A stretch of DNA of 64,000 bases from Oceanicola granulosus HTCC2516 (lineage in GTDB: Bacteria; Pseudomonadota; Alphaproteobacteria; Rhodobacterales; Rhodobacteraceae), in assembly GCF_000153305.1 (NCBI RefSeq), contig NZ_CH724109.1, forward strand, positions 202,321 through 266,320, read 5' to 3'. Both the position numbers and the translations under genes were made by a program. Position 1 is the first letter of the stretch; each line of letters starts with the position of its first letter. A model generated the notes under the pieces. The model did no database searches, was not told the DNA's origin, and worked only from the letters and a program-made list of their open reading frames with translations. Positions 1-64,000 of this stretch are shown here, piece after piece.

Positions 1-15
1 CCGGCAATCGCCGTC

Positions 16-1446
16 TCAGCTCTCCGGCAGCTCGACGCCGCGCATGCGCAGCCAGTCTTCCATCTGGTCCACCTCACGCTGCTGTTCGGCCAGGATGTGA
101 CGGGCAAGGTCGAGGATCTCCGCGTCGCCGCCGGCTTCGAGCTGGATGAGGGCCATGTCGATGGCGCCCTGGTGGTGGGGGATCATGCCGAGGACGAAGG
201 CGACGTCCGGGTCGGGATGGGCGATGCCGGTCATCATCGCCTCGTGCATGCCGGCCATCGAGGCCGCGTAGGCGCCGGCGAGGTCTTCGCCTGTGGCGGC
301 GGCTTCCGTCCCGGCCTGGGGCCGGGCGTTCATGGCCGGGGGGCCGTGGGGGTGCTCGGCCGAGAAGCTGTGCGTCGCGCGCTCGGCCTGAAGCTCGGCC
401 ATCGTCCGGGCATCGGCGCCGTAGAAGCCCGCGTGCAGGCCCCAGTAGCCGGCGACGAACAGCACCATCGCCGCGCCAAGCCCCGCGGGCACCCCGGCGA
501 GCGCGCCGCGCAGCCTCGGCAGGACGTGCAGGTCGCGGCCCGGGTCGGCGAAGATGACCACGATGATTGCCATGATCAGCGCGTGGCCGATCAGGTCGAT
601 CCGGCCGAACGGGTAGACCGCGGTGATGAAGATCACCAGCAGCGCCAGCGCCGACAGGCGCCGCACCAGCGGCGTCCAGAGCAGACCGAAGCCCAGCGTG
701 AACTCGGCGACGCCGGCCATCGGAATAAAGGCATCGCGGGCGATGCCGAAGGTCAGGAACGGCTTCTCCTCCACCAGCGGATGGAACCATTCGGGGTAGG
801 CGAACTTCTCGAGGCTCGACCACATCAGCGCGATCGCCACGCCCCAGCGCAGCACCGCGAAGCGCTTCGCCCGCCAGTCCGGCCGGTCGGAGGCGGCGAG
901 GACGAGGTAGGCCGCGACCGCGACGCCGAGGGCGAGGTAGTCGAGCAGGTGGAACAGGTCGTAATCGCGCAGGGCCAGCAGCCACAGCCCGATGATGCCT
1001 GCTGCCGAGAGCGGCATCGTGCGGCGCCAGATCACGCCGACCGCGATCAGCAGCTGCATCCACGACACCCATTCCGACGGCGTCGCCAGGTCGGGCGTGA
1101 GGTAGACGCCGCCGACCGAAAAGATGGCCACGAAGAAGCCCGCGATGACGATGCGCAGGAAGCCGTCGATCCCGTTCCAGAGTGGCGCGCTGGCCCGGTC
1201 CATTGCGGCCAACGCCTGCTCGCCGGCCGGGCGCCGCTCCACGAGGCGGGTCGCGAGGAAGAAGGCCAGCACCAGCACCAGTCCGGTCCAGAACCATGGA
1301 TCGGCGAGGGTGCGGGCAATCGGCGCGGGTGCGGCGTCGACGATGTAGGGCGCGAACCACTTCACGTGCGCCGTGGCGATCCCGGGCCACGCTGCGAAAA
1401 CGAGCGCGGCGGGCAGGAGCGCAGCGCGATCAAGAGGGAGGGACAT
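16..1446 (-). CDS. DoxX-like multi-pass membrane protein fused to a C-terminal DUF305 domain
   Basis: The 476-residue product starts with a signal-like segment (Met-Ser-Leu-Pro, then Ala-His-Val near residue 27). It continues with about eight hydrophobic segments to about residue 340 and a hydrophilic linker, and ends in a DUF305 domain with the motif MIPHHQGAIDMA at 421-432. DUF305 domains are ferritin-like helical bundles, often found with copper or other metal genes; the His-His pair is the family signature. The membrane part resembles DoxX-like proteins only in general character. The start at 1446 is chosen because the longer frame upstream overlaps the cytochrome gene. The gene lies 65 bp downstream of the cytochrome c gene on the same strand, so the two may be co-transcribed. 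Function is not known; a role in metal or redox homeostasis is an inference. Confidence 0.75.
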   Translation of the reverse strand: MSLPLDRAALLPAALVFAAWPGIATAHVKWFAPYIVDAAPAPIARTLADPWFWTGLVLVLAFFLATRLVERRPAGEQALAAMDRASAPLWNGIDGFLRIVIAGFFVAIFSVGGVYLTPDLATPSEWVSWMQLLIAVGVIWRRTMPLSAAGIIGLWLLALRDYDLFHLLDYLALGVAVAAYLVLAASDRPDWRAKRFAVLRWGVAIALMWSSLEKFAYPEWFHPLVEEKPFLTFGIARDAFIPMAGVAEFTLGFGLLWTPLVRRLSALALLVIFITAVYPFGRIDLIGHALIMAIIVVIFADPGRDLHVLPRLRGALAGVPAGLGAAMVLFVAGYWGLHAGFYGADARTMAELQAERATHSFSAEHPHGPPAMNARPQAGTEAAATGEDLAGAYAASMAGMHEAMMTGIAHPDPDVAFVLGMIPHHQGAIDMALIQLEAGGDAEILDLARHILAEQQREVDQMEDWLRMRGVELPES

Positions 1447-1511
1447 TGCTTGGGTCTCCAATGGTGATGACAGTCGACGCCATAACGGAGGCGCCGTGAG
1501 GGAAGGGGCGC

Positions 1512-1910
1512 TCAGCCTTGCAGCGTCGCGAGATACTCGCCGAGGGCGGCGAGCGCGGCGGGCGTCGGCGTCAGGATGCCGTCGCCGCTGTCGAACGGGA
1601 TCAGGGTGCCGCCGAGCGCGTCGCCGAACTCGGGCATGACGAGGTCCGGATCGTCGGCGCGGCGATAGCCGTCGATGTGCGACATCGCCTGCGCCATCGG
1701 AAAAGCACCGTCCGGGTCCGTCAGCCGCGTCAGGTCGGTCGGCGCGCGGGGCAGCCCGTCGGCCAGCGGACCGTCGCCGCGCCCGCCGTCGCCGTGGCAG
1801 CTGGCGCAGTTGGCCCGGTAGAGCGCCCGGCCATCGACCGCCCCCTCTGTCGGCGCCTGCGGGGCGCAGGCCGCGACAAGCAGGAAAGTGGCGATGAGCG
1901 CTCGGGTCAT
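1512..1910 (-). CDS. small lipoprotein cytochrome c (class I)
   Basis: The 132-residue protein has a lipobox (Val-Ala-Ala-Cys15) at the end of a short hydrophobic signal, followed by one haem-binding motif CASCH at residues 35-39 inside a compact cytochrome c domain. A later Met in the VMPEFGD segment could be the distal haem ligand. It is therefore probably a membrane-anchored periplasmic electron carrier. The FNR box at 1987-2000 is centred about 84 bp upstream of the start codon. If the promoter has the usual -41.5 geometry, the leader would be about 42 nt. The gene appears to lead a two-gene unit with the DUF305 fusion gene. Confidence 0.85.
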   Translation of the reverse strand: MTRALIATFLLVAACAPQAPTEGAVDGRALYRANCASCHGDGGRGDGPLADGLPRAPTDLTRLTDPDGAFPMAQAMSHIDGYRRADDPDLVMPEFGDALGGTLIPFDSGDGILTPTPAALAALGEYLATLQG

Positions 1911-1986
1911 GGTCGTTTCTCCAGTCGATTTGCGGGCGGTCCGTTCGGCCGCTGCCCGGGTTTCGCCGGAGCGCTCGGGGCGCGCC

Positions 1987-2000
1987 TTGATCTGGATCAA
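1987..2000. promoter_or_regulatory. FNR/FnrL box between divergent genes
   Basis: TTGATCTGGATCAA is an exact match to the FNR consensus TTGAT-N4-ATCAA. It sits between the minus-strand cytochrome c gene (start 1910) and the plus-strand stress-protein gene (start 2058). The fnrL-like gene itself begins 1.6 kb away. The placement allows activation of either or both divergent promoters under low oxygen; which one is used cannot be told from sequence. Confidence 0.85.
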
Positions 2001-2057
2001 GGTCGGAGAGGAATTTGCGGGACATGATCCGGGCACACGCTTGCACAGGAGTTTGCC

Positions 2058-2900
2058 ATGCCCCGCGGAACGCTCGCCGTCATCGCAACCGACACCTCTT
2101 CCGACCGGGAAACCGTCGCCGCCGCCGTCCGAATAGCCGAAGCCGAGGACGCGCATCTGGACATCCACGGCCTCGGGATTGAGATGGTCCTGCCCGAGGC
2201 GTACGTCTCCGGGGCTGCCGGGGTCTTGGCCCGGCCCGACCTGGCGGCCGCCGAAAAGCGCGTCGAAGACCTCGAGGCGGAGCTGCAGATGCTGGCGCCC
2301 ACGACTCGCGCGGAGGTCCAGGTGCATCGGCATGTGGTTCTGCAGGATGCGCTGGCGAGCAAGGTCGTCGAGCTCCTGCGCTTTGCCGATCGCGCTGTTC
2401 TGACAGCGCCGTCTCCCGGTGAGCCGCTCGACCAGCTCCAGTTGGTCGAGAGCGCGCTGTTCGCGGGACGGTGCCCGGCGGTGGTGCTGCCGACCGACCC
2501 GCTACCTGCCGCCGCGCCGCGGCCCGAGCGGGTCGTGCTGGCCTGGGATGACAGCGATCCCGCGCTCGCGGCCGCCCGGGCAGCCCTGCCGCTCATGCGG
2601 CGTGCTGGCGGGGTCGAAGTGGTGCTGGTCGATCCGCCCGCACAGGCGCGGGACCGCTCCGATCCCGGCGGCGCGATCGCGCAGTTCCTTGCCCGTCACG
2701 GCCTTCGCGTCGAGGTGACGGTGCTGGCCCGCACGCGCCGCCGCATCTCCGATGTGCTGCGCCGCCACGTGCTGGAGACGGGCGCCGACGCGCTCGTCAT
2801 GGGGGCGTGGGGTCACTCCCGGCTACGGGAGGCGGTCTTCGGCGGCACCACCCGCGACCTGCTCGCCGATCCGCCGGTCCCGCTCTGGCTCGCTCGCTGA
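2058..2900 (+). CDS. tandem-domain universal stress protein (UspA family)
   Basis: The 280-residue protein is about twice the length of a single Usp domain. Residues 1-145 form a degenerate first domain. The second half (about 155-280) carries the ATP-binding signature of the family, VMGAWGHSRLREAVFGGTT, of the form G-x2-G-x9-G-(S/T). AGGAG lies 7 bp before the ATG, which fixes the start. The perfect FNR box 58 bp upstream suggests induction by oxygen limitation, as is known for usp genes controlled by FNR-type regulators. The gene converges with the fnrL-like gene, leaving only 9 bp between stop codons. Confidence 0.88.
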   Translation: MPRGTLAVIATDTSSDRETVAAAVRIAEAEDAHLDIHGLGIEMVLPEAYVSGAAGVLARPDLAAAEKRVEDLEAELQMLAPTTRAEVQVHRHVVLQDALASKVVELLRFADRAVLTAPSPGEPLDQLQLVESALFAGRCPAVVLPTDPLPAAAPRPERVVLAWDDSDPALAAARAALPLMRRAGGVEVVLVDPPAQARDRSDPGGAIAQFLARHGLRVEVTVLARTRRRISDVLRRHVLETGADALVMGAWGHSRLREAVFGGTTRDLLADPPVPLWLAR

Positions 2901-2909
2901 CGCGCCCGG

Positions 2910-3635
2910 TCAGGCCGCCTCGCCGATCTCCGCGGCGAGGTGGTCGATGTCGGGCAGGGCGAGGGCGCGGCCGGGACCGAGCACCAGCAGCCCGTCCCGC
3001 GCCAGCGCACCAAGCTGACGGCTCACCGTCTCCAGCGTCAGGCCGAGGCAGTTGGCCATCGCCTCGCGTGTCAGCGGAAAGTCGAGCCGCAGCGGCTGGC
3101 CCGCGCGCCCGCGACCGGGCGTCAGCGCGGTCTGCCGCCGCGCCACGGTCCAGAGCAGGCTCGCGACCCGCTCCCGCGCGGTCTGCCGCCCCAGCACCGA
3201 CATCCAGGCCCGCGCCGCGTCGAGTTCGTCGAGCGTCATCTCCAGCAGCCGGCTGGTCAGGTGGGGGCTGTCCGCCAGCAGCCGCTCGAACGGCTTGCGC
3301 CGGAAGCAGCAGAGCGTGACCTCGCCCGCCGCGCTGGCGTCGAAGGCCACGGTTTCGCGCCCCGGCCGGCCGAGGAAGTCCGACGGCAGCAACAGCCCGA
3401 CCGTCTGCGCCCGCCCGTCCTCGAGCGTCTGCGACAGCACCACCACCCCCGACACCACCGAGGCCACCACCTCGGCCGGATCGCCCGCCCAGGCGATCGG
3501 CTGCCCGGCCGGGAAGCGGCGGTAGAACTTCACCGCTTCCAGCTGCTCGAGTTCGTCATCGTCGCAGCGGGCACAGACGGCGCGGTGCCGGATGCCGCAC
3601 TCGGCACAGGAGGGGGGTGGGCCTGAAGCAGTCAT
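2910..3635 (-). CDS. fnrL: oxygen-sensing Crp/Fnr-family regulator, FnrL type
   Basis: The 241-residue protein has the FNR-type N-terminal cysteine cluster (C10, C13, C21, C24) in the context CAECGIRHRAVCARC, and a further Cys pair at 109-110 in LCCFRRKPFE. These would hold an oxygen-labile 4Fe-4S cluster. The cyclic-nucleotide-binding fold spans about 30-150, and the helix-turn-helix contains REAMANCLGLTLETVSRQ, ending in the E-x2-SR recognition pattern that reads TTGAT half-sites. Wording around the cysteines and the dimer helix (MTLDELDAAR) matches Rhodobacter FnrL as I remember it. No FNR box is visible in front of the gene itself. The perfect box at 1987-2000 is a likely target. Confidence 0.9.
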   Translation of the reverse strand: MTASGPPPSCAECGIRHRAVCARCDDDELEQLEAVKFYRRFPAGQPIAWAGDPAEVVASVVSGVVVLSQTLEDGRAQTVGLLLPSDFLGRPGRETVAFDASAAGEVTLCCFRRKPFERLLADSPHLTSRLLEMTLDELDAARAWMSVLGRQTARERVASLLWTVARRQTALTPGRGRAGQPLRLDFPLTREAMANCLGLTLETVSRQLGALARDGLLVLGPGRALALPDIDHLAAEIGEAA

Positions 3636-3846
3636 GGCAGTCTCCGCACGCGCCGGTCTCAGATGCCGCCACTCTAGCAGCCGTCCAGGTTCTCGATAGA
3701 CGCGCTGTCGTCGCAGCTCGGGAGTGGCGACGAACCGAGGGGCAGCAGCTCTCCAAGGCGTGGTCGGTGGTCCCGCGCGGGCGGTGCTCGACGTCGATCT
3801 CCCCGTCGAGCCGCCTGCTCAGGTCCAGCTCAGGATCGCCAGCGGG

Positions 3847-4704
3847 TCAGAGGTCGATGCGCAGACCGTCATGGCCCACGATCAGCGCGCCATCGTAGTG
3901 GCCTGCGACGGCGTCGTGCCAATCCTGCGGCCCGTAGGACGGATCGTCGGAGGGGATGAGGTGCGACAGGGCGAGACGGGTCGCACCGGCCCTCGTCGCC
4001 GTCTGCGCGACGTCGTGGGCGGAGGTGTGCGAGCGGAGCAAGTGCTGCATCAGCTTTTCGGAGCCGTTCCCGACGCGCGCCGTCAGAGCCGGCAAGGCCG
4101 ACTTCAGCATCGCCTCGTGGATCAGCAGATCAGCGCCGCGCGCGAAGTCTTCCAGTGCGGGCAGGGGCGCGGTGTCGCCGGAGAAGACGACGTGGACCCC
4201 GTCGGTCTTGAAGGACAGCGCGAAGGTGTCGACCAGCGGCGGATGCTCGGTGCGGAGGGCGGAGACGGCGACGCCGTTGCGCACCATCACATGGCCCGCG
4301 TCCATCACGTGAATCGCCACGAGATCGCGCAGGTCGGGCCGCCCCTCGTCCTCGATCCTCAGGTCGATGTCGGCCCGCATGGAGGCCAGAAACGCCTGCC
4401 AGTAGGCGTCGACACCCGCAGGCCCATAGACATCGACTCGGGTCTTCAGGCCCGCGGTCCAGGCCGTGTGCAGGAGGGGGCCGAGTTCGAGGTAATGGTC
4501 CGAATGCAGGTGCGTGATGAAGATGAGGGACAGGTCGCGCAGCTGCATCCCCTGGTCGACGAGGCCCCGGGACACGCCGAGGCCGCAATCCACAACGATC
4601 TGTTCGCCCTCCAGGCAAAGCAGGTTCGACGTCGGCATGGAGGAGCCGGGGCGGATCGCGGGGCCGCCCTTGGTGCCCAGAAGGACCACGTAATTTTGCG
4701 TCAT
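3847..4704 (-). CDS. MBL-fold metallo-hydrolase (RNase Z-like arrangement)
   Basis: The 285-residue protein carries the zinc motif HLHSDH at residues 65-70, a further His in the DAGH segment, the FSGDTAP strand with the bridging Asp, and a late His in ALSHLIPS. That order is typical of the ElaC/RNase Z-like branch of the metallo-beta-lactamase superfamily. There is no signal peptide, so it is probably cytoplasmic. The substrate cannot be predicted. It is not clearly part of an operon: a 210-bp gap separates it from fnrL, and a 262-bp region without a gene follows upstream to the next cluster. Confidence 0.8.
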   Translation of the reverse strand: MTQNYVVLLGTKGGPAIRPGSSMPTSNLLCLEGEQIVVDCGLGVSRGLVDQGMQLRDLSLIFITHLHSDHYLELGPLLHTAWTAGLKTRVDVYGPAGVDAYWQAFLASMRADIDLRIEDEGRPDLRDLVAIHVMDAGHVMVRNGVAVSALRTEHPPLVDTFALSFKTDGVHVVFSGDTAPLPALEDFARGADLLIHEAMLKSALPALTARVGNGSEKLMQHLLRSHTSAHDVAQTATRAGATRLALSHLIPSDDPSYGPQDWHDAVAGHYDGALIVGHDGLRIDL

Positions 4705-4966
4705 GTCGGGGTTCTCCGGTGACGGTGGGACCAGCGGCGAGCGCGCGGTTCAAGCTGGTGCGTAGCATGCCGCCGTGCTGGCAGGCGAGCCGGCCCGACC
4801 CATCCGCGCGGCGAGCCGCTTGACCCGCCAGTCACGCTGCGGCTTCGCTCGGCCGGTTGGCTGTCGGGCCTCGGGGCGGGCCAAGGCTACCTGTTGCGAC
4901 GGAGGTCGGGGAGCGAGGGTCCGTTCACTCGAGAGCCCGCACTGGCGGAACCGACGGGTGGAGCTC

Positions 4967-5908
4967 TCACCCGTCGCAGCGCGCCATGAGGGCTTCGGCG
5001 GTGAAGAGGTCGAGGTGGCCGCCGCCGACGTTCTTGCAGACGGTGACCTCGTCCTGGTCGCTCCGGCCGGGATGGCCGCCCTGCACGAGTTCGTAGAAGT
5101 CGGCGCGGATGTCGGACCAGTCCAGAAGGCCGTTCCCGACCGGCTGCGCGAGATCGCCTGCGCCCTCCATTCCGTTTCGGGTATCGACGAACAGCGTGCC
5201 GCGCGACATCGCCCTGTCGTCGGCCTCGCGCATGTCGGGGCGGTAGGCTCCGACGAGGTCGAGGTGGCAACCGGGCTTCAGCAGGTCGCCGCGCACCAGC
5301 GGAGTGGTCGACATCGTGACGCAGGAGATGACGTCTGCCTCGGAGGTGGCGGCGTCGAGATCCTCGGTGGCGGTGACGGTCACGTTTTCGAGCTCGGTGC
5401 CCCCCGCCAGGCGGCGGGCGCGCTCGGCGGTCCGGTTCCAAACCAGCACGCGGCGGATCGAGGGCCGCGCGGCGCAGTGGGCCGCCAGCACGTGCGGGGC
5501 GAGCCCGCCGGCCCCGACGACCAGCAGGACCTCGCTGTCGCGCCGCGCCAGCAGGGCCGCGCCGAGCCCGGAGACGGCGGCGGTCTTGCGGAAGGTCATC
5601 GCCTCGCCATCGGCCACGAAGCGCGGCGCGCCGGTGTCGGGGTCGAAGCCCGCGACGATGCCCTGCACGCTGGCCTGCGGCGGGTCGAGGTCGCGGTTGC
5701 CGGGGAAGACGCCGACGAGCTTGGCGGCGATGGCGCTCTCGGCCTTCCAGCCGAGCAGGCTGACGAACTGGTTGCCGCTGCCGGCGGGATCGTCGGCGAG
5801 CAGGTGGTCGCCGTAGGGATGCTCGGAGAGATGCGCGCGGCGCAGGGCCTCGATCAGGTAGGGGTAGTCGAGCAGGCGGTGCACCTCCTCGGCGGAAAAC
5901 AGTTTCAT
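4967..5908 (-). CDS. ornithine cyclodeaminase / mu-crystallin family protein
   Basis: The 313-residue product has the family layout: an N-terminal dimerisation and substrate domain, then a Rossmann fold with VVGAGGLAPHVLAAH, followed by VWNRT and SCVTMST segments. Members reduce cyclic or open ketimines, or cyclise ornithine to proline, using NAD(P). The ATG at 5908 is 14 bp after the GntR gene, and this gene is last in the unit deglycase-GntR-cyclodeaminase. The context suggests it handles the amino-acid half released from a fructosamine, for example lysine or ornithine. That role is an inference; alanine dehydrogenase or ketimine reductase activity is equally possible. Confidence 0.8.
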   Translation of the reverse strand: MKLFSAEEVHRLLDYPYLIEALRRAHLSEHPYGDHLLADDPAGSGNQFVSLLGWKAESAIAAKLVGVFPGNRDLDPPQASVQGIVAGFDPDTGAPRFVADGEAMTFRKTAAVSGLGAALLARRDSEVLLVVGAGGLAPHVLAAHCAARPSIRRVLVWNRTAERARRLAGGTELENVTVTATEDLDAATSEADVISCVTMSTTPLVRGDLLKPGCHLDLVGAYRPDMREADDRAMSRGTLFVDTRNGMEGAGDLAQPVGNGLLDWSDIRADFYELVQGGHPGRSDQDEVTVCKNVGGGHLDLFTAEALMARCDG

Positions 5909-5922
5909 GGGACGATCCTGGG

Positions 5923-6630
5923 TCAGGTCCGGATGGAGAAGGTGATGAGGTGGGTCGGGGTGACCAGCCTGGAGAAGGCGAGCGGGTGGCCATCGGCGGC
6001 GAACAGCGTCTTGTCGACGAGGTAGACGGGCTGCGTGGAATTGATCGCCAGGTGCTGGCGCTGGGTCGTCGTCGGGAAGCCGACGTTCATCACCCGCTCG
6101 GCGGAGGCGGGCTGCGGCGCGCCCTCGCTGCGCAGCGTGGCGAAGAGCGGCGCGCCACGGCCGACCTGCGCGACGACGTCGCCTGGGAGGGCGGGGTCGA
6201 GATAGAGCGATTCCAGCGTCAGGGGCCGTTCGTCCAGCAGGATCAGGCGGTCGATGCGGGTGGCGCTTGGTGTCTTCAGTGCGGCCAGCGCCTCCGGCGT
6301 CCGCGCCTCCTCGACGATCTCGAGGATCTCGTGGACCACGCGGTGCTCGCCCTCGAACGCCTCCGAGAAGCCCGAAAGCGAGACCAGCGTCTGCTGCAGC
6401 TTCTTGCGGGCCACGATGGTGCCCCGACCCTGCTGGCGCACCAGCAGGCCCTCGTCGCAAAGCTCCTTGACCGCGCGGCGCACGGTTATGCGGCTCACGC
6501 CCATCTCCGCGCAGAGGTCGGGCTCCGGCGGCAGGAAGTCGCCTTCCCTGAGCGCGCCGGCGGTGATGCGCGCCGACAGCCGCTGCTTGACCTGGGCATA
6601 GAGCGGGGCGAGCTTGTCATAGGCTTCCAC
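5923..6630 (-). CDS. GntR-family regulator with UTRA domain (HutC/FrlR type)
   Basis: The 235-residue protein has a winged helix at about 8-75 (PPEPDLCAEMGVSRITVRRA) and a UTRA ligand-binding domain at about 95-235. UTRA domains bind sugar phosphates, amino acids and similar effectors. The start appears to be GTG at 6630, with a G-rich ribosome-binding stretch upstream and 18 bp after the deglycase gene. FrlR and FraR, the regulators of known fructosamine operons, belong to the same family, so the effector may be a fructosamine phosphate. The palindrome at 7677-7690 in the divergent promoter region is its likely operator. Confidence 0.85.
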   Translation of the reverse strand: MEAYDKLAPLYAQVKQRLSARITAGALREGDFLPPEPDLCAEMGVSRITVRRAVKELCDEGLLVRQQGRGTIVARKKLQQTLVSLSGFSEAFEGEHRVVHEILEIVEEARTPEALAALKTPSATRIDRLILLDERPLTLESLYLDPALPGDVVAQVGRGAPLFATLRSEGAPQPASAERVMNVGFPTTTQRQHLAINSTQPVYLVDKTLFAADGHPLAFSRLVTPTHLITFSIRT

Positions 6631-6648
6631 GATACTCGCCCCTTGTCC

Positions 6649-7653
6649 CTAGTAGTCGTCCAGCTTCTTCATGTAGCGCCGCGCCTCGAGCATCTCGTGG
6701 CCGCGAAGGTCGGCGATCTTATAGGCAAAGCGCCAGAGCGTGTCGAAGAAGATCAGCGGAACGAGGTTGCCGCGCAGGGCGGGATCGATCCCGGACAGGT
6801 CCAGCGTCTCGGCGTCGAGGACCATGATGTTCTCGGCCGATCCGAACCGGGTCAGGAAGGTTTCGGCGCGCTCTTCCAGCGCGCGGGTGCTGTCGAGGCC
6901 CTTGAAGAGGATGAAGGCGCTGTCCTCGTCGAGAACCTCGAATGGGCCGTGCAGGAACTCGTTGGCGTGGATGGCCTGCGAGTTGATCCACTGCATTTCC
7001 ATCAGCACGCAGATGGCGAAGGAGTAGGCCGCACCGTAGCTCGCCCCGCTGGCCATGGTGTAGATGACATCCTTGCGGGCCAGGCGCGGAGCGTAGTCGT
7101 CGAACAGCGGAGCGAAGGTTTCCTGCGCCTTGTCGATGGCCGTCTGGAGGTTGCCGAGCGAGGCCAGCAACGCGTCGATCTGGGTGTTGCCGTCGAAGGC
7201 GCGGGCGAGGCCCAGCACCAGCTGGTAGAGGCGCGCGTAGTTGCTGTTCTTGGCGTCGATCGGAACGCCCGTCGTGTAGGGGGCCTCGAAATCGACGACG
7301 TGGTCGCCCGCCTGCGCGAGCGGCGAATCCGTGTCGGTGGTGAGCACGATGGTGCGCGCGCCGGTCTCGCGGGCGAATCGCGTGGCGGCGACGGTTTCGC
7401 GCGTCGTCCCGGTCATCGAGCAGAGGATCACGAGGCTCTGCGGCGTCAGGCGGCGTGGCTTGCGGCTGGTGAACTCGGCCGCGTTGTAGACGTCCGACGG
7501 CAAGCTCGCCGAGGCCTGGTCAAGCATGAACTTCGCCGGGTGCATGATCGAGAGCGAGCCGCCGCACGCAACGAAGAAGACGTGGTCGATCCGGCTGGCG
7601 GTCGCGGCGTCGAGGGCGCTGGACACGCCCGGGTCGAGGGAAACTGGGGGCAC
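6649..7653 (-). CDS. frlB: SIS-domain sugar-phosphate deglycase, FrlB/FraB type
   Basis: The 334-residue protein has two SIS domains (about 20-160 and 180-320). The first opens with FFVACGGSLSIMHPAK. Residues E219 (LMEMQW) and H235 (NEFLHGPFE) are 16 apart. The same spacing separates Glu214 and His230, which I recall as the catalytic pair of Salmonella FraB, and FrlB keeps the same EF-x-HGP context. The C-terminus (ARRYMKKLDDY) also matches the FrlB pattern. These enzymes split 6-phosphofructosyl-amino acids into glucose-6-phosphate and the free amino acid. GTG at 7653 is chosen as start because CGGAGA lies 7 bp upstream; no ATG fits. The exact amino-acid substrate is not predictable. Confidence 0.82.
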   Translation of the reverse strand: MPPVSLDPGVSSALDAATASRIDHVFFVACGGSLSIMHPAKFMLDQASASLPSDVYNAAEFTSRKPRRLTPQSLVILCSMTGTTRETVAATRFARETGARTIVLTTDTDSPLAQAGDHVVDFEAPYTTGVPIDAKNSNYARLYQLVLGLARAFDGNTQIDALLASLGNLQTAIDKAQETFAPLFDDYAPRLARKDVIYTMASGASYGAAYSFAICVLMEMQWINSQAIHANEFLHGPFEVLDEDSAFILFKGLDSTRALEERAETFLTRFGSAENIMVLDAETLDLSGIDPALRGNLVPLIFFDTLWRFAYKIADLRGHEMLEARRYMKKLDDY

Positions 7654-7676
7654 TGCAAATTCTCCGTTGCGGTATG

Positions 7677-7690
7677 ACGTTATATAACGT
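7677..7690. promoter_or_regulatory. perfect palindrome, probable GntR operator
   Basis: ACGTTATATAACGT is a perfect 14-bp inverted repeat in an otherwise G+C-rich genome. It lies 24 bp before the GTG of the deglycase gene and about 84 bp before the kinase gene on the other strand. HutC-type GntR regulators bind palindromes of the form GT-(N)-TA-(N)-AC, and GTTATATAAC fits that pattern. It could control both divergent units. The link to the regulator at 5923-6630 is an inference. Confidence 0.6.
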
Positions 7691-7773
7691 ATTACAGATG
7701 GCAGCCGGAGGAGGTCAAGCCGTAAGGCGCTCGCCGGGGGAGGGTTTGGAAGTTGCGTGAGAAAGGTCCCGCA

Positions 7774-8661
7774 ATGCGTGAGGAGCATATGTCGACGCCG
7801 CGTGTCGTCACCTTCGGGGACAATGTGGTCGACTGCTATGTGGGCCGGGGCGAGATGTATCCGGGCGGAAACGCCGTGAACGTGGCGGCCCATCTCTCCC
7901 GGTTCGGTGCCAGGGCCGCCTATTGCGGTGCCGTCGGCGACGACCCGGCGGGCCGGCATGTACGCGACAGCCTCCGGGACGCGGGCGTGGAGACGACGCG
8001 CCTTCGCATGGGCGGCGGTCCCACCGCGTTCTGCCTGATCGGCCACGAGGAGGGCGATCGCGTCTTCCTCGGTGCCGACCTCGGCGTGTCGATCATCGCG
8101 CCGGAGGCGGAGGATCTTTCCGCCATCGCGCAGGGCGATGCCGTCCACACCGGGCGCTCGAGCCGGATCGAGCCTCACCTCGCCGATCTCGCGGAGCGTG
8201 CGCGCCTCTCCTACGACTTCGCCGTCGTCCGCGACGCCGACCGGATCGGGCGGATCGCACCGCTCTGCTTCCTCGCCAGCTTCTCCGGCGGAGACCTGTC
8301 GGACGGCGAGGCGGAAGAGCTCGCGCGCTCGGCCCGGGAGGCCGGTGCCGACTGGGTGCTCGTCACGCTCGGCGGCAGGGGCGCCCTGCTCGCGGGGCCG
8401 GGCGGGATGCACCGCGCCGAGGCCGTCGCCGCCGACCTCGTCGACACGCTGGGCGCCGGCGACACGTTCATCGCGCGCGTGCTCTTCGGGCTTCTGACGG
8501 AAGAGGCGCCCGAGACCTTGCTGCGCGCGGCAGCTCGGGAGGCCGCGCAGACCTGCAGCCGCTACGGCGGCTTCGGCCCCGCAGCGCCCATCGCCGTGGA
8601 TCGCTCCCGCGCGAAATCCCTGAGCGAGATATACAGCACCGAGACAACGGTGCGGGCCTGA
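7774..8661 (+). CDS. frlD: PfkB-family kinase, fructoselysine/fructosamine 6-kinase type
   Basis: The product (about 295 residues) is a ribokinase-fold enzyme. Its N-terminus, VVTFGDNVVDCY and then PGGNAVNVAAHLSRFG, is nearly the FrlD signature (IGDNCVD, GGNAVNVA). The catalytic DTLGAGDTF motif lies near the C-terminus. FrlD-type enzymes phosphorylate the C6 hydroxyl of the fructosyl part of Amadori compounds, making the substrate of the facing deglycase. The start is uncertain: ATG 7774 has AAAGG at good spacing, while ATG 7789 aligns better with homologues but has its GAGGAG only 3 bp away. It heads the plus-strand unit that continues with the TRAP genes 28 bp downstream. Confidence 0.82.
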   Translation: MREEHMSTPRVVTFGDNVVDCYVGRGEMYPGGNAVNVAAHLSRFGARAAYCGAVGDDPAGRHVRDSLRDAGVETTRLRMGGGPTAFCLIGHEEGDRVFLGADLGVSIIAPEAEDLSAIAQGDAVHTGRSSRIEPHLADLAERARLSYDFAVVRDADRIGRIAPLCFLASFSGGDLSDGEAEELARSAREAGADWVLVTLGGRGALLAGPGGMHRAEAVAADLVDTLGAGDTFIARVLFGLLTEEAPETLLRAAAREAAQTCSRYGGFGPAAPIAVDRSRAKSLSEIYSTETTVRA

Positions 8662-8689
8662 TCAACGACTTAACCAACCGGAGGAACTG

Positions 8690-9676
8690 ATGACCAAACT
8701 TAACACCCGCACGGGCCTCGCCGCCCTTCTGAGCCTCGGAGCCGCGCTCGCCGGCACGACCGCGCTGGCGCAGGACGTCACCCTGCGCATCGCGTCGGTC
8801 AACCCGCCCACGGCGCTCTCGGTGCAGATCGCCGAGCAGGTGGCGGAGCGCGTCACCGAGCGCACCGAGGGGCGGATCGCCTTCCAGGTCTTCCCCTCGG
8901 CGCAGCTGGGCACGACCACCGACTCGCTGGAACAGGCCAGCCAGGGCCAGCCGGTGATCACCTTCACCTCGGCCTCCTTCATGAGCCAGTTCGGCGTGCC
9001 CGAGCTCGCCGCCGTCGAGGGCCCGTTCGTCATCGAGAACGCCGAAGAGGGCGAGCGGCTCGCCAGTTCTGACCTGATGACCGGGTACTACGACCAGCTG
9101 GCCGAGGAGTCCGGAATCCGGGTCCTGGCGCTCAACTGGTTCGATGGCGCCCGCCACATGATCGGCAAGGAGCCCTACGTCGAGCCGACCGATCTCGAGG
9201 GGGTGCGCATGCGCGTCCCGCCGGTGGAAACCTGGCTCAAGACCTTCGAGCCGCTGGGTGTCGTGGCCACCACCGTCGAGGCGGCGGAGACCTATTCCGC
9301 GCTCGCGCAGGGCGTGGTCGAGGCGGCGGAAGCGCCGATCACGGGGCTCAGCGCCTCGAAGTGGTACGAGGCGGCGCAGGAGATCACCCTGACCGGCCAC
9401 TTCAACCTCTTCCTCGGCTGGGTCACGTCCGAGGAGGTCATGCAGAGCCTCTCGGAGGAGGATTACGCCATCCTCGTAGAGGAATTCCGCCGCGGCGGGC
9501 GCGAGCTGACCGAGCAGTCCATTGAGCTCGAGACCTCGATCCGCGAAGAATTCGAAGCGGCCGGCGTCACCTTCCACGACGCCAACATCGCAGCCTACCG
9601 CGATGCCACGGCAAGCTTCTGGGACGCCTGGCCCGAGGGCTTCTACGACGAGCTGCGCGCCGCTGCCGGCGAGTGA
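8690..9676 (+). CDS. dctP: TRAP transporter substrate-binding protein DctP (system 1)
   Basis: The 328-residue protein has a Sec signal peptide ending near TALA-QD (about residue 27) and the DctP fold. The conserved LEGVRMRVP stretch carries the Arg that pairs with the substrate carboxylate. GGAGG lies 7 bp before the ATG. TRAP binding proteins bring organic acids to a DctQM membrane pair. Between a fructosamine kinase and an amino-acid-type FAD oxidase, the likely cargo is a fructosyl-amino acid, which has a free carboxylate. That assignment rests on context alone. Confidence 0.87.
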   Translation: MTKLNTRTGLAALLSLGAALAGTTALAQDVTLRIASVNPPTALSVQIAEQVAERVTERTEGRIAFQVFPSAQLGTTTDSLEQASQGQPVITFTSASFMSQFGVPELAAVEGPFVIENAEEGERLASSDLMTGYYDQLAEESGIRVLALNWFDGARHMIGKEPYVEPTDLEGVRMRVPPVETWLKTFEPLGVVATTVEAAETYSALAQGVVEAAEAPITGLSASKWYEAAQEITLTGHFNLFLGWVTSEEVMQSLSEEDYAILVEEFRRGGRELTEQSIELETSIREEFEAAGVTFHDANIAAYRDATASFWDAWPEGFYDELRAAAGE

Positions 9677-9685
9677 CGCGGCAAG

Positions 9686-9717
9686 GGCTCCGGGGCGCAT
9701 CGCGCCGTCCCGGGGCC
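9686..9717 (+). terminator. hairpin between dctP and dctQ (attenuating or stabilising)
   Basis: A G+C-rich inverted repeat with an inner GGCGC/GCGCC stem, ATC loop and an outer GGC-TCCGG arm with small bulges lies 9 bp after the dctP stop. No T-run follows, so complete termination is unlikely. It may protect the dctP transcript end or cause partial read-through, giving more binding protein than membrane subunits. Confidence 0.5.
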
Positions 9718-9737
9718 TCGCACATCGAGGATCGGCC

Positions 9738-10211
9738 ATGCGCCCTCTGTCTTACCTTCTCACGTTTCTGGGGTCCGTCGTGCCGGCGGTGCTGCTCGGG
9801 GTGATCCTCATGGTGGTCAGCGCCGACGTCTTCATGCGGCTGGTGCTCAGGGATTCGCTTCACATCGCCCATGACCTCGCCATCGTGGCGCTGGCGGGCG
9901 TGGTGTGGTTCGGCATCGTCGGCACCGCGCGCGAGCGCGAGCTCTTCGGCATCAAGGTGCTGACCGACAGGTTGCCGCACAGGTGGCGGATCGCGGTCGG
10001 CGTGGCGGTGGACCTGCTGGTCATCCTCATCGCGGCGCAGGTGCTGCGCGCGGCCGTGATCCAGGTGGAGACGGCGCGCTTCACGCGCTTCGTCGCGCTG
10101 GGTTGGCCGAAGTGGATCGTCTCGGCCGGGCTGGCCGCCGCGATGGCGGCGCTGATCGTCGTGCAGCTGCTGCACCTGTGGCGCCTGTTCCGGGGGAGCA
10201 AGAATGACTGA
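9738..10211 (+). CDS. dctQ: TRAP transporter small permease DctQ (system 1)
   Basis: The 157-residue protein has four predicted membrane helices (about 5-28, 40-60, 85-105, 128-148), as expected of DctQ subunits. The ATG at 9738 is chosen because it begins the first helix; the open frame upstream overlaps dctP and is not family-like. It overlaps the following dctM by 8 bp, a sign of translational coupling. Confidence 0.82.
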   Translation: MRPLSYLLTFLGSVVPAVLLGVILMVVSADVFMRLVLRDSLHIAHDLAIVALAGVVWFGIVGTARERELFGIKVLTDRLPHRWRIAVGVAVDLLVILIAAQVLRAAVIQVETARFTRFVALGWPKWIVSAGLAAAMAALIVVQLLHLWRLFRGSKND

Positions 10212-11478
10212 AGCCGCGCTGACCTTCCTGCTGCTGCTCGTCTCCGGCGTTCCCATCGCCTTCACGATCCTCGGCGCCTCGGTCGTGTACTTCGCGCTCA
10301 ACCCGATGATGGCCTCCATCGTCGCGCAGCGGATGTCGTCCTCGCTCGAGAGCTTCCCGCTCCTCGCCGTGCCGTTCTTCATCGTCGCCGGCGCCGCCAT
10401 GGCGCGGGGCGGCATCGCCCGCCGGCTCTACCACCTCGCCGACGGCATGGTGGGCCACTGGTGGGGCGGGCTGGCGCAGGTGGCGGTGATGAACTCGCTG
10501 TTCCTCGGGGCGATGTCCGGCTCGGCCAACGCCGACGCCGCCATCGACGCCCGCACCATCGCGCCGATCATGCGCGAGCGCGGCTACTCGAACGGGTTCG
10601 CCTCGGTGGTCAGCGCGACCTCGGGAGCCATCGCGCCGATCATGCCGCCCTCCATCGGGCTGATCATCTACGGGCTGCTGACCGACACATCGATCGGCAA
10701 GCTGTTCATCGGCGGCATCGTTCCGGCGATGCTCATCACGCTGGCGCTGATGCTGACCGTGCGGGGCACCGCCCGGGCGCGCGGCTACGCGCCCGAGCGC
10801 GATCACCGGTTGCCGACGCCGCAGATCCTCGGGCGGGCCCGCGCCGCGCTCTGGGCGCTGGCGATGCCGGTGCTGCTGATCGTCGGACTGCGCGGTGGCT
10901 GGTTCACGCCCACCGAGCTGGGCGCCATCGCGGCAGTCTATGCCTTCGTCGTCGGGCTGTTCATCTATCGCGGCCTGCACTGGTCCGAGACCTACGACCT
11001 GCTCAGGGAGTCCGCCCGGACCACCGCCAACGTCCTCTTCATCATCGCCGCCGCCGCCGTGTTCTCGCTGGTGCTCGCGCTCGAGCAGGTGCCGCAGCAG
11101 ATGGTCGGCCACCTGCTCGCGCTGTCGGACAACAAGATCGTGGTCCTGCTCGCCATCAACCTGCTCCTGCTCGTCCTCGGCACCCTGCTCGAGGGGCTCG
11201 CGCTGATGATCATCCTCGTGCCGATCCTGCTGGAAGTGACGCGCGCGCTCGGAATCGATCCGGTGCATTTCGGGATCGTGCTGGTCTTCAACACGACCAT
11301 CGGTTCGGTGACGCCGCCGGTCGGGACGGTGCTCTTCACCGTCTGTTCGCTGACGAAGTGCTCCATCGAGGAGTTCACCCGCGAATCCGTGCCGTTCATC
11401 GCGGCGCTCGTCGGGGTGCTGCTGCTGCTGACCTTCGTGCCGCCGCTGGTCACGTTCCTGCCGAACCTGTTGTTCTGA
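10204..11478 (+). CDS. dctM: TRAP transporter large permease DctM (system 1)
   Basis: The 424-residue protein has about 12 hydrophobic segments and family motifs such as FPLLAVPFFIVAG, the MSGSANAD turn and PTELGAIAAVYA. It forms the sodium-driven channel with DctQ in the inner membrane. It starts inside the end of dctQ and is followed 14 bp later by the FAD oxidase gene, so kinase-dctPQM-oxidase reads as one operon. Confidence 0.9.
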   Translation: MTEAALTFLLLLVSGVPIAFTILGASVVYFALNPMMASIVAQRMSSSLESFPLLAVPFFIVAGAAMARGGIARRLYHLADGMVGHWWGGLAQVAVMNSLFLGAMSGSANADAAIDARTIAPIMRERGYSNGFASVVSATSGAIAPIMPPSIGLIIYGLLTDTSIGKLFIGGIVPAMLITLALMLTVRGTARARGYAPERDHRLPTPQILGRARAALWALAMPVLLIVGLRGGWFTPTELGAIAAVYAFVVGLFIYRGLHWSETYDLLRESARTTANVLFIIAAAAVFSLVLALEQVPQQMVGHLLALSDNKIVVLLAINLLLLVLGTLLEGLALMIILVPILLEVTRALGIDPVHFGIVLVFNTTIGSVTPPVGTVLFTVCSLTKCSIEEFTRESVPFIAALVGVLLLLTFVPPLVTFLPNLLF

Positions 11479-11492
11479 GGGAGGAGGGCTTG

Positions 11493-12779
11493 ATGCAGCG
11501 CGATGCCAATCCCGGCCTCTGGCCGATCAGCAACCCCCACGCGATCCGTACGCGGCCTCTCGCGAGCGACGACGACGTCGATCTGGCCATCGTCGGCGGC
11601 GGCATCACCGGCTGCGTCGCGGCGCTGGAGGCGGCGCGGCGCGGCGCGAAGGTGACGCTCCTCGAGGCCGACACCGTGGCCCATGGCGGATCGGGCCGCA
11701 GTGTCGGGCTGGTCAATGCGGGGCTCTGGCTGCCGCCCGAAGCCGTGACCGCCCGGCTCGGCGAGGCCGCGGGACTTCGGCTTCTGTCCTGCCTCGCCGA
11801 GGGGCCGAGCCAAGTCTTCGAGCTGATCTCGCGCGAAGGCATAAGCTGCGAGGCGACGCGCGCCGGCACGCTCCACCTGGCCCACAGCGCCGCCGGCCTG
11901 CGCGAGCTGCGCGAGCGGCACCGGCAGGGGCTGGCGCTCGGCGCGCCGCTGCAGTTGCTGAACGCCGAGGCGACCCGTCGGGAGACCGGCTCGGCAGCCT
12001 TCCACGGCGCCCTGCTCGATCCGCGCGCCGGCACAATCCAGCCGCTGGCCTACTGCATGGGGCTGGCCGCGGCGGCGCAGCGCGCGGGGGCGACGATCCA
12101 CGAGAGGTCGCGCGTCGGGCACATCGACCGGCGCGACGGACGCTGGCACGTCGCGGCGAACGGGCGGCGCCTGCGCGCCGGTGCGCTGCTGGTGGCGACC
12201 AACGCCTACGGTCACGGTCTCGACGGCGTGCCGGCGCCCAGCCATGCGACGGTCGCGTTCAGCCAGTTCGCCACCCCTCCGCTGCCCGAGCAATTGCGGG
12301 GCGAAATCCTGCCCACCGGCAAAGGTTGCTGGGACACCGCGACCGTCATGAGCTCCTTCCGCACCGACCAGTCCGGCCGGTTGATCCTCGGCGGGATCGG
12401 CGACCTGCAGGGGCCGGGCCGGCGCATCCACGAAAGCTGGGCGCGGCGGAAGCTGCGCGAGGTCTACCCGGCCCTCGCCGACATCGGCTTCGCCTACCGC
12501 TGGCAGGGCCGGATCGCCATGACGGCGGATCATATCCCCAAGGTGGTCCGGTTCGGCCCCGACGCCTGTTCCATCTTCGGCTATTCCGGCCGGGGGATCG
12601 CGCCGGGCACGCTCTTCGGCACCGCCGCGGTGCAGGCACTGCTCGACGGCGATCCGTCTGCTTTCCCGATCGCGCCGCAGACCCGCTACGCCGAGCGCTT
12701 CACGCAGACCCGGTCCGCCTACTACGAGTTCGGCGCGTCAGCGCTGCACGCGGTGTCGTCGCTCAAGCTGCCTGCGTGA
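11493..12779 (+). CDS. FAD-dependent amine/amino-acid oxidoreductase (DadA/DAO family)
   Basis: The 428-residue enzyme has the dinucleotide-binding motif LAIVGGGITGCVAALEA at about 29-45, the GGSGRSVGLVNAG flavin segment and a C-terminal GYSGRGIAPGT motif. This places it with glycine oxidase, gamma-glutamylputrescine oxidase and the amadoriases. GGAGGG stands 6 bp before the ATG. Last in the kinase-TRAP operon, it may oxidise the imported compound directly or act on the amino acid freed by the deglycase. The sequence does not decide between these. It converges with the antiporter gene, with 13 bp between stops. Confidence 0.82.
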   Translation: MQRDANPGLWPISNPHAIRTRPLASDDDVDLAIVGGGITGCVAALEAARRGAKVTLLEADTVAHGGSGRSVGLVNAGLWLPPEAVTARLGEAAGLRLLSCLAEGPSQVFELISREGISCEATRAGTLHLAHSAAGLRELRERHRQGLALGAPLQLLNAEATRRETGSAAFHGALLDPRAGTIQPLAYCMGLAAAAQRAGATIHERSRVGHIDRRDGRWHVAANGRRLRAGALLVATNAYGHGLDGVPAPSHATVAFSQFATPPLPEQLRGEILPTGKGCWDTATVMSSFRTDQSGRLILGGIGDLQGPGRRIHESWARRKLREVYPALADIGFAYRWQGRIAMTADHIPKVVRFGPDACSIFGYSGRGIAPGTLFGTAAVQALLDGDPSAFPIAPQTRYAERFTQTRSAYYEFGASALHAVSSLKLPA

Positions 12780-12792
12780 GCGCCCGGCCTGG

Positions 12793-13779
12793 TCAGGGCC
12801 AGATGACGAAGACGTAGGCGACGTAGCCCGCGAGCAGCAGGGCGCCCTCCCGCCGCGAAATGCGCAGGCCCGTCCAGGCCACGGCGACGAGCAGGACGGA
12901 GACGGCGAGCATCACGAGGTTGTCGAAGCTGACGATCTCCTGCGGGACCGGGCCGGGCGCCATCAGCGCGGTGATCCCGGCGATGCCGAGCAGGTTGTAG
13001 ATGTTGGAGCCGACGATGTTGCCGAAGGCGACGTCGCCCTGCCGCTTCAGCCCGGCGACGACCGAGGTCACCAGCTCCGGCATCGACGTGCCAAGGGCGA
13101 CGATGGTGAGCCCGATCACCGTTTCCGAGATCCCGAAGCCCCGGGCGAGGGAAACGGCGCCGTCGACGAGGAACTTGCCGCCCAGCACCACGAGCGCGAG
13201 GCCCCCCAGCGCGATCAGGGCCGAGACCAGCAGCGGCTTTCGGGGCAAAGCGGAGGGCACGGTGGCGGGGTCGGTCTCCTGCAGCGCGAGGTTCTTGTCG
13301 TAGAGCGCGCCGTGATCCGCCCGCGACTGCGCGCGCTCCTGGCGGAACGTCATGTAGACGTAGAGGGCCAGCGCAAGCACGAAGGCCGCGCCCAACGCAC
13401 GGCTCAGCGGAAAAAGCGCCGCCGCGCCGGCGAACACCACCGCGACCGCCAGCATGGTCGCCCCGTCGCGCTTCAGCGAGGCGGAGGTGACCGCGATGGG
13501 AAACAGCAGCGCGGCGATGCCGCCGATGAGCAGGATGTTGGCGATGTTGGAGCCGACGACGTTGCCGTAGGCGATCCCCGGCGCGCCGGCCAGGGCGGCC
13601 TGCACCGAGGTGACGAGCTCGGGCGTTGAGGTGCCGAAGCCCACCAGCGTCAGCCCGATCACGAGCGGCGACACCCCGAGCGCGGTCGCCACCTGCACCG
13701 CGCCCCGCACCAGCAACTCGCCCCCCGCGATCAGCAGCGCCAGTCCGCCGAGCAGCGGCAACCATACTTCCAGCATCAT
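12793..13779 (-). CDS. calcium/sodium antiporter (CaCA family, YrbG-like)
   Basis: The 328-residue membrane protein has two inverted halves of about five helices. Each half carries an alpha-repeat: GFGTSTPELVTS with GNVVGSNIANI in the first and ALGTSMPELVTS with GNIVGSNIYN in the second. These hold the acidic ion ligands of the exchanger. It probably exports Ca2+ against Na+ or H+ in the inner membrane. The first of two adjacent ATGs at 13779 is taken as start. A small exported-protein gene lies 12 bp upstream. Confidence 0.9.
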   Translation of the reverse strand: MMLEVWLPLLGGLALLIAGGELLVRGAVQVATALGVSPLVIGLTLVGFGTSTPELVTSVQAALAGAPGIAYGNVVGSNIANILLIGGIAALLFPIAVTSASLKRDGATMLAVAVVFAGAAALFPLSRALGAAFVLALALYVYMTFRQERAQSRADHGALYDKNLALQETDPATVPSALPRKPLLVSALIALGGLALVVLGGKFLVDGAVSLARGFGISETVIGLTIVALGTSMPELVTSVVAGLKRQGDVAFGNIVGSNIYNLLGIAGITALMAPGPVPQEIVSFDNLVMLAVSVLLVAVAWTGLRISRREGALLLAGYVAYVFVIWP

Positions 13780-13791
13780 GATTATGTCCGT

Positions 13792-14163
13792 TCAGCGCAA
13801 AGTGGCGTCGATGGCGATGACCGCCGGCTTGCCCGGGCCCGACGGCTCGATGACGATCTGTCCGTTGAGGATGTCCTGCCCGGTGAAATGGACGCTGCGT
13901 TCTTCGCCGACGTCGCGGTCGCGATCGATCTCGTAGCCGCCCGCGTCGAGAGCGGCTTCCCAGCGGGTGAGCAGGTCGGGGGCGTTCTCGCTGGTGGAGA
14001 TCTTCACCATCCGGAAGAAGTCGCCGATGTCGCGCGAAGCGGTGACGTCGGCATCCGCCGGCATGTCGATCGCAGCCGGGAGCCAGTCGGGCACCACAGG
14101 GTCGGCTTGCGCAGCCGACGCGCCCAGAGGCACCAGCAAGAGGCAAAGTCTGACGAGCTGCAT
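13792..14163 (-). CDS. small exported protein of unknown function
   Basis: The 123-residue product has a signal peptide (LCLLLVPLGASAAQA, cleavage near residue 22) and a short mature domain with no motif that I recognise. ATG 14163 is preferred to ATG 14193 because it places the signal at the N-terminus and has a purine-rich AGGGA upstream. It lies just before the antiporter gene on the same strand and may be co-transcribed. The mature part is acidic and could be a small periplasmic alpha/beta fold, but no function can be assigned. Confidence 0.6.
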   Translation of the reverse strand: MQLVRLCLLLVPLGASAAQADPVVPDWLPAAIDMPADADVTASRDIGDFFRMVKISTSENAPDLLTRWEAALDAGGYEIDRDRDVGEERSVHFTGQDILNGQIVIEPSGPGKPAVIAIDATLR

Positions 14164-14369
14164 CGGAGTCCATCCCTGTGGCGCGAGTTGCATATCGTAG
14201 TGCGCATGGAGCAGATCAAGGCCGCGTTCCAGCGGCAATCGCGGCGGCGAGGCTGGTGAGCGCCTGTTGGCCCAGCACCCGGTCTCGCTGCCTGAGGAAC
14301 CATTCCGTTAACCGCTAGTGCCGGGAGCAATCGGCTTGCCCACGCGGCCGTTCGGCACACTATTGGCGC

Positions 14370-15275
14370 ATGCTGGACGCTTTCCGCCGATCGTGGCCCT
14401 TCGACTCCATCCTGCTGCCGCAGTTGGACCTGCTCGCCTCGGTGCTTTTGCTGCTGCTGCTCTGGGTCGCCCGGAAGATCGTCGTCAGATCGATCCGCGC
14501 GCGCCCGGAACTGGCGCCGCAACACCAGAGGCGGTTGATCACCTCGGCCCGCAACGTCTTCCTCCTGCTGCTGCTCATCGGCCTGGCGATGATCTGGGCG
14601 CCCCAGCTGCGCACCTTCGCGCTGTCCTTGACGGCCGTGGCCGTCGCCATCGTGGTCGCCACGAAGGAGCTCATCCTCTGCCTGTCCGGGGCAGTCCTCC
14701 GGGCGACCACGCGCGCCTTCTCGGTGGGCGACTGGATCGAGGTGGGCGAGACCCGGGGCGAGGTGACGGACCACACCCTGCTGGCGACGACACTCCAGGA
14801 GTTCGGCGCCGGTCCGAACGCCCAGGTTCCGACGGGCCGTACGATCACCGTCCCCAACAGCCTGCTGCTGACCGTCCCGGTGCGGAACCAGGCGGCCCTG
14901 CGCGGCTTCACCTACCACCATTTCGCGCTGACGTTCGATCCTGCGCCCCGGATCGACAGAGCTCACGGCCTCGTCTCGGAGATCGTCAGTAGGCACTACG
15001 ATCCGTACCGCGACGAGGCCGCCCGAACCAACGCCGCGATCGAGCGGCGAACCCACAGCGATCTGCCCGACCCGGCGCCCCTGGTCCGGTTCAGAACCTC
15101 CGACCTCGGCAAGCTGCGCGTCGAGGTGACGCTTTTCTGCCCGGCGCACGCAGCCGAACAGCTCGAGAGCGACATCACGCTCGAGCTGCTTTCGGCGGTC
15201 GAAGCCGAAAGGAGGGCAGTGCCGGGTTCGGTGATACCGGCCGAGACGGCGGAGGGAGGCGGGAGGGCGAGCTGA
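14370..15275 (+). CDS. MscS-family mechanosensitive channel
   Basis: The 301-residue protein has membrane helices at about 18-38, 63-82 and 84-110, followed by the MscS beta domain with FSVGDWIEVGETRGEVTDHTLLATTL (about 117-142) and PNSLLLT (about 166-172). Size and layout match small MscS-like channels, which release solutes under osmotic downshock. The pore helix is less Gly/Ala regular than in E. coli MscS. It stands alone, about 200 bp from the divergent exported-protein gene. Confidence 0.83.
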   Translation: MLDAFRRSWPFDSILLPQLDLLASVLLLLLLWVARKIVVRSIRARPELAPQHQRRLITSARNVFLLLLLIGLAMIWAPQLRTFALSLTAVAVAIVVATKELILCLSGAVLRATTRAFSVGDWIEVGETRGEVTDHTLLATTLQEFGAGPNAQVPTGRTITVPNSLLLTVPVRNQAALRGFTYHHFALTFDPAPRIDRAHGLVSEIVSRHYDPYRDEAARTNAAIERRTHSDLPDPAPLVRFRTSDLGKLRVEVTLFCPAHAAEQLESDITLELLSAVEAERRAVPGSVIPAETAEGGGRAS

Positions 15276-15378
15276 CGCTGTGCGATCTTGATCAAGTGTC
15301 AGGATAACGAAGTCGAGAGTGTGGCGAACGATCGATGCTCGGCTTCGTTGGTGGGGTCTACGACAGAGAGGATAACCA

Positions 15379-16371
15379 ATGACCACCCGCTTCATGAATA
15401 CCACCGCCGCTGCCGCACTCGCCGCCGCGATCGCAGCCCCCGCCGCCGCGCAGAACATGATCGACACGTCCGACGTCATGGTCGACGGCGCCGACGCCAC
15501 CTTCTCCTCGGTGAGCATCGAGCAGGACGGTTACCTCGTCCTGCATACGATGCAGGATGGCGAAGTTGTCGTGCCGCAATCGATCGGCAGCACCCCGATC
15601 AGCGCCGGCGACAACAGCGATGTCACCGTGACCGCCGAATACCCGCTCGTCGAGGGCGAGAACTACGTCGCCATGCTCCACGTCGAGAGCAACGGCAATT
15701 CCACCTACGATTTCGGCCCCGGCAACACCGATGTCGACACGCCCGTCGTCGTCGACGGAGCCCCCGTCACGTCGAGCTTCGCGGGCTCGGGCACCATGAT
15801 GGACGAGGCGAGCGCCGACGGCATGAACGACAATGCGATGGACGGCGACATGGCGATGGCCGACCTCGAGGCGCACATCGCCGGCTGGCCCGAGGCCTCG
15901 CAGAAGGCCGCGATGGAAATGTGGGACAAATACGGCGCGCCCGACGAGATGGCCGAGACGCTGCTGATCTGGCACGACACCGGCCCGTTCGTGCGCTCCT
16001 ATGTCTACGGTGAAGCCATCGACCACGACTGGCCCGCGCCGCACCAGGACGTGCTGGAGCAGTTCATCCACTACGACGTGCCGGCCGACAAGTTCGACGA
16101 GCTCGCCATGTTCGACGGCAGCATCATCGCCGAGCGCACCCGGGCCGAAATGTCGGCGCGCTGCCACTCGGAGTTCGCCAACCTGATCGCGCTGAACCTC
16201 GGCAACGACGTCGTCACCGGCGAGAAGACGGTGGAAGAGGCCCGTGCCGCCTATGAGGAAGCGGTGCGCGAGCACATGGCCGGCAACAGCCCCGAGATCG
16301 CCCAGCGGCTGACGTTCGAGCCGGCGCAGCAGGACATCACCAACAGCGACGAGGCCGTGATCGACATGTGA
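15379..16371 (+). CDS. secreted protein with DUF7282-like N-terminal domain
   Basis: The 330-residue product has a signal peptide (AAAAALAAAIAAPAAA-Q near residue 25). Residues 30-145 have the beta-rich DUF7282 pattern, with LVLHTMQDGEVV, IGSTPISAG and AMLHVESNGNSTYDFGPGN. A Met/Asp-rich linker at about 150-165 is followed by a helical domain (about 166-320) that I do not recognise. DUF7282 is best known from cell-surface proteins of salt-loving archaea; its role is unknown. GAGAGGAT lies before the ATG. A strong terminator follows at 16395, so the gene is probably monocistronic. Confidence 0.7.
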   Translation: MTTRFMNTTAAAALAAAIAAPAAAQNMIDTSDVMVDGADATFSSVSIEQDGYLVLHTMQDGEVVVPQSIGSTPISAGDNSDVTVTAEYPLVEGENYVAMLHVESNGNSTYDFGPGNTDVDTPVVVDGAPVTSSFAGSGTMMDEASADGMNDNAMDGDMAMADLEAHIAGWPEASQKAAMEMWDKYGAPDEMAETLLIWHDTGPFVRSYVYGEAIDHDWPAPHQDVLEQFIHYDVPADKFDELAMFDGSIIAERTRAEMSARCHSEFANLIALNLGNDVVTGEKTVEEARAAYEEAVREHMAGNSPEIAQRLTFEPAQQDITNSDEAVIDM

Positions 16372-16394
16372 TCTCGCGCCACCGTCGCAACGAG

Positions 16395-16426
16395 AAAGGG
16401 CAGCCCGCGGGCTGCCCTTTCCTTTT
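16395..16426 (+). terminator. rho-independent terminator
   Basis: A perfect 26-nt palindrome (16395-16420; arms AAAGGGCAGCCCG and its complement) is followed by CCTTTT. It ends the DUF7282 gene. Because the arm begins with AAA, it may also work for the convergent ferritin-like gene that ends at 16443. Confidence 0.9.
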
Positions 16427-16442
16427 GCACGGTCGGCTGGCC

Positions 16443-17231
16443 TCAAGCGAGGAACAGGCCGGCGATGTCGAGCACCTGCTGCTTGCTCAGCGGCTCGTCG
16501 TAGGCTTCCGAGGCATCGGCCGCGCCGACGAAGCGGGCGTTGTCGATGCCGAGCTGAACCGTCTGCCCCTCGCCGGCATAGACCGCCTGCGCCGCCGCCG
16601 GCAGCCCGGTGCGGCTGGAGCCCGAGATCCAGGGCAGTACGCCCCGCACCAGCCGCACCTGCGCGGCGTGGCGCGCCTCCACCGAGTGGATCTGCAGCGC
16701 CGTGGTGAGGCTGTTGGGATCGAGCATCAGGTTCGGCGCCTGGCCCTTGTAGGCCCGCACGCCGGTGTCCTCGAACGCCTGGCTCAGCGCCGCGAAGGTG
16801 TTGAAGTTCGAGAACACGTCGCCGAACCGTCCGCCGGCGGTGAAGTCGAACTGCGGCTTGGCGATGGCGTCCACGTCGAGCGCCGCCACGAGGGCGGCGA
16901 CGTGCGCTGTCTCGTGCGCCGAGATCTGCTCGAACGTCGGGCGCCACTGCGCCGGGATCAGGTTCGGCTGGGCCAGCGCGGTGCGGTAATACTCGTCCTC
17001 GAGATATTCCAGCGTCAGCGCGAAGTTCAGCACGTCCTTGACCTGCTGCGGCAGCGGCGTGACCACGGTCTTCACCGCGGCGCAGCCGGCGAGCAGGACG
17101 GGGATCGTCGCGGCCGGGCCGAAGCGCTTGGCGGAGGCGAAGAGCACCTCACGGCGCGACAGGCGCTCGCCGAGATCGGGGTCGATGTCGTCGAGGATGC
17201 CCGGGGCGGGGGATTGAGTAGCGTCGGTCAT
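16443..17231 (-). CDS. ferritin-like domain protein (desiccation-related type)
   Basis: The 262-residue protein has an N-terminal RREVLFASAKR stretch, then a hydrophobic segment ending in LLAGCAA. This looks like a Tat/lipoprotein-type signal or anchor preceded by a 25-residue extension. The body (about 65-200) is a four-helix ferritin-like bundle with E-x2-Y patterns (LEYLEDEYY), HETAHVAAL and SVEARHAAQ, which supply the Glu/His metal ligands of the Ferritin_2 family. It follows the second ferritin-like gene by 14 bp, so the two form a unit. A role in metal binding or oxidative protection outside the cytoplasm is inferred. Confidence 0.8.
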   Translation of the reverse strand: MTDATQSPAPGILDDIDPDLGERLSRREVLFASAKRFGPAATIPVLLAGCAAVKTVVTPLPQQVKDVLNFALTLEYLEDEYYRTALAQPNLIPAQWRPTFEQISAHETAHVAALVAALDVDAIAKPQFDFTAGGRFGDVFSNFNTFAALSQAFEDTGVRAYKGQAPNLMLDPNSLTTALQIHSVEARHAAQVRLVRGVLPWISGSSRTGLPAAAQAVYAGEGQTVQLGIDNARFVGAADASEAYDEPLSKQQVLDIAGLFLA

Positions 17232-17245
17232 GTCGATCTCCTCGC

Positions 17246-17971
17246 TCAGGGCAGCTGGTTGGCGCTGACGCGCGTGGCAATGAAGGGCGCGGCGGCAGCC
17301 AGCACCTCGGACGGCGGTAGCGCCTGGTCGAGCCCCAGCAGGTTGACCACGTCGTCGCCGGCGAAGTCGGCCGAGCCGGGGTTGAGCAGGGTGCGGATCG
17401 TCGCCGCGTGGCGCGCCTCGACCGACACGATCTTGCCCGCGAGCACGAGGATGTCGGGCGACTGGATCGCCGCACCGCCGCCGTTGTAGGCGGCGACGCC
17501 GAGGTCCTCGAAGGTGCGCGCGGTGGTGAGCACGCTCTGGCGCGAGGAAAAGTCGACGGCGGAGAAGTCCACCTGCAGGTCGGGGATCCGGTTCTCGCCG
17601 AGCGCGACGCGGAAGGTCTCCCGGTGCGCGATCTCGTGATCGCGCAGGTCGGCGAGGATGTCCCGCTCGGTGCGGGTCATGCCGGAATAGGGATTGTCGA
17701 CGACCTGGGTGTAGTAGGCTGCCTCCAGTTGCTCGAGGGCGTAGGCGTAGTTGAGCACACCGGTATCGCCGCCGCCGAGATCCACCACGCCGTCGGCGCT
17801 GACGGTGGGGCCGCTGGCGGTCTGCGCCATCGCCTGCGTCAGCGTCAGGTCATGCAGCATGACGCCGGTTGCAGTGCCGAGCACGCCGAGCGTCGAGCCC
17901 CGCAGGAAGCCCCGGCGCGACGCGGATGCGGGCGCGGAGCTGGTTGAGCGGGAAGTTGTCCGAAACATCAT
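17246..17971 (-). CDS. Tat-exported ferritin-like domain protein
   Basis: The 241-residue product begins with a twin-arginine signal (SRRGFLRGSTLG), cleaved near AMAQT. The ferritin-like bundle follows, with ALEQLEAAYY, RDHEIAHRETF and SVEARHAATI carrying the expected Glu and His ligands. AGGGAGA precedes two adjacent ATGs (17971 and 17968); either may be used. It leads a two-gene unit with the similar gene downstream. The pair are paralogues with the same spacing of metal-ligand motifs, suggesting duplication and perhaps a mixed complex. Confidence 0.83.
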   Translation of the reverse strand: MMFRTTSRSTSSAPASASRRGFLRGSTLGVLGTATGVMLHDLTLTQAMAQTASGPTVSADGVVDLGGGDTGVLNYAYALEQLEAAYYTQVVDNPYSGMTRTERDILADLRDHEIAHRETFRVALGENRIPDLQVDFSAVDFSSRQSVLTTARTFEDLGVAAYNGGGAAIQSPDILVLAGKIVSVEARHAATIRTLLNPGSADFAGDDVVNLLGLDQALPPSEVLAAAAPFIATRVSANQLP

Positions 17972-18475
17972 TTTCTCCCTGTCGGATTTTCTTGGGACAG
18001 AGGGAAAGCGCGCGGGAACCTGCCGGGTTGCAGTAGGGTAAGCACATTCTTCTGCAAGATTGAGGAACATCAACGCAGCAAAAGCACATGATTACGGAGG
18101 TTCGTGTAGCAATTTCTGCGGGTCAGTCGAGCGTGAAGTCACGCTCAACCACCTGCTGAAGCTGTACAATATCGGCGCGAGGAAACGAGCGTGAACCCGC
18201 CGAGGCCTTCGATTGCTCTCATATCGCGAGCCGAGTGACGCCGCCCGAAATAGATGCGGTTGGGGCACAGTAAGTGCTTGTGGCGACTTTTCACGGTAAG
18301 GTGATTTTCTCCGGTAACGGCGCAAGCTCGCGACGGAATCGGTAGATCGCCGCCCTCCGTACCGGGAGTAGGCACGGCGACGCCTGAGGCGCCGCCGTGC
18401 CATAAATCACTCAACATCATCGCCAGATCCGCGCCCGCGGATCAGGATCGACAAGGGTCATGGCACGCCTCCCCG
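17972..18475. other. 504-bp stretch with no recognisable gene
   Basis: This gap lies between the ferritin-like gene start and the end of the iron-binding-protein gene. It is visibly less G+C-rich than its surroundings and breaks the coding bias; the short open frames in it have no family resemblance. It should hold the promoter of the ferritin-like unit. It contains an 8-bp perfect inverted repeat with a 2-nt loop (18129-18146). A degraded gene or a small RNA is possible but cannot be shown here. Confidence 0.5.
18129..18146. repeat. inverted repeat in the gene-free region
   Basis: GAGCGTGA, then AG, then TCACGCTC form a perfect 8-bp stem. It lies about 160 bp upstream of the ferritin-like gene start. 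It could be an operator or the stem of a small transcript. No T-run follows on either strand. Confidence 0.5.
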
Positions 18476-19438
18476 TCAGTCTGCTCCGGATGTCGCTGCG
18501 GCATCGCCATCGAGGGCGCCCTCGATCATCGGCACGAGCCGCTCCACCGCGTAGGGGATCGACAGGAGCGAGGCATGCGAGAACGCGCCGGTCAGTTCCT
18601 CGTCGAGGAAGATCTCGCTGCCCCGCTCGACGGCCCCGAGAAAGGCCCGCGCCGGCAGGTCGAGAACGGGCTGCCTGTCGCCCTCCTGGGGCAGCCACAC
18701 GAGAAGGTCGGTATCGATCGGCGAGAGATCCTCGGGGGAGAAGGTGACGGCGAACTCGTTGCCGACGATCAGGTCGTCGAGCGCTTGCGGTGTCTCGAAG
18801 CCGAGGTCCGCGAGCAGCTGCGGACGGACGTCGTTCGAGGTGTAGGCCCCGAGTTCGCCGTTCCAGAGGTAGGCGACGGCGGCGGTCTTGCCCGACCATT
18901 CCGGGTGCGCCGCGCCGGCGGCCTGCAGCTGCGCCTCCACCGTCTCGATCCGCGCCTCGGCTTCGGCCTCGCGGCCGACGGCCCGGCCGGTCAGGCGTGC
19001 GCGTTCGTCCCAGGGCAGCGCGTAATCCCCGACGCCCTCGGGCACCGCGACGACCGGCGCGATCAGGCTGAGCCGCTCGTATTCCTCCGCCGTGATCCCG
19101 GACCACAGGGCGACGATCACGTCGGGCTCCGCCGCCGCGACCGCCTCGAAGTCGATCTGGCCGCGCAGGATCGTCGGCGTCTCCTCGAGCAGCGGCTCCG
19201 CCCAGGGCCAGACCGAGCGCGGGTAGTCGCCGTACCAGTGCCGGATCGTCACCGGCTGGATCCCGAGGGCGAGCAGGTCGTCCGCGCCGGCAAAGTCGAG
19301 CGAGGCGACCCGTTCGGGCGCGTCCTCGATGACCGAGGTGCCGAACTTGTGCTCGAAGGTCACGGGGTAGTCCTGCGCGAGGACGGGGCCCGAGAGGGCC
19401 GTGAGGATGGTCGCGGTGGCGGCGGTGAGGCGCAGCAT
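18476..19438 (-). CDS. siderophore-iron ABC transporter substrate-binding protein (FepB-like)
   Basis: The 320-residue protein has a signal peptide (TILTALSGPVLAQD, cleavage near 22) and the periplasmic-binding fold of the FecB/FepB family, with PERVASLDFAGADDLLALGI and the IDFEAVAAAEPDVIVAL segment typical of the N-lobe. It delivers a ferric siderophore to the permease pair encoded upstream in the same operon. It is the last gene, 49 bp after fhuF. No TonB-dependent receptor lies in the window. Confidence 0.87.
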   Translation of the reverse strand: MLRLTAATATILTALSGPVLAQDYPVTFEHKFGTSVIEDAPERVASLDFAGADDLLALGIQPVTIRHWYGDYPRSVWPWAEPLLEETPTILRGQIDFEAVAAAEPDVIVALWSGITAEEYERLSLIAPVVAVPEGVGDYALPWDERARLTGRAVGREAEAEARIETVEAQLQAAGAAHPEWSGKTAAVAYLWNGELGAYTSNDVRPQLLADLGFETPQALDDLIVGNEFAVTFSPEDLSPIDTDLLVWLPQEGDRQPVLDLPARAFLGAVERGSEIFLDEELTGAFSHASLLSIPYAVERLVPMIEGALDGDAAATSGAD

Positions 19439-19487
19439 GTCTTTCTCCGGTGTGCTTGTCGGTTGGGTTGTTCGTGAAGCCGGGGGC

Positions 19488-20354
19488 TCAGGCGGCCGGC
19501 AGCCCGTGCCGCCGGCGCAGATAGGCGCGGAGCATCTCGTCGCGGCTGTCGGGATCGCGCAGGACGCAGGTCGAGCAGTAGTCGCCGCCCTCGGTGGTGT
19601 AGTAGCGGCAGCATCCGCCGCGCGCGCGAAACCAGTCGCCGATGTCCGGCCGCTCCGGCAGGTCGACGCGGCAGAACCCGGTCTGCCGGGCGAAGAGCGG
19701 GCTGCCTCGGTCGCGCAGGGTCGCGAGCGCGAGCGCCATGGCCTCGTCTTCCCGCTCGTCGTGCTTGCCCTGCAGCAGCAACGCGCCGGCGAAGGAGTCG
19801 CCGACGATCCGCCACAGCGCCCCGCGCGACAGGCCGGAGCGAGCGGTCAGCGCCTCGACGAGCGGCGTCAGGAGGACCGGGATGGCCGGCCCGAGCGCGG
19901 CCGTCGCGTCGTCGCGGGAGACCAGTCGTGGCTCGGACAGCACCACGTCGTAGGCCCGGCCTTCGCCGCTCTCCCCGTCGAGGCTCCAAGTGGCACGCCG
20001 GGCCACCAGCGCGACGCCGTCGGGGGAGAGGTCGCCGGGCCCCATCCCGCGCAACGCGAGCGCGGCGAGAACCTCGCACAGGGCGAAGGCGACGCGCCCC
20101 AGCAGGTATGCCGCCCCGACCTTGTGGTCCGCGCCCGCCTCCGCGCCGGCCTCCGCCAGCAGCCATGCGTCCACGAGAGCGCCATCCGGCGAAGCGAGCC
20201 GGAGGGCGTCGCGGGGCAGGGCGCCGTGCGACAGGACGGCAGAGAAGGCGTCGCGTGGCCGAGGCAGGGACGCTGCCACGGTGGCGAAGTCGGGGTCGTC
20301 CTGCGTGCCGGGCACCGGCGTGCCTTCGACTGGTCTTCGGAACTCGACGGTCAT
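19488..20354 (-). CDS. fhuF: siderophore-iron reductase, FhuF family
   Basis: The 288-residue protein ends with the FhuF iron-sulfur motif C248-C249-x10-C260-x2-C263, which holds a 2Fe-2S cluster used to reduce and release siderophore-bound iron in the cytoplasm. The N-terminal part (about 60-230) is helical and typical of the family. ATG 20354 overlaps the stop of the permease gene by 4 bp, so the pair is translationally coupled. Position inside the transporter operon supports the assignment. Confidence 0.87.
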   Translation of the reverse strand: MTVEFRRPVEGTPVPGTQDDPDFATVAASLPRPRDAFSAVLSHGALPRDALRLASPDGALVDAWLLAEAGAEAGADHKVGAAYLLGRVAFALCEVLAALALRGMGPGDLSPDGVALVARRATWSLDGESGEGRAYDVVLSEPRLVSRDDATAALGPAIPVLLTPLVEALTARSGLSRGALWRIVGDSFAGALLLQGKHDEREDEAMALALATLRDRGSPLFARQTGFCRVDLPERPDIGDWFRARGGCCRYYTTEGGDYCSTCVLRDPDSRDEMLRAYLRRRHGLPAA

Positions 20355-21400
20355 GCGGGCCTCGCTTGCGTGCGCAGGATGAGCCAGACGAAGATCGGCA
20401 CCCCGAGGATCGCCGTGACGAGGCCGGCGGGGATCTGCACGGGCGCGAAGGCCACGCGTCCGACGAGGTCCGCGGCGCCGACCAGGGCCGCGCCGGCCGC
20501 GGCCGAGAGGGCGAGGTGGAGGCCGACGCCCGAGCGGGCCAGCCGGTGCGCGATGTGCGGCGCCACGAGGCCGACGAAGCCGAGCGGCCCCACCATCGCG
20601 ACCGCCGACGCCGCGAGCGCGACCGACAGGGTGATGAGCGCCGCGCGCGTCCGCCCGACCTTGAGCCCGAGTCCGACCGCCACGTCCTGCCCCATCCGCA
20701 TCGCGGCCATCGGGCGCGACGCCGCGAACAGGGCCGGGACGAGGCACAGCAGCGTGCCGGCCAGCATCCCGGCCTCGCTCCATCCGGCCGCGTGGACGGA
20801 CCCGGCCAGCCAGCCGAGCGCCGAGACCGCGCGGTCGATCTGCCCGTAGGTCAGGAAGGCCGAGGTCAGGGCGGAGATGAAGGCGGCGATGCCGATCCCC
20901 GTCAGGATGAAGCGCATCGTCGCGCCGCCCGTCCGGCGCATCGCGATGCCCTGGATCAGCGCGGCCACCGCCAGCGCGCCGCCGAAGGCGAGCAGCGGCC
21001 GGAGCGCCTGCGGCAAGTCCGGCCAGACCACGATCGCCGCGACGACGGCCAGCCCGGCCCCCTGGCTCACCCCGACCAGCGAGGGGTCGGCCAGCGGATT
21101 GCGGGTCACGTTCTGCAGGGCCGCCCCGGACAAGGCCAGCAGCGCCCCGGCCGCAAGCGCGGCGAGGGTGCGGGGAAAGCGGAACTGCCACACGACCGTC
21201 TGCGCCATCTCGGACGGCGGCCGCCCGGTGAGCGTCGCGACGACGTCGAGGGCGCCGAGAGGGTAGCTGCCCGCCATCAGGCTGACGATGAGCAGCACGC
21301 AGCACAGCCCGAGCAGCAGGCCCAGCACGGCAAGCGCCCGCAGGGGCAGGGCGAAGCTCACCGGGCCGTCGAGCCGGCTGAACATCCCGGCGGTCGTCAC
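20351..21400 (-). CDS. FecCD-family iron-siderophore permease
   Basis: The protein (about 349 residues) has about ten membrane helices and the family motifs LQNVTRNPLADPSLVGVSQG and GFVGLVAPHIAHRL, the latter being the loop that docks the ATPase. GTG 21400 is preferred because it overlaps the previous stop as GTGA and has AGGA 8 bp upstream; ATG 21385 is the alternative. Together with the next permease it forms the heterodimeric channel of the siderophore importer. Confidence 0.87.
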   Translation of the reverse strand: MTTAGMFSRLDGPVSFALPLRALAVLGLLLGLCCVLLIVSLMAGSYPLGALDVVATLTGRPPSEMAQTVVWQFRFPRTLAALAAGALLALSGAALQNVTRNPLADPSLVGVSQGAGLAVVAAIVVWPDLPQALRPLLAFGGALAVAALIQGIAMRRTGGATMRFILTGIGIAAFISALTSAFLTYGQIDRAVSALGWLAGSVHAAGWSEAGMLAGTLLCLVPALFAASRPMAAMRMGQDVAVGLGLKVGRTRAALITLSVALAASAVAMVGPLGFVGLVAPHIAHRLARSGVGLHLALSAAAGAALVGAADLVGRVAFAPVQIPAGLVTAILGVPIFVWLILRTQARPA

Positions 21401-22401
21401 AGTCGCGTCCTCACGAGCCACACGAAGATCGGCGCGCCGATCAGGGCGGTGACGAGGCCGGTGGAGATCTCGACCGGCGCCAGCAGCAGCCGCGCGACCA
21501 CGTCGATCACCAGCAGGTAGCCGGCGCCGGCGAGCGCCGACCACGGCACGATCCGCCGATAATCCTGCCCGACGAGCAGCCGGACGGCGTGGGGCACGAC
21601 GAGACCGACGAACCCCATCGGCCCGGCCAGCGCCACGGCGGCGGCGGTCAGCGCCACCACGGCGAACAGGCTCAGCGCCTTGAGCCGCACCACGTCCGTG
21701 CCCAGCCCGATCGCCGTCTCCTCGCCCATGGCCAGCGCCGTGACCTGCCGGGCAACGGCCAGGGCGACGATCAGCCCGGCGCCGAACCAGGGCAGGGCCC
21801 ACTTGAGGACCTCGTTTTGCGCCCCGGCGAGCGAGCCCGTCATCCAGACGCGCAGCTGCTCGAAGGTCTGCTCGTCGAGCAGGCTCGCGACGGTCACGAG
21901 CGCGGCGAGGAAGGCCATGACGGCCGCGCCCGCCAGGATGAGCGTGAGCGGCGCGGCGCCGCCCGGTGCAGCGGCCGCGATCCCCCAGACCGCGCCCGCG
22001 GCGAGAACCGCGCCGACGGCCGCGACGAGCGGGATCAGGGTCGGCGATGTCAGGTCGAACACTCCCACGACGACCACCACGGCGAAGGAGGCGCCGACCA
22101 GCAGGCCGAGGATGCCGGGCTCGGCGAGCGGGTTTCGCGTCACGCCCTGCATCAGCGCGCCCGCCACCGCCAGCGCCGCACCGACCAGCGCGGCCAGCAG
22201 CGCGCGCGGCAGGCGCAGGTCGACGACCACCACATGATCGAACAGTGCCGGATCGTAGCTCAGCAGCGCCTCGACCACGACGTGGAGCGGGATCGACCGG
22301 GCGCCGACGGAGATGTGCCAGGCGAAGGCGAGCGACACCGCGGCAATGCCCAGCAGCGGCGCGAGGGACGACAAGCCCGGTCGCTCGAGCGGCACAATCA
22401 T
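21397..22401 (-). CDS. FecCD-family iron-siderophore permease
   Basis: The 334-residue membrane protein has the same motifs as its partner (MQGVTRNPLAEPGILGL and GFVGLVVPHAVRLL). The ATG at 22401 overlaps the ATPase stop by 4 bp (ATGA), and its own stop overlaps the next permease. The tight packing shows one operon in the order ATPase-permease-permease-FhuF-binding protein. Confidence 0.87.
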   Translation of the reverse strand: MIVPLERPGLSSLAPLLGIAAVSLAFAWHISVGARSIPLHVVVEALLSYDPALFDHVVVVDLRLPRALLAALVGAALAVAGALMQGVTRNPLAEPGILGLLVGASFAVVVVVGVFDLTSPTLIPLVAAVGAVLAAGAVWGIAAAAPGGAAPLTLILAGAAVMAFLAALVTVASLLDEQTFEQLRVWMTGSLAGAQNEVLKWALPWFGAGLIVALAVARQVTALAMGEETAIGLGTDVVRLKALSLFAVVALTAAAVALAGPMGFVGLVVPHAVRLLVGQDYRRIVPWSALAGAGYLLVIDVVARLLLAPVEISTGLVTALIGAPIFVWLVRTRL

Positions 22402-23267
22402 TCCGCCGCGATCCTCGGCGTGTGAAGGACGGCGGGTTCGACTCGGGGCACGCAGACGGGCCTGCCGCTGACGGGATCCCGCACGACGGTCGCATCCAGC
22501 CCGAAGACCTTGGCGAGATTGGCGGCGTTGAAGACCGCGTCGACGCAGCCCTCGGCGCGGATGCGGCCGTCCTGCATCATCACCAGGTGGTCGGCGAAGG
22601 CGGCGGCGACGTTCAGCTCGTGCAGGACGACGACGACCGTCCGCCCCTCCTGCTTCGCGATCCGTCGCAGCAGCTGCATCAGGTCGACCTGCACCTTGAG
22701 GTCGAGGAAGGTCGCGGGTTCGTCCAGCAGCAAGAGTCCGGTCTCCTGCGCGAGGACCATCGCGATCCAGCACCTCTGGCGCTGCCCGCCCGACAGGTCC
22801 GACACCGGCCGCTCGGCGAACTGCGCTACATCGGCGGCCTCCATCGCCGCCTCGACCGCGTCCGCGTCCCGGCGCGACCACTGACGCAGCAGGGACTGGT
22901 GCGGGAAGCGCCCCTGAGCCACCAGCTCGCGCACCCGCAGCCCCTCCGGCGCCACCGGCCCCTGCGGCAGCAGGGCGAGGCGCCGCGCGACCTGCCGGGT
23001 CGGAAGCTGGCCAATGGGGCGCCCGTCCAGAAGGATGTTTCCGGCGTCCAGCCGCAGCACGCGCGCCATCGCCTTCATCAGCGTCGACTTTCCAGAGCCG
23101 TTCGGCCCGACCAGCACGGTCAGGGCGCCGTCCGGCACGTCCAGCGACACGTTCCGCACGATGGGTGCGCCGCCATACCCGACCGAGGCATCCCGGAGCT
23201 GCAGACGCGGCGCGTCCCGCTGCTCCACCGGCTCATCGTACTGTGCTGTCGAACATTTCAACCTCAT
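22398..23267 (-). CDS. iron-siderophore ABC transporter ATPase (FhuC/FecE-like)
   Basis: The product (about 289 residues) has Walker A GPNGSGKST, the signature LSGGQRQRCWIAM, Walker B LLLLDEPATFLDL and the H-loop VLHELN. It energises the FecCD-type permease pair encoded just downstream. The start is not certain: ATG 23267 gives a normal FhuC length, while ATG 23303 adds 12 residues; neither has a good ribosome-binding site. It leads the iron operon. I see no convincing Fur, Irr or RirA box in the 113 bp shared with the divergent gene. Confidence 0.87.
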   Translation of the reverse strand: MRLKCSTAQYDEPVEQRDAPRLQLRDASVGYGGAPIVRNVSLDVPDGALTVLVGPNGSGKSTLMKAMARVLRLDAGNILLDGRPIGQLPTRQVARRLALLPQGPVAPEGLRVRELVAQGRFPHQSLLRQWSRRDADAVEAAMEAADVAQFAERPVSDLSGGQRQRCWIAMVLAQETGLLLLDEPATFLDLKVQVDLMQLLRRIAKQEGRTVVVVLHELNVAAAFADHLVMMQDGRIRAEGCVDAVFNAANLAKVFGLDATVVRDPVSGRPVCVPRVEPAVLHTPRIAAE

Positions 23268-23380
23268 GCCGCAGTGACTAAGTAAAAGAGTCGGGTAATG
23301 CAATAGCTGACAGGAATGGTCGGAGATTTCGCACCGCTTCGCGATTGATCGAGCCGTGCCACGGCCGCTACACTTCTCTG

Positions 23381-24472
23381 ATGAGGATGCCGCGATATCA
23401 GGTTCTGCTGCTCGCCGCGCTCGAAACGGTCCGCGGCCTCTCCGGCGCGTATGCCGACGAGCTCACCGTGGCGACCTGGGGCGGCATCTATCAGCTCAGC
23501 CAGAAGAACGCCTACGCCGGCAGCTTCGAAGACCTGAGCGGGTTCGGCATCACGTGGGTCGAGTACCAGGGTGGCCTCGACGAGGTTCGCGATCAGGTGG
23601 CGCGCGGCGAGATCGAGTGGGATGTCGTCGACGTGCTCGGGCAGGATGCGCGGCAGGGATGCGCGGACGGCCTGTTCCTGCGGTTGCCCGACGACCTGTT
23701 CCCCGTCGAGATCATCCGCGACCTCGTCATGGAGCGCCCCAACGACTGCGTCGGGCCCAACATCACGTGGTCCTGGGTGACGGCCTACGACACCAGTGCC
23801 TTCCCCGCAGCGCCTCCCGCCTCCGTCGCCGACTTCTTCGACGTCGCCGCCTTCCCCGGCCCCCGCGCGATCGCCGCCTGGCCGCAGGCCAATCTCGAGA
23901 TGGCCCTGCTGGCCGACGGGGTGCGCCCGGGCGAGGTCTACCCGCTGCTGCGCACCGAGGCGGGGCAGGACCGGGCCTTCTCGGTGCTGAGCCGGATCGC
24001 GGCGGACCTGCGCTTCTGGTCGTCGGGGGAGGAGCCGGTGGCGTTGCTGCTGGCGGGCGACGTCGTCATGAGCACCGCCTACAACGGCCGCGTCGCGGCG
24101 GCGCAGCTCGCGGGGGAGACGCGGATCGGCGCGGTCTACGAGGGGCAGATCCTCGACGAGGAATGGTTCGCCATCGTCGCCGGCACGCCCAACGAGGCCG
24201 CCGCGCTGGCGTTCCTCCGCCATGTCGCCGCGCCCGAGCAGCAGGCCGCGCAGGCGCGCTGGATCCCCTATGGCCCGATGCGCCGCTCCGCGCTCGCGAT
24301 CATCGCCGAGGGAGAGCCGTGGTTCCACACCGGCCAGCCGGTGCTGCCGCACATCCCGTCGCGCACGGACCGGCTCGAGGATGCGCTGGTGCTCGACCCG
24401 GACTTCTGGGTCGAGCACGGTGACGCGCTGACGGCGCGGTTCGCCCGCTGGCGGCGGGGGCTCGGCCTCTGA
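23381..24472 (+). CDS. orphan PotD-like ABC substrate-binding protein
   Basis: The 363-residue protein has a signal peptide (VLLLAALETVRGLSGAYA) and starts its mature part with ELTVATWGGIYQLSQKNAY, the usual opening of spermidine/putrescine-type binding proteins. TWSWVTAYDTSAFP and GDVVMSTAYNGRV are further family-like segments. No permease or ATPase of this class lies nearby; the next genes are an HExxH protein and a membrane-bound SARP regulator. It may serve a distant transporter or act as a sensor accessory. ATG 23381 is preferred over the TTG at 23345. Confidence 0.78.
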   Translation: MRMPRYQVLLLAALETVRGLSGAYADELTVATWGGIYQLSQKNAYAGSFEDLSGFGITWVEYQGGLDEVRDQVARGEIEWDVVDVLGQDARQGCADGLFLRLPDDLFPVEIIRDLVMERPNDCVGPNITWSWVTAYDTSAFPAAPPASVADFFDVAAFPGPRAIAAWPQANLEMALLADGVRPGEVYPLLRTEAGQDRAFSVLSRIAADLRFWSSGEEPVALLLAGDVVMSTAYNGRVAAAQLAGETRIGAVYEGQILDEEWFAIVAGTPNEAAALAFLRHVAAPEQQAAQARWIPYGPMRRSALAIIAEGEPWFHTGQPVLPHIPSRTDRLEDALVLDPDFWVEHGDALTARFARWRRGLGL

Positions 24473-24478
24473 GCCCGC

Positions 24479-25000
24479 TCAGTCGGGGTGATGGTCGCGG
24501 GCGGCGCAGCTCGAGGCCAGGAGCACCCAGGCCCAGTTGAAGCCGCCGGTCTCGCCGTGGGCGTTCAGGTAGTCCTCCTGCAGGAGGTAGGCGTCCCACT
24601 CCATCGCCTGCGGGCAATACCAGTGCTGCGCCTCCGCCTGCCGGTGGTGGACCATCTCGTGCAGCAGCACGCTGCGGTCGCGGGTGGTGTCGCCATACCA
24701 TTGGCGCACGAGGTAGATCGTGGCGCTCTGCTCGTCGTAGACGCCCCGCACCGTGTGATCGAGCGTCGTCGTCCGCCCCTCGAGCAACAGCTCCGCCCCC
24801 GGCGGGACCAGTTCCACGCGCGCGAGCGGCGTGGCGGCGCGGGGCAGGTCGGTGTGAAGGTCGAGCCAGTGGTCCAGCTCGTCCACCAGCGACAGGATCG
24901 TGCCGCGCTCGTGCGGCGACTGCAGGCCGGCGACCTCGGGCTCGGCGCTGGCTTGGGCGGTGGCGAGGAACAGGGCGGCGAAGGTGCTGAGGGGTCTCAT
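24479..25000 (-). CDS. exported HExxH protein (DUF6647-like putative metallopeptidase)
   Basis: The 173-residue protein has a signal peptide (cleavage near ASA-EP, residue 20) and a zinc-type motif HEMVHH at 114-119 followed by a possible third ligand Glu134 in QAMEWDAY. That gluzincin-like order fits DUF6647-type proteins. Cys129 and a Cys near the C-terminus could form a disulfide in the periplasm. The gene starts 172 bp from the divergent SARP regulator and converges with the orphan binding-protein gene, leaving 6 bp. Protease activity is inferred from the motif only. Confidence 0.7.
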   Translation of the reverse strand: MRPLSTFAALFLATAQASAEPEVAGLQSPHERGTILSLVDELDHWLDLHTDLPRAATPLARVELVPPGAELLLEGRTTTLDHTVRGVYDEQSATIYLVRQWYGDTTRDRSVLLHEMVHHRQAEAQHWYCPQAMEWDAYLLQEDYLNAHGETGGFNWAWVLLASSCAARDHHPD

Positions 25001-25048
25001 CTGCGAATCTCCCGTGCTGGATCGCGATGAACCGAGGCTGGCGTTCGC

Positions 25049-25088
25049 CTCTCAGCTGAGGGCGATTGCGCTCTCAAGGCAGTCTCAA
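25049..25088. promoter_or_regulatory. three heptamer repeats, possible SARP binding site
   Basis: CTCTCAG (25049), CTCTCAA (25071) and GTCTCAA (25082) are direct repeats at spacings of 22 and 11 bp; the last two are separated by exactly 4 bp. SARP regulators are known to bind heptameric direct repeats with 4-bp spacers, in 11-bp phase. The site lies in the divergent region between the HExxH gene and the SARP gene, about 85 bp before the SARP start. Autoregulation is the simplest reading. Confidence 0.5.
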
Positions 25089-25172
25089 AAGCGCACGGCC
25101 CGGCCGTTCGGCGACAGCTCCGCCCCCGGGCGGCCGCTTGACCGGGCCTCCGGCTTGGCCGGATCATCCGGC

Positions 25173-27602
25173 ATGAGCTGCCTCAGGCTGACACTCCTCG
25201 GACCGTTCGCGCTCGCGACCGCCGCTGGCGCGCCGATCAGGATCGACACGCGCAAGGCCCGCGCCTTGCTGGCGGTGCTCGCCATGGCGAATAGCCGACC
25301 GCTGGCGCGGGAGCGGCTCGCCAGCCTGCTCTGGAGCCGCGGCAGCACGCGGCAGTCGCTCGCCTCCCTCAGCCAGGCGCTCTACAGCCTGCGGCGCGCG
25401 CTGGGCGAGGCCGCGCCGGCGCTCGTCGTGTCGGCGGAGACCGTGGCGCTCGCGATGGATCGGGTGTCGGTCGACGCGCTGGAGCTAGAGGCCGCGGCCA
25501 GCGAGGGAGGAGCGGCGGGCTGGCGGCGCAACCTCGCGCTCTACGCCGGGCCGTTCCTCGACGATCTGTCGATCGACACCGAAGACGGCTACCGCGAGTG
25601 GCGGCAACAGGAGCGCGCGCGGCTCGAGGCCATCGCGACCGGCGCGGGCACGGCGCTGATGAACGCCTGGGAACATGCGCCCGACGAGGCCGACCCGGCG
25701 CTCGTGGACCGGCTCCTGCAGATCGACCCCTACAACGAGCCCGCGACGCGGGTGAAGATGCGCTGTCTCGCGCTGGAGGGCCGGAGCGCGGCGGCGATCG
25801 AAGCGCTGGAGGCGATGACGGCGCGGCTCGAGGAAGACCTCGCTGTCGCCCCGTCGGAGGCATCGCTCGGGTTGGCGGAGGAGATCAGGTCCGGCTCCCT
25901 CGCCCCGCGAGCGGGCGCTGTGGCGCGGGGGGTGCCTTCGGGCCGATCCGCGACCGGGCCGCTCGTCGCCATCGCCGTGACCTGCGTCCTGCTTCTGTCG
26001 GTCTTGCTCCTGCGCGATCCGCTGCCCCGGCCCGACAGCATCCGCCTCCTCGTTCGCCCCTTCCACGCCGACAGCGGGATGACGGAAGACCTCGCCACAG
26101 GCTTCGCGGACGATCTGGCGACGGAGCTGGTGCGCCGCGCGTCGCTCCACGTCCTGTCGCGCGAGAGCGGCCGGCTGGTGCCCGTGGGGGGCGAGGCCCG
26201 CACCGCCGCGAGCCATGTGCTCGAGGGGCGGGTGCGGGCGGTGGACGAGGGCTGGACGATCAACCTCTGGATCACCGAGCTGTCGACGGGCCGCGAGGTC
26301 TGGGCCGAGCGCTTCGAGGGCAGCGCCGGCGATCCGCGCCTCCTGCGCGACGAGATCGTCGCGGAGCTCGGCGAGCGGATCGGCATCGCCCTCCGCCCCG
26401 CCGCCGACCTGCCAGCCACGACCCTCACCGATGCCGCGATGCCGGCCTACCTGCGCGCGCTCGCCCGCCTCCATTCCGGCACGCCCGAGGGCAACGCCGA
26501 GGCGATGGCGGCGCTGGAAGAGCTTGCGCAGGCTCATCCCGCCGCTCCCGAACCCGCCGCGGCGCTGGCGCTGGCCTACGAGCGGATCGCCTTCGGCGCC
26601 GACGCCCACGCCCGCGCGGCCGGTCTGCACTGGCGGGAGGGCTACCTCCTGCTGAAGTGGCAACTGGCGCGCACCGAGGCCGACCACCCCGGTCTTCTGG
26701 CCGCACGCGCCCGCCTGGCGCTCCGGCGGCTCGATCACGCCGAGGCCGAAATCTTGGCGCGGCAGGCGCTCGCCTCGGAGAGCGCGCATGTCGCCGCCCT
26801 CGAGGTGCTGGCCGAGAGCCTCGCCCTGACCGGCGATACGGGGGAGGCGCGCCGGCTGGCGACCCGCGCCGTCCTGCTGTCGCCGTCCGCCCCCGCCGGC
26901 GGTTACACCGCCATCGCGCTCGCGACTTTCGCCGAGGGCGACCTCGCCGCGGCGGCGGACGCCGTGGCCATGGCGCTCGACGGCACCGCCAGCCCGTCCC
27001 CGCGCCTCCTCGCCCTCGCCGCCGCGATCCGCGGGCTGGGGCCGGACGCGCCCCGCGCCCGCGCCGCCTTCGCCGACCTCGTCGCCGCCTCCGAGAGTCG
27101 CCCCTTCGGCGCCTGGCGCCTCGGCGACATCACCTACACCAACCCGCGCGCCGCCACCTGGAGCCGCCCCACGGGCACCGACGCCGCACAGCTGATCCGC
27201 TTCGCCGACCCAGCGGTGGACGCCCTGCTCCGCAGCGGCCTCGCCCGCGCGGCGGGCGAGGCGGCCTCGACCGCGCCCGCCCGCTCGACACCTCTCGAGG
27301 GCGGCGAAATCGAAGAGCTGCTGATGAACGCCCGCATCGTCGGCCGGCCCAGCTGGCTGGCGCGCCAGTCCTGGAGCCAGATCCGCACCGCAAGCGGCCA
27401 CCTGGAGCAACGCGGCCCGCTCGGCCCCCTGCCCGCCGCCCGCGAGGGCCGAAGCCGGATCGTCGACAGCCGCCTCTGCGACCGCTGGACGTGGCGGGAC
27501 AGCGATCTCGAGAGCTGCCAGCTCGTGGTGCGGACCGGGTTGCCCGGGACCTTAGCGATGATCGGCGAGATCGGTGTCTTCCCCTTCGTGGCTCCGGATT
27601 AG
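25173..27602 (+). CDS. membrane-spanning SARP/BTAD transcriptional regulator with TolB-like and TPR regions
   Basis: The 809-residue protein begins with a winged-helix domain of the SARP type (1-95) and a BTAD helical domain (about 100-240). A single hydrophobic segment at about 262-281 follows. Next comes a TolB/CadC-like domain (about 287-400; LLVRPF, ASHVLEGRVR, STGREVWAERF), a TPR-rich region (about 450-700), and a C-terminal domain with a WTWRDSDLESCQLVV pattern like DUF995-type lipocalin folds. This layout predicts a cytoplasmic DNA-binding part and a periplasmic sensory part, similar in principle to CadC or ToxR. ATG 25173 gives the proper SARP N-terminus. The orphan binding protein and HExxH protein next door may take part in the same signalling. 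Confidence 0.78.
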   Translation: MSCLRLTLLGPFALATAAGAPIRIDTRKARALLAVLAMANSRPLARERLASLLWSRGSTRQSLASLSQALYSLRRALGEAAPALVVSAETVALAMDRVSVDALELEAAASEGGAAGWRRNLALYAGPFLDDLSIDTEDGYREWRQQERARLEAIATGAGTALMNAWEHAPDEADPALVDRLLQIDPYNEPATRVKMRCLALEGRSAAAIEALEAMTARLEEDLAVAPSEASLGLAEEIRSGSLAPRAGAVARGVPSGRSATGPLVAIAVTCVLLLSVLLLRDPLPRPDSIRLLVRPFHADSGMTEDLATGFADDLATELVRRASLHVLSRESGRLVPVGGEARTAASHVLEGRVRAVDEGWTINLWITELSTGREVWAERFEGSAGDPRLLRDEIVAELGERIGIALRPAADLPATTLTDAAMPAYLRALARLHSGTPEGNAEAMAALEELAQAHPAAPEPAAALALAYERIAFGADAHARAAGLHWREGYLLLKWQLARTEADHPGLLAARARLALRRLDHAEAEILARQALASESAHVAALEVLAESLALTGDTGEARRLATRAVLLSPSAPAGGYTAIALATFAEGDLAAAADAVAMALDGTASPSPRLLALAAAIRGLGPDAPRARAAFADLVAASESRPFGAWRLGDITYTNPRAATWSRPTGTDAAQLIRFADPAVDALLRSGLARAAGEAASTAPARSTPLEGGEIEELLMNARIVGRPSWLARQSWSQIRTASGHLEQRGPLGPLPAAREGRSRIVDSRLCDRWTWRDSDLESCQLVVRTGLPGTLAMIGEIGVFPFVAPD

Positions 27603-27620
27603 AGACGGGCGCCGCTTCTG

Positions 27621-28583
27621 TCAGGGATAGTAGACGCCGCCCGTCGCGCGGCGGGGTTTGCCAATGTTCTCGGGCAGGGGGATGAACTCGGCCTCGTCGC
27701 CCGGCACCGTCTCGAACCGGCCCCGCGCCCATTCCTCCTTGGCGGCCTCGATGCGCTCGGGGCGCGAGGAGACAAAGTTCCACCAGATGTAGCGCGGCCC
27801 GCCCATCGGCGCGCCGCCGAACAGCATGAACCGTGCCGTCGACGTGGCCCTGACGGTGATCGCGTCGCCCGGGCGCAGCACGAGCAACTGACCCGGCGGG
27901 AAGCTGTCGCCCGCGATCTCGATCTCGCCCGAGATGGTGTAGAGCGCGCGCTCCTCGTAGGTGGCGTCGATCGGCACCTGCCGGCCGGCCTGCAGCTCGA
28001 TATCGCCGTAGAGCGTCTCCGAGGCGGTCCGCAACGACGAGCGCTCGCCGAAGGCCTCGCCCGCGATCAGCCGCGCCTTGATGCCGTCGCTGTCGAATAC
28101 GGGCAGGTCCTCGGCGCCGTGATGGATGAACTCGGGGTCGGATTCCTCGTCCGCCTCGGGCAGCGCCATCCACGTCTGCAGCCCGAACAGCCGCTGGCCC
28201 TGCTTGCGCTTCTCGTCGGAGGTGCGCTCGGAGTGCACGATGCCCTGGCCGGCCTTCATCCAGTTGACTGCGCCGGGGCGGATCGCCTGCTCGGTGCCGA
28301 GCGAGTCGCGGTGCAGGATCTCGCCCTCAAACAAGTAGGTGAGCGTGGCGAGGTTGATGTGCGGGTGCGGGCGCACGTCGATGCCCCGGTCGGTCAGGAA
28401 CTCCGCCGGGCCCATCTGGTCGAAGAAGATGAACGGGCCGACCATCTGCCGCTGGGTCGAGGGCAGGGCGCGGCGCACTTCCATGTCGCCCAGATCGACG
28501 GCGCGGGGCACGATCAGCGTCTCGATCGCGTTCACCGTGTCGCGGTCGCCGAGCTTCGGGTCGGGGATGGGGGAATAGCTCAT
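27621..28583 (-). CDS. pirin family protein
   Basis: The 320-residue protein has two cupin domains. The N-terminal one carries the pirin metal ligands in DVRPHPHINLATLTYLFEGE (two His) and IVHSERT (His plus nearby Glu). The C-terminal part (about 190-320) matches pirin_C. Pirins act as quercetinases or redox-responsive cofactors; the specific role here is not visible. GAGGA lies 9 bp before ATG 28583. It converges with the SARP gene (18 bp between stops) and diverges from the M24 peptidase gene. Confidence 0.9.
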   Translation of the reverse strand: MSYSPIPDPKLGDRDTVNAIETLIVPRAVDLGDMEVRRALPSTQRQMVGPFIFFDQMGPAEFLTDRGIDVRPHPHINLATLTYLFEGEILHRDSLGTEQAIRPGAVNWMKAGQGIVHSERTSDEKRKQGQRLFGLQTWMALPEADEESDPEFIHHGAEDLPVFDSDGIKARLIAGEAFGERSSLRTASETLYGDIELQAGRQVPIDATYEERALYTISGEIEIAGDSFPPGQLLVLRPGDAITVRATSTARFMLFGGAPMGGPRYIWWNFVSSRPERIEAAKEEWARGRFETVPGDEAEFIPLPENIGKPRRATGGVYYP

Positions 28584-28743
28584 GGTGTCGGTCCTCGTCT
28601 CGCTCTCGGGAAACATAGCGCATCGCGCGTTCAATCCGAGAGGGGGCGGCCGCATCGGTCGCGGCCATTGTGAGAGACGGCCTCGAACGCTAGTCACGCA
28701 CTGGATCGGCCGCGCCCGATTTGGCGCACAGGGAGGGACGGGT

Positions 28744-29979
28744 ATGGCGCATTTGAACCGACGGGCGGCGCAGCGCCTGATGCAGGCCGAGGGGCTCGAC
28801 GCGCTGGTGCTGTTCTCGCCGGAAGCCTTCGCGCACGCCACCGGTGCGGCGCCGGGGGTGGCGACGATGTGGCGGCGCGAGGGGGCGGTGGCGGTGTTGG
28901 TCCCGGCCGATCCGGGCGTGCCGGAGACCGCCGTCGTCAGCGACCTCTTCGCGGCGGGCTTCCGCCGCGGCAGCCACATTGCCGACGTGCGCGAGAGCGC
29001 GATCTGGGTGGAGTCGATGACGCTGGCCGAGCCCGACCTCGACGGGCCTGCCGCCGCGCAGTTCGAGCCGCTCTGGAGCGGGGCGGAGCGACCCGCGGGC
29101 AACGCGCGCCCCGAGACCTTCGACGCCCGCGCGTGCTATCGCCACCTGCGCGACGCGCTCGCGGAGAAGGGGCTCGCGCGGGGGCGGATCGGGATCGAGC
29201 TGGCGGCCGTCTCGGCGCGGGGCTACCCGGTCCTCGCCGAGGAGCTCGCCCCCGCGCAGCTCGTCGATGCGACCACGATCGCCCGGACCCTGCGCGCCGT
29301 GAAGTCGCCCGGGGAGATCACGCTGCTGCGCGACGCGGTGCAGGTCGCGGAAGTCGGCATCGCGGCGGTGCGCGACGCGGTGACGGTCGGCGTCCGGCGC
29401 AGCGATCTGGCGGCGGTCTGGTCGGAGACGGTCGCGGCCGAGGGGGCGGGGCGGCCGATGACCGGCGCGTGGGAGTACATCTCCGTTGGGCCCGACCCGT
29501 GGGGCGGCGACGCGGTCGCGGCGGCCGGCGACCTGGTCAAGGTGGATGTGGGCTGCCTGATGCAGGGCTACACCTCCGACAGCGGGCGCACCTTCGTCGT
29601 CGGGCCGCCGCGCCGCCTGCAGTCCGACATGCATGCCGCCCTGATGGCCGGCTTTCACGCCGGCGCGGCGCTGCTGCATCCGGGCGTGGCGCTGGCGGAG
29701 GTGCATCGCGCCACGCAATCGGCAATTCGGGCACAGGGCCTGAGCGGCTACAGCCGGGGCCATTTCGGCCACGGCCTCGGCACCGGGCCGGGCTCCGAGG
29801 AATGGCCGTTCATCTCGGCGCAGGCCGAGACGCGGATCGAAAGCGGCATGGTGCTGGCCTTCGAGTGCCCGATCTACGTCACCGGCGTGGGCGGCATGAT
29901 CGTCGAGGACCAGGTCGAGATCACCGACGACGGCCCGGTCTTCATGAACCGCTTGCCCCGCGACCTCGTTTCCTGCTGA
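28744..29979 (+). CDS. M24-family metallopeptidase (Xaa-Pro peptidase/creatinase fold)
   Basis: The 411-residue protein has a creatinase-like N-terminal domain (1-160) and a pita-bread catalytic domain. The five metal ligands are seen in order: Asp in KVDVGC, Asp in TSDSGRTF, His in HFGHGLG, Glu in AFECP and Glu in VEDQVEI. It therefore should be an active dinuclear hydrolase of a dipeptide-like amide or guanidino compound. It lies 85 bp before TRAP system 2 and may act on what that system imports. DddP or DoeA identity was considered; the ligand contexts do not match. Confidence 0.82.
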   Translation: MAHLNRRAAQRLMQAEGLDALVLFSPEAFAHATGAAPGVATMWRREGAVAVLVPADPGVPETAVVSDLFAAGFRRGSHIADVRESAIWVESMTLAEPDLDGPAAAQFEPLWSGAERPAGNARPETFDARACYRHLRDALAEKGLARGRIGIELAAVSARGYPVLAEELAPAQLVDATTIARTLRAVKSPGEITLLRDAVQVAEVGIAAVRDAVTVGVRRSDLAAVWSETVAAEGAGRPMTGAWEYISVGPDPWGGDAVAAAGDLVKVDVGCLMQGYTSDSGRTFVVGPPRRLQSDMHAALMAGFHAGAALLHPGVALAEVHRATQSAIRAQGLSGYSRGHFGHGLGTGPGSEEWPFISAQAETRIESGMVLAFECPIYVTGVGGMIVEDQVEITDDGPVFMNRLPRDLVSC

Positions 29980-30064
29980 CGGCGGATCGCTTGCACCCGG
30001 GGTGAGTTGACGTGCAGAAAGAAGCTCGAGACGCCTCCCAACCGTGATCCGACAGGAGACCCCC

Positions 30065-31078
30065 ATGAAAACCTCACTGCACGCCACCGCACTCGCCCTC
30101 GCCGCCGGCACCGCGCTCGCCGGACCCGCGCTGGCCGAGACCTGGCGCTTCAACAACTTCCTGCCCGAGACCCGCCCCGAGTCAGCGCAGATCGAGCAGT
30201 TCGCCGAGGACGTGAACACCGCGCTCGCCGATCGGGACTTCGAGATCGAAGTCTACCACGGCGGCTCGCTCGGCCTGCCCAACACCGACCTGCTGCGCGT
30301 GGTGCCGACGGGCGCCGTCGAAATGAGCCTGATGTGGGCGAACTATCTCGGCCGCGACGCGCCCGCGCTCGGCTCGGTCTTCGTGCAAGGCGCGATCAGC
30401 ACGGTGGACGAATTGCTCAAGGTGCTGCCCGTGGCCCAGGAGATCTACGAGGAGGAGTACGACGAGTGGGGCATCACCACCGTCGGCTTCGTCGCGATCC
30501 CGACGCTCTCCGTCTCGGTCTTCTGCCGCGACGAGCCGGTGAACACGCTCGAGCAGCTGCGCGACGTCAAGCTGCGCGTCTGGGCGCGCGAGCAGGTCGA
30601 GACCTTCACCAACCTCGGCGTCGCCGCGCAGATCATCCCGCAGGAAGAGACGTACGTGGCCCTGCGCACCGGCGTTGTCGATTGCGCGCTCTACCCGGCG
30701 CTCTACGCCAGCACGATCTCCCTGCAGGAAGTGACGGAACACGCCGCCTTCCTCTATCCGATGGCCTCGGCGCCCTACACGATCGGCGTGCCCGACGAGT
30801 TGTGGGAATCGACCGATCCCGAGATCAAGTCGGCGATCACCGAGGCGGCGGACGCGCTCTGGGAGCGGACCAACCAGTACGACGCCGACCTCGAGAACGA
30901 GATGGCCGCACGCGAGGCTCTCGCGGAGCAGGGGATCACCTGGCACGACGACTTCCCGGAGGAAGACCGCGCGCTGTTCATCGACGCGGTCTCGGAGACC
31001 TGGCAGATGCTGGCCGAGGAAGCGGGCGGCAACGCGCTCGACTACCGCGAGCGCGTGCTGACGGCCCTGGGGCGCTAA
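30065..31078 (+). CDS. dctP: TRAP transporter substrate-binding protein DctP (system 2)
   Basis: The 337-residue protein has a Sec signal (TALALAAGTALAGPALAE, about 24 residues) and the DctP fold with the binding Arg in DVKLRVWARE. AGGAG lies 6 bp before ATG 30065. Two cysteines (in VFCRDEP and VDCALY) may form a disulfide near the ligand site. It is divergent in sequence from the binding proteins of systems 1 and 3, so the ligand is likely different. The neighbouring M24 enzyme suggests an acylated or amide-containing acid. Confidence 0.85.
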   Translation: MKTSLHATALALAAGTALAGPALAETWRFNNFLPETRPESAQIEQFAEDVNTALADRDFEIEVYHGGSLGLPNTDLLRVVPTGAVEMSLMWANYLGRDAPALGSVFVQGAISTVDELLKVLPVAQEIYEEEYDEWGITTVGFVAIPTLSVSVFCRDEPVNTLEQLRDVKLRVWAREQVETFTNLGVAAQIIPQEETYVALRTGVVDCALYPALYASTISLQEVTEHAAFLYPMASAPYTIGVPDELWESTDPEIKSAITEAADALWERTNQYDADLENEMAAREALAEQGITWHDDFPEEDRALFIDAVSETWQMLAEEAGGNALDYRERVLTALGR

Positions 31079-31085
31079 GCCTCCG

Positions 31086-31625
31086 GTGACGCGCTTTCGT
31101 CATCACCTCGCGCAGGGGCTGGACCGTCTGGCCCTTGCGTTGGCGCTGGCCGCGTCGGCGTGCATGATCGCCATCGTGGGTCTCGTCACGACCAGCGTGA
31201 TCCTGCGCCGCGTCGCGGGCACGCCGCTGCACATCACCGAGGACGTCGTCGGCCTGCTGCTGACCGCGATGCTCTTCCTCGGCCTGCCCTTGGTGACGCT
31301 CAGGGCGCAGCACGTCCGCGTCTCCATCGTGTCGAACGCGCTCGAGCCGCGGTTCGGCGGCGCGGTGCGGATCGCGGCGCTGCTGGTGGGGCTGGTGTTC
31401 TTCGGCTGGATCTTCCTCAAGGCGCTGCCCTGGCTCGAGTTCGCGTGGAAGCGCAACCTCAAGTCCGAGACGGCGCGCCTGCTGCTCTATCCGTGGATGG
31501 CGGCGCTGCCGGTGTCGGTCGGGCTGACGTGGCTGATCTTCGCCGGCCGCCTCACCGGCCTGCTGCCCCCCGAGCGCCATGCCTCGCTCGAGGCGCTGCC
31601 CGACGTGACCGACAACAAGGACTGA
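31086..31625 (+). CDS. dctQ: TRAP transporter small permease DctQ (system 2)
   Basis: The 179-residue protein has four hydrophobic helices and the DctQ pattern ILRRVAGTPLHITEDVVG. It starts at GTG 31086, only 7 bp after dctP, without the intergenic hairpin found in the other systems. The dctM gene follows after 3 bp. Confidence 0.82.
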   Translation: MTRFRHHLAQGLDRLALALALAASACMIAIVGLVTTSVILRRVAGTPLHITEDVVGLLLTAMLFLGLPLVTLRAQHVRVSIVSNALEPRFGGAVRIAALLVGLVFFGWIFLKALPWLEFAWKRNLKSETARLLLYPWMAALPVSVGLTWLIFAGRLTGLLPPERHASLEALPDVTDNKD

Positions 31626-31628
31626 GCG

Positions 31629-32918
31629 GTGTTCTGGACCACACTCATCGGCGCGCTCGTGGCCAGCGCCGCCACCGGGGTCGCCCTCGGCGCGGCCCTC
31701 GGGCTGACGGGCATGATCCTGCTCCAGGTCTTCTCCAACGGCGCCACCGGGCTGGCCGTGGACGCGATCTGGAACGTCTTCAACTCGTTCACGCTCAGCG
31801 CCGTGCCGCTGTTCATCCTGCTGGGCGAGATCCTGCTGCGCAGCGGCGTGAGCAACCGCGCCTACGCCGCATTCGCCCCCGTCTTCAGCAAGGTGCCGGG
31901 CGGGCTGCTGCACACCAACATCGCGGTCTGCACCATGTTCGGCGCGGTCAGCGGCTCGAGCCTGTCGACCGCCGCCGCCGTCGGCTCGGTCGCCTACCCC
32001 GAGATGACGCGGCGCGGCTACGACAAGGACGTAATCGTCGGCTCGCTCGCGGGCGGCGGTACGCTGGGGCTGCTGATCCCGCCGAGCCTGTCTTTCCTGA
32101 TTTTCGGCGCGCTGACCGAGACCTCGATCGGGCGGCTGTTCATGGCCGGCATCGTGCCGGGGCTGATGATCGGCGCGGCGTTCATGGCCTACATCTTCGT
32201 CAAGGCGCTGCGCCAGCCCCACGTCGCGCCGCGCGAGCAGGGTCACATGCCGCTGGGTGCGATCCTGCGCGGCATGGCGCAGATCTGGCCGCTGCTGCTG
32301 CTGATCCTCGCGGTGATCGGCAGCATCATCGGCGGCATCGCCACGCCGACCGAGGCCGCCGCGCTCGGCGTCGTCCTCGCGACGGCGATCTCGTTCATCT
32401 GGGGCGACCTGACCCTCGCGAAGCTGCGCGAGGCGATCTTCCACGCGACGCTGCTCTTCGCCGCCATCGGCTTCGTCGTGCTCGGCGCGACGATCCTCGC
32501 GCAGTCCGTCAGCATCCTCGGCGTGCCCCAGCAGATCCTCAATGCCGTCGCGGGCAGCGGGCTCGACCGCTACACGATCCTGCTCCTCGTGGTGCTGATC
32601 TACCTCGTGCTCGGCTGCTTCTTCGACGGCCTGTCGCTGATGATCATGACCCTGCCCGTGGTCTTCCCGCTGCTCGTCGGCCTCGGATACGACCCGATCT
32701 GGATCGGCGTGATGATCACCATCGTCATCGAGATCGGCCAGGTCACGCCCCCCGTGGGCCTCAACCTGTCGGTCCTCGCGAGCCTGACCGACAACGAGGT
32801 CAGCCTCGGCCGCGTCGCCCGGGCCACGGTGCCCTACTGGATCATCCACCTCGCGGCGATCGCGGTGCTCACCGCCTTCCCCGCCATCGCCCTGTTCCTG
32901 CCGGACCTGCTGTTCTGA
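31629..32918 (+). CDS. dctM: TRAP transporter large permease DctM (system 2)
   Basis: The 429-residue protein has about 12 membrane segments and DctM motifs such as SAVPLFILLGEILLRSG, MFGAVSGSSLSTAAAVG and IGQVTPPVGLNLSVL. It starts with GTG. It completes the M24-dctPQM group. No terminator is obvious before the next operon, about 115 bp away. Confidence 0.9.
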   Translation: MFWTTLIGALVASAATGVALGAALGLTGMILLQVFSNGATGLAVDAIWNVFNSFTLSAVPLFILLGEILLRSGVSNRAYAAFAPVFSKVPGGLLHTNIAVCTMFGAVSGSSLSTAAAVGSVAYPEMTRRGYDKDVIVGSLAGGGTLGLLIPPSLSFLIFGALTETSIGRLFMAGIVPGLMIGAAFMAYIFVKALRQPHVAPREQGHMPLGAILRGMAQIWPLLLLILAVIGSIIGGIATPTEAAALGVVLATAISFIWGDLTLAKLREAIFHATLLFAAIGFVVLGATILAQSVSILGVPQQILNAVAGSGLDRYTILLLVVLIYLVLGCFFDGLSLMIMTLPVVFPLLVGLGYDPIWIGVMITIVIEIGQVTPPVGLNLSVLASLTDNEVSLGRVARATVPYWIIHLAAIAVLTAFPAIALFLPDLLF

Positions 32919-32997
32919 ACCCCGCCCGTTCGCTGGCGACAGGCTTGCTGCCGCCGCCGGCAGCGAGCCGCTGAAGATGTGTCCTTGCGCGATCGGA

Positions 32998-33008
32998 TAT
33001 ATGATATA
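32998..33008. promoter_or_regulatory. inverted repeat, possible GntR operator
   Basis: TATAT-G-ATATA is a perfect 5-bp inverted repeat in an A+T-rich island, 27 bp before the GTG of the GntR-dehydrogenase fusion. FCD-type GntR regulators often bind such short A+T-rich palindromes near their own promoters. The outer bases (GGA...CCG) match only partly. Confidence 0.45.
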
Positions 33009-33034
33009 CCGTCCGCCGCAGGGAGGACGTTCGG

Positions 33035-34810
33035 GTGACGGAGACGACCGCGTCGAAGGAGCGGCTGGAGCGGCAGAAGCTGTCGGAACAGGCGCGCGAA
33101 GCGATCCGCGACAGGATCGTCCGGGGCGCATTTCCGCTCGGGCGCAAGTTGCCGGAGGCGGAGCTGGTCGAGCTGCTGGGGATGAGCAAGAGCCCGATCC
33201 GCGAGGCCCTGCTGCAACTCGAGCGCGAGGGGCTGATCGAGATGGCTTCGGGCCGCAGCGCGCGCGTCTTCGCCATGGCCGACGGCGAGGTCGGGGAACT
33301 CGGCGAGCTGCGCCAGATGCTCGAGCTGCAGGCGATGCGCATGGCCGTCGCGCGCAATCCCGACGCGTTGCGCGCCGCGCTCGAGGACGTGGTGGCGCGG
33401 ATGGAGGTGGCCATGTCGCGCGGCGACACGGACGCCTACAAGCTGCTCGACAACGATTTCCACCACGCGATCTTCCGCAATTGCGGCAACAGCTACGTGC
33501 ACGACAACTACCGGATGCTGTCGTTCCGGGTGCAGGCGCTGCGCAACCGGCTGTCGCTCGACGACGCGCTCAACAAGAAGTCCCTGCGCGAGCACCGCGA
33601 GATCGCGGATGCCGTGGCCGCCGGGCGGATGGACGAGGCCGTGGCGCTGCTGGAGGTTCATATCGGCGACACGACCGACGCCTACCTCGCCCGGCTCGCG
33701 GCGGAGGCGGAGCAGGAGGCCGCGCCGGCGCAGGCGCTGGCGCCGGTGCGCGTGGATCTGGCCGAGATGGAGCGCTTCTCGCGCGCCGCGCTCGCGGCGG
33801 TGGGGGCGGACGCGGCCACGACCGAGGCGGTGACGAAGGCCCTGCTGCACGCCTCGGAGCACGGCGTCGACACCCACGGCTTCCGGCTGCTGCCCCACTA
33901 CCTGCACGGTCTGCGCGACGGGCGACTCAACAAGCGCCCCGACGTGCGCGTCGTGCGCGAGAGCGGCGGCGCCTGCGTGCTCGACGGCGACGACGCCCAC
34001 GGCGCCCGCGCGGCCTACGCGGCGGTGGAGCGGGCGCTGGAGCTTGCGCCGCGTCACGGGCTGGCGGCGGTGGCGATCCGGGGCTCGTCGCACTTCGGCG
34101 CGGCCGGGGCCTACGCGCTCGAGATCGCGCGGCACGGCATGATGGGCCTGGCCTTCTGCAACTCCGACAGCTTCGTGCGGCTGCATGGCGGCGCCGAGCG
34201 CTTCCACGGCACCAACCCCATCGCCGCCGCCGCGCCGGCGGGCGAGGGCGATCCGTGGCTGCTCGACATGGCGACCAGCGCGATCCCCTTCAACCGGGTC
34301 CAGCTCAGCCGCAGCCTCGGCCGTGCGCTGCCCGACGACGTCGCCTCCGACGCCAGCGGCGCCAACGTCACCGACCCGGACGTCGCCGAGATGCTCGCCC
34401 CGCTGGGCGGCGCGCTGTTCGGCTACAAGGGTGCGGGGCTCGCGGGGCTGGCGGAGGTTTTCTCCACCGCCTTCTCCGACGCGCCGCTCAGCGCCGAGCT
34501 GCCGCCGATGATCAGCGACGACATGGCGACGCCGCGCAAGCTCGGCGCCTTCGTGATGGCGCTCGACCCGGAGGCCTTCTCCGGCCGCGCCGTCTTCGAG
34601 GGCGTGATCCGCCGCTACCTCGCGGCCATCGCCGCGTCGGCCGCCGCGCCGGGCGAGACGGTGATGGCGCCCGGCACCCGCGAATGGGCGGAGGCCGCGC
34701 GCCGGCGCGCGCTCGGCATGACGCTCGACCGCACCTCCGTCGAGGCGCTCGCGCGCTTCGCCGAGGCGCACGGCATCGACCCGCTCCGGACCCGTCCGGA
34801 GGGGAGGTGA
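33035..34810 (+). CDS. fusion of GntR/FCD regulator and Ldh_2-family dehydrogenase
   Basis: One uninterrupted 591-codon frame joins two complete proteins. Residues 1-80 are a GntR winged helix (LLGMSKSPIREALLQLEREG). Residues 90-225 are an FCD domain with the metal/ligand pattern DNDFHH, REHREI and LLEVHI. After an Ala/Glu linker (about 228-243), residues 245-590 are a malate/L-lactate dehydrogenase-type (Ldh_2) enzyme with the catalytic GVDTHGFR segment and GSSHFGAAG. Family members include 2,3-diketogulonate, ureidoglycolate and sulfolactate dehydrogenases. GGGAGG lies 7 bp before GTG 33035. It leads the TRAP 3 operon, recalling E. coli yiaK-yiaMNO. It may sense and convert the same imported acid. 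Confidence 0.85.
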   Translation: MTETTASKERLERQKLSEQAREAIRDRIVRGAFPLGRKLPEAELVELLGMSKSPIREALLQLEREGLIEMASGRSARVFAMADGEVGELGELRQMLELQAMRMAVARNPDALRAALEDVVARMEVAMSRGDTDAYKLLDNDFHHAIFRNCGNSYVHDNYRMLSFRVQALRNRLSLDDALNKKSLREHREIADAVAAGRMDEAVALLEVHIGDTTDAYLARLAAEAEQEAAPAQALAPVRVDLAEMERFSRAALAAVGADAATTEAVTKALLHASEHGVDTHGFRLLPHYLHGLRDGRLNKRPDVRVVRESGGACVLDGDDAHGARAAYAAVERALELAPRHGLAAVAIRGSSHFGAAGAYALEIARHGMMGLAFCNSDSFVRLHGGAERFHGTNPIAAAAPAGEGDPWLLDMATSAIPFNRVQLSRSLGRALPDDVASDASGANVTDPDVAEMLAPLGGALFGYKGAGLAGLAEVFSTAFSDAPLSAELPPMISDDMATPRKLGAFVMALDPEAFSGRAVFEGVIRRYLAAIAASAAAPGETVMAPGTREWAEAARRRALGMTLDRTSVEALARFAEAHGIDPLRTRPEGR

Positions 34811-34851
34811 CGACCCGAAACCAAGCAGTCATCAATCAGGGAGGATACAAG

Positions 34852-35847
34852 ATGACGAAGAAGCTGACCCAGGCCATCGCGCTGGCCACCACCGCCGCCG
34901 CCGCGCTGACCGCCGCCGCGCCGGCCGCGGCGCAGGACGCGGAGCGGATGCTCAAGTGGGCCCACGTCTACGAGTCCACCGAGGCCTACCACACCTGCGC
35001 CGTCGAGGCGCACGACGATCTCGTCGAGGCGACCGACGGCCGCTACGGCATCGAGGTCTTCCCGGCCTCCTCGCTGGGTAAGGAAGTCGACATCAACGAG
35101 GGCCTCGGGCTCGGCACCGTCGACATCATCTACACCGGCCAGCTGTTCGCCGGCCGGGCCTACGGCCCCATGGCCATCGGCGGCGCGCCCTACATGTTCC
35201 GCGACTACGAGCACTGGGACGCGTTCCGCAATTCCGACCTGTTCGAGGAGCTGAGCCAGGGCTACGCCGACGCCACGGGCAACCACATCGAGGCGCTCAC
35301 CTACTACGGCAACCGCCACGTCACCTCGAACAAGCCGATCACCGCGCCCGAGGACATGGAGGGGCTGAAGATCCGCGTGCCGAACGCGCCGCTCTACATG
35401 ATGTTCCCCGAGGCCGTGGGCGCCAACCCGACGCCGATCGCCTTCGCCGAAGTGTACCTCGCGCTGCAGCAGGGCACGGTCGATGCGCAGGAGAACCCGC
35501 TGCCGACGATCCAGGCCAAGAAGTTCTACGAGGTGCAGTCGGACATCAACCTGACCGGCCACATCACCGACGCGCTGCTGACCATCGTCGGCGGCCCGAC
35601 CTGGAACAGCATGGACGAGGCCGACCAGCAGGCGCTGTCGCAGGCCATCGACAACGCCGCCGCCTGTGCCACCGACGCGATCCGCGACCAGGAGGCGGAG
35701 CTGTCGGAGTGGTTCCGCGAGCAGGGGGTGAACGTCAACGAGGTCGACCGCGGGCCGTTCATCGAGGCGGTGCAGGCGATGCACAACGGCGAGATGGCGA
35801 CCTGGGACCAGGAGACCTACGACCGTCTCCAGGCCATCGGCCAGTAA
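34852..35847 (+). CDS. dctP: TRAP transporter substrate-binding protein DctP (system 3)
   Basis: The 331-residue protein has an Ala-rich signal peptide (about 28 residues, ending AAAQDAE) and the DctP fold, including MEGLKIRVPNAPLY with the substrate-binding Arg and the LQQGTVDAQENPLPT signature loop. AGGGAGG lies about 7 bp before the ATG. It follows the regulator-dehydrogenase fusion by 41 bp. The cargo is likely a hydroxy- or keto-acid that the fused dehydrogenase can use. Confidence 0.88.
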   Translation: MTKKLTQAIALATTAAAALTAAAPAAAQDAERMLKWAHVYESTEAYHTCAVEAHDDLVEATDGRYGIEVFPASSLGKEVDINEGLGLGTVDIIYTGQLFAGRAYGPMAIGGAPYMFRDYEHWDAFRNSDLFEELSQGYADATGNHIEALTYYGNRHVTSNKPITAPEDMEGLKIRVPNAPLYMMFPEAVGANPTPIAFAEVYLALQQGTVDAQENPLPTIQAKKFYEVQSDINLTGHITDALLTIVGGPTWNSMDEADQQALSQAIDNAAACATDAIRDQEAELSEWFREQGVNVNEVDRGPFIEAVQAMHNGEMATWDQETYDRLQAIGQ

Positions 35848-35861
35848 CCGCGAGCCAGCCC

Positions 35862-35887
35862 GGCCGGCCCCCGCGCGGGGGCCGGCC
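35862..35887 (+). terminator. perfect hairpin between dctP and dctQ of system 3
   Basis: A perfect 26-bp palindrome rich in G+C (13-bp arms) starts 15 bp after the dctP stop. CCTT follows but no T-run, so it may reduce read-through or stabilise the dctP message rather than stop transcription. Confidence 0.65.
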
Positions 35888-35913
35888 CCTTGCCCCACAG
35901 GGACGACGAGATC

Positions 35914-36492
35914 ATGACCGACAGGCGCGAGCAGACCGACGAGGACGGCCAGATCCGGCCGGCGCTGCATATCGAGGAAGACGAGATCGACCTGTCGGAC
36001 CTCCGATGGGACGACGCGCTCGTCATGCTCATCTTCTGGGTGCTCGCGTTTGTCGTCTTCCTGCAATTCTTCACCCGCTACGTGCTCAACGACTCGCTCG
36101 GCTGGACCGAGGAGATCGCCCGCTTCCTGCTGATCGCGGTGACCTTCACCGGCTCGGTCATGGCGGTGCGCAAGAGCGCGCACATCGCGGTTGAGTTCCT
36201 CTACCGATGGGTCCCGCGGCCGCTGCGGCGGGTGGCGCAGACGCTGATCGACGCGGTTTCCATCGCCTTCTACGCCGGGCTCGCCTACCTGTCGGGCCAG
36301 CTCGCCGGGCGCACGCAGCAGATGATGGTGTCGATCGACGTGCCCAAGTCGCTCGTCTACTGGTTCGTCGCCGCCTGCTTCGCCGCGATGGCGCTCTACG
36401 CGCTGCGCAATGCCTGGCTCCACCTGAGCACCGGCACCAGCAAACTCATCGACCCCGAGCTGCACGCCGACGCCGTGCGCGCGATGGACTAG
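35914..36492 (+). CDS. dctQ: TRAP transporter small permease DctQ (system 3)
   Basis: The 192-residue protein has an acidic N-terminal tail of about 35 residues and four helices, with DctQ patterns FTRYVLNDSLGWTEEIARF and VRKSAHIAVEF. ATG 35914 is preferred; a TTG at 35890 in frame would start inside the hairpin region. The dctM gene starts 12 bp after its stop. Confidence 0.85.
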   Translation: MTDRREQTDEDGQIRPALHIEEDEIDLSDLRWDDALVMLIFWVLAFVVFLQFFTRYVLNDSLGWTEEIARFLLIAVTFTGSVMAVRKSAHIAVEFLYRWVPRPLRRVAQTLIDAVSIAFYAGLAYLSGQLAGRTQQMMVSIDVPKSLVYWFVAACFAAMALYALRNAWLHLSTGTSKLIDPELHADAVRAMD

Positions 36493-36504
36493 GAGCGCCC
36501 AGCC

Positions 36505-37785
36505 GTGGAAATCGCCTTTCTCTTCGTCATCCTCTTCGGGCTGCTGCTGTTCGGGGTGCCGGTGGCCATCGCGCTGGCGGGCTCGTCGGCGCTCTACATC
36601 CTGGCCAACGGGATGCCGCCGCCGATGGTCGTGGCGCACCGGATGATCAACGGGGTCGACAGCTTCCCGCTGCTCGCGGTGCCGTTCTTCATCCTCGCCG
36701 GCAACCTGATGAACACCGCCGGCATCACAGAGCGGATCTTCAACTTCGCGCTCGCCCTCGTGGGCTGGATGCGCGGCGGCCTCGGCCACGTGAACGTCGG
36801 CGCCTCGGTGATCTTCGCGGGCATGTCCGGTGCGGCGGTGGCCGACGCGGGCGGGCTCGGCGCCATCGAGATCAAGGCGATGCGCGACGCCAAGTACGAC
36901 CCCGGCTTCGCCGTGGGCGTCACCGCCGCCTCGTCGACCATCGGCCCGATCATCCCGCCCTCGCTGCCGATGGTGATCTACGGCGTCGTCGCCGGCACCT
37001 CGATCGGCCAGCTCTTCGCCGCCGGCTTCATCCCCGGCATCGTGATGGCGCTGTCGTTGATGCTGATGGTCGCCTACTTCGCGCGCCGCCGGAACTTCCC
37101 GCGCGACCAGCCCTTCGTCATGTCGGTCCTGGTGAGCTCGTTCGGGCGCGCGTTCCTGTCGCTGATGACCCCGGTCATCATCGTCGGCGGCATCCTGTCG
37201 GGCGCCTTCACGCCGACCGAGGCGGCCGTCGCGGCCTGCGCCTGGGCGATGTTCCTCGGCCTCGTCGTCTACCGCACGCTGACGATGCGCCGGTTCCTGC
37301 GGGTGACGTTCGACACCATCGAGACCACGGCGGTGGTGCTCTTCGTCGTCGGCGCGGCGTCGATCTTCGCGTGGATCCTGACCTCCAACCGCGTGCCCGA
37401 GGCGGCGGCGGGGATGCTGCTGTCGGCGTCCGACCGGCCCTGGATTATCCTGCTGCTGATCAACCTGATCCTGCTGGTGGTGGGCTGCTTCATGGAAACG
37501 GTCGCGGCGATCACGATCCTCGTGCCGGTGCTGCTGCCGGTGGCGGTGGAGCTCGGCATCGACCCGGTCCATTTCGGGGTCATCATGGTGCTGAACCTGA
37601 TGCTGGGGCTGCTGACGCCGCCGGTGGGGATGGTGCTCTACGTGCTCGCGCGGGTCGCCAAGATCCCGTTCGAGCGCTGCGTCGTCGCCACCGCGCCGTT
37701 CCTGCTCCCGCTGGTCCTGGTGCTCGGCCTCATCACCTTCGTGCCGGCCATCACCATGTGGCTGCCGACGCTGATCTACCGCTGA
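36505..37785 (+). CDS. dctM: TRAP transporter large permease DctM (system 3)
   Basis: The 426-residue protein has DctM motifs FPLLAVPFFILAGNLMN, MSGAAVADAGGLG and LLTPPVGMVLYVLA and starts with GTG. It ends the fusion-dctPQM operon. Its stop codon lies in the left arm of a hairpin shared with the convergent SDR gene. Confidence 0.9.
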   Translation: MEIAFLFVILFGLLLFGVPVAIALAGSSALYILANGMPPPMVVAHRMINGVDSFPLLAVPFFILAGNLMNTAGITERIFNFALALVGWMRGGLGHVNVGASVIFAGMSGAAVADAGGLGAIEIKAMRDAKYDPGFAVGVTAASSTIGPIIPPSLPMVIYGVVAGTSIGQLFAAGFIPGIVMALSLMLMVAYFARRRNFPRDQPFVMSVLVSSFGRAFLSLMTPVIIVGGILSGAFTPTEAAVAACAWAMFLGLVVYRTLTMRRFLRVTFDTIETTAVVLFVVGAASIFAWILTSNRVPEAAAGMLLSASDRPWIILLLINLILLVVGCFMETVAAITILVPVLLPVAVELGIDPVHFGVIMVLNLMLGLLTPPVGMVLYVLARVAKIPFERCVVATAPFLLPLVLVLGLITFVPAITMWLPTLIYR

Positions 37786-37800
37786 GGCGCCGCCCTCAGC
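37781..37800. terminator. small hairpin spanning two convergent stop codons
   Basis: GCTGAGG and CCTCAGC form a 7-bp stem with a 6-nt loop. The dctM stop lies in one arm and the SDR stop in the other. There is no T-run, so a role as a bidirectional terminator is only possible. Confidence 0.35.
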
Positions 37801-38563
37801 GCGCCGACCAGCCGCCGTCCACGGGCAGGATCACGCCGTTGATGTAGCTGGCGGCGTCGGAGGCGAGGAACACCGCCACCTCCGCCACCTCCTCGGCCCG
37901 CCCGACCCGGCCGAGGGGGATGTTGGTGGTCATGGACGCCTCGAACTCCGGGTCCTCGAGCAGCTCGCCGATCATCGGCGTCGCGATGGGGCCGGCGCAG
38001 ATGCAGTTCACCCGCACGTTGCGCGGCCCCCAGTCGGAGGCGAGGACCCGCGTGAGGGAGACGACGCCGCCCTTCGCGGCGGTGTATGCGTCGGCCCCGG
38101 GCACGGCGGCGATGGCGTTGATCGAGGCGCTGTTGACGATCGCGCCGCCCCCGCCGCGCGCCATGAGGGGCAGGGCGTGCTTGCAGCCGAGCGCGACGCC
38201 GCGCAGGTTGATCGCGACGATGGCGTCGAAGGCCTCGAGGGGGGTCTCGGTAATCCCCGCCATCTTGTAGCGCGGGCTCGCGCTGAAGCCGACGCCTGCG
38301 TTGTTGAACAGAACGTCGAGACGGCCGAAGCGGCGCTCGGCCTCGGCCACCATCGCCGCCAGGTCCGCCTCGCGCGCCACGTCGACCTCGAGCGCGAGGC
38401 CGCCGATCTCGTCGGCCGCCGCCTGCGCGCCGGCGAGGTCGACGTCGGCGAGGATCACCTGCGCGCCGCGCGCGGCGAACATTCCCGCCGCGACCCGCCC
38501 CTGGCCGGAAGCCGCGCCGGTGACGATGACCACCTTGCCCGAGAAATCCTGCGTCGCGTTCAT
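37796..38563 (-). CDS. short-chain dehydrogenase/reductase (SDR)
   Basis: The 255-residue enzyme has the NAD(P) motif TGAASGQG, the NNAG stretch, the catalytic Ser in VNSASINA and YTAAK. ADVD after the second strand, with an Asp at the adenosine-binding position, suggests NAD preference. It is a classical SDR of the 3-oxoacyl or sugar-alcohol dehydrogenase type. ATG 38563 has AGGAG 8 bp upstream, so the longer 264-residue form is less likely. It diverges from an MBL-fold gene and could belong to either neighbouring catabolic module. Confidence 0.88.
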   Translation of the reverse strand: MNATQDFSGKVVIVTGAASGQGRVAAGMFAARGAQVILADVDLAGAQAAADEIGGLALEVDVAREADLAAMVAEAERRFGRLDVLFNNAGVGFSASPRYKMAGITETPLEAFDAIVAINLRGVALGCKHALPLMARGGGGAIVNSASINAIAAVPGADAYTAAKGGVVSLTRVLASDWGPRNVRVNCICAGPIATPMIGELLEDPEFEASMTTNIPLGRVGRAEEVAEVAVFLASDAASYINGVILPVDGGWSAR

Positions 38564-38624
38564 CGCGTCATCTCCTGTTGCAACTGACATTGTTGGGCGA
38601 ATTCGCCGATGCTACGGTCCGCCC

Positions 38625-39362
38625 ATGATCCTCGACAGCCACATCTGCCTCATCGCCAGCGGCGCCACCGGACAGGCGCTGACCCATGATCTCGACTGCA
38701 GCGTCTGGGCCTTCCGGGGGCCGGAGGGCTGGCTGGTCTTCGACACCGGCGCGGGTGTCGACACCGGCGCGATGCTGGAGCGGATGGCCTTCTGCGGCAT
38801 CGCGGCCGGGGACGTCGCGGCCGTTCTGCTCACCCATGCCCACGCCGACCATTCCGGCGGCGCGGCGGCGCTGATGGCGAAGCTGCCGCGCGCGCGGCTT
38901 CTGAGCGGGGCGGAGACGGCGCGGATCCTGGCGGGGCGCGACGAGCGGCTGATCAGCCTCGACAAGGCGCGCGGCCATTTCTACCCCCTCGATTACGAAT
39001 GGACGCCTCCGGAGGTCGACGAGGTGCTGGCCCCGGCGCAGGCGCACCGGCTGGCGGGGCTCGAGGTCACGCTGCTCGAGACGCCCGGCCACAGCGCGGA
39101 TCATTGCTGCTACCGGGTCCGCGGCGACGGGATCGACGCGCTGGTGGCGGGGGATGCGGTCTTCGCGGGCGGTCGGGTGATCCTGCAGGACATCGAGGAT
39201 TGCAGCGTCTCCGCCAGCATCGCCTCGATCCGCAAGCTCGCCGGGCTGGACTTCGAGAGCTTCTTCGCGGGGCATGGCGGCTTCTCCCTGCGCGGCGGCC
39301 GCCGTCATGTCGAGGCGGCGATGGTGCACGCGGGGGCGGGCCTTCCGCCCCCGCAACTCTGA
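38625..39362 (+). CDS. MBL-fold metallo-hydrolase
   Basis: The 245-residue protein has the zinc motif HAHADH, a His in TPGHSADHC, the Asp in VAGDAVF and a final His in AGHGG. This is a full set of ligands for a dinuclear MBL enzyme of the glyoxalase II or lactonase-like type. No signal peptide is present. It starts 61 bp from the divergent SDR gene. A lactonase or thioester hydrolase role in the local catabolic route is only inferred. Confidence 0.82.
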   Translation: MILDSHICLIASGATGQALTHDLDCSVWAFRGPEGWLVFDTGAGVDTGAMLERMAFCGIAAGDVAAVLLTHAHADHSGGAAALMAKLPRARLLSGAETARILAGRDERLISLDKARGHFYPLDYEWTPPEVDEVLAPAQAHRLAGLEVTLLETPGHSADHCCYRVRGDGIDALVAGDAVFAGGRVILQDIEDCSVSASIASIRKLAGLDFESFFAGHGGFSLRGGRRHVEAAMVHAGAGLPPPQL

Positions 39363-39375
39363 GCCGTCCCGCGCC

Positions 39376-40206
39376 TCACTTGGAGGCGCCGGCCGTCACG
39401 CCCTCGACGAAGTAGCGCCCGGCGAATGCGAACAGCGCCACGACCGGCAGCGCCGTCATCACTGCCGCGGCCGACAGCAGGCCCCAGTCGATGCTGTACT
39501 GCGTCACCAGCCCTTCGAGCCCGATGGGGAGGGTCTTGAGGCTGTCGTCGATCAGGAACACCGAGGCGAACAGGAACTCGGTCCAGCTGTAGACGAAGGT
39601 GTAGGTCCCCGTGACGACGATCCCCGGCGCGGTCAGCGGCACGATGATGCGACGCAGGATCTGCATGTCCGTCGCCCCGTCGATGGCCGCGGCCTCCTCG
39701 ATCCCGTGCGGGATCGACGTGAAGAAGCCGCGCATCAGCCAGACGCTGAAGGGGGCGCTGAAGGTGACGTTCATGATGATCAGGCTCAGCCACGTGTTCA
39801 GCACGCCCGACATCGAGAACAGCTTGAACAGCGGCGCGAGCAGCAGGATCCCCGGGAAGACGTAGACCACCAGCAGCAGCAGGTAGACCGTCTGCCGCCC
39901 CCGGTAGCGCGTGCGGTAGACACTGTAGGCCGCCAGCAGCGCCAGCGGGATGGCGATGGCGGTGCTCGCCAGCGCCACCACGAGGCTATTGCGCAGGATC
40001 AGCAGGAAATTCGCCTCCGACGGCAGCCGGGCGTAGTTCTCCAGCGTGAAGGCGTCCGGGCGGAACAGCTCGCGCGGGTTGATGAGCACCGAGGTGGGCT
40101 GGAAGGACGACAGGATCATCCAGATGAACGGCAGGCCGATCACCAGCAGCATCAGCAGCGTCAGCAGGTTGCGCATCACTGGCGCGGCAAGGGGGCGAGC
40201 GGCCAT
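39376..40206 (-). CDS. carbohydrate-type ABC permease (MalG/UgpE-like)
   Basis: The 276-residue membrane protein has six helices and the EAA-loop motif EEAAAIDGATDMQILRRII that contacts the ATPase. It is the last gene of the binding protein-permease-permease unit, meeting the previous permease in the shared base 40206. It belongs to the CUT1 class of importers for oligosaccharides, polyols and glycerol-phosphate compounds. Confidence 0.9.
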   Translation of the reverse strand: MAARPLAAPVMRNLLTLLMLLVIGLPFIWMILSSFQPTSVLINPRELFRPDAFTLENYARLPSEANFLLILRNSLVVALASTAIAIPLALLAAYSVYRTRYRGRQTVYLLLLVVYVFPGILLLAPLFKLFSMSGVLNTWLSLIIMNVTFSAPFSVWLMRGFFTSIPHGIEEAAAIDGATDMQILRRIIVPLTAPGIVVTGTYTFVYSWTEFLFASVFLIDDSLKTLPIGLEGLVTQYSIDWGLLSAAAVMTALPVVALFAFAGRYFVEGVTAGASK

Positions 40207-41165
40207 CAGATCACCTCCTGTTCAGTCGCGCCGCGCGGCACGAAGCGGATGAAGCAATAGGCGAAGACGAGCAGGAACAGCGCCAGGCTGACCGACATCG
40301 CGCTGGCCTCGCCGAGCCGGAACTGCTGGAACGCGCGCTCGTAGATCGCGACGGGCATCGTCTCGGTCATGTCGAGCGGGCCGCCCTTGGTGGTCAGCCA
40401 GATGATGTCGAAGACGTTGATCGACCACAGCGTGCCGAGCAGCCCGACGACGTAGAGGACCGGCTGGATGAAGGGCAGCGTGACGCGGGTGAAGACCTGC
40501 CAGGAGGTGGCGCCCTCGACGCGTGCGGCCTCGTAATACTCCGGCGCGACGCGGGTCAGCGCGGCGAGGATCAGCAGCGTCATGAAGGGGAACCAGCGCC
40601 AGGCGTTGACGAGCGTGACGGTGATGAAGGCGAAGTCGGGATCGCCGAGGAAATCGATGGGCCGGCCGATGAGGCCGAGGCTCTGCAACACGTGGTTCAC
40701 CACGCCGAAGTCGGCGTTGAGCATCCAGCGCCACAAAAAGGCGGTGACGATGGTGGGCACGACCCAGGACGCCATGATCCAGGTGCGCGCGATATGCTGG
40801 CCCGCGAAGCGGCGGTTGAGCAGCAGCGCCGCGCCGGCGGCGAGCAGGGTCTGGATGATCGCGCCGCCGATGGCCCAGGCGAGGCTGCGCAGGAACGGGC
40901 CGCCGACCGTGCCGTCGGTGAGGACGGTGACGTAGTTGGCGAGGCCCACGAAGCGCGGCGTGCCGCCCATCGTGTTGGCGTTGGTCAGGCTGATCCAGAT
41001 GCAATAACCCAGCGGCAGCGCGATGGTCAGCGCCAGCCAGATCATGATCGGGGCCGCGAAGAGGCGGCCGAGACGCGCGCGCACCGGGACAACCGCCGAC
41101 CCTTTCGGGCCGGCGGCGTCGGTCTCGGCGTTCGCAGCCTGTGCGGAACTGCCGGTGGTGCTCAT
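40206..41165 (-). CDS. carbohydrate-type ABC permease (MalF/UgpA-like)
   Basis: The 319-residue protein has a 30-residue N-terminal tail and six helices, with the EAA motif YYEAARVEGATSWQVFTRVT. ATG 41165 overlaps the binding-protein stop by 4 bp. With the MalG-like partner it forms the CUT1 channel; the cognate ATPase is encoded divergently at 42728. Confidence 0.9.
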   Translation of the reverse strand: MSTTGSSAQAANAETDAAGPKGSAVVPVRARLGRLFAAPIMIWLALTIALPLGYCIWISLTNANTMGGTPRFVGLANYVTVLTDGTVGGPFLRSLAWAIGGAIIQTLLAAGAALLLNRRFAGQHIARTWIMASWVVPTIVTAFLWRWMLNADFGVVNHVLQSLGLIGRPIDFLGDPDFAFITVTLVNAWRWFPFMTLLILAALTRVAPEYYEAARVEGATSWQVFTRVTLPFIQPVLYVVGLLGTLWSINVFDIIWLTTKGGPLDMTETMPVAIYERAFQQFRLGEASAMSVSLALFLLVFAYCFIRFVPRGATEQEVI

Positions 41166-42457
41166 TCCGACAGGGCTTCTTCCATCTGCTGCTGGCCCCA
41201 GGCCACGGCGTCGGCGGGGCTCTCGTCGCCGACGACGACGCGCTGGACGACCTGACTCATCAGGTTCTGCGCCATGATCGGGCCGATGGCGTCCTCGACG
41301 GTGCCGCGGTTGAAGCCGGGCAGCTTGCCGTAGGTGGATTGCTCGATCATCAGCTCGACGCACTCCTGGTAGGGCTGCAGCGCCTCGGCCTGCTTCCACG
41401 CGTCGGTGGCGCCGTCCTCGGTCAGCGGCAGGAACAGGCCCGGCTCGGCGAGCAGGAACTCGGCGTAGTTCTCGGGCTCGAGCACGAAGGCGAGGAACGC
41501 CTCGGCCCCGGCGCGGCGGTCGGGATCGTCGGTCATGATCATCGCGCCGTTCGAGTAGTAGATCGACGCGCGCTCCCCGTCGTCGGAGACCGGCACCGGG
41601 GCGCAGCCGAGATCTGAGGCGGGCCGGCCGGAGGCGGATTCGAAGGTCGACAGGTACTGACCCTTCTCGATCGCCATGGCGACGCTGCCGGCATTGAGCG
41701 CGTCCTGCGGCTCCGCCCAGGTCCACGAGCCGATGCCGCTCGGCGACAGCTCGGCGAGCTGGCGGTAGAACTCGAGCGTCTCGACGTTGTCGGGCGTGTC
41801 GAAGGCGACGCTGCCGTCCTCGGCGAACAGCTCCTGGCCCTTGTTGGCGGCCATGAACGAGTAGAGCACCTGGTCGGTGGCGAGGCTCTTGGAGGCCGGC
41901 ACGCCGATGCCGAAGGTGCGATCACCCGTGAGGGTCTCGGCGGCGCTCAGCAGCTCGTCCCAGGTCTGCGGCGGGCTCTCGGGATCGAGGCCGGCGGCCT
42001 CGAACATGTCCTTGCGGTACCAGAGCACCTGGATCATGCCGTAGACCGGCACCGCCCAGACCTCGCCGTCGTCGGTGTAGGGCACCACGGCCTGCTCGAT
42101 GAAGCCGTGCTCCTCGTCGAGGCGCTCGACGAACTCGGTGACCGGCTGCACCACGCCCGTGTCGCGCACGGTGACGGTGAAATCGGGAATGGTGAACTGG
42201 ATGTCGGGCTGGATGCCCGCTTCCACGGCCGGCGGCAGCTTCTGGTAGATGTTGCCCCAGCTCTGCACCTGCTGGACGACCTCGTACTCGTCCTGCGATT
42301 CGTTGAACGCGTCGATCACCTTCTGGAACTGGTCGATCCGCGGCTGCACCTGCTCCTGGTGCCAGACGGTGACCTCGGTCTGGGCGAGAACGCCCGTCGC
42401 CGCCGTGGTGGCGAGAAGGGCGGCTCCGAGCCGCGTCGCCATTGTCATCATGCTCAT
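41162..42457 (-). CDS. carbohydrate-type ABC substrate-binding protein (CUT1)
   Basis: The 431-residue protein has a signal peptide (GAALLATTAATGVLAQ) and opens with TEVTVWHQEQVQPRIDQF, the usual start of CUT1 binding proteins. PVYGMIQVLWYRKDMFEAAG is a further hallmark. GAGGAGG upstream fits ATG 42457; the longer open frame upstream is rejected because it would bury the signal. The LacI-type operator at 42605-42620 lies about 150 bp before the start. The ligand is unknown and is discussed with the regulon. Confidence 0.88.
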   Translation of the reverse strand: MSMMTMATRLGAALLATTAATGVLAQTEVTVWHQEQVQPRIDQFQKVIDAFNESQDEYEVVQQVQSWGNIYQKLPPAVEAGIQPDIQFTIPDFTVTVRDTGVVQPVTEFVERLDEEHGFIEQAVVPYTDDGEVWAVPVYGMIQVLWYRKDMFEAAGLDPESPPQTWDELLSAAETLTGDRTFGIGVPASKSLATDQVLYSFMAANKGQELFAEDGSVAFDTPDNVETLEFYRQLAELSPSGIGSWTWAEPQDALNAGSVAMAIEKGQYLSTFESASGRPASDLGCAPVPVSDDGERASIYYSNGAMIMTDDPDRRAGAEAFLAFVLEPENYAEFLLAEPGLFLPLTEDGATDAWKQAEALQPYQECVELMIEQSTYGKLPGFNRGTVEDAIGPIMAQNLMSQVVQRVVVGDESPADAVAWGQQQMEEALSE

Positions 42458-42604
42458 TCCTGAGCCTCCTCTGTTGGTCTCGGCCTTTTCGTCCGGAGGT
42501 TTGGCCTCCCGTTTCGAACGCGAGTTGCCGGGCCGCCGTGCGGCGCTCGCGGCAGCTTGCGCGCTCGGATCAATCGTTAGGCGCGTCCGGCGATTCACGC
42601 AACC

Positions 42605-42620
42605 TTAATCGATTGACTAA
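42605..42620. promoter_or_regulatory. LacI-type operator 1 (ABC transporter divergent promoter)
   Basis: TTAATCGATTGACTAA has a near-perfect palindrome around a central CG, as usual for LacI-family sites, and closely resembles the sequences at 49568 and 53112. It sits between the binding-protein operon (minus) and the ATPase-led operon (plus), so one site could control both. Confidence 0.65.
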
Positions 42621-42727
42621 GCGAAAATGACCGGATATTCCGCTGAAAGTGGCCCGGATCGACCGTTTCGCCGGGGCAGCAATCTGTGCGACCCGCCCGC
42701 GAGAGGCGGCGCGAGGGAGGGATGACG

Positions 42728-43842
<1,115 letters not shown>

Positions 43843-43843
<1 letters not shown>

Positions 43844-45105
43844 TGTCGACGGCGACACGAGACGCTGCGCCCCTCAACGGGGCCGAACTGGAATGCTTCT
43901 TCTGCGGCACGCGCCGCGCGCCCGACCTCCTGCCGCGCTGCGCCGCCTGCGGCGGCACGCTCTCGGTGGCGGGGCAGGGCTATGCGGCCCCCGGGGCCGA
44001 CACCGGCATCGCGCGCTACCGGGCGTCGCTGCCGCTCGACGGGGAGGTCGTGACGCTCGGCGAGGGCGGCACGCCGCTCCTGCGCCTCTCGCGGCTGTTC
44101 CCCGACAGGCCGGTCTGGGCCAAGCTCGAATTCACCAATCCCACCGGCTCGTTCAAGGACCGCGGCTCCGCCGTGGCGGTCTCGGCGGCGAAGGCGCTGG
44201 GCGCGGAGGGCATCGTCTGCGCCTCCACCGGCAACAACGCCGCCTCGGTGAGCGCCTACGCCGCGCGCGCCGGGCTGCCCTGCATCGTGACGCTCGGCAA
44301 GGGGACGCCGGTGGCCAAGGTGCTGCAGGCCAAGGCGCACGGCGCAATCACAGTGGAGGTCGCCGGCGACTTCAGCGACGCCTACCGCATGGCCGAGGAG
44401 ATCAACCGCGCCGACCCGGCCTGGGCCAACCTCACCTCCACGTACCTCAACCCATACACCACGGTCGCCCACTCCACGATCCTCTACGAGGTCGTCGAGG
44501 AAATCGGCGCGCCCGAGGCCGTCGTCGTGCCGGTCGGCGCGGGGCCGATGCTCGACGGGATCGTCACCGGCGCGCGGCGGATGCAGGCGGCGGGGCGGCT
44601 CGAGACGATCCCGCGCCCGATCGGCGTGCAGGGGGCGGGCTGCGCGCCCATCGCCCGCGCCTTCGCCGAAGGGGCCGAGGAGGTGGCCGCCTGGGGCGAG
44701 GTCTCCGGCATCCCCGGCTCGATCAACGACGCCCTCCGCGGCTACCCCGAGGACGGTACCCGCACGCTGCGGCTGATCCGCGAGACCGCCGGCGCCGCCG
44801 TCGCCGTCTCCGACGACGAGATCCGCGACGCCATGCGCGAGCTCGGCGCGCGCGAGGGCATCGCCGCCGAACCCGCCTCCGCCGCCACCCTCGCCGCCCT
44901 GCGCCGTGCGCCGCTCGGCGAGCTGTCCGGTCCGGTGGTGCTCGTCATCTCCGGCCACGCCCTGAAGGACGGCCCAGCGCAGCCCGCCGCGGCCGATCCC
45001 TCCATCGAGCTCGATACCGACACCGGGCCGCTCGAAGTCATCGAGCGCGCGCGGTCCCGGTTCAACGCCAACGAACAAGCAGTACAAGGTCCCCCCGATG
45101 CGTAA
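43843..45105 (+). CDS. threonine-synthase-like PLP-dependent enzyme
   Basis: The 420-residue protein has an N-terminal zinc-ribbon-like part (CFFCG near 18-22 and CAACG near 33-37), then a fold-type II PLP domain with the Schiff-base Lys in PTGSFKDRGS, STGNNAASVSAYAAR as the substrate/phosphate loop and VPVGAGPMLDGI. It resembles threonine synthase, threonine dehydratase and diaminopropionate ammonia-lyase. Standing inside a transport and catabolic operon and followed by RidA, it more likely eliminates a group from a hydroxy- or amino-substituted amino acid than makes threonine. The substrate is open. Confidence 0.82.
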
Positions 45106-45475
45106 AGCCATCATCGTCGAAGACGCGATCCCGCCGGTCGGCCACTTCTCCCACGCCGTCATCCTCAACGGCACCGTCTACGCCTCGGGGCAGGGGCCGC
45201 AGGACCCGGAGACCGGCGCCGTTCCGGACGACTTCGAGGCCCAGGTCCGCCAGACCCTGCGCAATCTCGAGACGGTGCTGAAGGGCGCGGGCAGCTCGCT
45301 GGCCGACGTGCTGAAGATGAACGTCTACCTCACCGACGCCACCCGCTTCGCCGACTTCAACCGGGTCTACGCCGAGTTCTTCCCCGAGGAGCCGCCGGCG
45401 CGCACGACCGTCTCCTGCCAGCTGATCGGGATCCTCGTGGAGATCGACTGCATCGCAGCCGTGCGGGAAGAATGA
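45098..45475 (+). CDS. ridA: RidA-family enamine/imine deaminase
   Basis: The 125-residue protein has the RidA core (YASGQGPQDPETG near 27-39, LKMNVYLTD, PARTTVSC) including the catalytic Arg in PART. RidA enzymes hydrolyse the reactive 2-aminoacrylate-type products released by PLP lyases, which fits the gene before it; the two overlap by 8 bp. It in turn overlaps the deacylase gene by 4 bp. Confidence 0.9.
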   Translation: MRKAIIVEDAIPPVGHFSHAVILNGTVYASGQGPQDPETGAVPDDFEAQVRQTLRNLETVLKGAGSSLADVLKMNVYLTDATRFADFNRVYAEFFPEEPPARTTVSCQLIGILVEIDCIAAVREE

Positions 45476-46911
45476 GCGCCTACGACACGCTGATCGAAGG
45501 CGGGACGGTCGTCGACGGCACCGGCTCGCCCGCGTTCCGCGCCGACGTGGCCATGCGCGACGACCGCATCGTCGCGGTGGGCGATCTCGCCGGGGCGGAG
45601 GCCGCGCGGCGCATCGACGCCACCGGCCTCACCGTCGCGCCGGGCTTCATCGACTGCCACACCCACGACGACGGCTACCTGTTGACCCAGCCCGACATGA
45701 GCGCCAAGGTAAGCCAGGGCGTCACCTCCGTCGTCATCGGCAATTGCGGCATCTCGCTCGCGCCGACCTTCGGCCGCCCGCCCGCGCCGCCGATGAACCT
45801 GCTCGGCGAGGCCGACCTGTTCCGCTTCCGCACCTTCGGCGGCTACCTCGACGAGCTGGAGAAGGCGCCCGCCTCCGTCAACGCGCTGCCGCTGGTGGGG
45901 CTGACCACGCTGCGGCGCTCGGTGATCGAGGATCTCGACAAGGCCGCCACCCCGCGCGAGATCGACGAGATGCGCGAGCTGTTCGCCGAGGCCATCGAGT
46001 CCGGCGCGCTCGGCTTCTCCACGGGGCTGTTCTATCCCAACGCCGCCGCCGCGACGCCGCAGGAGGTCGTCGGCGTCGCCGCGCCGGCGCAGGGGCTCGA
46101 TCTCGTCTACGCGACGCACCTGCGCAACGAGGGTGACTGGATCGCCGCGGCGCTCGACGAGGCGTTCGATATCGGCCGCCGGCTCGAGGCGCGAGTGCTG
46201 CTATCGCACCACAAGCTGATCGGCGTGCAGAACCACGGCCGCTCCCGCGAGACCCTGTCGATGGTCCACGCGCGGCGCATGCAGCAGAAGATCGGTCTCG
46301 ACCTCTATCCCTACACCGCCGGCTCGTCGGTGCTGGACCTCAAGACCGTCGCCGACACCGAGCGCGTCGTCGTCAGCTGGTCGGAGCCGCACCCGGAGTT
46401 CGCCGGCCGCGATCTCGAGGAGATCGCCGCCGAGCTCGGCCTGTCGCTGCCGGACACGATCGACAAGCTGTCGCCCGCAGGGGGCATCTTCTTCATGATG
46501 GACGAGGACGACGTGCGCCGCATCCTCGCCTACGAGGGCACGATGATCGGCTCCGACGGCCTGCCCAACGACCGGCATCCCCACCCGCGCCTGTGGGGCA
46601 CCTTCTCGCGGGTTCTGGGCCGCTACAGCCGGGAGCTGGGCCTGCTCGACCTGCCCGAGGCGGTGCACCGCATGACGGGGATGACGGCAAGGTTCTTCAA
46701 GCTCGCCGACCGGGGCGTCGTCGCGCCGGGCTACAAGGCCGACCTGACGCTGTTCGACGCCGAGCAGGTGCGCGACGTGGCCGACTGGGACGCGCCGACC
46801 GAGCCGTCCGCCGGGATCGACCGGGTGCTGGTGAACGGCGTCGAGGTCTGGTCCGACGGCGCGCATACCCGCGCGCGCCCGGGGCAGGTGCTGCGCCGCC
46901 AGACCGCCTGA
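45472..46911 (+). CDS. N-acyl-D-amino-acid deacylase family amidohydrolase
   Basis: The 479-residue protein has the amidohydrolase metal motif GFIDCHTHDD near residues 57-66 and the D-aminoacylase hallmark VVIGNCGISLAP near 84-95. Further ligands lie in VYATHLRNEG, VLLSHHK and IGSDGLP. Members remove acyl groups from D-amino acids or open cyclic amides. ATGA coupling to ridA shows it belongs to the ATPase-PLP enzyme-RidA operon. It converges with the M20 gene, with 4 bp between stops. Confidence 0.87.
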   Translation: MSAYDTLIEGGTVVDGTGSPAFRADVAMRDDRIVAVGDLAGAEAARRIDATGLTVAPGFIDCHTHDDGYLLTQPDMSAKVSQGVTSVVIGNCGISLAPTFGRPPAPPMNLLGEADLFRFRTFGGYLDELEKAPASVNALPLVGLTTLRRSVIEDLDKAATPREIDEMRELFAEAIESGALGFSTGLFYPNAAAATPQEVVGVAAPAQGLDLVYATHLRNEGDWIAAALDEAFDIGRRLEARVLLSHHKLIGVQNHGRSRETLSMVHARRMQQKIGLDLYPYTAGSSVLDLKTVADTERVVVSWSEPHPEFAGRDLEEIAAELGLSLPDTIDKLSPAGGIFFMMDEDDVRRILAYEGTMIGSDGLPNDRHPHPRLWGTFSRVLGRYSRELGLLDLPEAVHRMTGMTARFFKLADRGVVAPGYKADLTLFDAEQVRDVADWDAPTEPSAGIDRVLVNGVEVWSDGAHTRARPGQVLRRQTA

Positions 46912-46915
46912 GCGC

Positions 46916-48082
46916 TCAGGCCAGTTGCCGCGCCAGATCGGTGAGGATGGCGATGCCGTCCTCGATCTGGTCGAGGTCGACGTACTCGTCCTGCGCATGG
47001 GCCTGGGCGATGTCGCCCGGGCCGAAGATCACCGTCGGCGTGCCCGCCCGGGTCATCTTGCTCGCGTCCGATCCGAAGGCGACGCCGATGGGCGTGGCCT
47101 CGCGGCCCCGCGCCGCGAGTGTCGCGCCGAGGCCGGTGACGATGCGCGCATCGCCCGGCACCTCCATCGAGACCGAGTCGATGAACGGCGCGTGCATCGT
47201 GACGCGGGCGCCCTCCGGCAGCCCCTCCTGCCAATCCGCGACGACGGCGGCGATCTCGGACCAGGCTTCGGGGCCGGTCTGGTCGGGCAGGGTGCGGAAG
47301 TCGAATGTCAGCCGCGCGTGGCCCGGCACCGTGTTGGCGCCCTCGCCGGCTTCCATTCGCGTGCAGGTGAGGCTGCGCGTGCCCAGCAGCGGGTGCGCGC
47401 GCTGGTGCGCCGCCATGTGCGCGTCGAGCCGGTCGAGCAGGCCCCGCGCCAACCGCAGCGCGTCGAGCCCCCGCTCGGGCGCGGAGGAATGCGCCGGCCG
47501 CCCGGCGATGTCGACATGCCAGCGCACGCAGCCCTTGCAGGCCGACACTATCCGCAGCCCCGTCGGCTCGCCGGCGATGCCGAGATCGTAGGGCGCGGCG
47601 TGGGCGATGTGATGCAGGATGCCGGTGAAGGTCAGCTCCTCGTCGACGGCGGCGACGAGCGTGAGGTCGATCCCGGGCGGCCCCGCCGCGAGATCGGCGG
47701 CGGCGAGCATGAACATCGCCAGGCTCGCCTTGTCGTCCACCGCGCCGCGCCCGTGAAGCCGCCCGCCCTCGACGCGCGGCGTGAAGGGGTCGTCCATCCC
47801 CGTCACCTGCACGGTATCGAGATGCGCCTCCCAGACCATGCGGGGCGCGCCGGGCGCGCACGGCAGGTGCGCCACCACGTTGGGACGGCCCGGCGCGACC
47901 TCCTCGCGCCTCACCGTCAGCCCGGCCCGCTCCAGCCAGTCGGCCACGAAGGCGGCGCAGGCGGCCTCGCCGAACGCGTCGCCCGCCTCGTCGGGCTGGC
48001 GGAAGGCCGGGTTGATCGACGGGATCGCCACGAGCGCCGATAGCAGCTCCACGATCCGGTCCGGGGCGTCGCGCTCGACCAT
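46916..48082 (-). CDS. M20-family deacylase (ArgE/DapE-like)
   Basis: The 388-residue protein has the M20 ligands in order: EAHLDTVQ, GRGAVDDKAS, the Glu pair in AVDEELTFTG, GEPTG, and a final His in QAHAQDEYV. HSSAPERG is the dimerisation-domain signature. It should cleave an N-acyl or peptide bond with two zinc ions in the cytoplasm. It follows the aldehyde dehydrogenase gene by 1 bp on the same strand. Acetylornithine deacetylase is the nearest well-known relative, but context suggests catabolic use. Confidence 0.87.
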   Translation of the reverse strand: MVERDAPDRIVELLSALVAIPSINPAFRQPDEAGDAFGEAACAAFVADWLERAGLTVRREEVAPGRPNVVAHLPCAPGAPRMVWEAHLDTVQVTGMDDPFTPRVEGGRLHGRGAVDDKASLAMFMLAAADLAAGPPGIDLTLVAAVDEELTFTGILHHIAHAAPYDLGIAGEPTGLRIVSACKGCVRWHVDIAGRPAHSSAPERGLDALRLARGLLDRLDAHMAAHQRAHPLLGTRSLTCTRMEAGEGANTVPGHARLTFDFRTLPDQTGPEAWSEIAAVVADWQEGLPEGARVTMHAPFIDSVSMEVPGDARIVTGLGATLAARGREATPIGVAFGSDASKMTRAGTPTVIFGPGDIAQAHAQDEYVDLDQIEDGIAILTDLARQLA

Positions 48083-48083
48083 C

Positions 48084-49532
48084 TTAGGCCTGCAGGACGA
48101 TGGTCTTGATGACCGTCATCGCCTCGAGCGTGTGCCGCCCGCCGATCCGCCCGGTGCCGCTCTTGCGGCCGGCGCCGCCGCCGAAGGGCAGGTGCAGCTC
48201 CCAGTAGCTCGGCGCCTCGTTGACGTTGACGATGCCGCTGCGCAGGCTCTTGCCGAAGCGCAGCGCCCGGCCGAGATCGCGGGTGAAGACGGAGCTGGTC
48301 AGGCCGTAATCATTGTCGAGCGCCAGTGCGAGGGCCTCGTCGTCGCTGTCGAAGGCGAGGATCGGGACGACCGGGCCGAAGGTCTCTTCCCGGTTGATCC
48401 GCATGTCGGCCGTGACGCCGGTAAGCACGGTCGGCTCGTAGAACAGCTCGGAGCCGAGGTCGTCGCGGCTGCGTCCGCCGGCCAGCAGCGTCGCGCCGTG
48501 GTTCAGCGCGTCCTCGACGTGCTCGCGCGTCTTCTGCGCCACCTGGGCGTTGTTGAGCGGGCCCATCTGGGTCTCGCGGGCGGCCGGGTCGCCGAGCACC
48601 TTCGCCTTCGCGATCCGCGCGACCTTGTCGGCGAACGCGTCGACCACGTCGCGGTGGACCAGCACCCGCTCCGTCGCCGAGCAGACCTGCCCGGCGTTGA
48701 GGAACGCGGCGGCGGCCGCCGCCTCGGCGGCGCGGTCGAGGTCCGCGTCGTCGAAGACGATGACGGGCCCGTTGCCGCCCAGCTCCAGCAGCATCTGCTT
48801 GCCCGCGCCGCGCTCGGCGATGCGCTGTCCGGTCGCGGTGCTGCCGGTGAAGCCGATGCCGTCGGTGCCGGGGTGGGAGACGATCTCGTCGCCCACCACC
48901 GGCCCCTCGCCGATCACCAGGTTGACCACGCCCGCCGGCAGCCCCGCCGCCTCGATCGCCTCGGCCAGCTCGATGGCGCAGAAGGCGGTGGTGGGGGCCG
49001 GGGTCCAGACGACGGCGCAGCCGCTGGCGATCGCGGGGCCGAGATACTCGACGGGGATGTTGATCGGGAAGTTCCACGGCGTGACCACGGCGAAGACGCC
49101 GCGCGGCTGGCGGATCGTCAGCGCGAGCTTGCCGCCGTCCTCGGTCGGGATCGTCTCGCCGCCGAGCTGGCGCACCTCCTCGGCCGCGAGCCGGAACCCG
49201 GCCACCGCGGCGCCGACCTCGCCCTCGGCCTCGGCGCGCGGCTTGCCCTGTTCGAGCACCAGCATGTCGGCCACCCGCTCGCGCCGCGCCTCGAGCTCCG
49301 CCGCGATCCTGAGGCAGGCGTCCGCCCGCTCCCAGACCGACACCTCGGCCCACCCCGCCTGCGCGTCGCGGGCCGCCGCGACGGCGCGCTGCGCGTCCTC
49401 GCGACTGCTGCGGGGCAGGGTGCCGATCGGCTGGCCGCTGGCCGGCGACCGGGCCGGCATCGTGTCTCCGGCGCCGCTCCAGGCTCCGCCGATCCAGTTG
49501 CGGCCGGTTCTCTCACCTGCGCTTGCATCCAT
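48084..49532 (-). CDS. NAD(P)-dependent aldehyde dehydrogenase
   Basis: The 482-residue enzyme has the PWNFP cofactor motif, GFTGSTATGQ, the general-base Glu in LLELGGNGP and the catalytic Cys in NAGQVCSATER. At the place where most members have Lys (VVxKP) it has VVWTPAPTT, so cofactor contacts at the ribose may differ. AGGAG stands 9 bp before the ATG. It leads the unit with the M20 gene and faces the LacI gene across the operator at 49568. Confidence 0.88.
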   Translation of the reverse strand: MDASAGERTGRNWIGGAWSGAGDTMPARSPASGQPIGTLPRSSREDAQRAVAAARDAQAGWAEVSVWERADACLRIAAELEARRERVADMLVLEQGKPRAEAEGEVGAAVAGFRLAAEEVRQLGGETIPTEDGGKLALTIRQPRGVFAVVTPWNFPINIPVEYLGPAIASGCAVVWTPAPTTAFCAIELAEAIEAAGLPAGVVNLVIGEGPVVGDEIVSHPGTDGIGFTGSTATGQRIAERGAGKQMLLELGGNGPVIVFDDADLDRAAEAAAAAAFLNAGQVCSATERVLVHRDVVDAFADKVARIAKAKVLGDPAARETQMGPLNNAQVAQKTREHVEDALNHGATLLAGGRSRDDLGSELFYEPTVLTGVTADMRINREETFGPVVPILAFDSDDEALALALDNDYGLTSSVFTRDLGRALRFGKSLRSGIVNVNEAPSYWELHLPFGGGAGRKSGTGRIGGRHTLEAMTVIKTIVLQA

Positions 49533-49567
49533 GGCTCATTCTCCTGCTGGCCGTGCTTTCGGCATGG

Positions 49568-49583
49568 TCAAACGATTTACTAA
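49568..49583. promoter_or_regulatory. LacI-type operator 2 (aldehyde dehydrogenase/lacI divergent promoter)
   Basis: TCAAACGATTTACTAA matches operator 1 at 13 of 16 positions, and the next three bases (GCG) are also shared. It lies 36 bp before the aldehyde dehydrogenase start and about 80 bp before the LacI-family gene, which suggests autoregulation. Confidence 0.6.
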
Positions 49584-49662
49584 GCGGCAAACTACGCTGA
49601 TTGGAATGGCAGTGACAAGCGGGTCCGTGCAAAGGACAGCCGTGCGAGAGGAGTTGGACGCG

Positions 49663-50682
49663 ATGCGAAAGATCACCATGGCCGACCTGGCCCGGCTGGC
49701 CGGGGTGTCTCCCGCCGCGGTGTCGCTCGCGCTGCGGGGCAGCAGCAAGATCTCCGAGGCGACCCGCGAGCGGATCCGGGCGCTCGCCGTCGAGCACGGC
49801 TACGTCTACGACCGCCAGGCCGCCTACCTGCGCACCCGCGTCTCGAGCACCATCGCCATGTGCCTGCACACGATCACCAACCCGACCTTCTCGGCGATCC
49901 TGACCAGCGCCGAGCGGGTGTTCTGGGAGGAGGGCTGGACGGTGATGTTCGGCGACTCGGAGGACGACCTCGCCAAGCAGCGCGCCTTCATCGCGCGCTC
50001 CATCGAGAGCAACATCGCCGGCCTCGTCGTAAGCCCCGCCGCGGGGACGCGGTCGGCGGACCTCGAGGAGTTCCGCGGCCACGTGCCGATGGTGCTCGCC
50101 TCGCGCGAGGTGGAGGCGACGGAGCTCGACCTCGTGCGTATCGACTACGTGAAGGGGATCGAGCTCGCGGTGGCGCACCTGGCCGAGCTCGGCCACCGGC
50201 GCATCGCCTGGATCGGGCGCGGGGCGGAGACCGGCGCGCGGCCTCCGGGCTTCGCCAGCTTCGTCGCGGCGCTCGAGGCGCGCGGGCTGGCGTTCGAGCC
50301 GCGCCACGGCCATTTCTGCGACCCCGACCGCAGGAGCGGCTACGACGGGATGACGCGGCTGCTCGAGACCGCGCCGGAAATCACCGCCGTGCTCTGCTTC
50401 AGCGACATGATCGCCATCGGCGCGCTGCGCGCCCTGCACGAGGCCGGGCGCGCGCCGGGGCGCGATGTCTCGGTCGTCGGCTTCGACGACCTCGATGAGG
50501 CGCAGTACGCGACGCCGCCGCTGACCACCGTGCGCATCGATCTCCCCGAACTCGGCCGCGCCGCCGCGCGCACCCTCCTCGACCGCATGGCCGACCCCGC
50601 CGCGCCGCAGCGCCTCGTCAAGATCGATGCCGTGCTCGTCCCCCGCGGGACGACGGCGCCGCCGCGGGAGGGAGGTGGGTGA
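49663..50682 (+). CDS. LacI-family transcriptional regulator
   Basis: The 339-residue protein starts with a LacI helix-turn-helix and hinge (MADLARLAGVSPAAVSLALRG) and continues with a periplasmic-binding-like effector domain (about 60-330; RIAWIGRG, VLCFSDMIAIGAL, VVGFDDLDEAQYATPPLTT). ATG 49663 has GAGGAG about 9 bp upstream; GTG 49642 would add seven residues. Three matching operator-like sites lie in the window, so it is the probable local repressor of the ABC importer, the aldehyde dehydrogenase-M20 unit and the kinase-SIS unit. The effector is probably a sugar-like pathway compound. Confidence 0.9.
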   Translation: MRKITMADLARLAGVSPAAVSLALRGSSKISEATRERIRALAVEHGYVYDRQAAYLRTRVSSTIAMCLHTITNPTFSAILTSAERVFWEEGWTVMFGDSEDDLAKQRAFIARSIESNIAGLVVSPAAGTRSADLEEFRGHVPMVLASREVEATELDLVRIDYVKGIELAVAHLAELGHRRIAWIGRGAETGARPPGFASFVAALEARGLAFEPRHGHFCDPDRRSGYDGMTRLLETAPEITAVLCFSDMIAIGALRALHEAGRAPGRDVSVVGFDDLDEAQYATPPLTTVRIDLPELGRAAARTLLDRMADPAAPQRLVKIDAVLVPRGTTAPPREGGG

Positions 50683-50723
50683 ACGCGCGCCCTGCGGGCA
50701 GGCCAAGGCTGCCGCCGCGTCTT

Positions 50724-50849
50724 GGTGGGCGCGCATCCATCGCGCATCCCGGGCGTCACGGGTGCGGTCGCGGTCGCCGGCGGCGGCAGGGTAGGGTGCG
50801 CAGTCATTGCGCACCCCCGGGACGTCACAGGTGAGGGTTCCGGTCGCGG
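50724..50849. repeat. imperfect tandem repeat around the end of the SIS gene
   Basis: Two copies of about 50-60 bp (50724-50773 and 50790-50849) share runs such as CGGG-CGTCAC, GCGCA and GGTCGCGG. The second copy includes the last codons and stop of the SIS gene. The first lies in the non-coding gap, so part of the gene end seems duplicated. Each copy contains a hairpin. Confidence 0.5.
50794..50816. terminator. hairpin between convergent lacI and SIS genes
   Basis: GGGTGCGCA and TGCGCACCC form a perfect 9-bp stem with a 5-nt loop, 8 bp from the SIS stop and 111 bp from the lacI stop. No T-run is present; a weaker related hairpin lies at about 50727-50750. Confidence 0.45.
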
Positions 50850-51559
50850 TAGCGGGCGACGATCCGGGCGTTGATCTCGGAGGCGCCGTCCATGTTGGCG
50901 CTGCGGTAGATCGGCGCCTCGCCCCCTTGCGCCACCAGCCGTTCGGCGACCTCGGCGAACACCGCGTTGAGGAGCGCGGCGCTGACGACCGTCGAGACCG
51001 GCCCGACGCGCATCTCCGAGCCCTCCAGCGACAGCGCCGCGTCGCCGGGGGGGCCGCCGTTGTCGAGCACCACGTCGGCGAGGTCGGCGAGGCGGTCCCG
51101 CCCCCGCGCCGCCGCGGTCGAGTAAGCCAGCGACGTCACCGCGACGACCTTTGCGCCCCGCGCCCGGGCCTCGCGCGCGGCCTCGAGGGGCGCGGCGTTG
51201 ACGCCGGAATTTGAGATGACGATCAGCATGTCCCGCGGCCCGACGCCGTAGCGGTCGAGGATCGGCGCGACGATCCCCGGCAGGCGTTCGTAGACGGTCC
51301 CGGCGACCGCACCGTCCTGCACCGTGGTCGGGCCCGACAGGATCGGCACCGTGATCGCCAGGCCGCCGGCGCGGTAGTGGCACTCCTCGGCGAGCACGTG
51401 GCTGTGGCCGGTGCCGAAGAGGAACACCCGCCCGTCGGCGGCGACGACGTCGAGCACCGCGCGCACCGTGGCGTCGATGGCCTCGGCGGCGGCGTCCTGC
51501 AGCGCGCTCAGGCGGGCGATGAGGTCGGTGAAGTAGCGGTCGCGGGCGGGGTCGGTCAC
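50825..51559 (-). CDS. SIS-domain protein (UPF0309 type)
   Basis: The 244-residue protein has a single SIS domain with [19 protein letters not shown] (about 48-66) and [17 protein letters not shown] folds bind phosphosugars and work as isomerases, deglycases or regulators. GTG 51559 is chosen because AGGAG lies 10 bp upstream; the longer frame to 51634 overlaps the kinase gene. It follows the FGGY kinase by 16 bp, so it probably acts on the kinase product. Confidence 0.83.
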
Positions 51560-51575
51560 GGGCAAGGTCTCCTGG

Positions 51576-53084
51576 TCAGTCGGGGGTACGGCGCGCGCGG
51601 GTGTCGCGGTGGGCACGGTAGCGTCGCAGCGCATCGGCGTAGGCGGCGTGGCGGGCGGGATCGGGGAGGACGCGCAGCTTGCCGCGCGGCGCCATCTCGA
51701 AGAGCGGATCGGCCGCTCCCCTGGGCGCGGTCGCGGCGGCGGCGAGCATGGCGGCGCCGCGCGCGCCGAATTCCTCGCCCTCGAGGATCGTCACCGGCCG
51801 GTCGAGGATGTCGGCGATCATCTGAACCCAGACCCGACTGCGCGCCCCGCCGCCGATGATCCGCAGCTCGCCCGGCCCCGGCGCCAGCGCCTCGACGAGA
51901 TCGGCGATCGCGAAGCCGACGCCTTCGTAGACGGCGCGCAGCATCTGCGCCCGCCCACGGCCCGGCGAGAGGCCGGCGAACTCGGCGCGGGCGGTCGGGT
52001 CGATGACGGGCGCGATGATGCCGCTCTCGCTGAGGTAGGGCAGGAAGGTCACGCCCCCCGCGCCGGGCGGCACCTCGGAGATCGTGCGCTCGGCCCGCTC
52101 GTAGCGGCCGGCGTCCTGCCCCCAGTCCGGGCAGAGCGTGTCGAGCGCCCAGTCGAGCGCCAGCGTTCCCGCCACGTTCACCATCGCCCGGAACCAGCGC
52201 TGCCGGGGCAGGGGGAAGAGCAGGCCGAGATCGGGCGGATCGAAGACCGGCCGGTCGTGGGTCACGCCGAGCATGCAGGTCGTGCCGAGCACCAGCGTCA
52301 GGCTGCCGGGCGCCAGCGCCCCGGCCCCCACGACATTGGCCGGCACGTCTCCCGCGCCGACGGCCACCGGCGTGCCTTCCCCAAGGCCGCACCGTCCGGC
52401 GGCCTCGGCCGTCACCCGCCCGGCCAGGGCATCGGAGGGCCGGACTGCCGGCAGCAACCCGGCGCGGTGCGCCAGGCGGAAATGGTCGAGCATCGCCGCG
52501 CTGAAGCCGCGCGCGCGCGTATCTCCGGGCGCGACGCTCGCCTCGGTCTCGTCGGCCGCCATCTCGCCCGTCAGCCAGAACCGCAGCATGTCCTTGTAGC
52601 CGAGCACCGCGGCCGCCCGGTCGAGGAGCTCCGGCTCGTGCGCGTCGAACCACGCCAGCAGCGGCAGCGTGCAGCCCGACTGCAGCGCCGAGCCCGAGCT
52701 GGCGAAGATCGTCGACAGGAAGGCAGGGTCTTCGGCGATCCGCGCGTCGATCGACGGCTGGGCCCGGCAATCCTCCCAGTTGATTCCCCGCGCGACGGGT
52801 GCGCCGGCCCCGTCCACGAGCCAGGCGCCCACCATCGCGCCGGTGATGCCGATGCCGCCGAGCTCCGCCCCCCGCACCGGCGCGGCCTCGAGCAACTCGC
52901 GCAGCACCCGCTCGAAGATCTCCCGCGCCGCCTGCGGGTCCATCTCGACCCGCCCGCTTTCGCCGCGGACGATGGCCGAGCGGCAGTCGGCGCGGGCGAT
53001 CAGGCTGCCGCGCGCGTTGAACATGGCGGCCTTGGTCACCGAGGATCCTGCGTCGATGCCGAGGTAGAGGAGCTCGCGTGTCAT
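51576..53084 (-). CDS. FGGY-family carbohydrate kinase
   Basis: The 502-residue protein has the phosphate-binding start [16 protein letters not shown], the catalytic-Asp region [14 protein letters not shown] and a C-terminal adenosine motif [12 protein letters not shown]. Relatives include xylulo-, ribulo- and erythritol kinases. The substrate cannot be told from sequence. Operator 3 lies 28 bp before the ATG, linking it to the LacI regulator. With the SIS gene it forms a two-gene unit. Confidence 0.88.
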
Positions 53085-53111
53085 GGCCTTCGTCGACGCT
53101 GGTGAGGTACG

Positions 53112-53127
53112 TTAATCGGTTAACAAA
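53112..53127. promoter_or_regulatory. LacI-type operator 3 (kinase-SIS promoter)
   Basis: TTAATCGGTTAACAAA contains a near-perfect palindrome (TTAATCGGTTAA) and matches operator 1 at 13 of 16 positions. It lies 28 bp before the FGGY kinase start, where a repressor would block transcription. Confidence 0.65.
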
Positions 53128-53170
53128 GTTGCCGGGGCTGTGAAAGCTCTCTCGACCGGGCGCGGCGGCC

Positions 53171-54226
53171 TCACTCGACGGGGAACGCCGTGCGCCAGTT
53201 CTCGACGAAGGCGGCGCGGGTCTGGGCGTCCATGGCGACGAGCATGGCGAGGGAGAGGGGGATCGTGCGCGAGGCGGCGGAGGTGTCGGGCGGCACTTCG
53301 AGGATGTCGCCCTCGCGGTCGTCGAGGTCCACCCAGAGGCGGGCGCGGGCGAGGTGGCGGCGGCCCGGCGCGGACAGCAGGAAGTCGAGCAGGCGCGCGG
53401 CCGGGTCGGGCGCGTCCGAGCCGCGCGGGATCATCGCGGCGCGCGACAGCAGCATCGTGTAGTCGCTCGGCGCGACGATGCCGAGCCGGGGCTCGGACTC
53501 GGCGAGGCCGAGCGCGTAGGAGCCGAGCACGTTGTAGGCGAGGACGTAGTCGCCGCGGATGACGCCCTCGATGATCTCGGCAGAGCAGCAGGTCGCCACG
53601 GCGTCGCTCGCGCCGAAGCCCTCGAGCAGGCTGCCGAAGGTCGTCGCTTCCAGCGAATCCGAGAAGGCGAGCAGGAAGCCGAGGCCCGATTCCTCGATGT
53701 CGTAGGTGGCGACGCGGCCGCGGAACTTGCTCTCGTCGGGGCGCATGAGGTCGAGCAGGTCGAAGCGCGATTGCGGCACCTCCTCCGGAGACAGCAAGGT
53801 GCGGTTGTAGACCATCACCACCGGCTCGCGGGGGATGCCGAATAGCTCGCCGCGCCAGCTCAGGTCGGGCTCGAGCGCGGCGGTCTCGGCGGAGGCGTGC
53901 GGCCGGGCGCAGCCGGCGTTGACCAGCGCGACCATGTGGTGGATCGCCGAGCTGATCACGAGGTCGGCGCCGGCGCGCCCGGCCGCGCATTCGGCGCGCG
54001 ACAGGGCGAGCAGGTCGTTGGAGCCCCATTGTTCATAGCGCAGGCGCAGCGCGGGCTCGGTGGCGAGGAAGGCCTCGAGAACCGGGGCGAGGACGTGGAA
54101 GTCGGTGGTCGTGCGCAGGGTCACGGTCGGCGCGTCGGGCGCGGCGCTGCCGAGCATCGCCTCGACCTCCGCCCCCCGCGCGGGCAGCGCGGCGACAAGC
54201 CAGAGGAGAAGGGCGAGGCGGATCAT
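53171..54226 (-). CDS. periplasmic binding protein co-transcribed with a two-component system
   Basis: The 351-residue protein has a signal peptide (LALLLWLVAALPARGAE, cleavage near 19) and the fold of iron/phosphoglycerate-type (PgtC/AfuA-like) binding proteins: TTTDFHVLAPVLEAFLATEP, YNRTLLSPEEVP, YNVLGSYAL. ATG 54226 overlaps the sensor kinase stop by 4 bp, so it is the third gene of the response regulator-kinase-binding protein operon. No permease or ATPase follows. It probably presents a ligand to the kinase, as PgtC is thought to do for PgtB; this is inference. Confidence 0.8.
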   Translation of the reverse strand: MIRLALLLWLVAALPARGAEVEAMLGSAAPDAPTVTLRTTTDFHVLAPVLEAFLATEPALRLRYEQWGSNDLLALSRAECAAGRAGADLVISSAIHHMVALVNAGCARPHASAETAALEPDLSWRGELFGIPREPVVMVYNRTLLSPEEVPQSRFDLLDLMRPDESKFRGRVATYDIEESGLGFLLAFSDSLEATTFGSLLEGFGASDAVATCCSAEIIEGVIRGDYVLAYNVLGSYALGLAESEPRLGIVAPSDYTMLLSRAAMIPRGSDAPDPAARLLDFLLSAPGRRHLARARLWVDLDDREGDILEVPPDTSAASRTIPLSLAMLVAMDAQTRAAFVENWRTAFPVE

Positions 54227-55572
54227 GCGAATTCCAACGCGGCGCGAAAGCCGCCGGGGGCGTGGTGAAACCGCAGCACACCCGAGTGGACGCGTGCCAC
54301 GTCGTGGGCGATCGCGAGCCCGAGGCCACCGCCGGAGCGGCCCGTCATGTGGCGCTGGGCGAGCGCCTCGGGCGCCTCGGTCGGGCCGGGGCCGCTGTCC
54401 TCGACATAGATTGCGCGGGTCTCGGCGTCGACGCCGAGGGTGATCGGGGCCCGCCCGTGGCGCAGCGCGTTGGTCAGGAGGTTCTTGCCCGCCTCCACGA
54501 GCGACAGCTCGTCCCCCTCGAGGCGCACGGCGGCGTCGGGCAGGCGCAGGTGGACGCCGGTGCCGTCGCGCAGGATCAGATCGTCGCACGCCTCGAGCAC
54601 CTCGACGGCGATGTCGCGCAGGTCGACGACCTCGCGCAGCACCACCTCGGCGCGGTGGTTGACCATCGCGTGCGCGAGCATCTGGTCGAGCAGCCGGTTC
54701 AGCGCCTCGGTCTGCCGCTCGGCCCGCACCAGCGCCGCCTCGCGCTCGGCCGCGTCGCCCGCGTCGGCGGCGGTCTGGAGCTGCGCGCGGATGCCGGCGA
54801 CGGGGGTGCGGAGCTGGTGGGCGGTGTCGGCGATCAGCTTGCCGCTGGCCTCGGACTGGCGCTGCAGGCGGTGCATGAAGGTGTTGAGCGAGGTCTGCAC
54901 CGCCGCGATCTCGCTGGGAGCGGTGCCGGTCACGGGGGTGAGGTCGGTGGGGGCGCGCGCGGCGAGGGTGTCGCTGAGGCGCGACAGCGGCGTCAGCGCC
55001 CGCGCCACCGCGCCCCAGGCCAGCACCGCGATGGCGACACCGGCGAGGCCGAGCCCGATCAGCGAGCTCTGCGCGATCTCTCGCGCGAGGGCCTGGCGGG
55101 CGCGCATGGTCTGGCCGACGATCACCTGCACCGGGCCGGAATAGCTGCGCTCGGCGAAGCGGCGGGTGAGGGCGACGTAGCGCGCCGGCTCGTCGCCGAA
55201 GTCGGCGTCGTAGAGGGCGGGCTCGGCGGCGCCGTCTGGCGGGCGCGGGGTGGCGGCGTCGCCGGTGATGGGCGTGCCGTCGGGGGCGACGATCAGGTAG
55301 CGCACCCGGTCGTCGGGGGCCTGCCCGAGCAGCTCGAACGCCGAGACCGGCAGCACGACGCTGGCCGCGCCGTCGCGCACGCTGATCGTCTCGGCGATGT
55401 CGCTCGCCGCGCCCACGAGCAGCCCGTCATAGACCTCGCGCGCCGCCTGCCGCCCGTAGACCAGCGCCGACCAGACCACCACCACGCCCCCCAGCGCCAG
55501 CACCGCCGCGACGGCCGTGGCCACCCGCAGGCGCAGCGAATGGGTCGGGCGGATCTCGGGGGCGTCAGCCAT
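54223..55572 (-). CDS. tctE: sensor histidine kinase (TctE-like)
   Basis: The 449-residue protein has membrane helices at about 15-38 and 169-189 around a periplasmic domain, a HAMP-like region, a phosphorylation site His252 in DTAHQLRTPVAGI, and ATPase boxes (NLLTNALRHG, VEDSGPG, GGGLGLAI). The TctE type senses tricarboxylates outside the cell. Its start overlaps the response regulator by 8 bp. Gene order next to tctCBA supports the assignment. Confidence 0.85.
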   Translation of the reverse strand: MADAPEIRPTHSLRLRVATAVAAVLALGGVVVVWSALVYGRQAAREVYDGLLVGAASDIAETISVRDGAASVVLPVSAFELLGQAPDDRVRYLIVAPDGTPITGDAATPRPPDGAAEPALYDADFGDEPARYVALTRRFAERSYSGPVQVIVGQTMRARQALAREIAQSSLIGLGLAGVAIAVLAWGAVARALTPLSRLSDTLAARAPTDLTPVTGTAPSEIAAVQTSLNTFMHRLQRQSEASGKLIADTAHQLRTPVAGIRAQLQTAADAGDAAEREAALVRAERQTEALNRLLDQMLAHAMVNHRAEVVLREVVDLRDIAVEVLEACDDLILRDGTGVHLRLPDAAVRLEGDELSLVEAGKNLLTNALRHGRAPITLGVDAETRAIYVEDSGPGPTEAPEALAQRHMTGRSGGGLGLAIAHDVARVHSGVLRFHHAPGGFRAALEFA

Positions 55573-56236
55573 CGGGCGCGGTGAGCTGGTAGCCGAGACC
55601 CCGGTGGGTGACGATGCTGACCGACGAGGCGGCGAGCTTCTTGCGCAGCCGCGCGACGTAGAGCTCGACGGTGTTCAGCCCCACGTCCTCGTCCATGGAG
55701 AACAGCCGCTCGAGGATCTGCTCCTTGGCGATGATCCGGTCGCGCCGCGCCACGAGGAGGCCGAGCAGCGACACCTCGCGGCGGGTCAGCGCGACGGCCG
55801 CGCCGGCGATCCGCACCGTCCGCGCCGCCTGGTCGAACTCGAGGTCGCCCACCGAGATGCGCGCGCTGCCCGCGCTGTCGCCCCGCCGGCCGAGCACGCG
55901 CACCCGCGCCTCGAGCTCGCGCAGGTCGAACGGCTTGACGAGGTAGTCGTCGGCCCCCGCGTCGAGCGCGTTCACCCGCGACGACACCTCGAGCTCGGCG
56001 GTCAGCATCAGCACCGGCGTCCGGCTGCCCGCGCGGCGCAGGTCCGACAGGATGGTGCGGCCGTCGCCGTCGGGCAGGTGGATGTCGAGCACCACCACGT
56101 CGTAGGTCTCGGCGGCGAGATAATCCTGCGCCTCGCGCGCCCCGGCGGCCCGGTCGCACGCCATCCCGGCGCGGCCGAGCGCCGCGGTGATCGCAGCGGC
56201 GACGTCTTCGCTATCCTCGACGATCAGAATCCGCAT
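55565..56236 (-). CDS. tctD: OmpR-family response regulator (TctD-like)
   Basis: The 223-residue protein has a receiver domain with the phospho-acceptor Asp51 (VVLDIHLPDGDG), the switch Thr in LMLTAE and Lys in LVKPF. An OmpR-type winged helix follows (about 125-220; LTRREVSLLGLL, YVARLRKKL). It is the first gene of the operon and is divergent from tctC; the 11-bp direct repeat between them is its likely target. Confidence 0.88.
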   Translation of the reverse strand: MRILIVEDSEDVAAAITAALGRAGMACDRAAGAREAQDYLAAETYDVVVLDIHLPDGDGRTILSDLRRAGSRTPVLMLTAELEVSSRVNALDAGADDYLVKPFDLRELEARVRVLGRRGDSAGSARISVGDLEFDQAARTVRIAGAAVALTRREVSLLGLLVARRDRIIAKEQILERLFSMDEDVGLNTVELYVARLRKKLAASSVSIVTHRGLGYQLTAPDG

Positions 56237-56292
56237 CCCGTCCTCCCGCCGGAGACCTTACGGCGCGCGGGGCGGGAGCGATAGTTCGGCGA

Positions 56293-56312
56293 TGACAGGT
56301 TCGTGACAGGTT
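56293..56312. promoter_or_regulatory. direct repeat, probable response-regulator site
   Basis: TGACAGGTT occurs twice (56293 and 56304), exactly 11 bp apart. OmpR/PhoB-type regulators usually bind tandem repeats with this one-turn spacing. The site is about 65 bp before the tctC start and about 57 bp before the response-regulator start. Confidence 0.6.
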
Positions 56313-56376
56313 TGGCTGCTAGGGTCGCGCCAGTCCGCTGCGGGAGGCGGCGGGCGCGAAATCTGGGAGGACAGTC

Positions 56377-57369
56377 ATGTCATTCGAACCGATCCGCCGC
56401 GGCACCGCCGTGGCCGCTCTTCTCATCGCGGCACCCTTCGCCGCCACCGCGCAGGACTTCACCCCCGAGACCCCGGAATGCATCGCCCCGGCGAACCCGG
56501 GCGGCGGCTGGGACTTCACCTGCCGGCAGGTCGGCAAGACGCTGCAGGATCTCGGCCTGATCCCGTCGACCATGCAGGTCGTGAACCTCTCCGGCGGCGG
56601 CGGCGGCGTGGCCTTCGCCGAGGTGGTCAACAAGCGCAACGACGACGACGACCTGATCGTCGCGGCCTCCTCGGCGACCGCCACCCGGCTCGCCCAGGGC
56701 GCCTATCCCGGCAACAGCATGGACCAGGTCCGCTGGCTCGGCTCGATCGGCGCCGATTACGGCGTCGTCGCCGTGGCGGCCGACAGCGAGATCGAGACGC
56801 TGTCCGAGCTGCTCGAGCAGGTGCAGGAGAACCCCTCCGAGGTGAACTTCGGCGGCGGCTCGGCGGTGGGTGGCTGGGATCACCTCAAGATCCTGATCGC
56901 GGCGCAGGAAGCGGGCGTCGAGGACGTGCGCGACGTCAAGTACATCGCCTTCGCCGGCGGCGGCGAGGCCGTGACGCAGCTCCTCGCCGGCTCGCTGCAG
57001 GCCTTCACCGGCGACCTCTCCGAAGCCCAGGGCTTCGTGGAATCGGGCGACATCAAGGTGCTCGCGGTCCTCGCGCCCGAGCGGCTCGAGGGCGACTTCG
57101 CCGACATCCCGACCGCGCGTGAGCAGGGCATCGACGCCATCGGCGCCAACTGGCGCGGCTTCTACGCCCCCGGCGAGATGTCCGACGCGGCCTACGATTA
57201 CTGGGTCACCCAGCTCGACACGCTCTACGACAGCGAGGAGTGGCAGGCGGTGATGGAGGCCAACGGCCTCGCCCCGCTCGACCTGCACGGCGAGGAGTTC
57301 GAGGCGTTCGTGGCCGACAGCGTCGCGAACATCGAGAGCCTGAGCCGCGAGATCGGCATCCTGCAGTAA
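56377..57369 (+). CDS. tctC: tripartite tricarboxylate transporter binding protein TctC
   Basis: The 330-residue protein has a signal peptide (LLIAAPFAATAQD) and the TctC fold: APANPGGGWDFTCRQVG near the start and INFGGGSAVGG-like and LAGSLQAFTGDLSEAQ segments. It binds citrate or another carboxylate in the periplasm. GGGAGG lies before the ATG. A strong hairpin separates it from tctB. Confidence 0.9.
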   Translation: MSFEPIRRGTAVAALLIAAPFAATAQDFTPETPECIAPANPGGGWDFTCRQVGKTLQDLGLIPSTMQVVNLSGGGGGVAFAEVVNKRNDDDDLIVAASSATATRLAQGAYPGNSMDQVRWLGSIGADYGVVAVAADSEIETLSELLEQVQENPSEVNFGGGSAVGGWDHLKILIAAQEAGVEDVRDVKYIAFAGGGEAVTQLLAGSLQAFTGDLSEAQGFVESGDIKVLAVLAPERLEGDFADIPTAREQGIDAIGANWRGFYAPGEMSDAAYDYWVTQLDTLYDSEEWQAVMEANGLAPLDLHGEEFEAFVADSVANIESLSREIGILQ

Positions 57370-57388
57370 GCTCGCCAACGGCGACACC

Positions 57389-57418
57389 GCCCCGGCCGCC
57401 CCCTGCGACGGCCGGGGC
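57389..57418 (+). terminator. hairpin between tctC and tctB
   Basis: A perfect 10-bp G+C stem (GCCCCGGCCG with its complement) and a 10-nt loop lie 19 bp after the tctC stop. There is no T-run. Position and shape match the hairpins behind the dctP genes of TRAP systems 1 and 3. Confidence 0.6.
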
Positions 57419-57442
57419 AGACGAACGTTTCGGAGGGGGATC

Positions 57443-57961
57443 ATGAGCGACCGTGTATTCGGCGGCATCGGCCTTGCGCTGGCCATCTTCTACGCCTGGG
57501 CCGCCGCGGGCATCCAGGAGAGCTTCCTGACCGACGAGGTGGGGCCGAAGGTCTTCCCGTGGATCATCGCCACGGTGCTCGGCCTGTCCTCGCTCTGGTG
57601 CCTGCTCAAGCCCGACCCGAACCCCGACTGGCCGAGCCTCGGCCGGCTCGCCGAGATCGGCCTGGCCGCGCTGGTGCTCGCCGCCTACGCCGAGGCGCTG
57701 CCGGTCTTCGGCTTCCTGCTGCCCACCGCCATCGCCTCGGGCTACCTGACGTGGCGGCTCGGCTCGAAGCCGCTCGAGAGCGTCGTCATCGGCGTGCTCA
57801 CGGCGCTGGGCATCTACCTGATCTTCCGCTCCCTCCTCGGCCTCAGCCTGCCCCGCGAGGGCGTGGAGCTGGCCATCGACCGCTTCTTCTCGGCCCTCGG
57901 CGACACCTTCGACGGCAGCGGCGACGCCGCCGAGCCGACCACCGCGCCCTCCGGAGACTGA
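57443..57961 (+). CDS. tctB: tripartite tricarboxylate transporter small permease TctB
   Basis: The 172-residue protein has four hydrophobic segments and the TctB pattern EVGPKVFPWIIATVLGLSSL. GGAGGGG lies before the ATG. Its stop is followed 1 bp later by the tctA start, so the two are coupled. Confidence 0.88.
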   Translation: MSDRVFGGIGLALAIFYAWAAAGIQESFLTDEVGPKVFPWIIATVLGLSSLWCLLKPDPNPDWPSLGRLAEIGLAALVLAAYAEALPVFGFLLPTAIASGYLTWRLGSKPLESVVIGVLTALGIYLIFRSLLGLSLPREGVELAIDRFFSALGDTFDGSGDAAEPTTAPSGD

Positions 57962-57962
57962 C

Positions 57963-59504
57963 ATGGACCTGCTCGCAAACCTCGGCGACGGCTTCCTGAT
58001 CGCGATGACCTGGCAGAACCTGCTGCTCGCGCTCATGGGCTGCTTTCTCGGCACGATCATGGGCGCGCTGCCCGGCCTCGGCCCCTCCAACGGCGTCGCG
58101 ATCCTGATCCCGCTCGCCTTCACCCTCGGCCTCGGCCCGACGCCGTCGCTGATCCTGCTCACCAGCGTCTATTACGGCGCGATGTACGGCGGGCGAATCT
58201 CGTCGATCCTGCTCAACATCCCCGGCGACGAGCCCGCGATGATGACCTGCCTCGACGGCTACCCGATGGCCCAGAAGGGCCGCGCCGGCGAGGCGCTGGC
58301 GCTGTCGGGCATCGCCTCCTTCGTGGGTGCGTTCTTCGCGACGTGGGGGCTGGTGCTGCTCGCGCCGCAGCTCGTCAGGGTCGCGCTGCTGTTCGGGCCG
58401 GCGGAATACTTCGCGCTCTTCACCCTCGCCTTCGCCACCCTCGGCGGCATCGCGGCGACCAACCAGGCCAAGTCGGCCTTCGCCGCCGCGCTGGGCCTCG
58501 GGCTGGCGATGATCGGCGTCGATACCCAGACCGGCGTGCCGCGACTGACCTTCGGCGAGGTGCACCTCTACGACGGCATCGACTTCCTGATCGCCATCGT
58601 CGGCCTGTTCGCCCTGTCCGAGGTCTTCGTCTTCATCGAGCACCGCGGCACGACCCGCGACATCTCCACCAAGGCGCCGCCCGCCATCGGCCGGATCGTG
58701 CCCTCGTGGTCGCTGATCCGCTCCTGCATCCCCACCATGGGCCGCACCACCGTGCTCGGCTTCATCGCCGGGGTGCTGCCGGGGGCGGGGGCCTCGCTCG
58801 GCTCGTTCATCTCCTACTCGATGGAGAAGCGGCTGGTCGACAAGGAGAAGACCTTCGGCACCGGCGACCCCCGGGGCGTCGCCGCCCCCGAGGCGGGCAA
58901 CAACGCCGCCGCGGGCGGGGCGCTCGTGCCGATGCTGGCGCTTGGCGTGCCGGGCTCTGGCACCACCGCGGTGCTGCTGGCGGTGCTGCTGGCGCTCAAC
59001 ATCACGCCGGGCCCGCTGCTCTTCACCCAGAACCCCGACGTCGTCTGGGGCCTGATCGCGGCGCTGTTCATCGGCAACGTCATGCTGCTGGCGATGAACA
59101 TCCCGATGGTCGGCCTGTTCACCCGCGTCCTGCTGATCCCGCCGCGCATCCTGATGCCGGTCGTGGCGATGATCTCGTTCGTCGGGATCTACGGCATCTC
59201 CGGCTCGCCGTTCGAGCTGCTGATGATGGTCGGCTTCGGCCTGATGGGGTGGGTGCTGCGCAAGCTCGACGTGCCGCTGGTGCCGGTCATCCTCGGCACG
59301 CTGCTCGGCAACGAGATGGAGGTGAACTTCCGCCGCGCGGTCGAGATCTCCAACGGGGATTACGGCGTCCTCGTCGGCTCGCCGCTCGCCATCGGCCTGT
59401 GGACCGTCGCGCTCGTCGGCTTCGTCCTGCCGATCCTCGTCGGCGGCCGCATCAAGCGGCGGATGCACATGAGCCGCGACGAGGAGGGCGCCCTCTCCGA
59501 CTGA
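57963..59504 (+). CDS. tctA: tripartite tricarboxylate transporter large permease TctA
   Basis: The 513-residue protein has about 12 membrane helices and the TctA signature GALPGLGPSNGVAILIPL near the start, repeated as GVLPGAGASLGSFISY in the second half, plus NNAAAGGALVPMLALGVPGS. It is the sodium-driven channel. It converges with the NicO-type gene, leaving only 4 bp. Confidence 0.93.
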   Translation: MDLLANLGDGFLIAMTWQNLLLALMGCFLGTIMGALPGLGPSNGVAILIPLAFTLGLGPTPSLILLTSVYYGAMYGGRISSILLNIPGDEPAMMTCLDGYPMAQKGRAGEALALSGIASFVGAFFATWGLVLLAPQLVRVALLFGPAEYFALFTLAFATLGGIAATNQAKSAFAAALGLGLAMIGVDTQTGVPRLTFGEVHLYDGIDFLIAIVGLFALSEVFVFIEHRGTTRDISTKAPPAIGRIVPSWSLIRSCIPTMGRTTVLGFIAGVLPGAGASLGSFISYSMEKRLVDKEKTFGTGDPRGVAAPEAGNNAAAGGALVPMLALGVPGSGTTAVLLAVLLALNITPGPLLFTQNPDVVWGLIAALFIGNVMLLAMNIPMVGLFTRVLLIPPRILMPVVAMISFVGIYGISGSPFELLMMVGFGLMGWVLRKLDVPLVPVILGTLLGNEMEVNFRRAVEISNGDYGVLVGSPLAIGLWTVALVGFVLPILVGGRIKRRMHMSRDEEGALSD

Positions 59505-59508
59505 CTGG

Positions 59509-60402
59509 CTAGGCCGCCAGCCCCGCCATCTGCACCGACAGGAGCAGGATCGCCGCGCCGGCCAGCACCTCGATGGCCGGCAGCACGTAGGCGGCGTGGC
59601 GGGTCTCGGCGAGGGAGAGCAGCGTGCTTCGGCGGACGAACACGCTGCTCGCCGCGACGAGGATGGTCAGCGCGGCGGTGCCGGTGGCCATCGCGAAGGT
59701 GCCCGCGATGCCGGCGGCGAGGATGCCCATGTGCCAGGTGAGGACGAGCAGCAGGATCGCGCCCGAGCAGGGGCGTATCGCGATGCCCCCGATCAGCGCC
59801 AGCGCGTCGCGCAGCCCGCCCGCGTGGCGGACCTCCTCGACGCTCGGCCCGTGGCGATGGGTGCAGCCCGCGTGGCAGGCATGGTCGTGCCCCGTATGCG
59901 CGGAGGGCCGCAGCCGCCAGAGCCGGCGCGCGCCGCGCAGGGCCAGCCAGACGCCGATCAGGCCGATCGCGGCGGCGCTGAGCGGCAGCATGATCGTCTC
60001 GGCCGTGTCGGTCAGCCGGGTCCGGGTCCAGCCCAGCAGGAACAGCCCGGTCAGCACCAGCAGAACCGCCGTCACCGCCTGCCCGAGCGACGACAGCAGC
60101 GAGATCGTCGACAGCCGCAGCAGCGGCACGTCGTGGCTCACCCCGTAGCCGCCGATCAGGAACTTGCCGTGCCCCGGCCCCAGCGCGTGGAAGAACCCGT
60201 AGGCGAAGCACAGCCCCAGCAGCGCCGCCACCGCCCCCGGCTCGCCCGCCCGCAGCGCGCGCAGCCCGCCCGCGAGCGCGTTCTGGAACTCGCGCTGCCA
60301 GCCGGCGGCCCACCGCGCCAGCTCCTGGTCCTGCCCGCTCGCCACGGCCCAGACCCCGGCGGCGACGAGCAGGACCGGGACGATCAGGAAGAGGCGGCGC
60401 AT
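59509..60402 (-). CDS. NicO/RcnA-type nickel-cobalt transporter
   Basis: The 297-residue membrane protein has six or so helices and the family motif FFHALGPGHGKFLIGGYG. A His-rich loop (HTGHDHACHAGCTHRHG) follows, then the second motif GIAIRPCSGAILLLVL. It moves Ni2+, Co2+ or a related ion; import or export cannot be told. ATG 60402 overlaps the end of the DUF1007 gene by 19 bp, a common pairing in Rhodobacterales. Confidence 0.87.
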   Translation of the reverse strand: MRRLFLIVPVLLVAAGVWAVASGQDQELARWAAGWQREFQNALAGGLRALRAGEPGAVAALLGLCFAYGFFHALGPGHGKFLIGGYGVSHDVPLLRLSTISLLSSLGQAVTAVLLVLTGLFLLGWTRTRLTDTAETIMLPLSAAAIGLIGVWLALRGARRLWRLRPSAHTGHDHACHAGCTHRHGPSVEEVRHAGGLRDALALIGGIAIRPCSGAILLLVLTWHMGILAAGIAGTFAMATGTAALTILVAASSVFVRRSTLLSLAETRHAAYVLPAIEVLAGAAILLLSVQMAGLAA

Positions 60403-61052
60403 GTGAGCACGAAGGCGTCGGCGAACAACACGCCGATGTCGGGCAGGTCGATCTCCTCGAAGGGATCGGCCGTCATGTCGATCGCCGCCAACTCCTCGCC
60501 ATAGGCCTGCTCGGCCGCCTCGCGATCCGCGCGGTCGCGGCGGAGCGCGCAATCGTCGCGCCCGATCACGGCCGGCTCGCCCGGCACGTCGTAGGCGACG
60601 AAATAGGTGGGATCGTAGGCGCGGGCCACGACGCGCCCGCCGGTCGGGTCGAGCGGCTCGGCGAGCGGGCGGACGTGCGAGGTGACGTAGCGCCCGTCCT
60701 CGAAGCGAGCCTCGTGCGCGACGGGCCCGTCGAGCGCCAAAGCCGCGCCGTCCTTCTCGATGGTGAAATCGCCGGGGAAGCCTGCCGCCCAGTCGACGTC
60801 ACCGCCGGCATAGGCGTCGAGCGCCGCCTGCTCCGGGATGCCGTCGCCGTCTGCGTCGAGGCCATTCTCCTCGATCAGCATGAGCGAGTAGAAATCGTCG
60901 TACGCCCATTCGATCCGCACGGCCTCGAGGCGCCCGTCCTCGTCGAAGACGAGCTCGAAGCCCGCATCGATGAAGACGTGCGGATGTGCAGGCGCCGCGC
61001 CGGGCAGCGCGAGGAACAGGGCGAGGGCGGAGAGCTGGGCGCGCAGGGTCAT
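60384..61052 (-). CDS. DUF1007 periplasmic protein
   Basis: The 222-residue protein has a signal peptide (ALALFLALPGAAPAHP), and the mature N-terminus HPHVFIDAGFELVFD is the DUF1007 hallmark. A calcium-type DADGDGIPE loop and two late cysteines are present. DUF1007 proteins are regularly coupled to NicO-type metal transporters and probably bind the ion in the periplasm. The ATG at 61052 gives the best signal peptide. Confidence 0.87.
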   Translation of the reverse strand: MTLRAQLSALALFLALPGAAPAHPHVFIDAGFELVFDEDGRLEAVRIEWAYDDFYSLMLIEENGLDADGDGIPEQAALDAYAGGDVDWAAGFPGDFTIEKDGAALALDGPVAHEARFEDGRYVTSHVRPLAEPLDPTGGRVVARAYDPTYFVAYDVPGEPAVIGRDDCALRRDRADREAAEQAYGEELAAIDMTADPFEEIDLPDIGVLFADAFVLTCAASS

Positions 61053-61135
61053 CCGCCTCAATAGGAACATCCACGCCGCGCGGGCAACCGCCAACGCGCG
61101 CCTGCGCGGTCTCCTGCCGCCGGCCCGCGGCTACA

Positions 61136-63316
61136 TCAGCCGCCCGGGCGGACGCCGAGCAGGCGGAGGGCGTTGAGGGTGACGAGGACGGTGGCGCCGG
61201 TGTCGGCGAGGATGGCGATCCAGAGGCCGGTGACGCCGAGGAGGGTGGTGACGAGGAACACCGCCTTCAGCCCCAGCGCGATGGCGACGTTCTGGTGGAT
61301 GTTGGTCATCGTCGCGCGGGCGAGGCGGACGAGGCCTGGGATGTCGGTGACGCGGTCGCGCAAGATGGCGGCATGGGCCGTCTCAAGCGCCACGTCGGTG
61401 CCCGAGCCCATCGCCACGCCCACCTGCGCGGCGGCGAGGGCGGGGGCGTCGTTGATGCCGTCGCCGACCATCATCACCTGCGCCGACTGCCCGAGCGCGC
61501 CGACCTCGCGGACCTTGTCCTCGGGCAGCAGCCCGGCGCGGTGCCCGATCCCGAGGCCTGCGGAGATCGCGGCGGCGGTGCGGGCATTGTCGCCGGTGAG
61601 CATGATCGGCGTCAGGCCGAGCCGGCGGAGGTCGGCGACGGCGGCGGCGGCATCGGCGCGGGGCTCGTCGCGCAGGGCGACGAGGCCGTGCACCGTGGTG
61701 CCGCGCCAGACGAGCACGACGGTCTTGCCCTCGGCCTCCAGCGCGGCGGCGCGGGCGCGGAGCGGGTCATCGAGCACTCCGGCCTCGTCGGCGAGGCGGG
61801 GGGAGCCGACCGTGACCGTGGCGCCGTCGATGAGCGCCTCGGCGCCCTTGCCCGGGATGGCGCGGGCGGCGCTGGCGGCGGGAGGCGCGAGATCGTCGGC
61901 CTCGGCGCGGGCGAGGATGGCCTGCCCGAGCGGGTGGCTCGCGCCGCGCTCGACGGCGGCGGCGAGCGTGAGGAGGCCGGCCGCGTCGCCCGTGAATGGG
62001 ACGATGTCGGTCACGCGGGGGCGGCCGTGGGTGAGGGTGCCGGTCTTGTCGAAGGCGACGTGGGTGACGCGGGCGATGGCCTCGATCACCGCGCCGCCCT
62101 TCATCAGCAGACCGCCGCGCGCGCCGGCCGAGAGGGCGGAGGCGATGGCGGCGGGAACCGAGATGACGAGGGCGCAGGGACAGCCGATTAGCAGCAGCGC
62201 CAGCGCGCGGTAGACCCACTCCCCCCACGCCTGCCCGAAGGCGAGCGGCGGGACGACGGCGACGAGGAGCGCCGCGCCGACGACGGCGGGCATGTAGACG
62301 CGGCTGAACCGGTCGATGAAGCGCTCGGTGGGGGCGCGGGCGCTCTCGGCTTCCTCCACCAGCCGCACGATGCGCGCGATGGTGTTGTCCGCCGCCGCCT
62401 TCTCGACGCGCACGCGCAGCGCGGCCTCGGCGTTGATCGAGCCGGCGAAGACGGGGCTGCCGGGCTCCTTCAGGCTAGGCACGCTCTCGCCGGTGACGGG
62501 GCTTTCGTCGACGCCGGAGGTGCCTTCGATCACGGCGCCGTCGGCGGGCACGCGGTCGCCAGGGCGCACGAGGACGACCTGGCCGATGCGCAGGCTCTCG
62601 GCGGCGACCTCGCGGGTGCGGCCGTCAACCTCGAGCAGGGCGGTGCGGGGGACGAGGCGGGCGAGGGCGCGGATGCCGTCGCGGGCCTTGTTGGCGGCGA
62701 CGCCCTCGAGCAGTTCGCCCACCGCGAAGAGGAACACGACGAGCGCCGCTTCCTCGGCCGCACCGATGACCAGCGCGCCGGTGGCGGCGAGGGTCATCAG
62801 CATCTCGATGGTGAACGGCATCCGCGCCCGGGCCATCGCCAGCGCGCGGCGGGCGACGGGGAGCAGGCCGATCAGCGTCGCGAGGACGAAGGCCCAGCCG
62901 GCCACTTGCTCCGACGCCAGCAGGTGCACGCCCCACGCCGCCGCGAGCAGCGCGCCGGTGCCGAGGACGAGGCGGCCCTTGGCGGTCTTGTACCACGCGG
63001 CCGGCGCGGCCTCGGGCGGCGGCGGAGCGTCGTCGGGTTCGGGGAAGGCGTCACCGGGCAGGACGAAGCCGCGCGCCGGCTTCTCGGGCGGGGCGCCGCG
63101 CGGGCCGATGCCGTAGCCGACGGCGCGCACCGCCCGCTCGACCTGCGCCTCGGTGGCCTGCCCCTCCAGCGTCAGGCGCAGCCGCTCGGCCATCGGCGCG
63201 ACATCGACGTCCGCCACGCCCGGCAGCCGCTCGACCGCGCCCCTAACCTTGGCCGCGCAGGCGCCGCAATCCATGCCCGTCACGCGCCATTCGATCTGTC
63301 TGCTGCCGTCCGCCAT
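61136..63316 (-). CDS. zntA: heavy-metal P1B-type ATPase (ZntA/CadA-like)
   Basis: The 726-residue protein has an N-terminal HMA domain with C17 and C20 (GMDCGAC), an acidic/Pro-rich linker, and eight membrane helices with the CPC metal site in LIGCPCALVIS. The phosphorylation motif is DKTGTLTHG, with TGES and GDGINDAPAL. It exports Zn, Cd or Pb. ATG 63316 is used; the longer frame would cross the promoter. A divergent MerR regulator and a 19-bp-spaced promoter explain its metal control. Confidence 0.93.
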   Translation of the reverse strand: MADGSRQIEWRVTGMDCGACAAKVRGAVERLPGVADVDVAPMAERLRLTLEGQATEAQVERAVRAVGYGIGPRGAPPEKPARGFVLPGDAFPEPDDAPPPPEAAPAAWYKTAKGRLVLGTGALLAAAWGVHLLASEQVAGWAFVLATLIGLLPVARRALAMARARMPFTIEMLMTLAATGALVIGAAEEAALVVFLFAVGELLEGVAANKARDGIRALARLVPRTALLEVDGRTREVAAESLRIGQVVLVRPGDRVPADGAVIEGTSGVDESPVTGESVPSLKEPGSPVFAGSINAEAALRVRVEKAAADNTIARIVRLVEEAESARAPTERFIDRFSRVYMPAVVGAALLVAVVPPLAFGQAWGEWVYRALALLLIGCPCALVISVPAAIASALSAGARGGLLMKGGAVIEAIARVTHVAFDKTGTLTHGRPRVTDIVPFTGDAAGLLTLAAAVERGASHPLGQAILARAEADDLAPPAASAARAIPGKGAEALIDGATVTVGSPRLADEAGVLDDPLRARAAALEAEGKTVVLVWRGTTVHGLVALRDEPRADAAAAVADLRRLGLTPIMLTGDNARTAAAISAGLGIGHRAGLLPEDKVREVGALGQSAQVMMVGDGINDAPALAAAQVGVAMGSGTDVALETAHAAILRDRVTDIPGLVRLARATMTNIHQNVAIALGLKAVFLVTTLLGVTGLWIAILADTGATVLVTLNALRLLGVRPGG

Positions 63317-63351
63317 CGCTGTTTCCCGCGCGTGCTGCCTTCCGAGTGGCA

Positions 63352-63382
63352 GAGATAGGACCTCTACCGACTGTAGGTTCAA
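63352..63382 (-). promoter_or_regulatory. MerR-type promoter of the metal ATPase gene
   Basis: Read on the minus strand, TTGAAC (63377-63382) and TATCTC (63352-63357) are separated by exactly 19 bp, the overlong spacer that MerR regulators correct. The spacer holds an imperfect dyad (CTAC and GTAG arms). This strongly suggests direct activation by the divergent MerR protein. Confidence 0.8.
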
Positions 63383-63417
63383 GCCCCTGTTGGCCCTGCG
63401 TCGGTACATGCGGTAAT

Positions 63418-63432
63418 CTACAGCGACTGTAG
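63418..63432. promoter_or_regulatory. second dyad near the merR start
   Basis: CTACAGCGACTGTAG is a perfect 6-3-6 inverted repeat that shares CGACTGTAG with the dyad in the ATPase promoter. It lies 16 bp before the merR-type start, overlapping the probable promoter or start site, and may serve autorepression. Confidence 0.65.
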
Positions 63433-63447
63433 AGACAGGAGGGGCCC

Positions 63448-63873
63448 ATGTACGCCATCGGCACGCTCGCCAAGCGCACCGGCACCAAGGTTCAGACGAT
63501 CCGCTACTACGAGCAGATCGGCCTGATGCCCGAGCCGGGCCGGACCGGGGGCGGGCAGCGCCGCTACGGCGATGCCGACCTCGACCGGCTCGCGTTCATC
63601 CGCCATTCGCGCCAGCTCGGGTTTCCGCTCGACGCGATCCGCGAGCTGCTCGACCTCTCCGACAGCCCCGGCCGCTCGTGCGGCGAGGTCGACGCCATCG
63701 CCCGGCGGCAGCTGCGCGAGGTCGAAGCCCGCCTCGCCCGGCTCGAGGCGCTGCGCAAGGAGCTGCGCCGGATGATCGGCGAATGCCGCGCCGACCGGAT
63801 CGCCGATTGCCGCATCCTCCGCGTCCTGCGCGACCACGGCGAGTGCCTCGCCGACCACGACGCGGAAGCCTGA
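63448..63873 (+). CDS. MerR-family metal regulator (ZntR/CadR/PbrR type)
   Basis: The 141-residue protein has a MerR winged helix (IGTLAKRTGTKVQTIRYYEQ), a long dimer helix and cysteines at 78, 113, 121 and 133. The placement (one Cys before the dimer helix, two in the C-terminal loop) matches regulators of Zn, Cd or Pb rather than Cu, which need CxC-type pairs. AGGAGG precedes ATG 63448. It is divergent from the ATPase gene. The 127 bp after it show only a weak hairpin and no gene. Confidence 0.9.
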   Translation: MYAIGTLAKRTGTKVQTIRYYEQIGLMPEPGRTGGGQRRYGDADLDRLAFIRHSRQLGFPLDAIRELLDLSDSPGRSCGEVDAIARRQLREVEARLARLEALRKELRRMIGECRADRIADCRILRVLRDHGECLADHDAEA

Positions 63874-64000
63874 GCTCCCGGTGGGCGCGGACCCCTTGCA
63901 ACCGCTCCGGGCCGGTCTCATGTTGCGCCGCAAGCGGGGACGGCCCCGCCCGGCCGATGGGTCTGCACACGGGACGGCCCGGGACAACTCGGGAGCATCA

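Follow-up and report, generated by a model that had tools for sequence, protein, structure and literature searches.

PutA is a flavoenzyme with a ribbon-helix-helix DNA-binding domain. It combines repression with proline oxidation and binds just the putA-putP region, which lies between its own gene and that of the proline transporter, according to a passage in PMC8249747. Trigger enzymes are few, five being counted for E. coli K-12 in that paper. In the GntR/FCD regulators DgoR, Ps5454 and TM0439 a set of FCD residues holds a metal, which DgoR requires for ligand binding at a metal-dependent sugar-acid pocket, as set out in a section of PMC7674646. Two histidines are stated to be invariant across the Ldh_2 family of dehydrogenases in a part of PMC3527362, which is also the source for the roles of the catalytic and cofactor residues of AllD, including the essential Arg48. 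TM0439, VanR Atu1419 and DgoR are stand-alone proteins that consist of a wHTH and an FCD domain, whereas the regulator described in the present work is fused to an enzyme.

The fused gene lies in a stretch of 64,000 nucleotides of Oceanicola granulosus HTCC2516 (contig NZ_CH724109.1, positions 202,321 to 266,320), referred to here in its entirety as the window; all coordinates are those of the window. The explanation that is preferred below, which from sequence comparison appears rather more probable than otherwise, is that the product of this gene is at once an autogenous repressor and a dehydrogenase, a regulator-enzyme that leads an uptake operon and would resemble PutA in its working.

The fused gene and its frame

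The open reading frame at 33035-34810 (plus strand, as are all parts of the gene) starts with GTG, encodes 591 amino acids with no internal stop, and is preceded by a Shine-Dalgarno-like GGGAGGA at 33021-33027. Three Pfam domains, each above its curated cut-off, share this single frame: a GntR winged-helix DNA-binding domain (PF00392, E 1.8e-15) at residues 16-78 (33080-33268), an FCD sensor domain (PF07729, E 1e-23) at residues 88-211 (33296-33667), and an Ldh_2 dehydrogenase domain (PF02615, E 7e-89) at residues 241-572 (33755-34750). At E values up to 0.001 no other Pfam domain is found in it. The FCD and Ldh_2 domains are joined by a linker at residues 212-240 (about 33668-33754), which contains zero stops.

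After the removal of repeats there are 18 distinct fused genes including that of the window, a count which omits L024, L025 and L049/L077 as second copies of L015, L009 and L008 respectively. The window's protein is 57-82% identical to the other fused proteins, and the frames are open across the junction. The length of the linker varies among the fusions with the frame kept, and none of its 29 columns is invariant in the 18-row alignment. Since 17 distinct genes elsewhere have the same fusion in frame, an artefact of one genome is excluded, and a missed stop, a frameshift or a sequencing error in the window genome is ruled out as the source of the fused frame. The original prediction, made from the letters of the window, that this is a single-protein fusion with no stop or frameshift in its linker is thus confirmed, and its further statement that both halves keep their key motifs finds support in ligand, catalytic and cofactor residues that are invariant in all 18 proteins, as detailed below. 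The possibility that homologues are always separate genes fails in view of the 17 further fused genes; homologues of the enzyme half are nonetheless mostly separate, being so, for example, in 20 of the 25 matching genomes of the family. An annotation that names a single domain would miss either the regulator or the enzyme.

Distribution and descent

The genome scan produced 15 loci in each of which the match covers both halves. In the whole-genome sampling, fused matches were found in 5 of 394 genomes at the family level and in 5 of 390 at the order level, 4 of the latter 5 being genomes of the family sample, while the sole fused match in the class sample (385 genomes), and likewise in the phylum sample (398 genomes), was the window's own. 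GntR/FCD-Ldh_2 fusions are therefore rare among the genomes sampled; they occur in some relatives of Rhodobacter, just 5' of uptake-system genes. None of the 22 plasmid records with a match reaches 80% query coverage. The occurrence of the fusion is patchy, as two other genomes of the window's genus have no match at E 1e-110.

A single branch separates the 18 fused rows from all others, both in the tree built from 48 Ldh_2 domains (support 100/100) and in that built from 43 GntR-type domains (97/95). A second GntR tree, to which four free relatives of the regulator half were added and from which four long-branch rows were dropped (L057, L082, the second GntR in L008, and L059 2571-3299), supports the fused clade at 98/99. 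The one-clade trees of either half fit a single fusion event but do not prove it, and the free relatives of the regulator half appear as sisters of the fused clade with low support (81/53 and 88/64). The GntR gene that neighbours the rhizobial-type stand-alone enzyme is rejected as the source of the regulator half, as that gene belongs to a separate clade and lies 3' of the enzyme. The GntR/FCD gene of Qingshengfaniella is unsupported as a direct ancestor, since the trees place it on a long branch that is not part of the fused clade. In Qingshengfaniella alkalisoli (L088:6088-7954) this separate GntR/FCD gene and a stand-alone Ldh_2 gene have an overlap of 8 bases and stand in the order of the fusion, which makes an independent near-fusion, possibly with translational coupling.

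Integrity and predicted structure of the two halves

The putative FCD metal ligands D139, H143, H187 and H209 are invariant in all 18 proteins, and their spacing (4, 44, 22) equals that of N144, H148, H192 and H214 of Ps5454 as given in the relevant section of PMC7674646. The fusion accordingly has a putative Asp/Asn-His-His-His set of the metal type, assigned by motif and spacing. In the Ldh_2 half, which was aligned to the 1z2i and AllD chains, H281 and H353 correspond to His44 and His116 of AllD, and T393, P395, D411, K465 and G547 correspond to the AllD NAD(P) contacts Thr156, Pro158, Asp174, Lys224 and Gly306; all of these, together with S377 and D378, are invariant (18/18). The position of AllD Arg48 is occupied by Leu285 in every fused protein, with an arginine one residue earlier, as in 1z2i, so the substrate of AllD is not implied; the NCBIfam AllD model scores 155.5 bits, below its cut-off of 496.2.

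The Ldh_2 domain is the most conserved part of the protein, with 137 of 332 columns invariant over the 18 rows, compared with 20 of 124 for FCD. In 10 of 11 pairs, hand-picked out of the 153 possible, dN/dS (NG86) ranges over 0.04-0.26 in the HTH, 0.13-0.36 in FCD and 0.06-0.22 in Ldh_2, with 0.20-0.82 in the linker; all three domains are under purifying selection (dN/dS below 0.4) in these 10 chosen pairs. Taken together, both halves look functional. The remaining pair, L026/L011, has values of 0.55 in the HTH, 0.56 in FCD and 0.16 in Ldh_2. The fusion of L026 (genome G188; also L075:8984-10759) is the exception among the 18 in that its palindrome is absent and its recognition-helix region is altered. 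It is perhaps a case of natural drift of the regulator with the enzyme half still constrained, and the contrast in dN/dS, which comes from one pair, does not assign the change to L026 for certain.

A structure model built from the 18-sequence alignment is of moderate quality (mean pLDDT 76, pTM 0.57), with pLDDT below 50 at residues 228-234 in the linker, at 383-393 and in much of 415-470, the latter two stretches being part of the Ldh_2 active site. GntR/FCD regulators match the model over residues 14-224: 9isw with Z 23.5 (rmsd 2.3 over 206), 2hs5 with Z 23.4 (rmsd 2.2 over 207), TM0439 (3sxy) with Z 22.5 (rmsd 2.5 over 201) and VanR Atu1419 (6z74) with Z 17.8 (rmsd 5.0 over 212). Ldh_2 enzymes match it over residues 237-587, 1z2i with rmsd 3.5 over 292 at Z 28.7. 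The predicted N-terminus has the layout of the FadR/FCD subfamily, in which a GntR wHTH is followed by an all-helical FCD domain.

A palindrome upstream of the fused genes

Comparison of the fusion loci, in which one strand was read, revealed an AT-rich palindrome with the consensus GGTATATSATATACC at 18-27 nt 5' of the start codon in 17 of the 18 fused genes. In the window this putative operator is GATATATGATATACC at 32996-33010. Measured over the 14 fixed positions of the consensus, the match is at least 12 in 14 of the 18 genes, 10 in L006, L012 and L014, and 7 in L026, while the best match elsewhere within each fusion locus is 9 or 10. The three weak palindromes were counted for their position and for symmetry at 14 of 15; those of L012 and L014 score the same as the best match elsewhere in their own locus, and for 5 of the 17 (L001, L006, L012, L013, L014) at least one of 500 shuffled versions of the upstream region scores as high or higher. 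As judged by comparison alone, a putative palindromic operator at the regulated operon, a feature of the FadR/FCD subfamily of GntR regulators, is found in 17 of 18 loci, with three of them weak.

In the window genome (4.05 Mb) an exact match to the palindrome occurs in one place, 32996-33010, and further exact genomic targets are absent, the other places having 2 or 3 mismatches. At up to 3 mismatches there are 7 matches genome-wide, two of which are the window's own site, and one place is counted on both strands; the reversed control pattern gives 1 match. The place with 2 mismatches is close to an ORF that, judged by eye, is shikimate-kinase-like.

The search of the class found four stand-alone proteins that are 38-46% identical to the regulator half, and all four adjoin TRAP genes. 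Their loci match the palindrome at 12 of 14 positions in three cases and at 10 of 14 in the fourth, this being the sole match of at least 10 per locus, upstream of where the similarity to the regulator starts. In L096 and L098 it lies between the free regulator and a divergent gene for a TRAP binding protein, and in L097 it lies inside the longest reading of the free regulator ORF, the true start of which is probably later. By comparison, a match of at least 12 of 14 is absent from all 31 loci in which the enzyme is not fused (30 distinct, since L059 and L088 are one place). Because it is present at this strength in three of the four free relatives and in none of the 31 non-fused enzyme loci, the palindrome seems to accompany the regulator half, whether free or fused.

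The palindrome is the site that the fusion itself would bind, and its closeness to the start codon fits a repressor. A TTG at 32985-32987 (plus strand), 11 nt upstream of the palindrome, is possibly part of a -35 element, and the nearest TTG stands at this distance in 13 of the 18 genes; its promoter role is one that we infer, since a scan of 32880-33120 for the sigma-70 consensus found no promoter-like site.

The TRAP genes and the likely substrate

The fusion is followed on the same strand by the genes of one TRAP transporter: the solute-binding protein DctP at 34852-35847 (PF03480), the small permease DctQ at 35890-36492 (PF04290; its start is possibly the ATG at 35914) and the large permease DctM at 36505-37785 (NCBIfam TIGR00786, 456.7 bits against a cut-off of 268.45). 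A scan for the terminator consensus found none, and the RNA structure of the gap between the fusion and dctP is ordinary (z 0.40). A DctP counterpart stands next to the fusion in all 18 loci, and the complete set of DctP, DctQ and DctM is found 3' of it in 17, the contig of L006 ending inside DctP. No further gene, enzymes included, is common to most fusion loci within the flanks; an SDR-type gene is near 3 and one other family is near 2.

In four genomes with a non-fused enzyme (L060, L078, L079, L080) the binding protein is 76-81% and the permease 85% identical to those of the window, and the TRAP set is directly followed by the stand-alone enzyme, with no match to the regulator profile in these TRAP-enzyme stretches. 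Since the close transporter is thus paired with the enzyme in the non-fused state as well, the two probably serve one pathway.

The substrate of the fusion is, from gene context, most likely a sugar acid. Among 6 annotated plasmid regions there are 4 in which a separate FCD/GntR-type gene and a more distantly related TRAP set come after the stand-alone enzyme, with L-idonate 5-dehydrogenase or uxu-type genes next, the other two regions being arranged differently; it is these neighbours, together with a gene of the galactarate/altronate-dehydratase family directly after DctM of the fusion-TRAP genes in L012 (L012:10748-12274), that indicate such an acid. Among PDB structures of TRAP binding proteins the closest is 4pc9/4pcd, for which no relevant substrate paper was found; the entries presumably contain D-mannonate and L-galactonate. 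A precedent is the import of L-gulonate by a TRAP system, as described in a portion of PMC5788505.

The genes directly upstream of the fusion in the window, which run in the same direction, are those of an M24 peptidase and of a second TRAP set (28744-32918), with a pirin gene on the minus strand further upstream (27621-28586). No counterpart of the peptidase and second TRAP set was found upstream of the other fusions within the flanks, which are shorter than 2 kb in L006, L011 and L014.

Proposed mechanism and alternative explanations

Comparison of sequences supplies the one open frame, the retention of the fusion and of its palindrome, the intact sites in both halves and the linkage to the transporter. 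In the mechanism proposed on this basis, the fusion gene would be co-transcribed with dctPQM, and the GntR domain would bind the palindrome at 32996-33010, just 5' of its own start, repressing rather than activating the operon. The transported acid, or an oxidised or reduced form of it, would enter the metal-type FCD pocket, whereupon the protein would leave the operator and the levels of transporter and enzyme would rise together. The Ldh_2 domain on the same chain would then interconvert the 2-hydroxy and 2-keto forms of the acid with NAD(P), and as the signal is consumed by this turnover repression would return. Direct sensing by FCD is a simpler assumption than sensing by turnover or at both sites, because the metal-type FCD site is intact. 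The protein that processes the acid would thus probably also help to decide on its import. The original suggestion of a regulator that is also an enzyme of the operon it heads is supported, by comparison, by the palindrome, the invariant ligand and catalytic residues and the TRAP linkage, and the trigger-enzyme design that it proposed remains the best reading, one in which a single conserved ORF with DNA-binding and enzyme domains would act in the manner of PutA.

The strong rival to this reading overlaps it and denies the coupling of the halves alone: an ordinary inducer-sensing GntR/FCD regulator and an ordinary Ldh_2 enzyme would be fused on one chain for plain co-expression, with no mutual effect. 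The chance that this is so is about even. The linker without a single invariant column, the FCD site that looks complete by itself, and the four genomes that have the close TRAP transporter with the enzyme and without a fused regulator all speak for it. However, the fusion has been retained over deep divergence, with the regulator half down to 43% identity, and the trees contain no separate gene inside the fused clade, which together suggest that some benefit attaches to being fused.

Another reading is that the two halves influence one another: FCD would sense the substrate, catalysis by Ldh_2 and its NAD(P)H state would reset operator binding, and operator binding would in turn set the activity of the enzyme. 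If this were true, a single protein would form a feedback circuit for uptake and the first catabolic step. Crosstalk across so variable a linker is possible but unsupported, and it is considered doubtful here.

A further alternative takes the Ldh_2 domain as the sensor, its substrate or the NADH/NAD ratio setting DNA binding, with FCD serving mainly as a dimerisation spacer. While the invariance of the cofactor residues in all 18 proteins and the high conservation of Ldh_2 would be expected in that case, the four putative FCD ligands are equally invariant, which would be needless in a spacer, and the low dN/dS of FCD in 10 of the 11 chosen pairs also stands against this alternative, which is improbable. 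It is still less probable that the enzyme half is inactive and acts as a ligand-binding domain alone, for which BzdR, with its inactive kinase-like domain, offers a precedent (in the relevant part of PMC3602430), given that all 18 proteins retain the two candidate catalytic histidines as well as the cofactor contacts listed above, and that no other enzyme is common to most loci. Equally slight is the chance that translation also starts internally and gives a free dehydrogenase, making the full-length fusion one of two products: all 18 genes have an in-frame ATG at residue 245, and a GTG at 238 is preceded by GGAGG in L002, but residue 245 falls inside the Ldh_2 domain, the Shine-Dalgarno match of this ATG is at most 3 bases in all 18, and the 5-base match at 238 is limited to L002, so that an internal start for a free enzyme is a weak candidate.

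Comparison with known systems

The autogenous repressor-dehydrogenase that is preferred here has counterparts for each of its parts. DgoR, with its sugar-acid pocket, is likened to the regulator half by description alone. On the enzyme side, 1z2i of Agrobacterium tumefaciens, an Ldh_2 protein that is 55% (Foldseek) or 47% (VIA-align, Z 28.7) identical to the fusion, shares its arginine/leucine pattern at the position of AllD Arg48 but is encoded by a separate gene. Because free halves exist, the regulator with its palindrome and the enzyme with its close transporter, the gain from fusing them is directly testable.

The original prediction knew of no described example of this domain pair, and none was found in searches of an open-access library. 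In MocR/GabR proteins a GntR-type wHTH is likewise joined to an enzyme-derived domain; their partner is a fold-type-I PLP domain, which Pfam does not find in the fusion at E values up to 0.001. In the fusion the one-component regulator is complete, with both DNA-binding and sensor domains, and the enzyme therefore comes on top of the sensor and does not take its place. To our knowledge PutA has no FCD sensor and is not homologous to the GntR/FCD-Ldh_2 fusion. The likeness to PutA is that one chain joins a domain that binds DNA to a catabolic dehydrogenase; fusions of GntR with enzyme-derived domains being already known from MocR, what appears to be new is the pairing of a putative GntR/FCD repressor with an Ldh_2 dehydrogenase.
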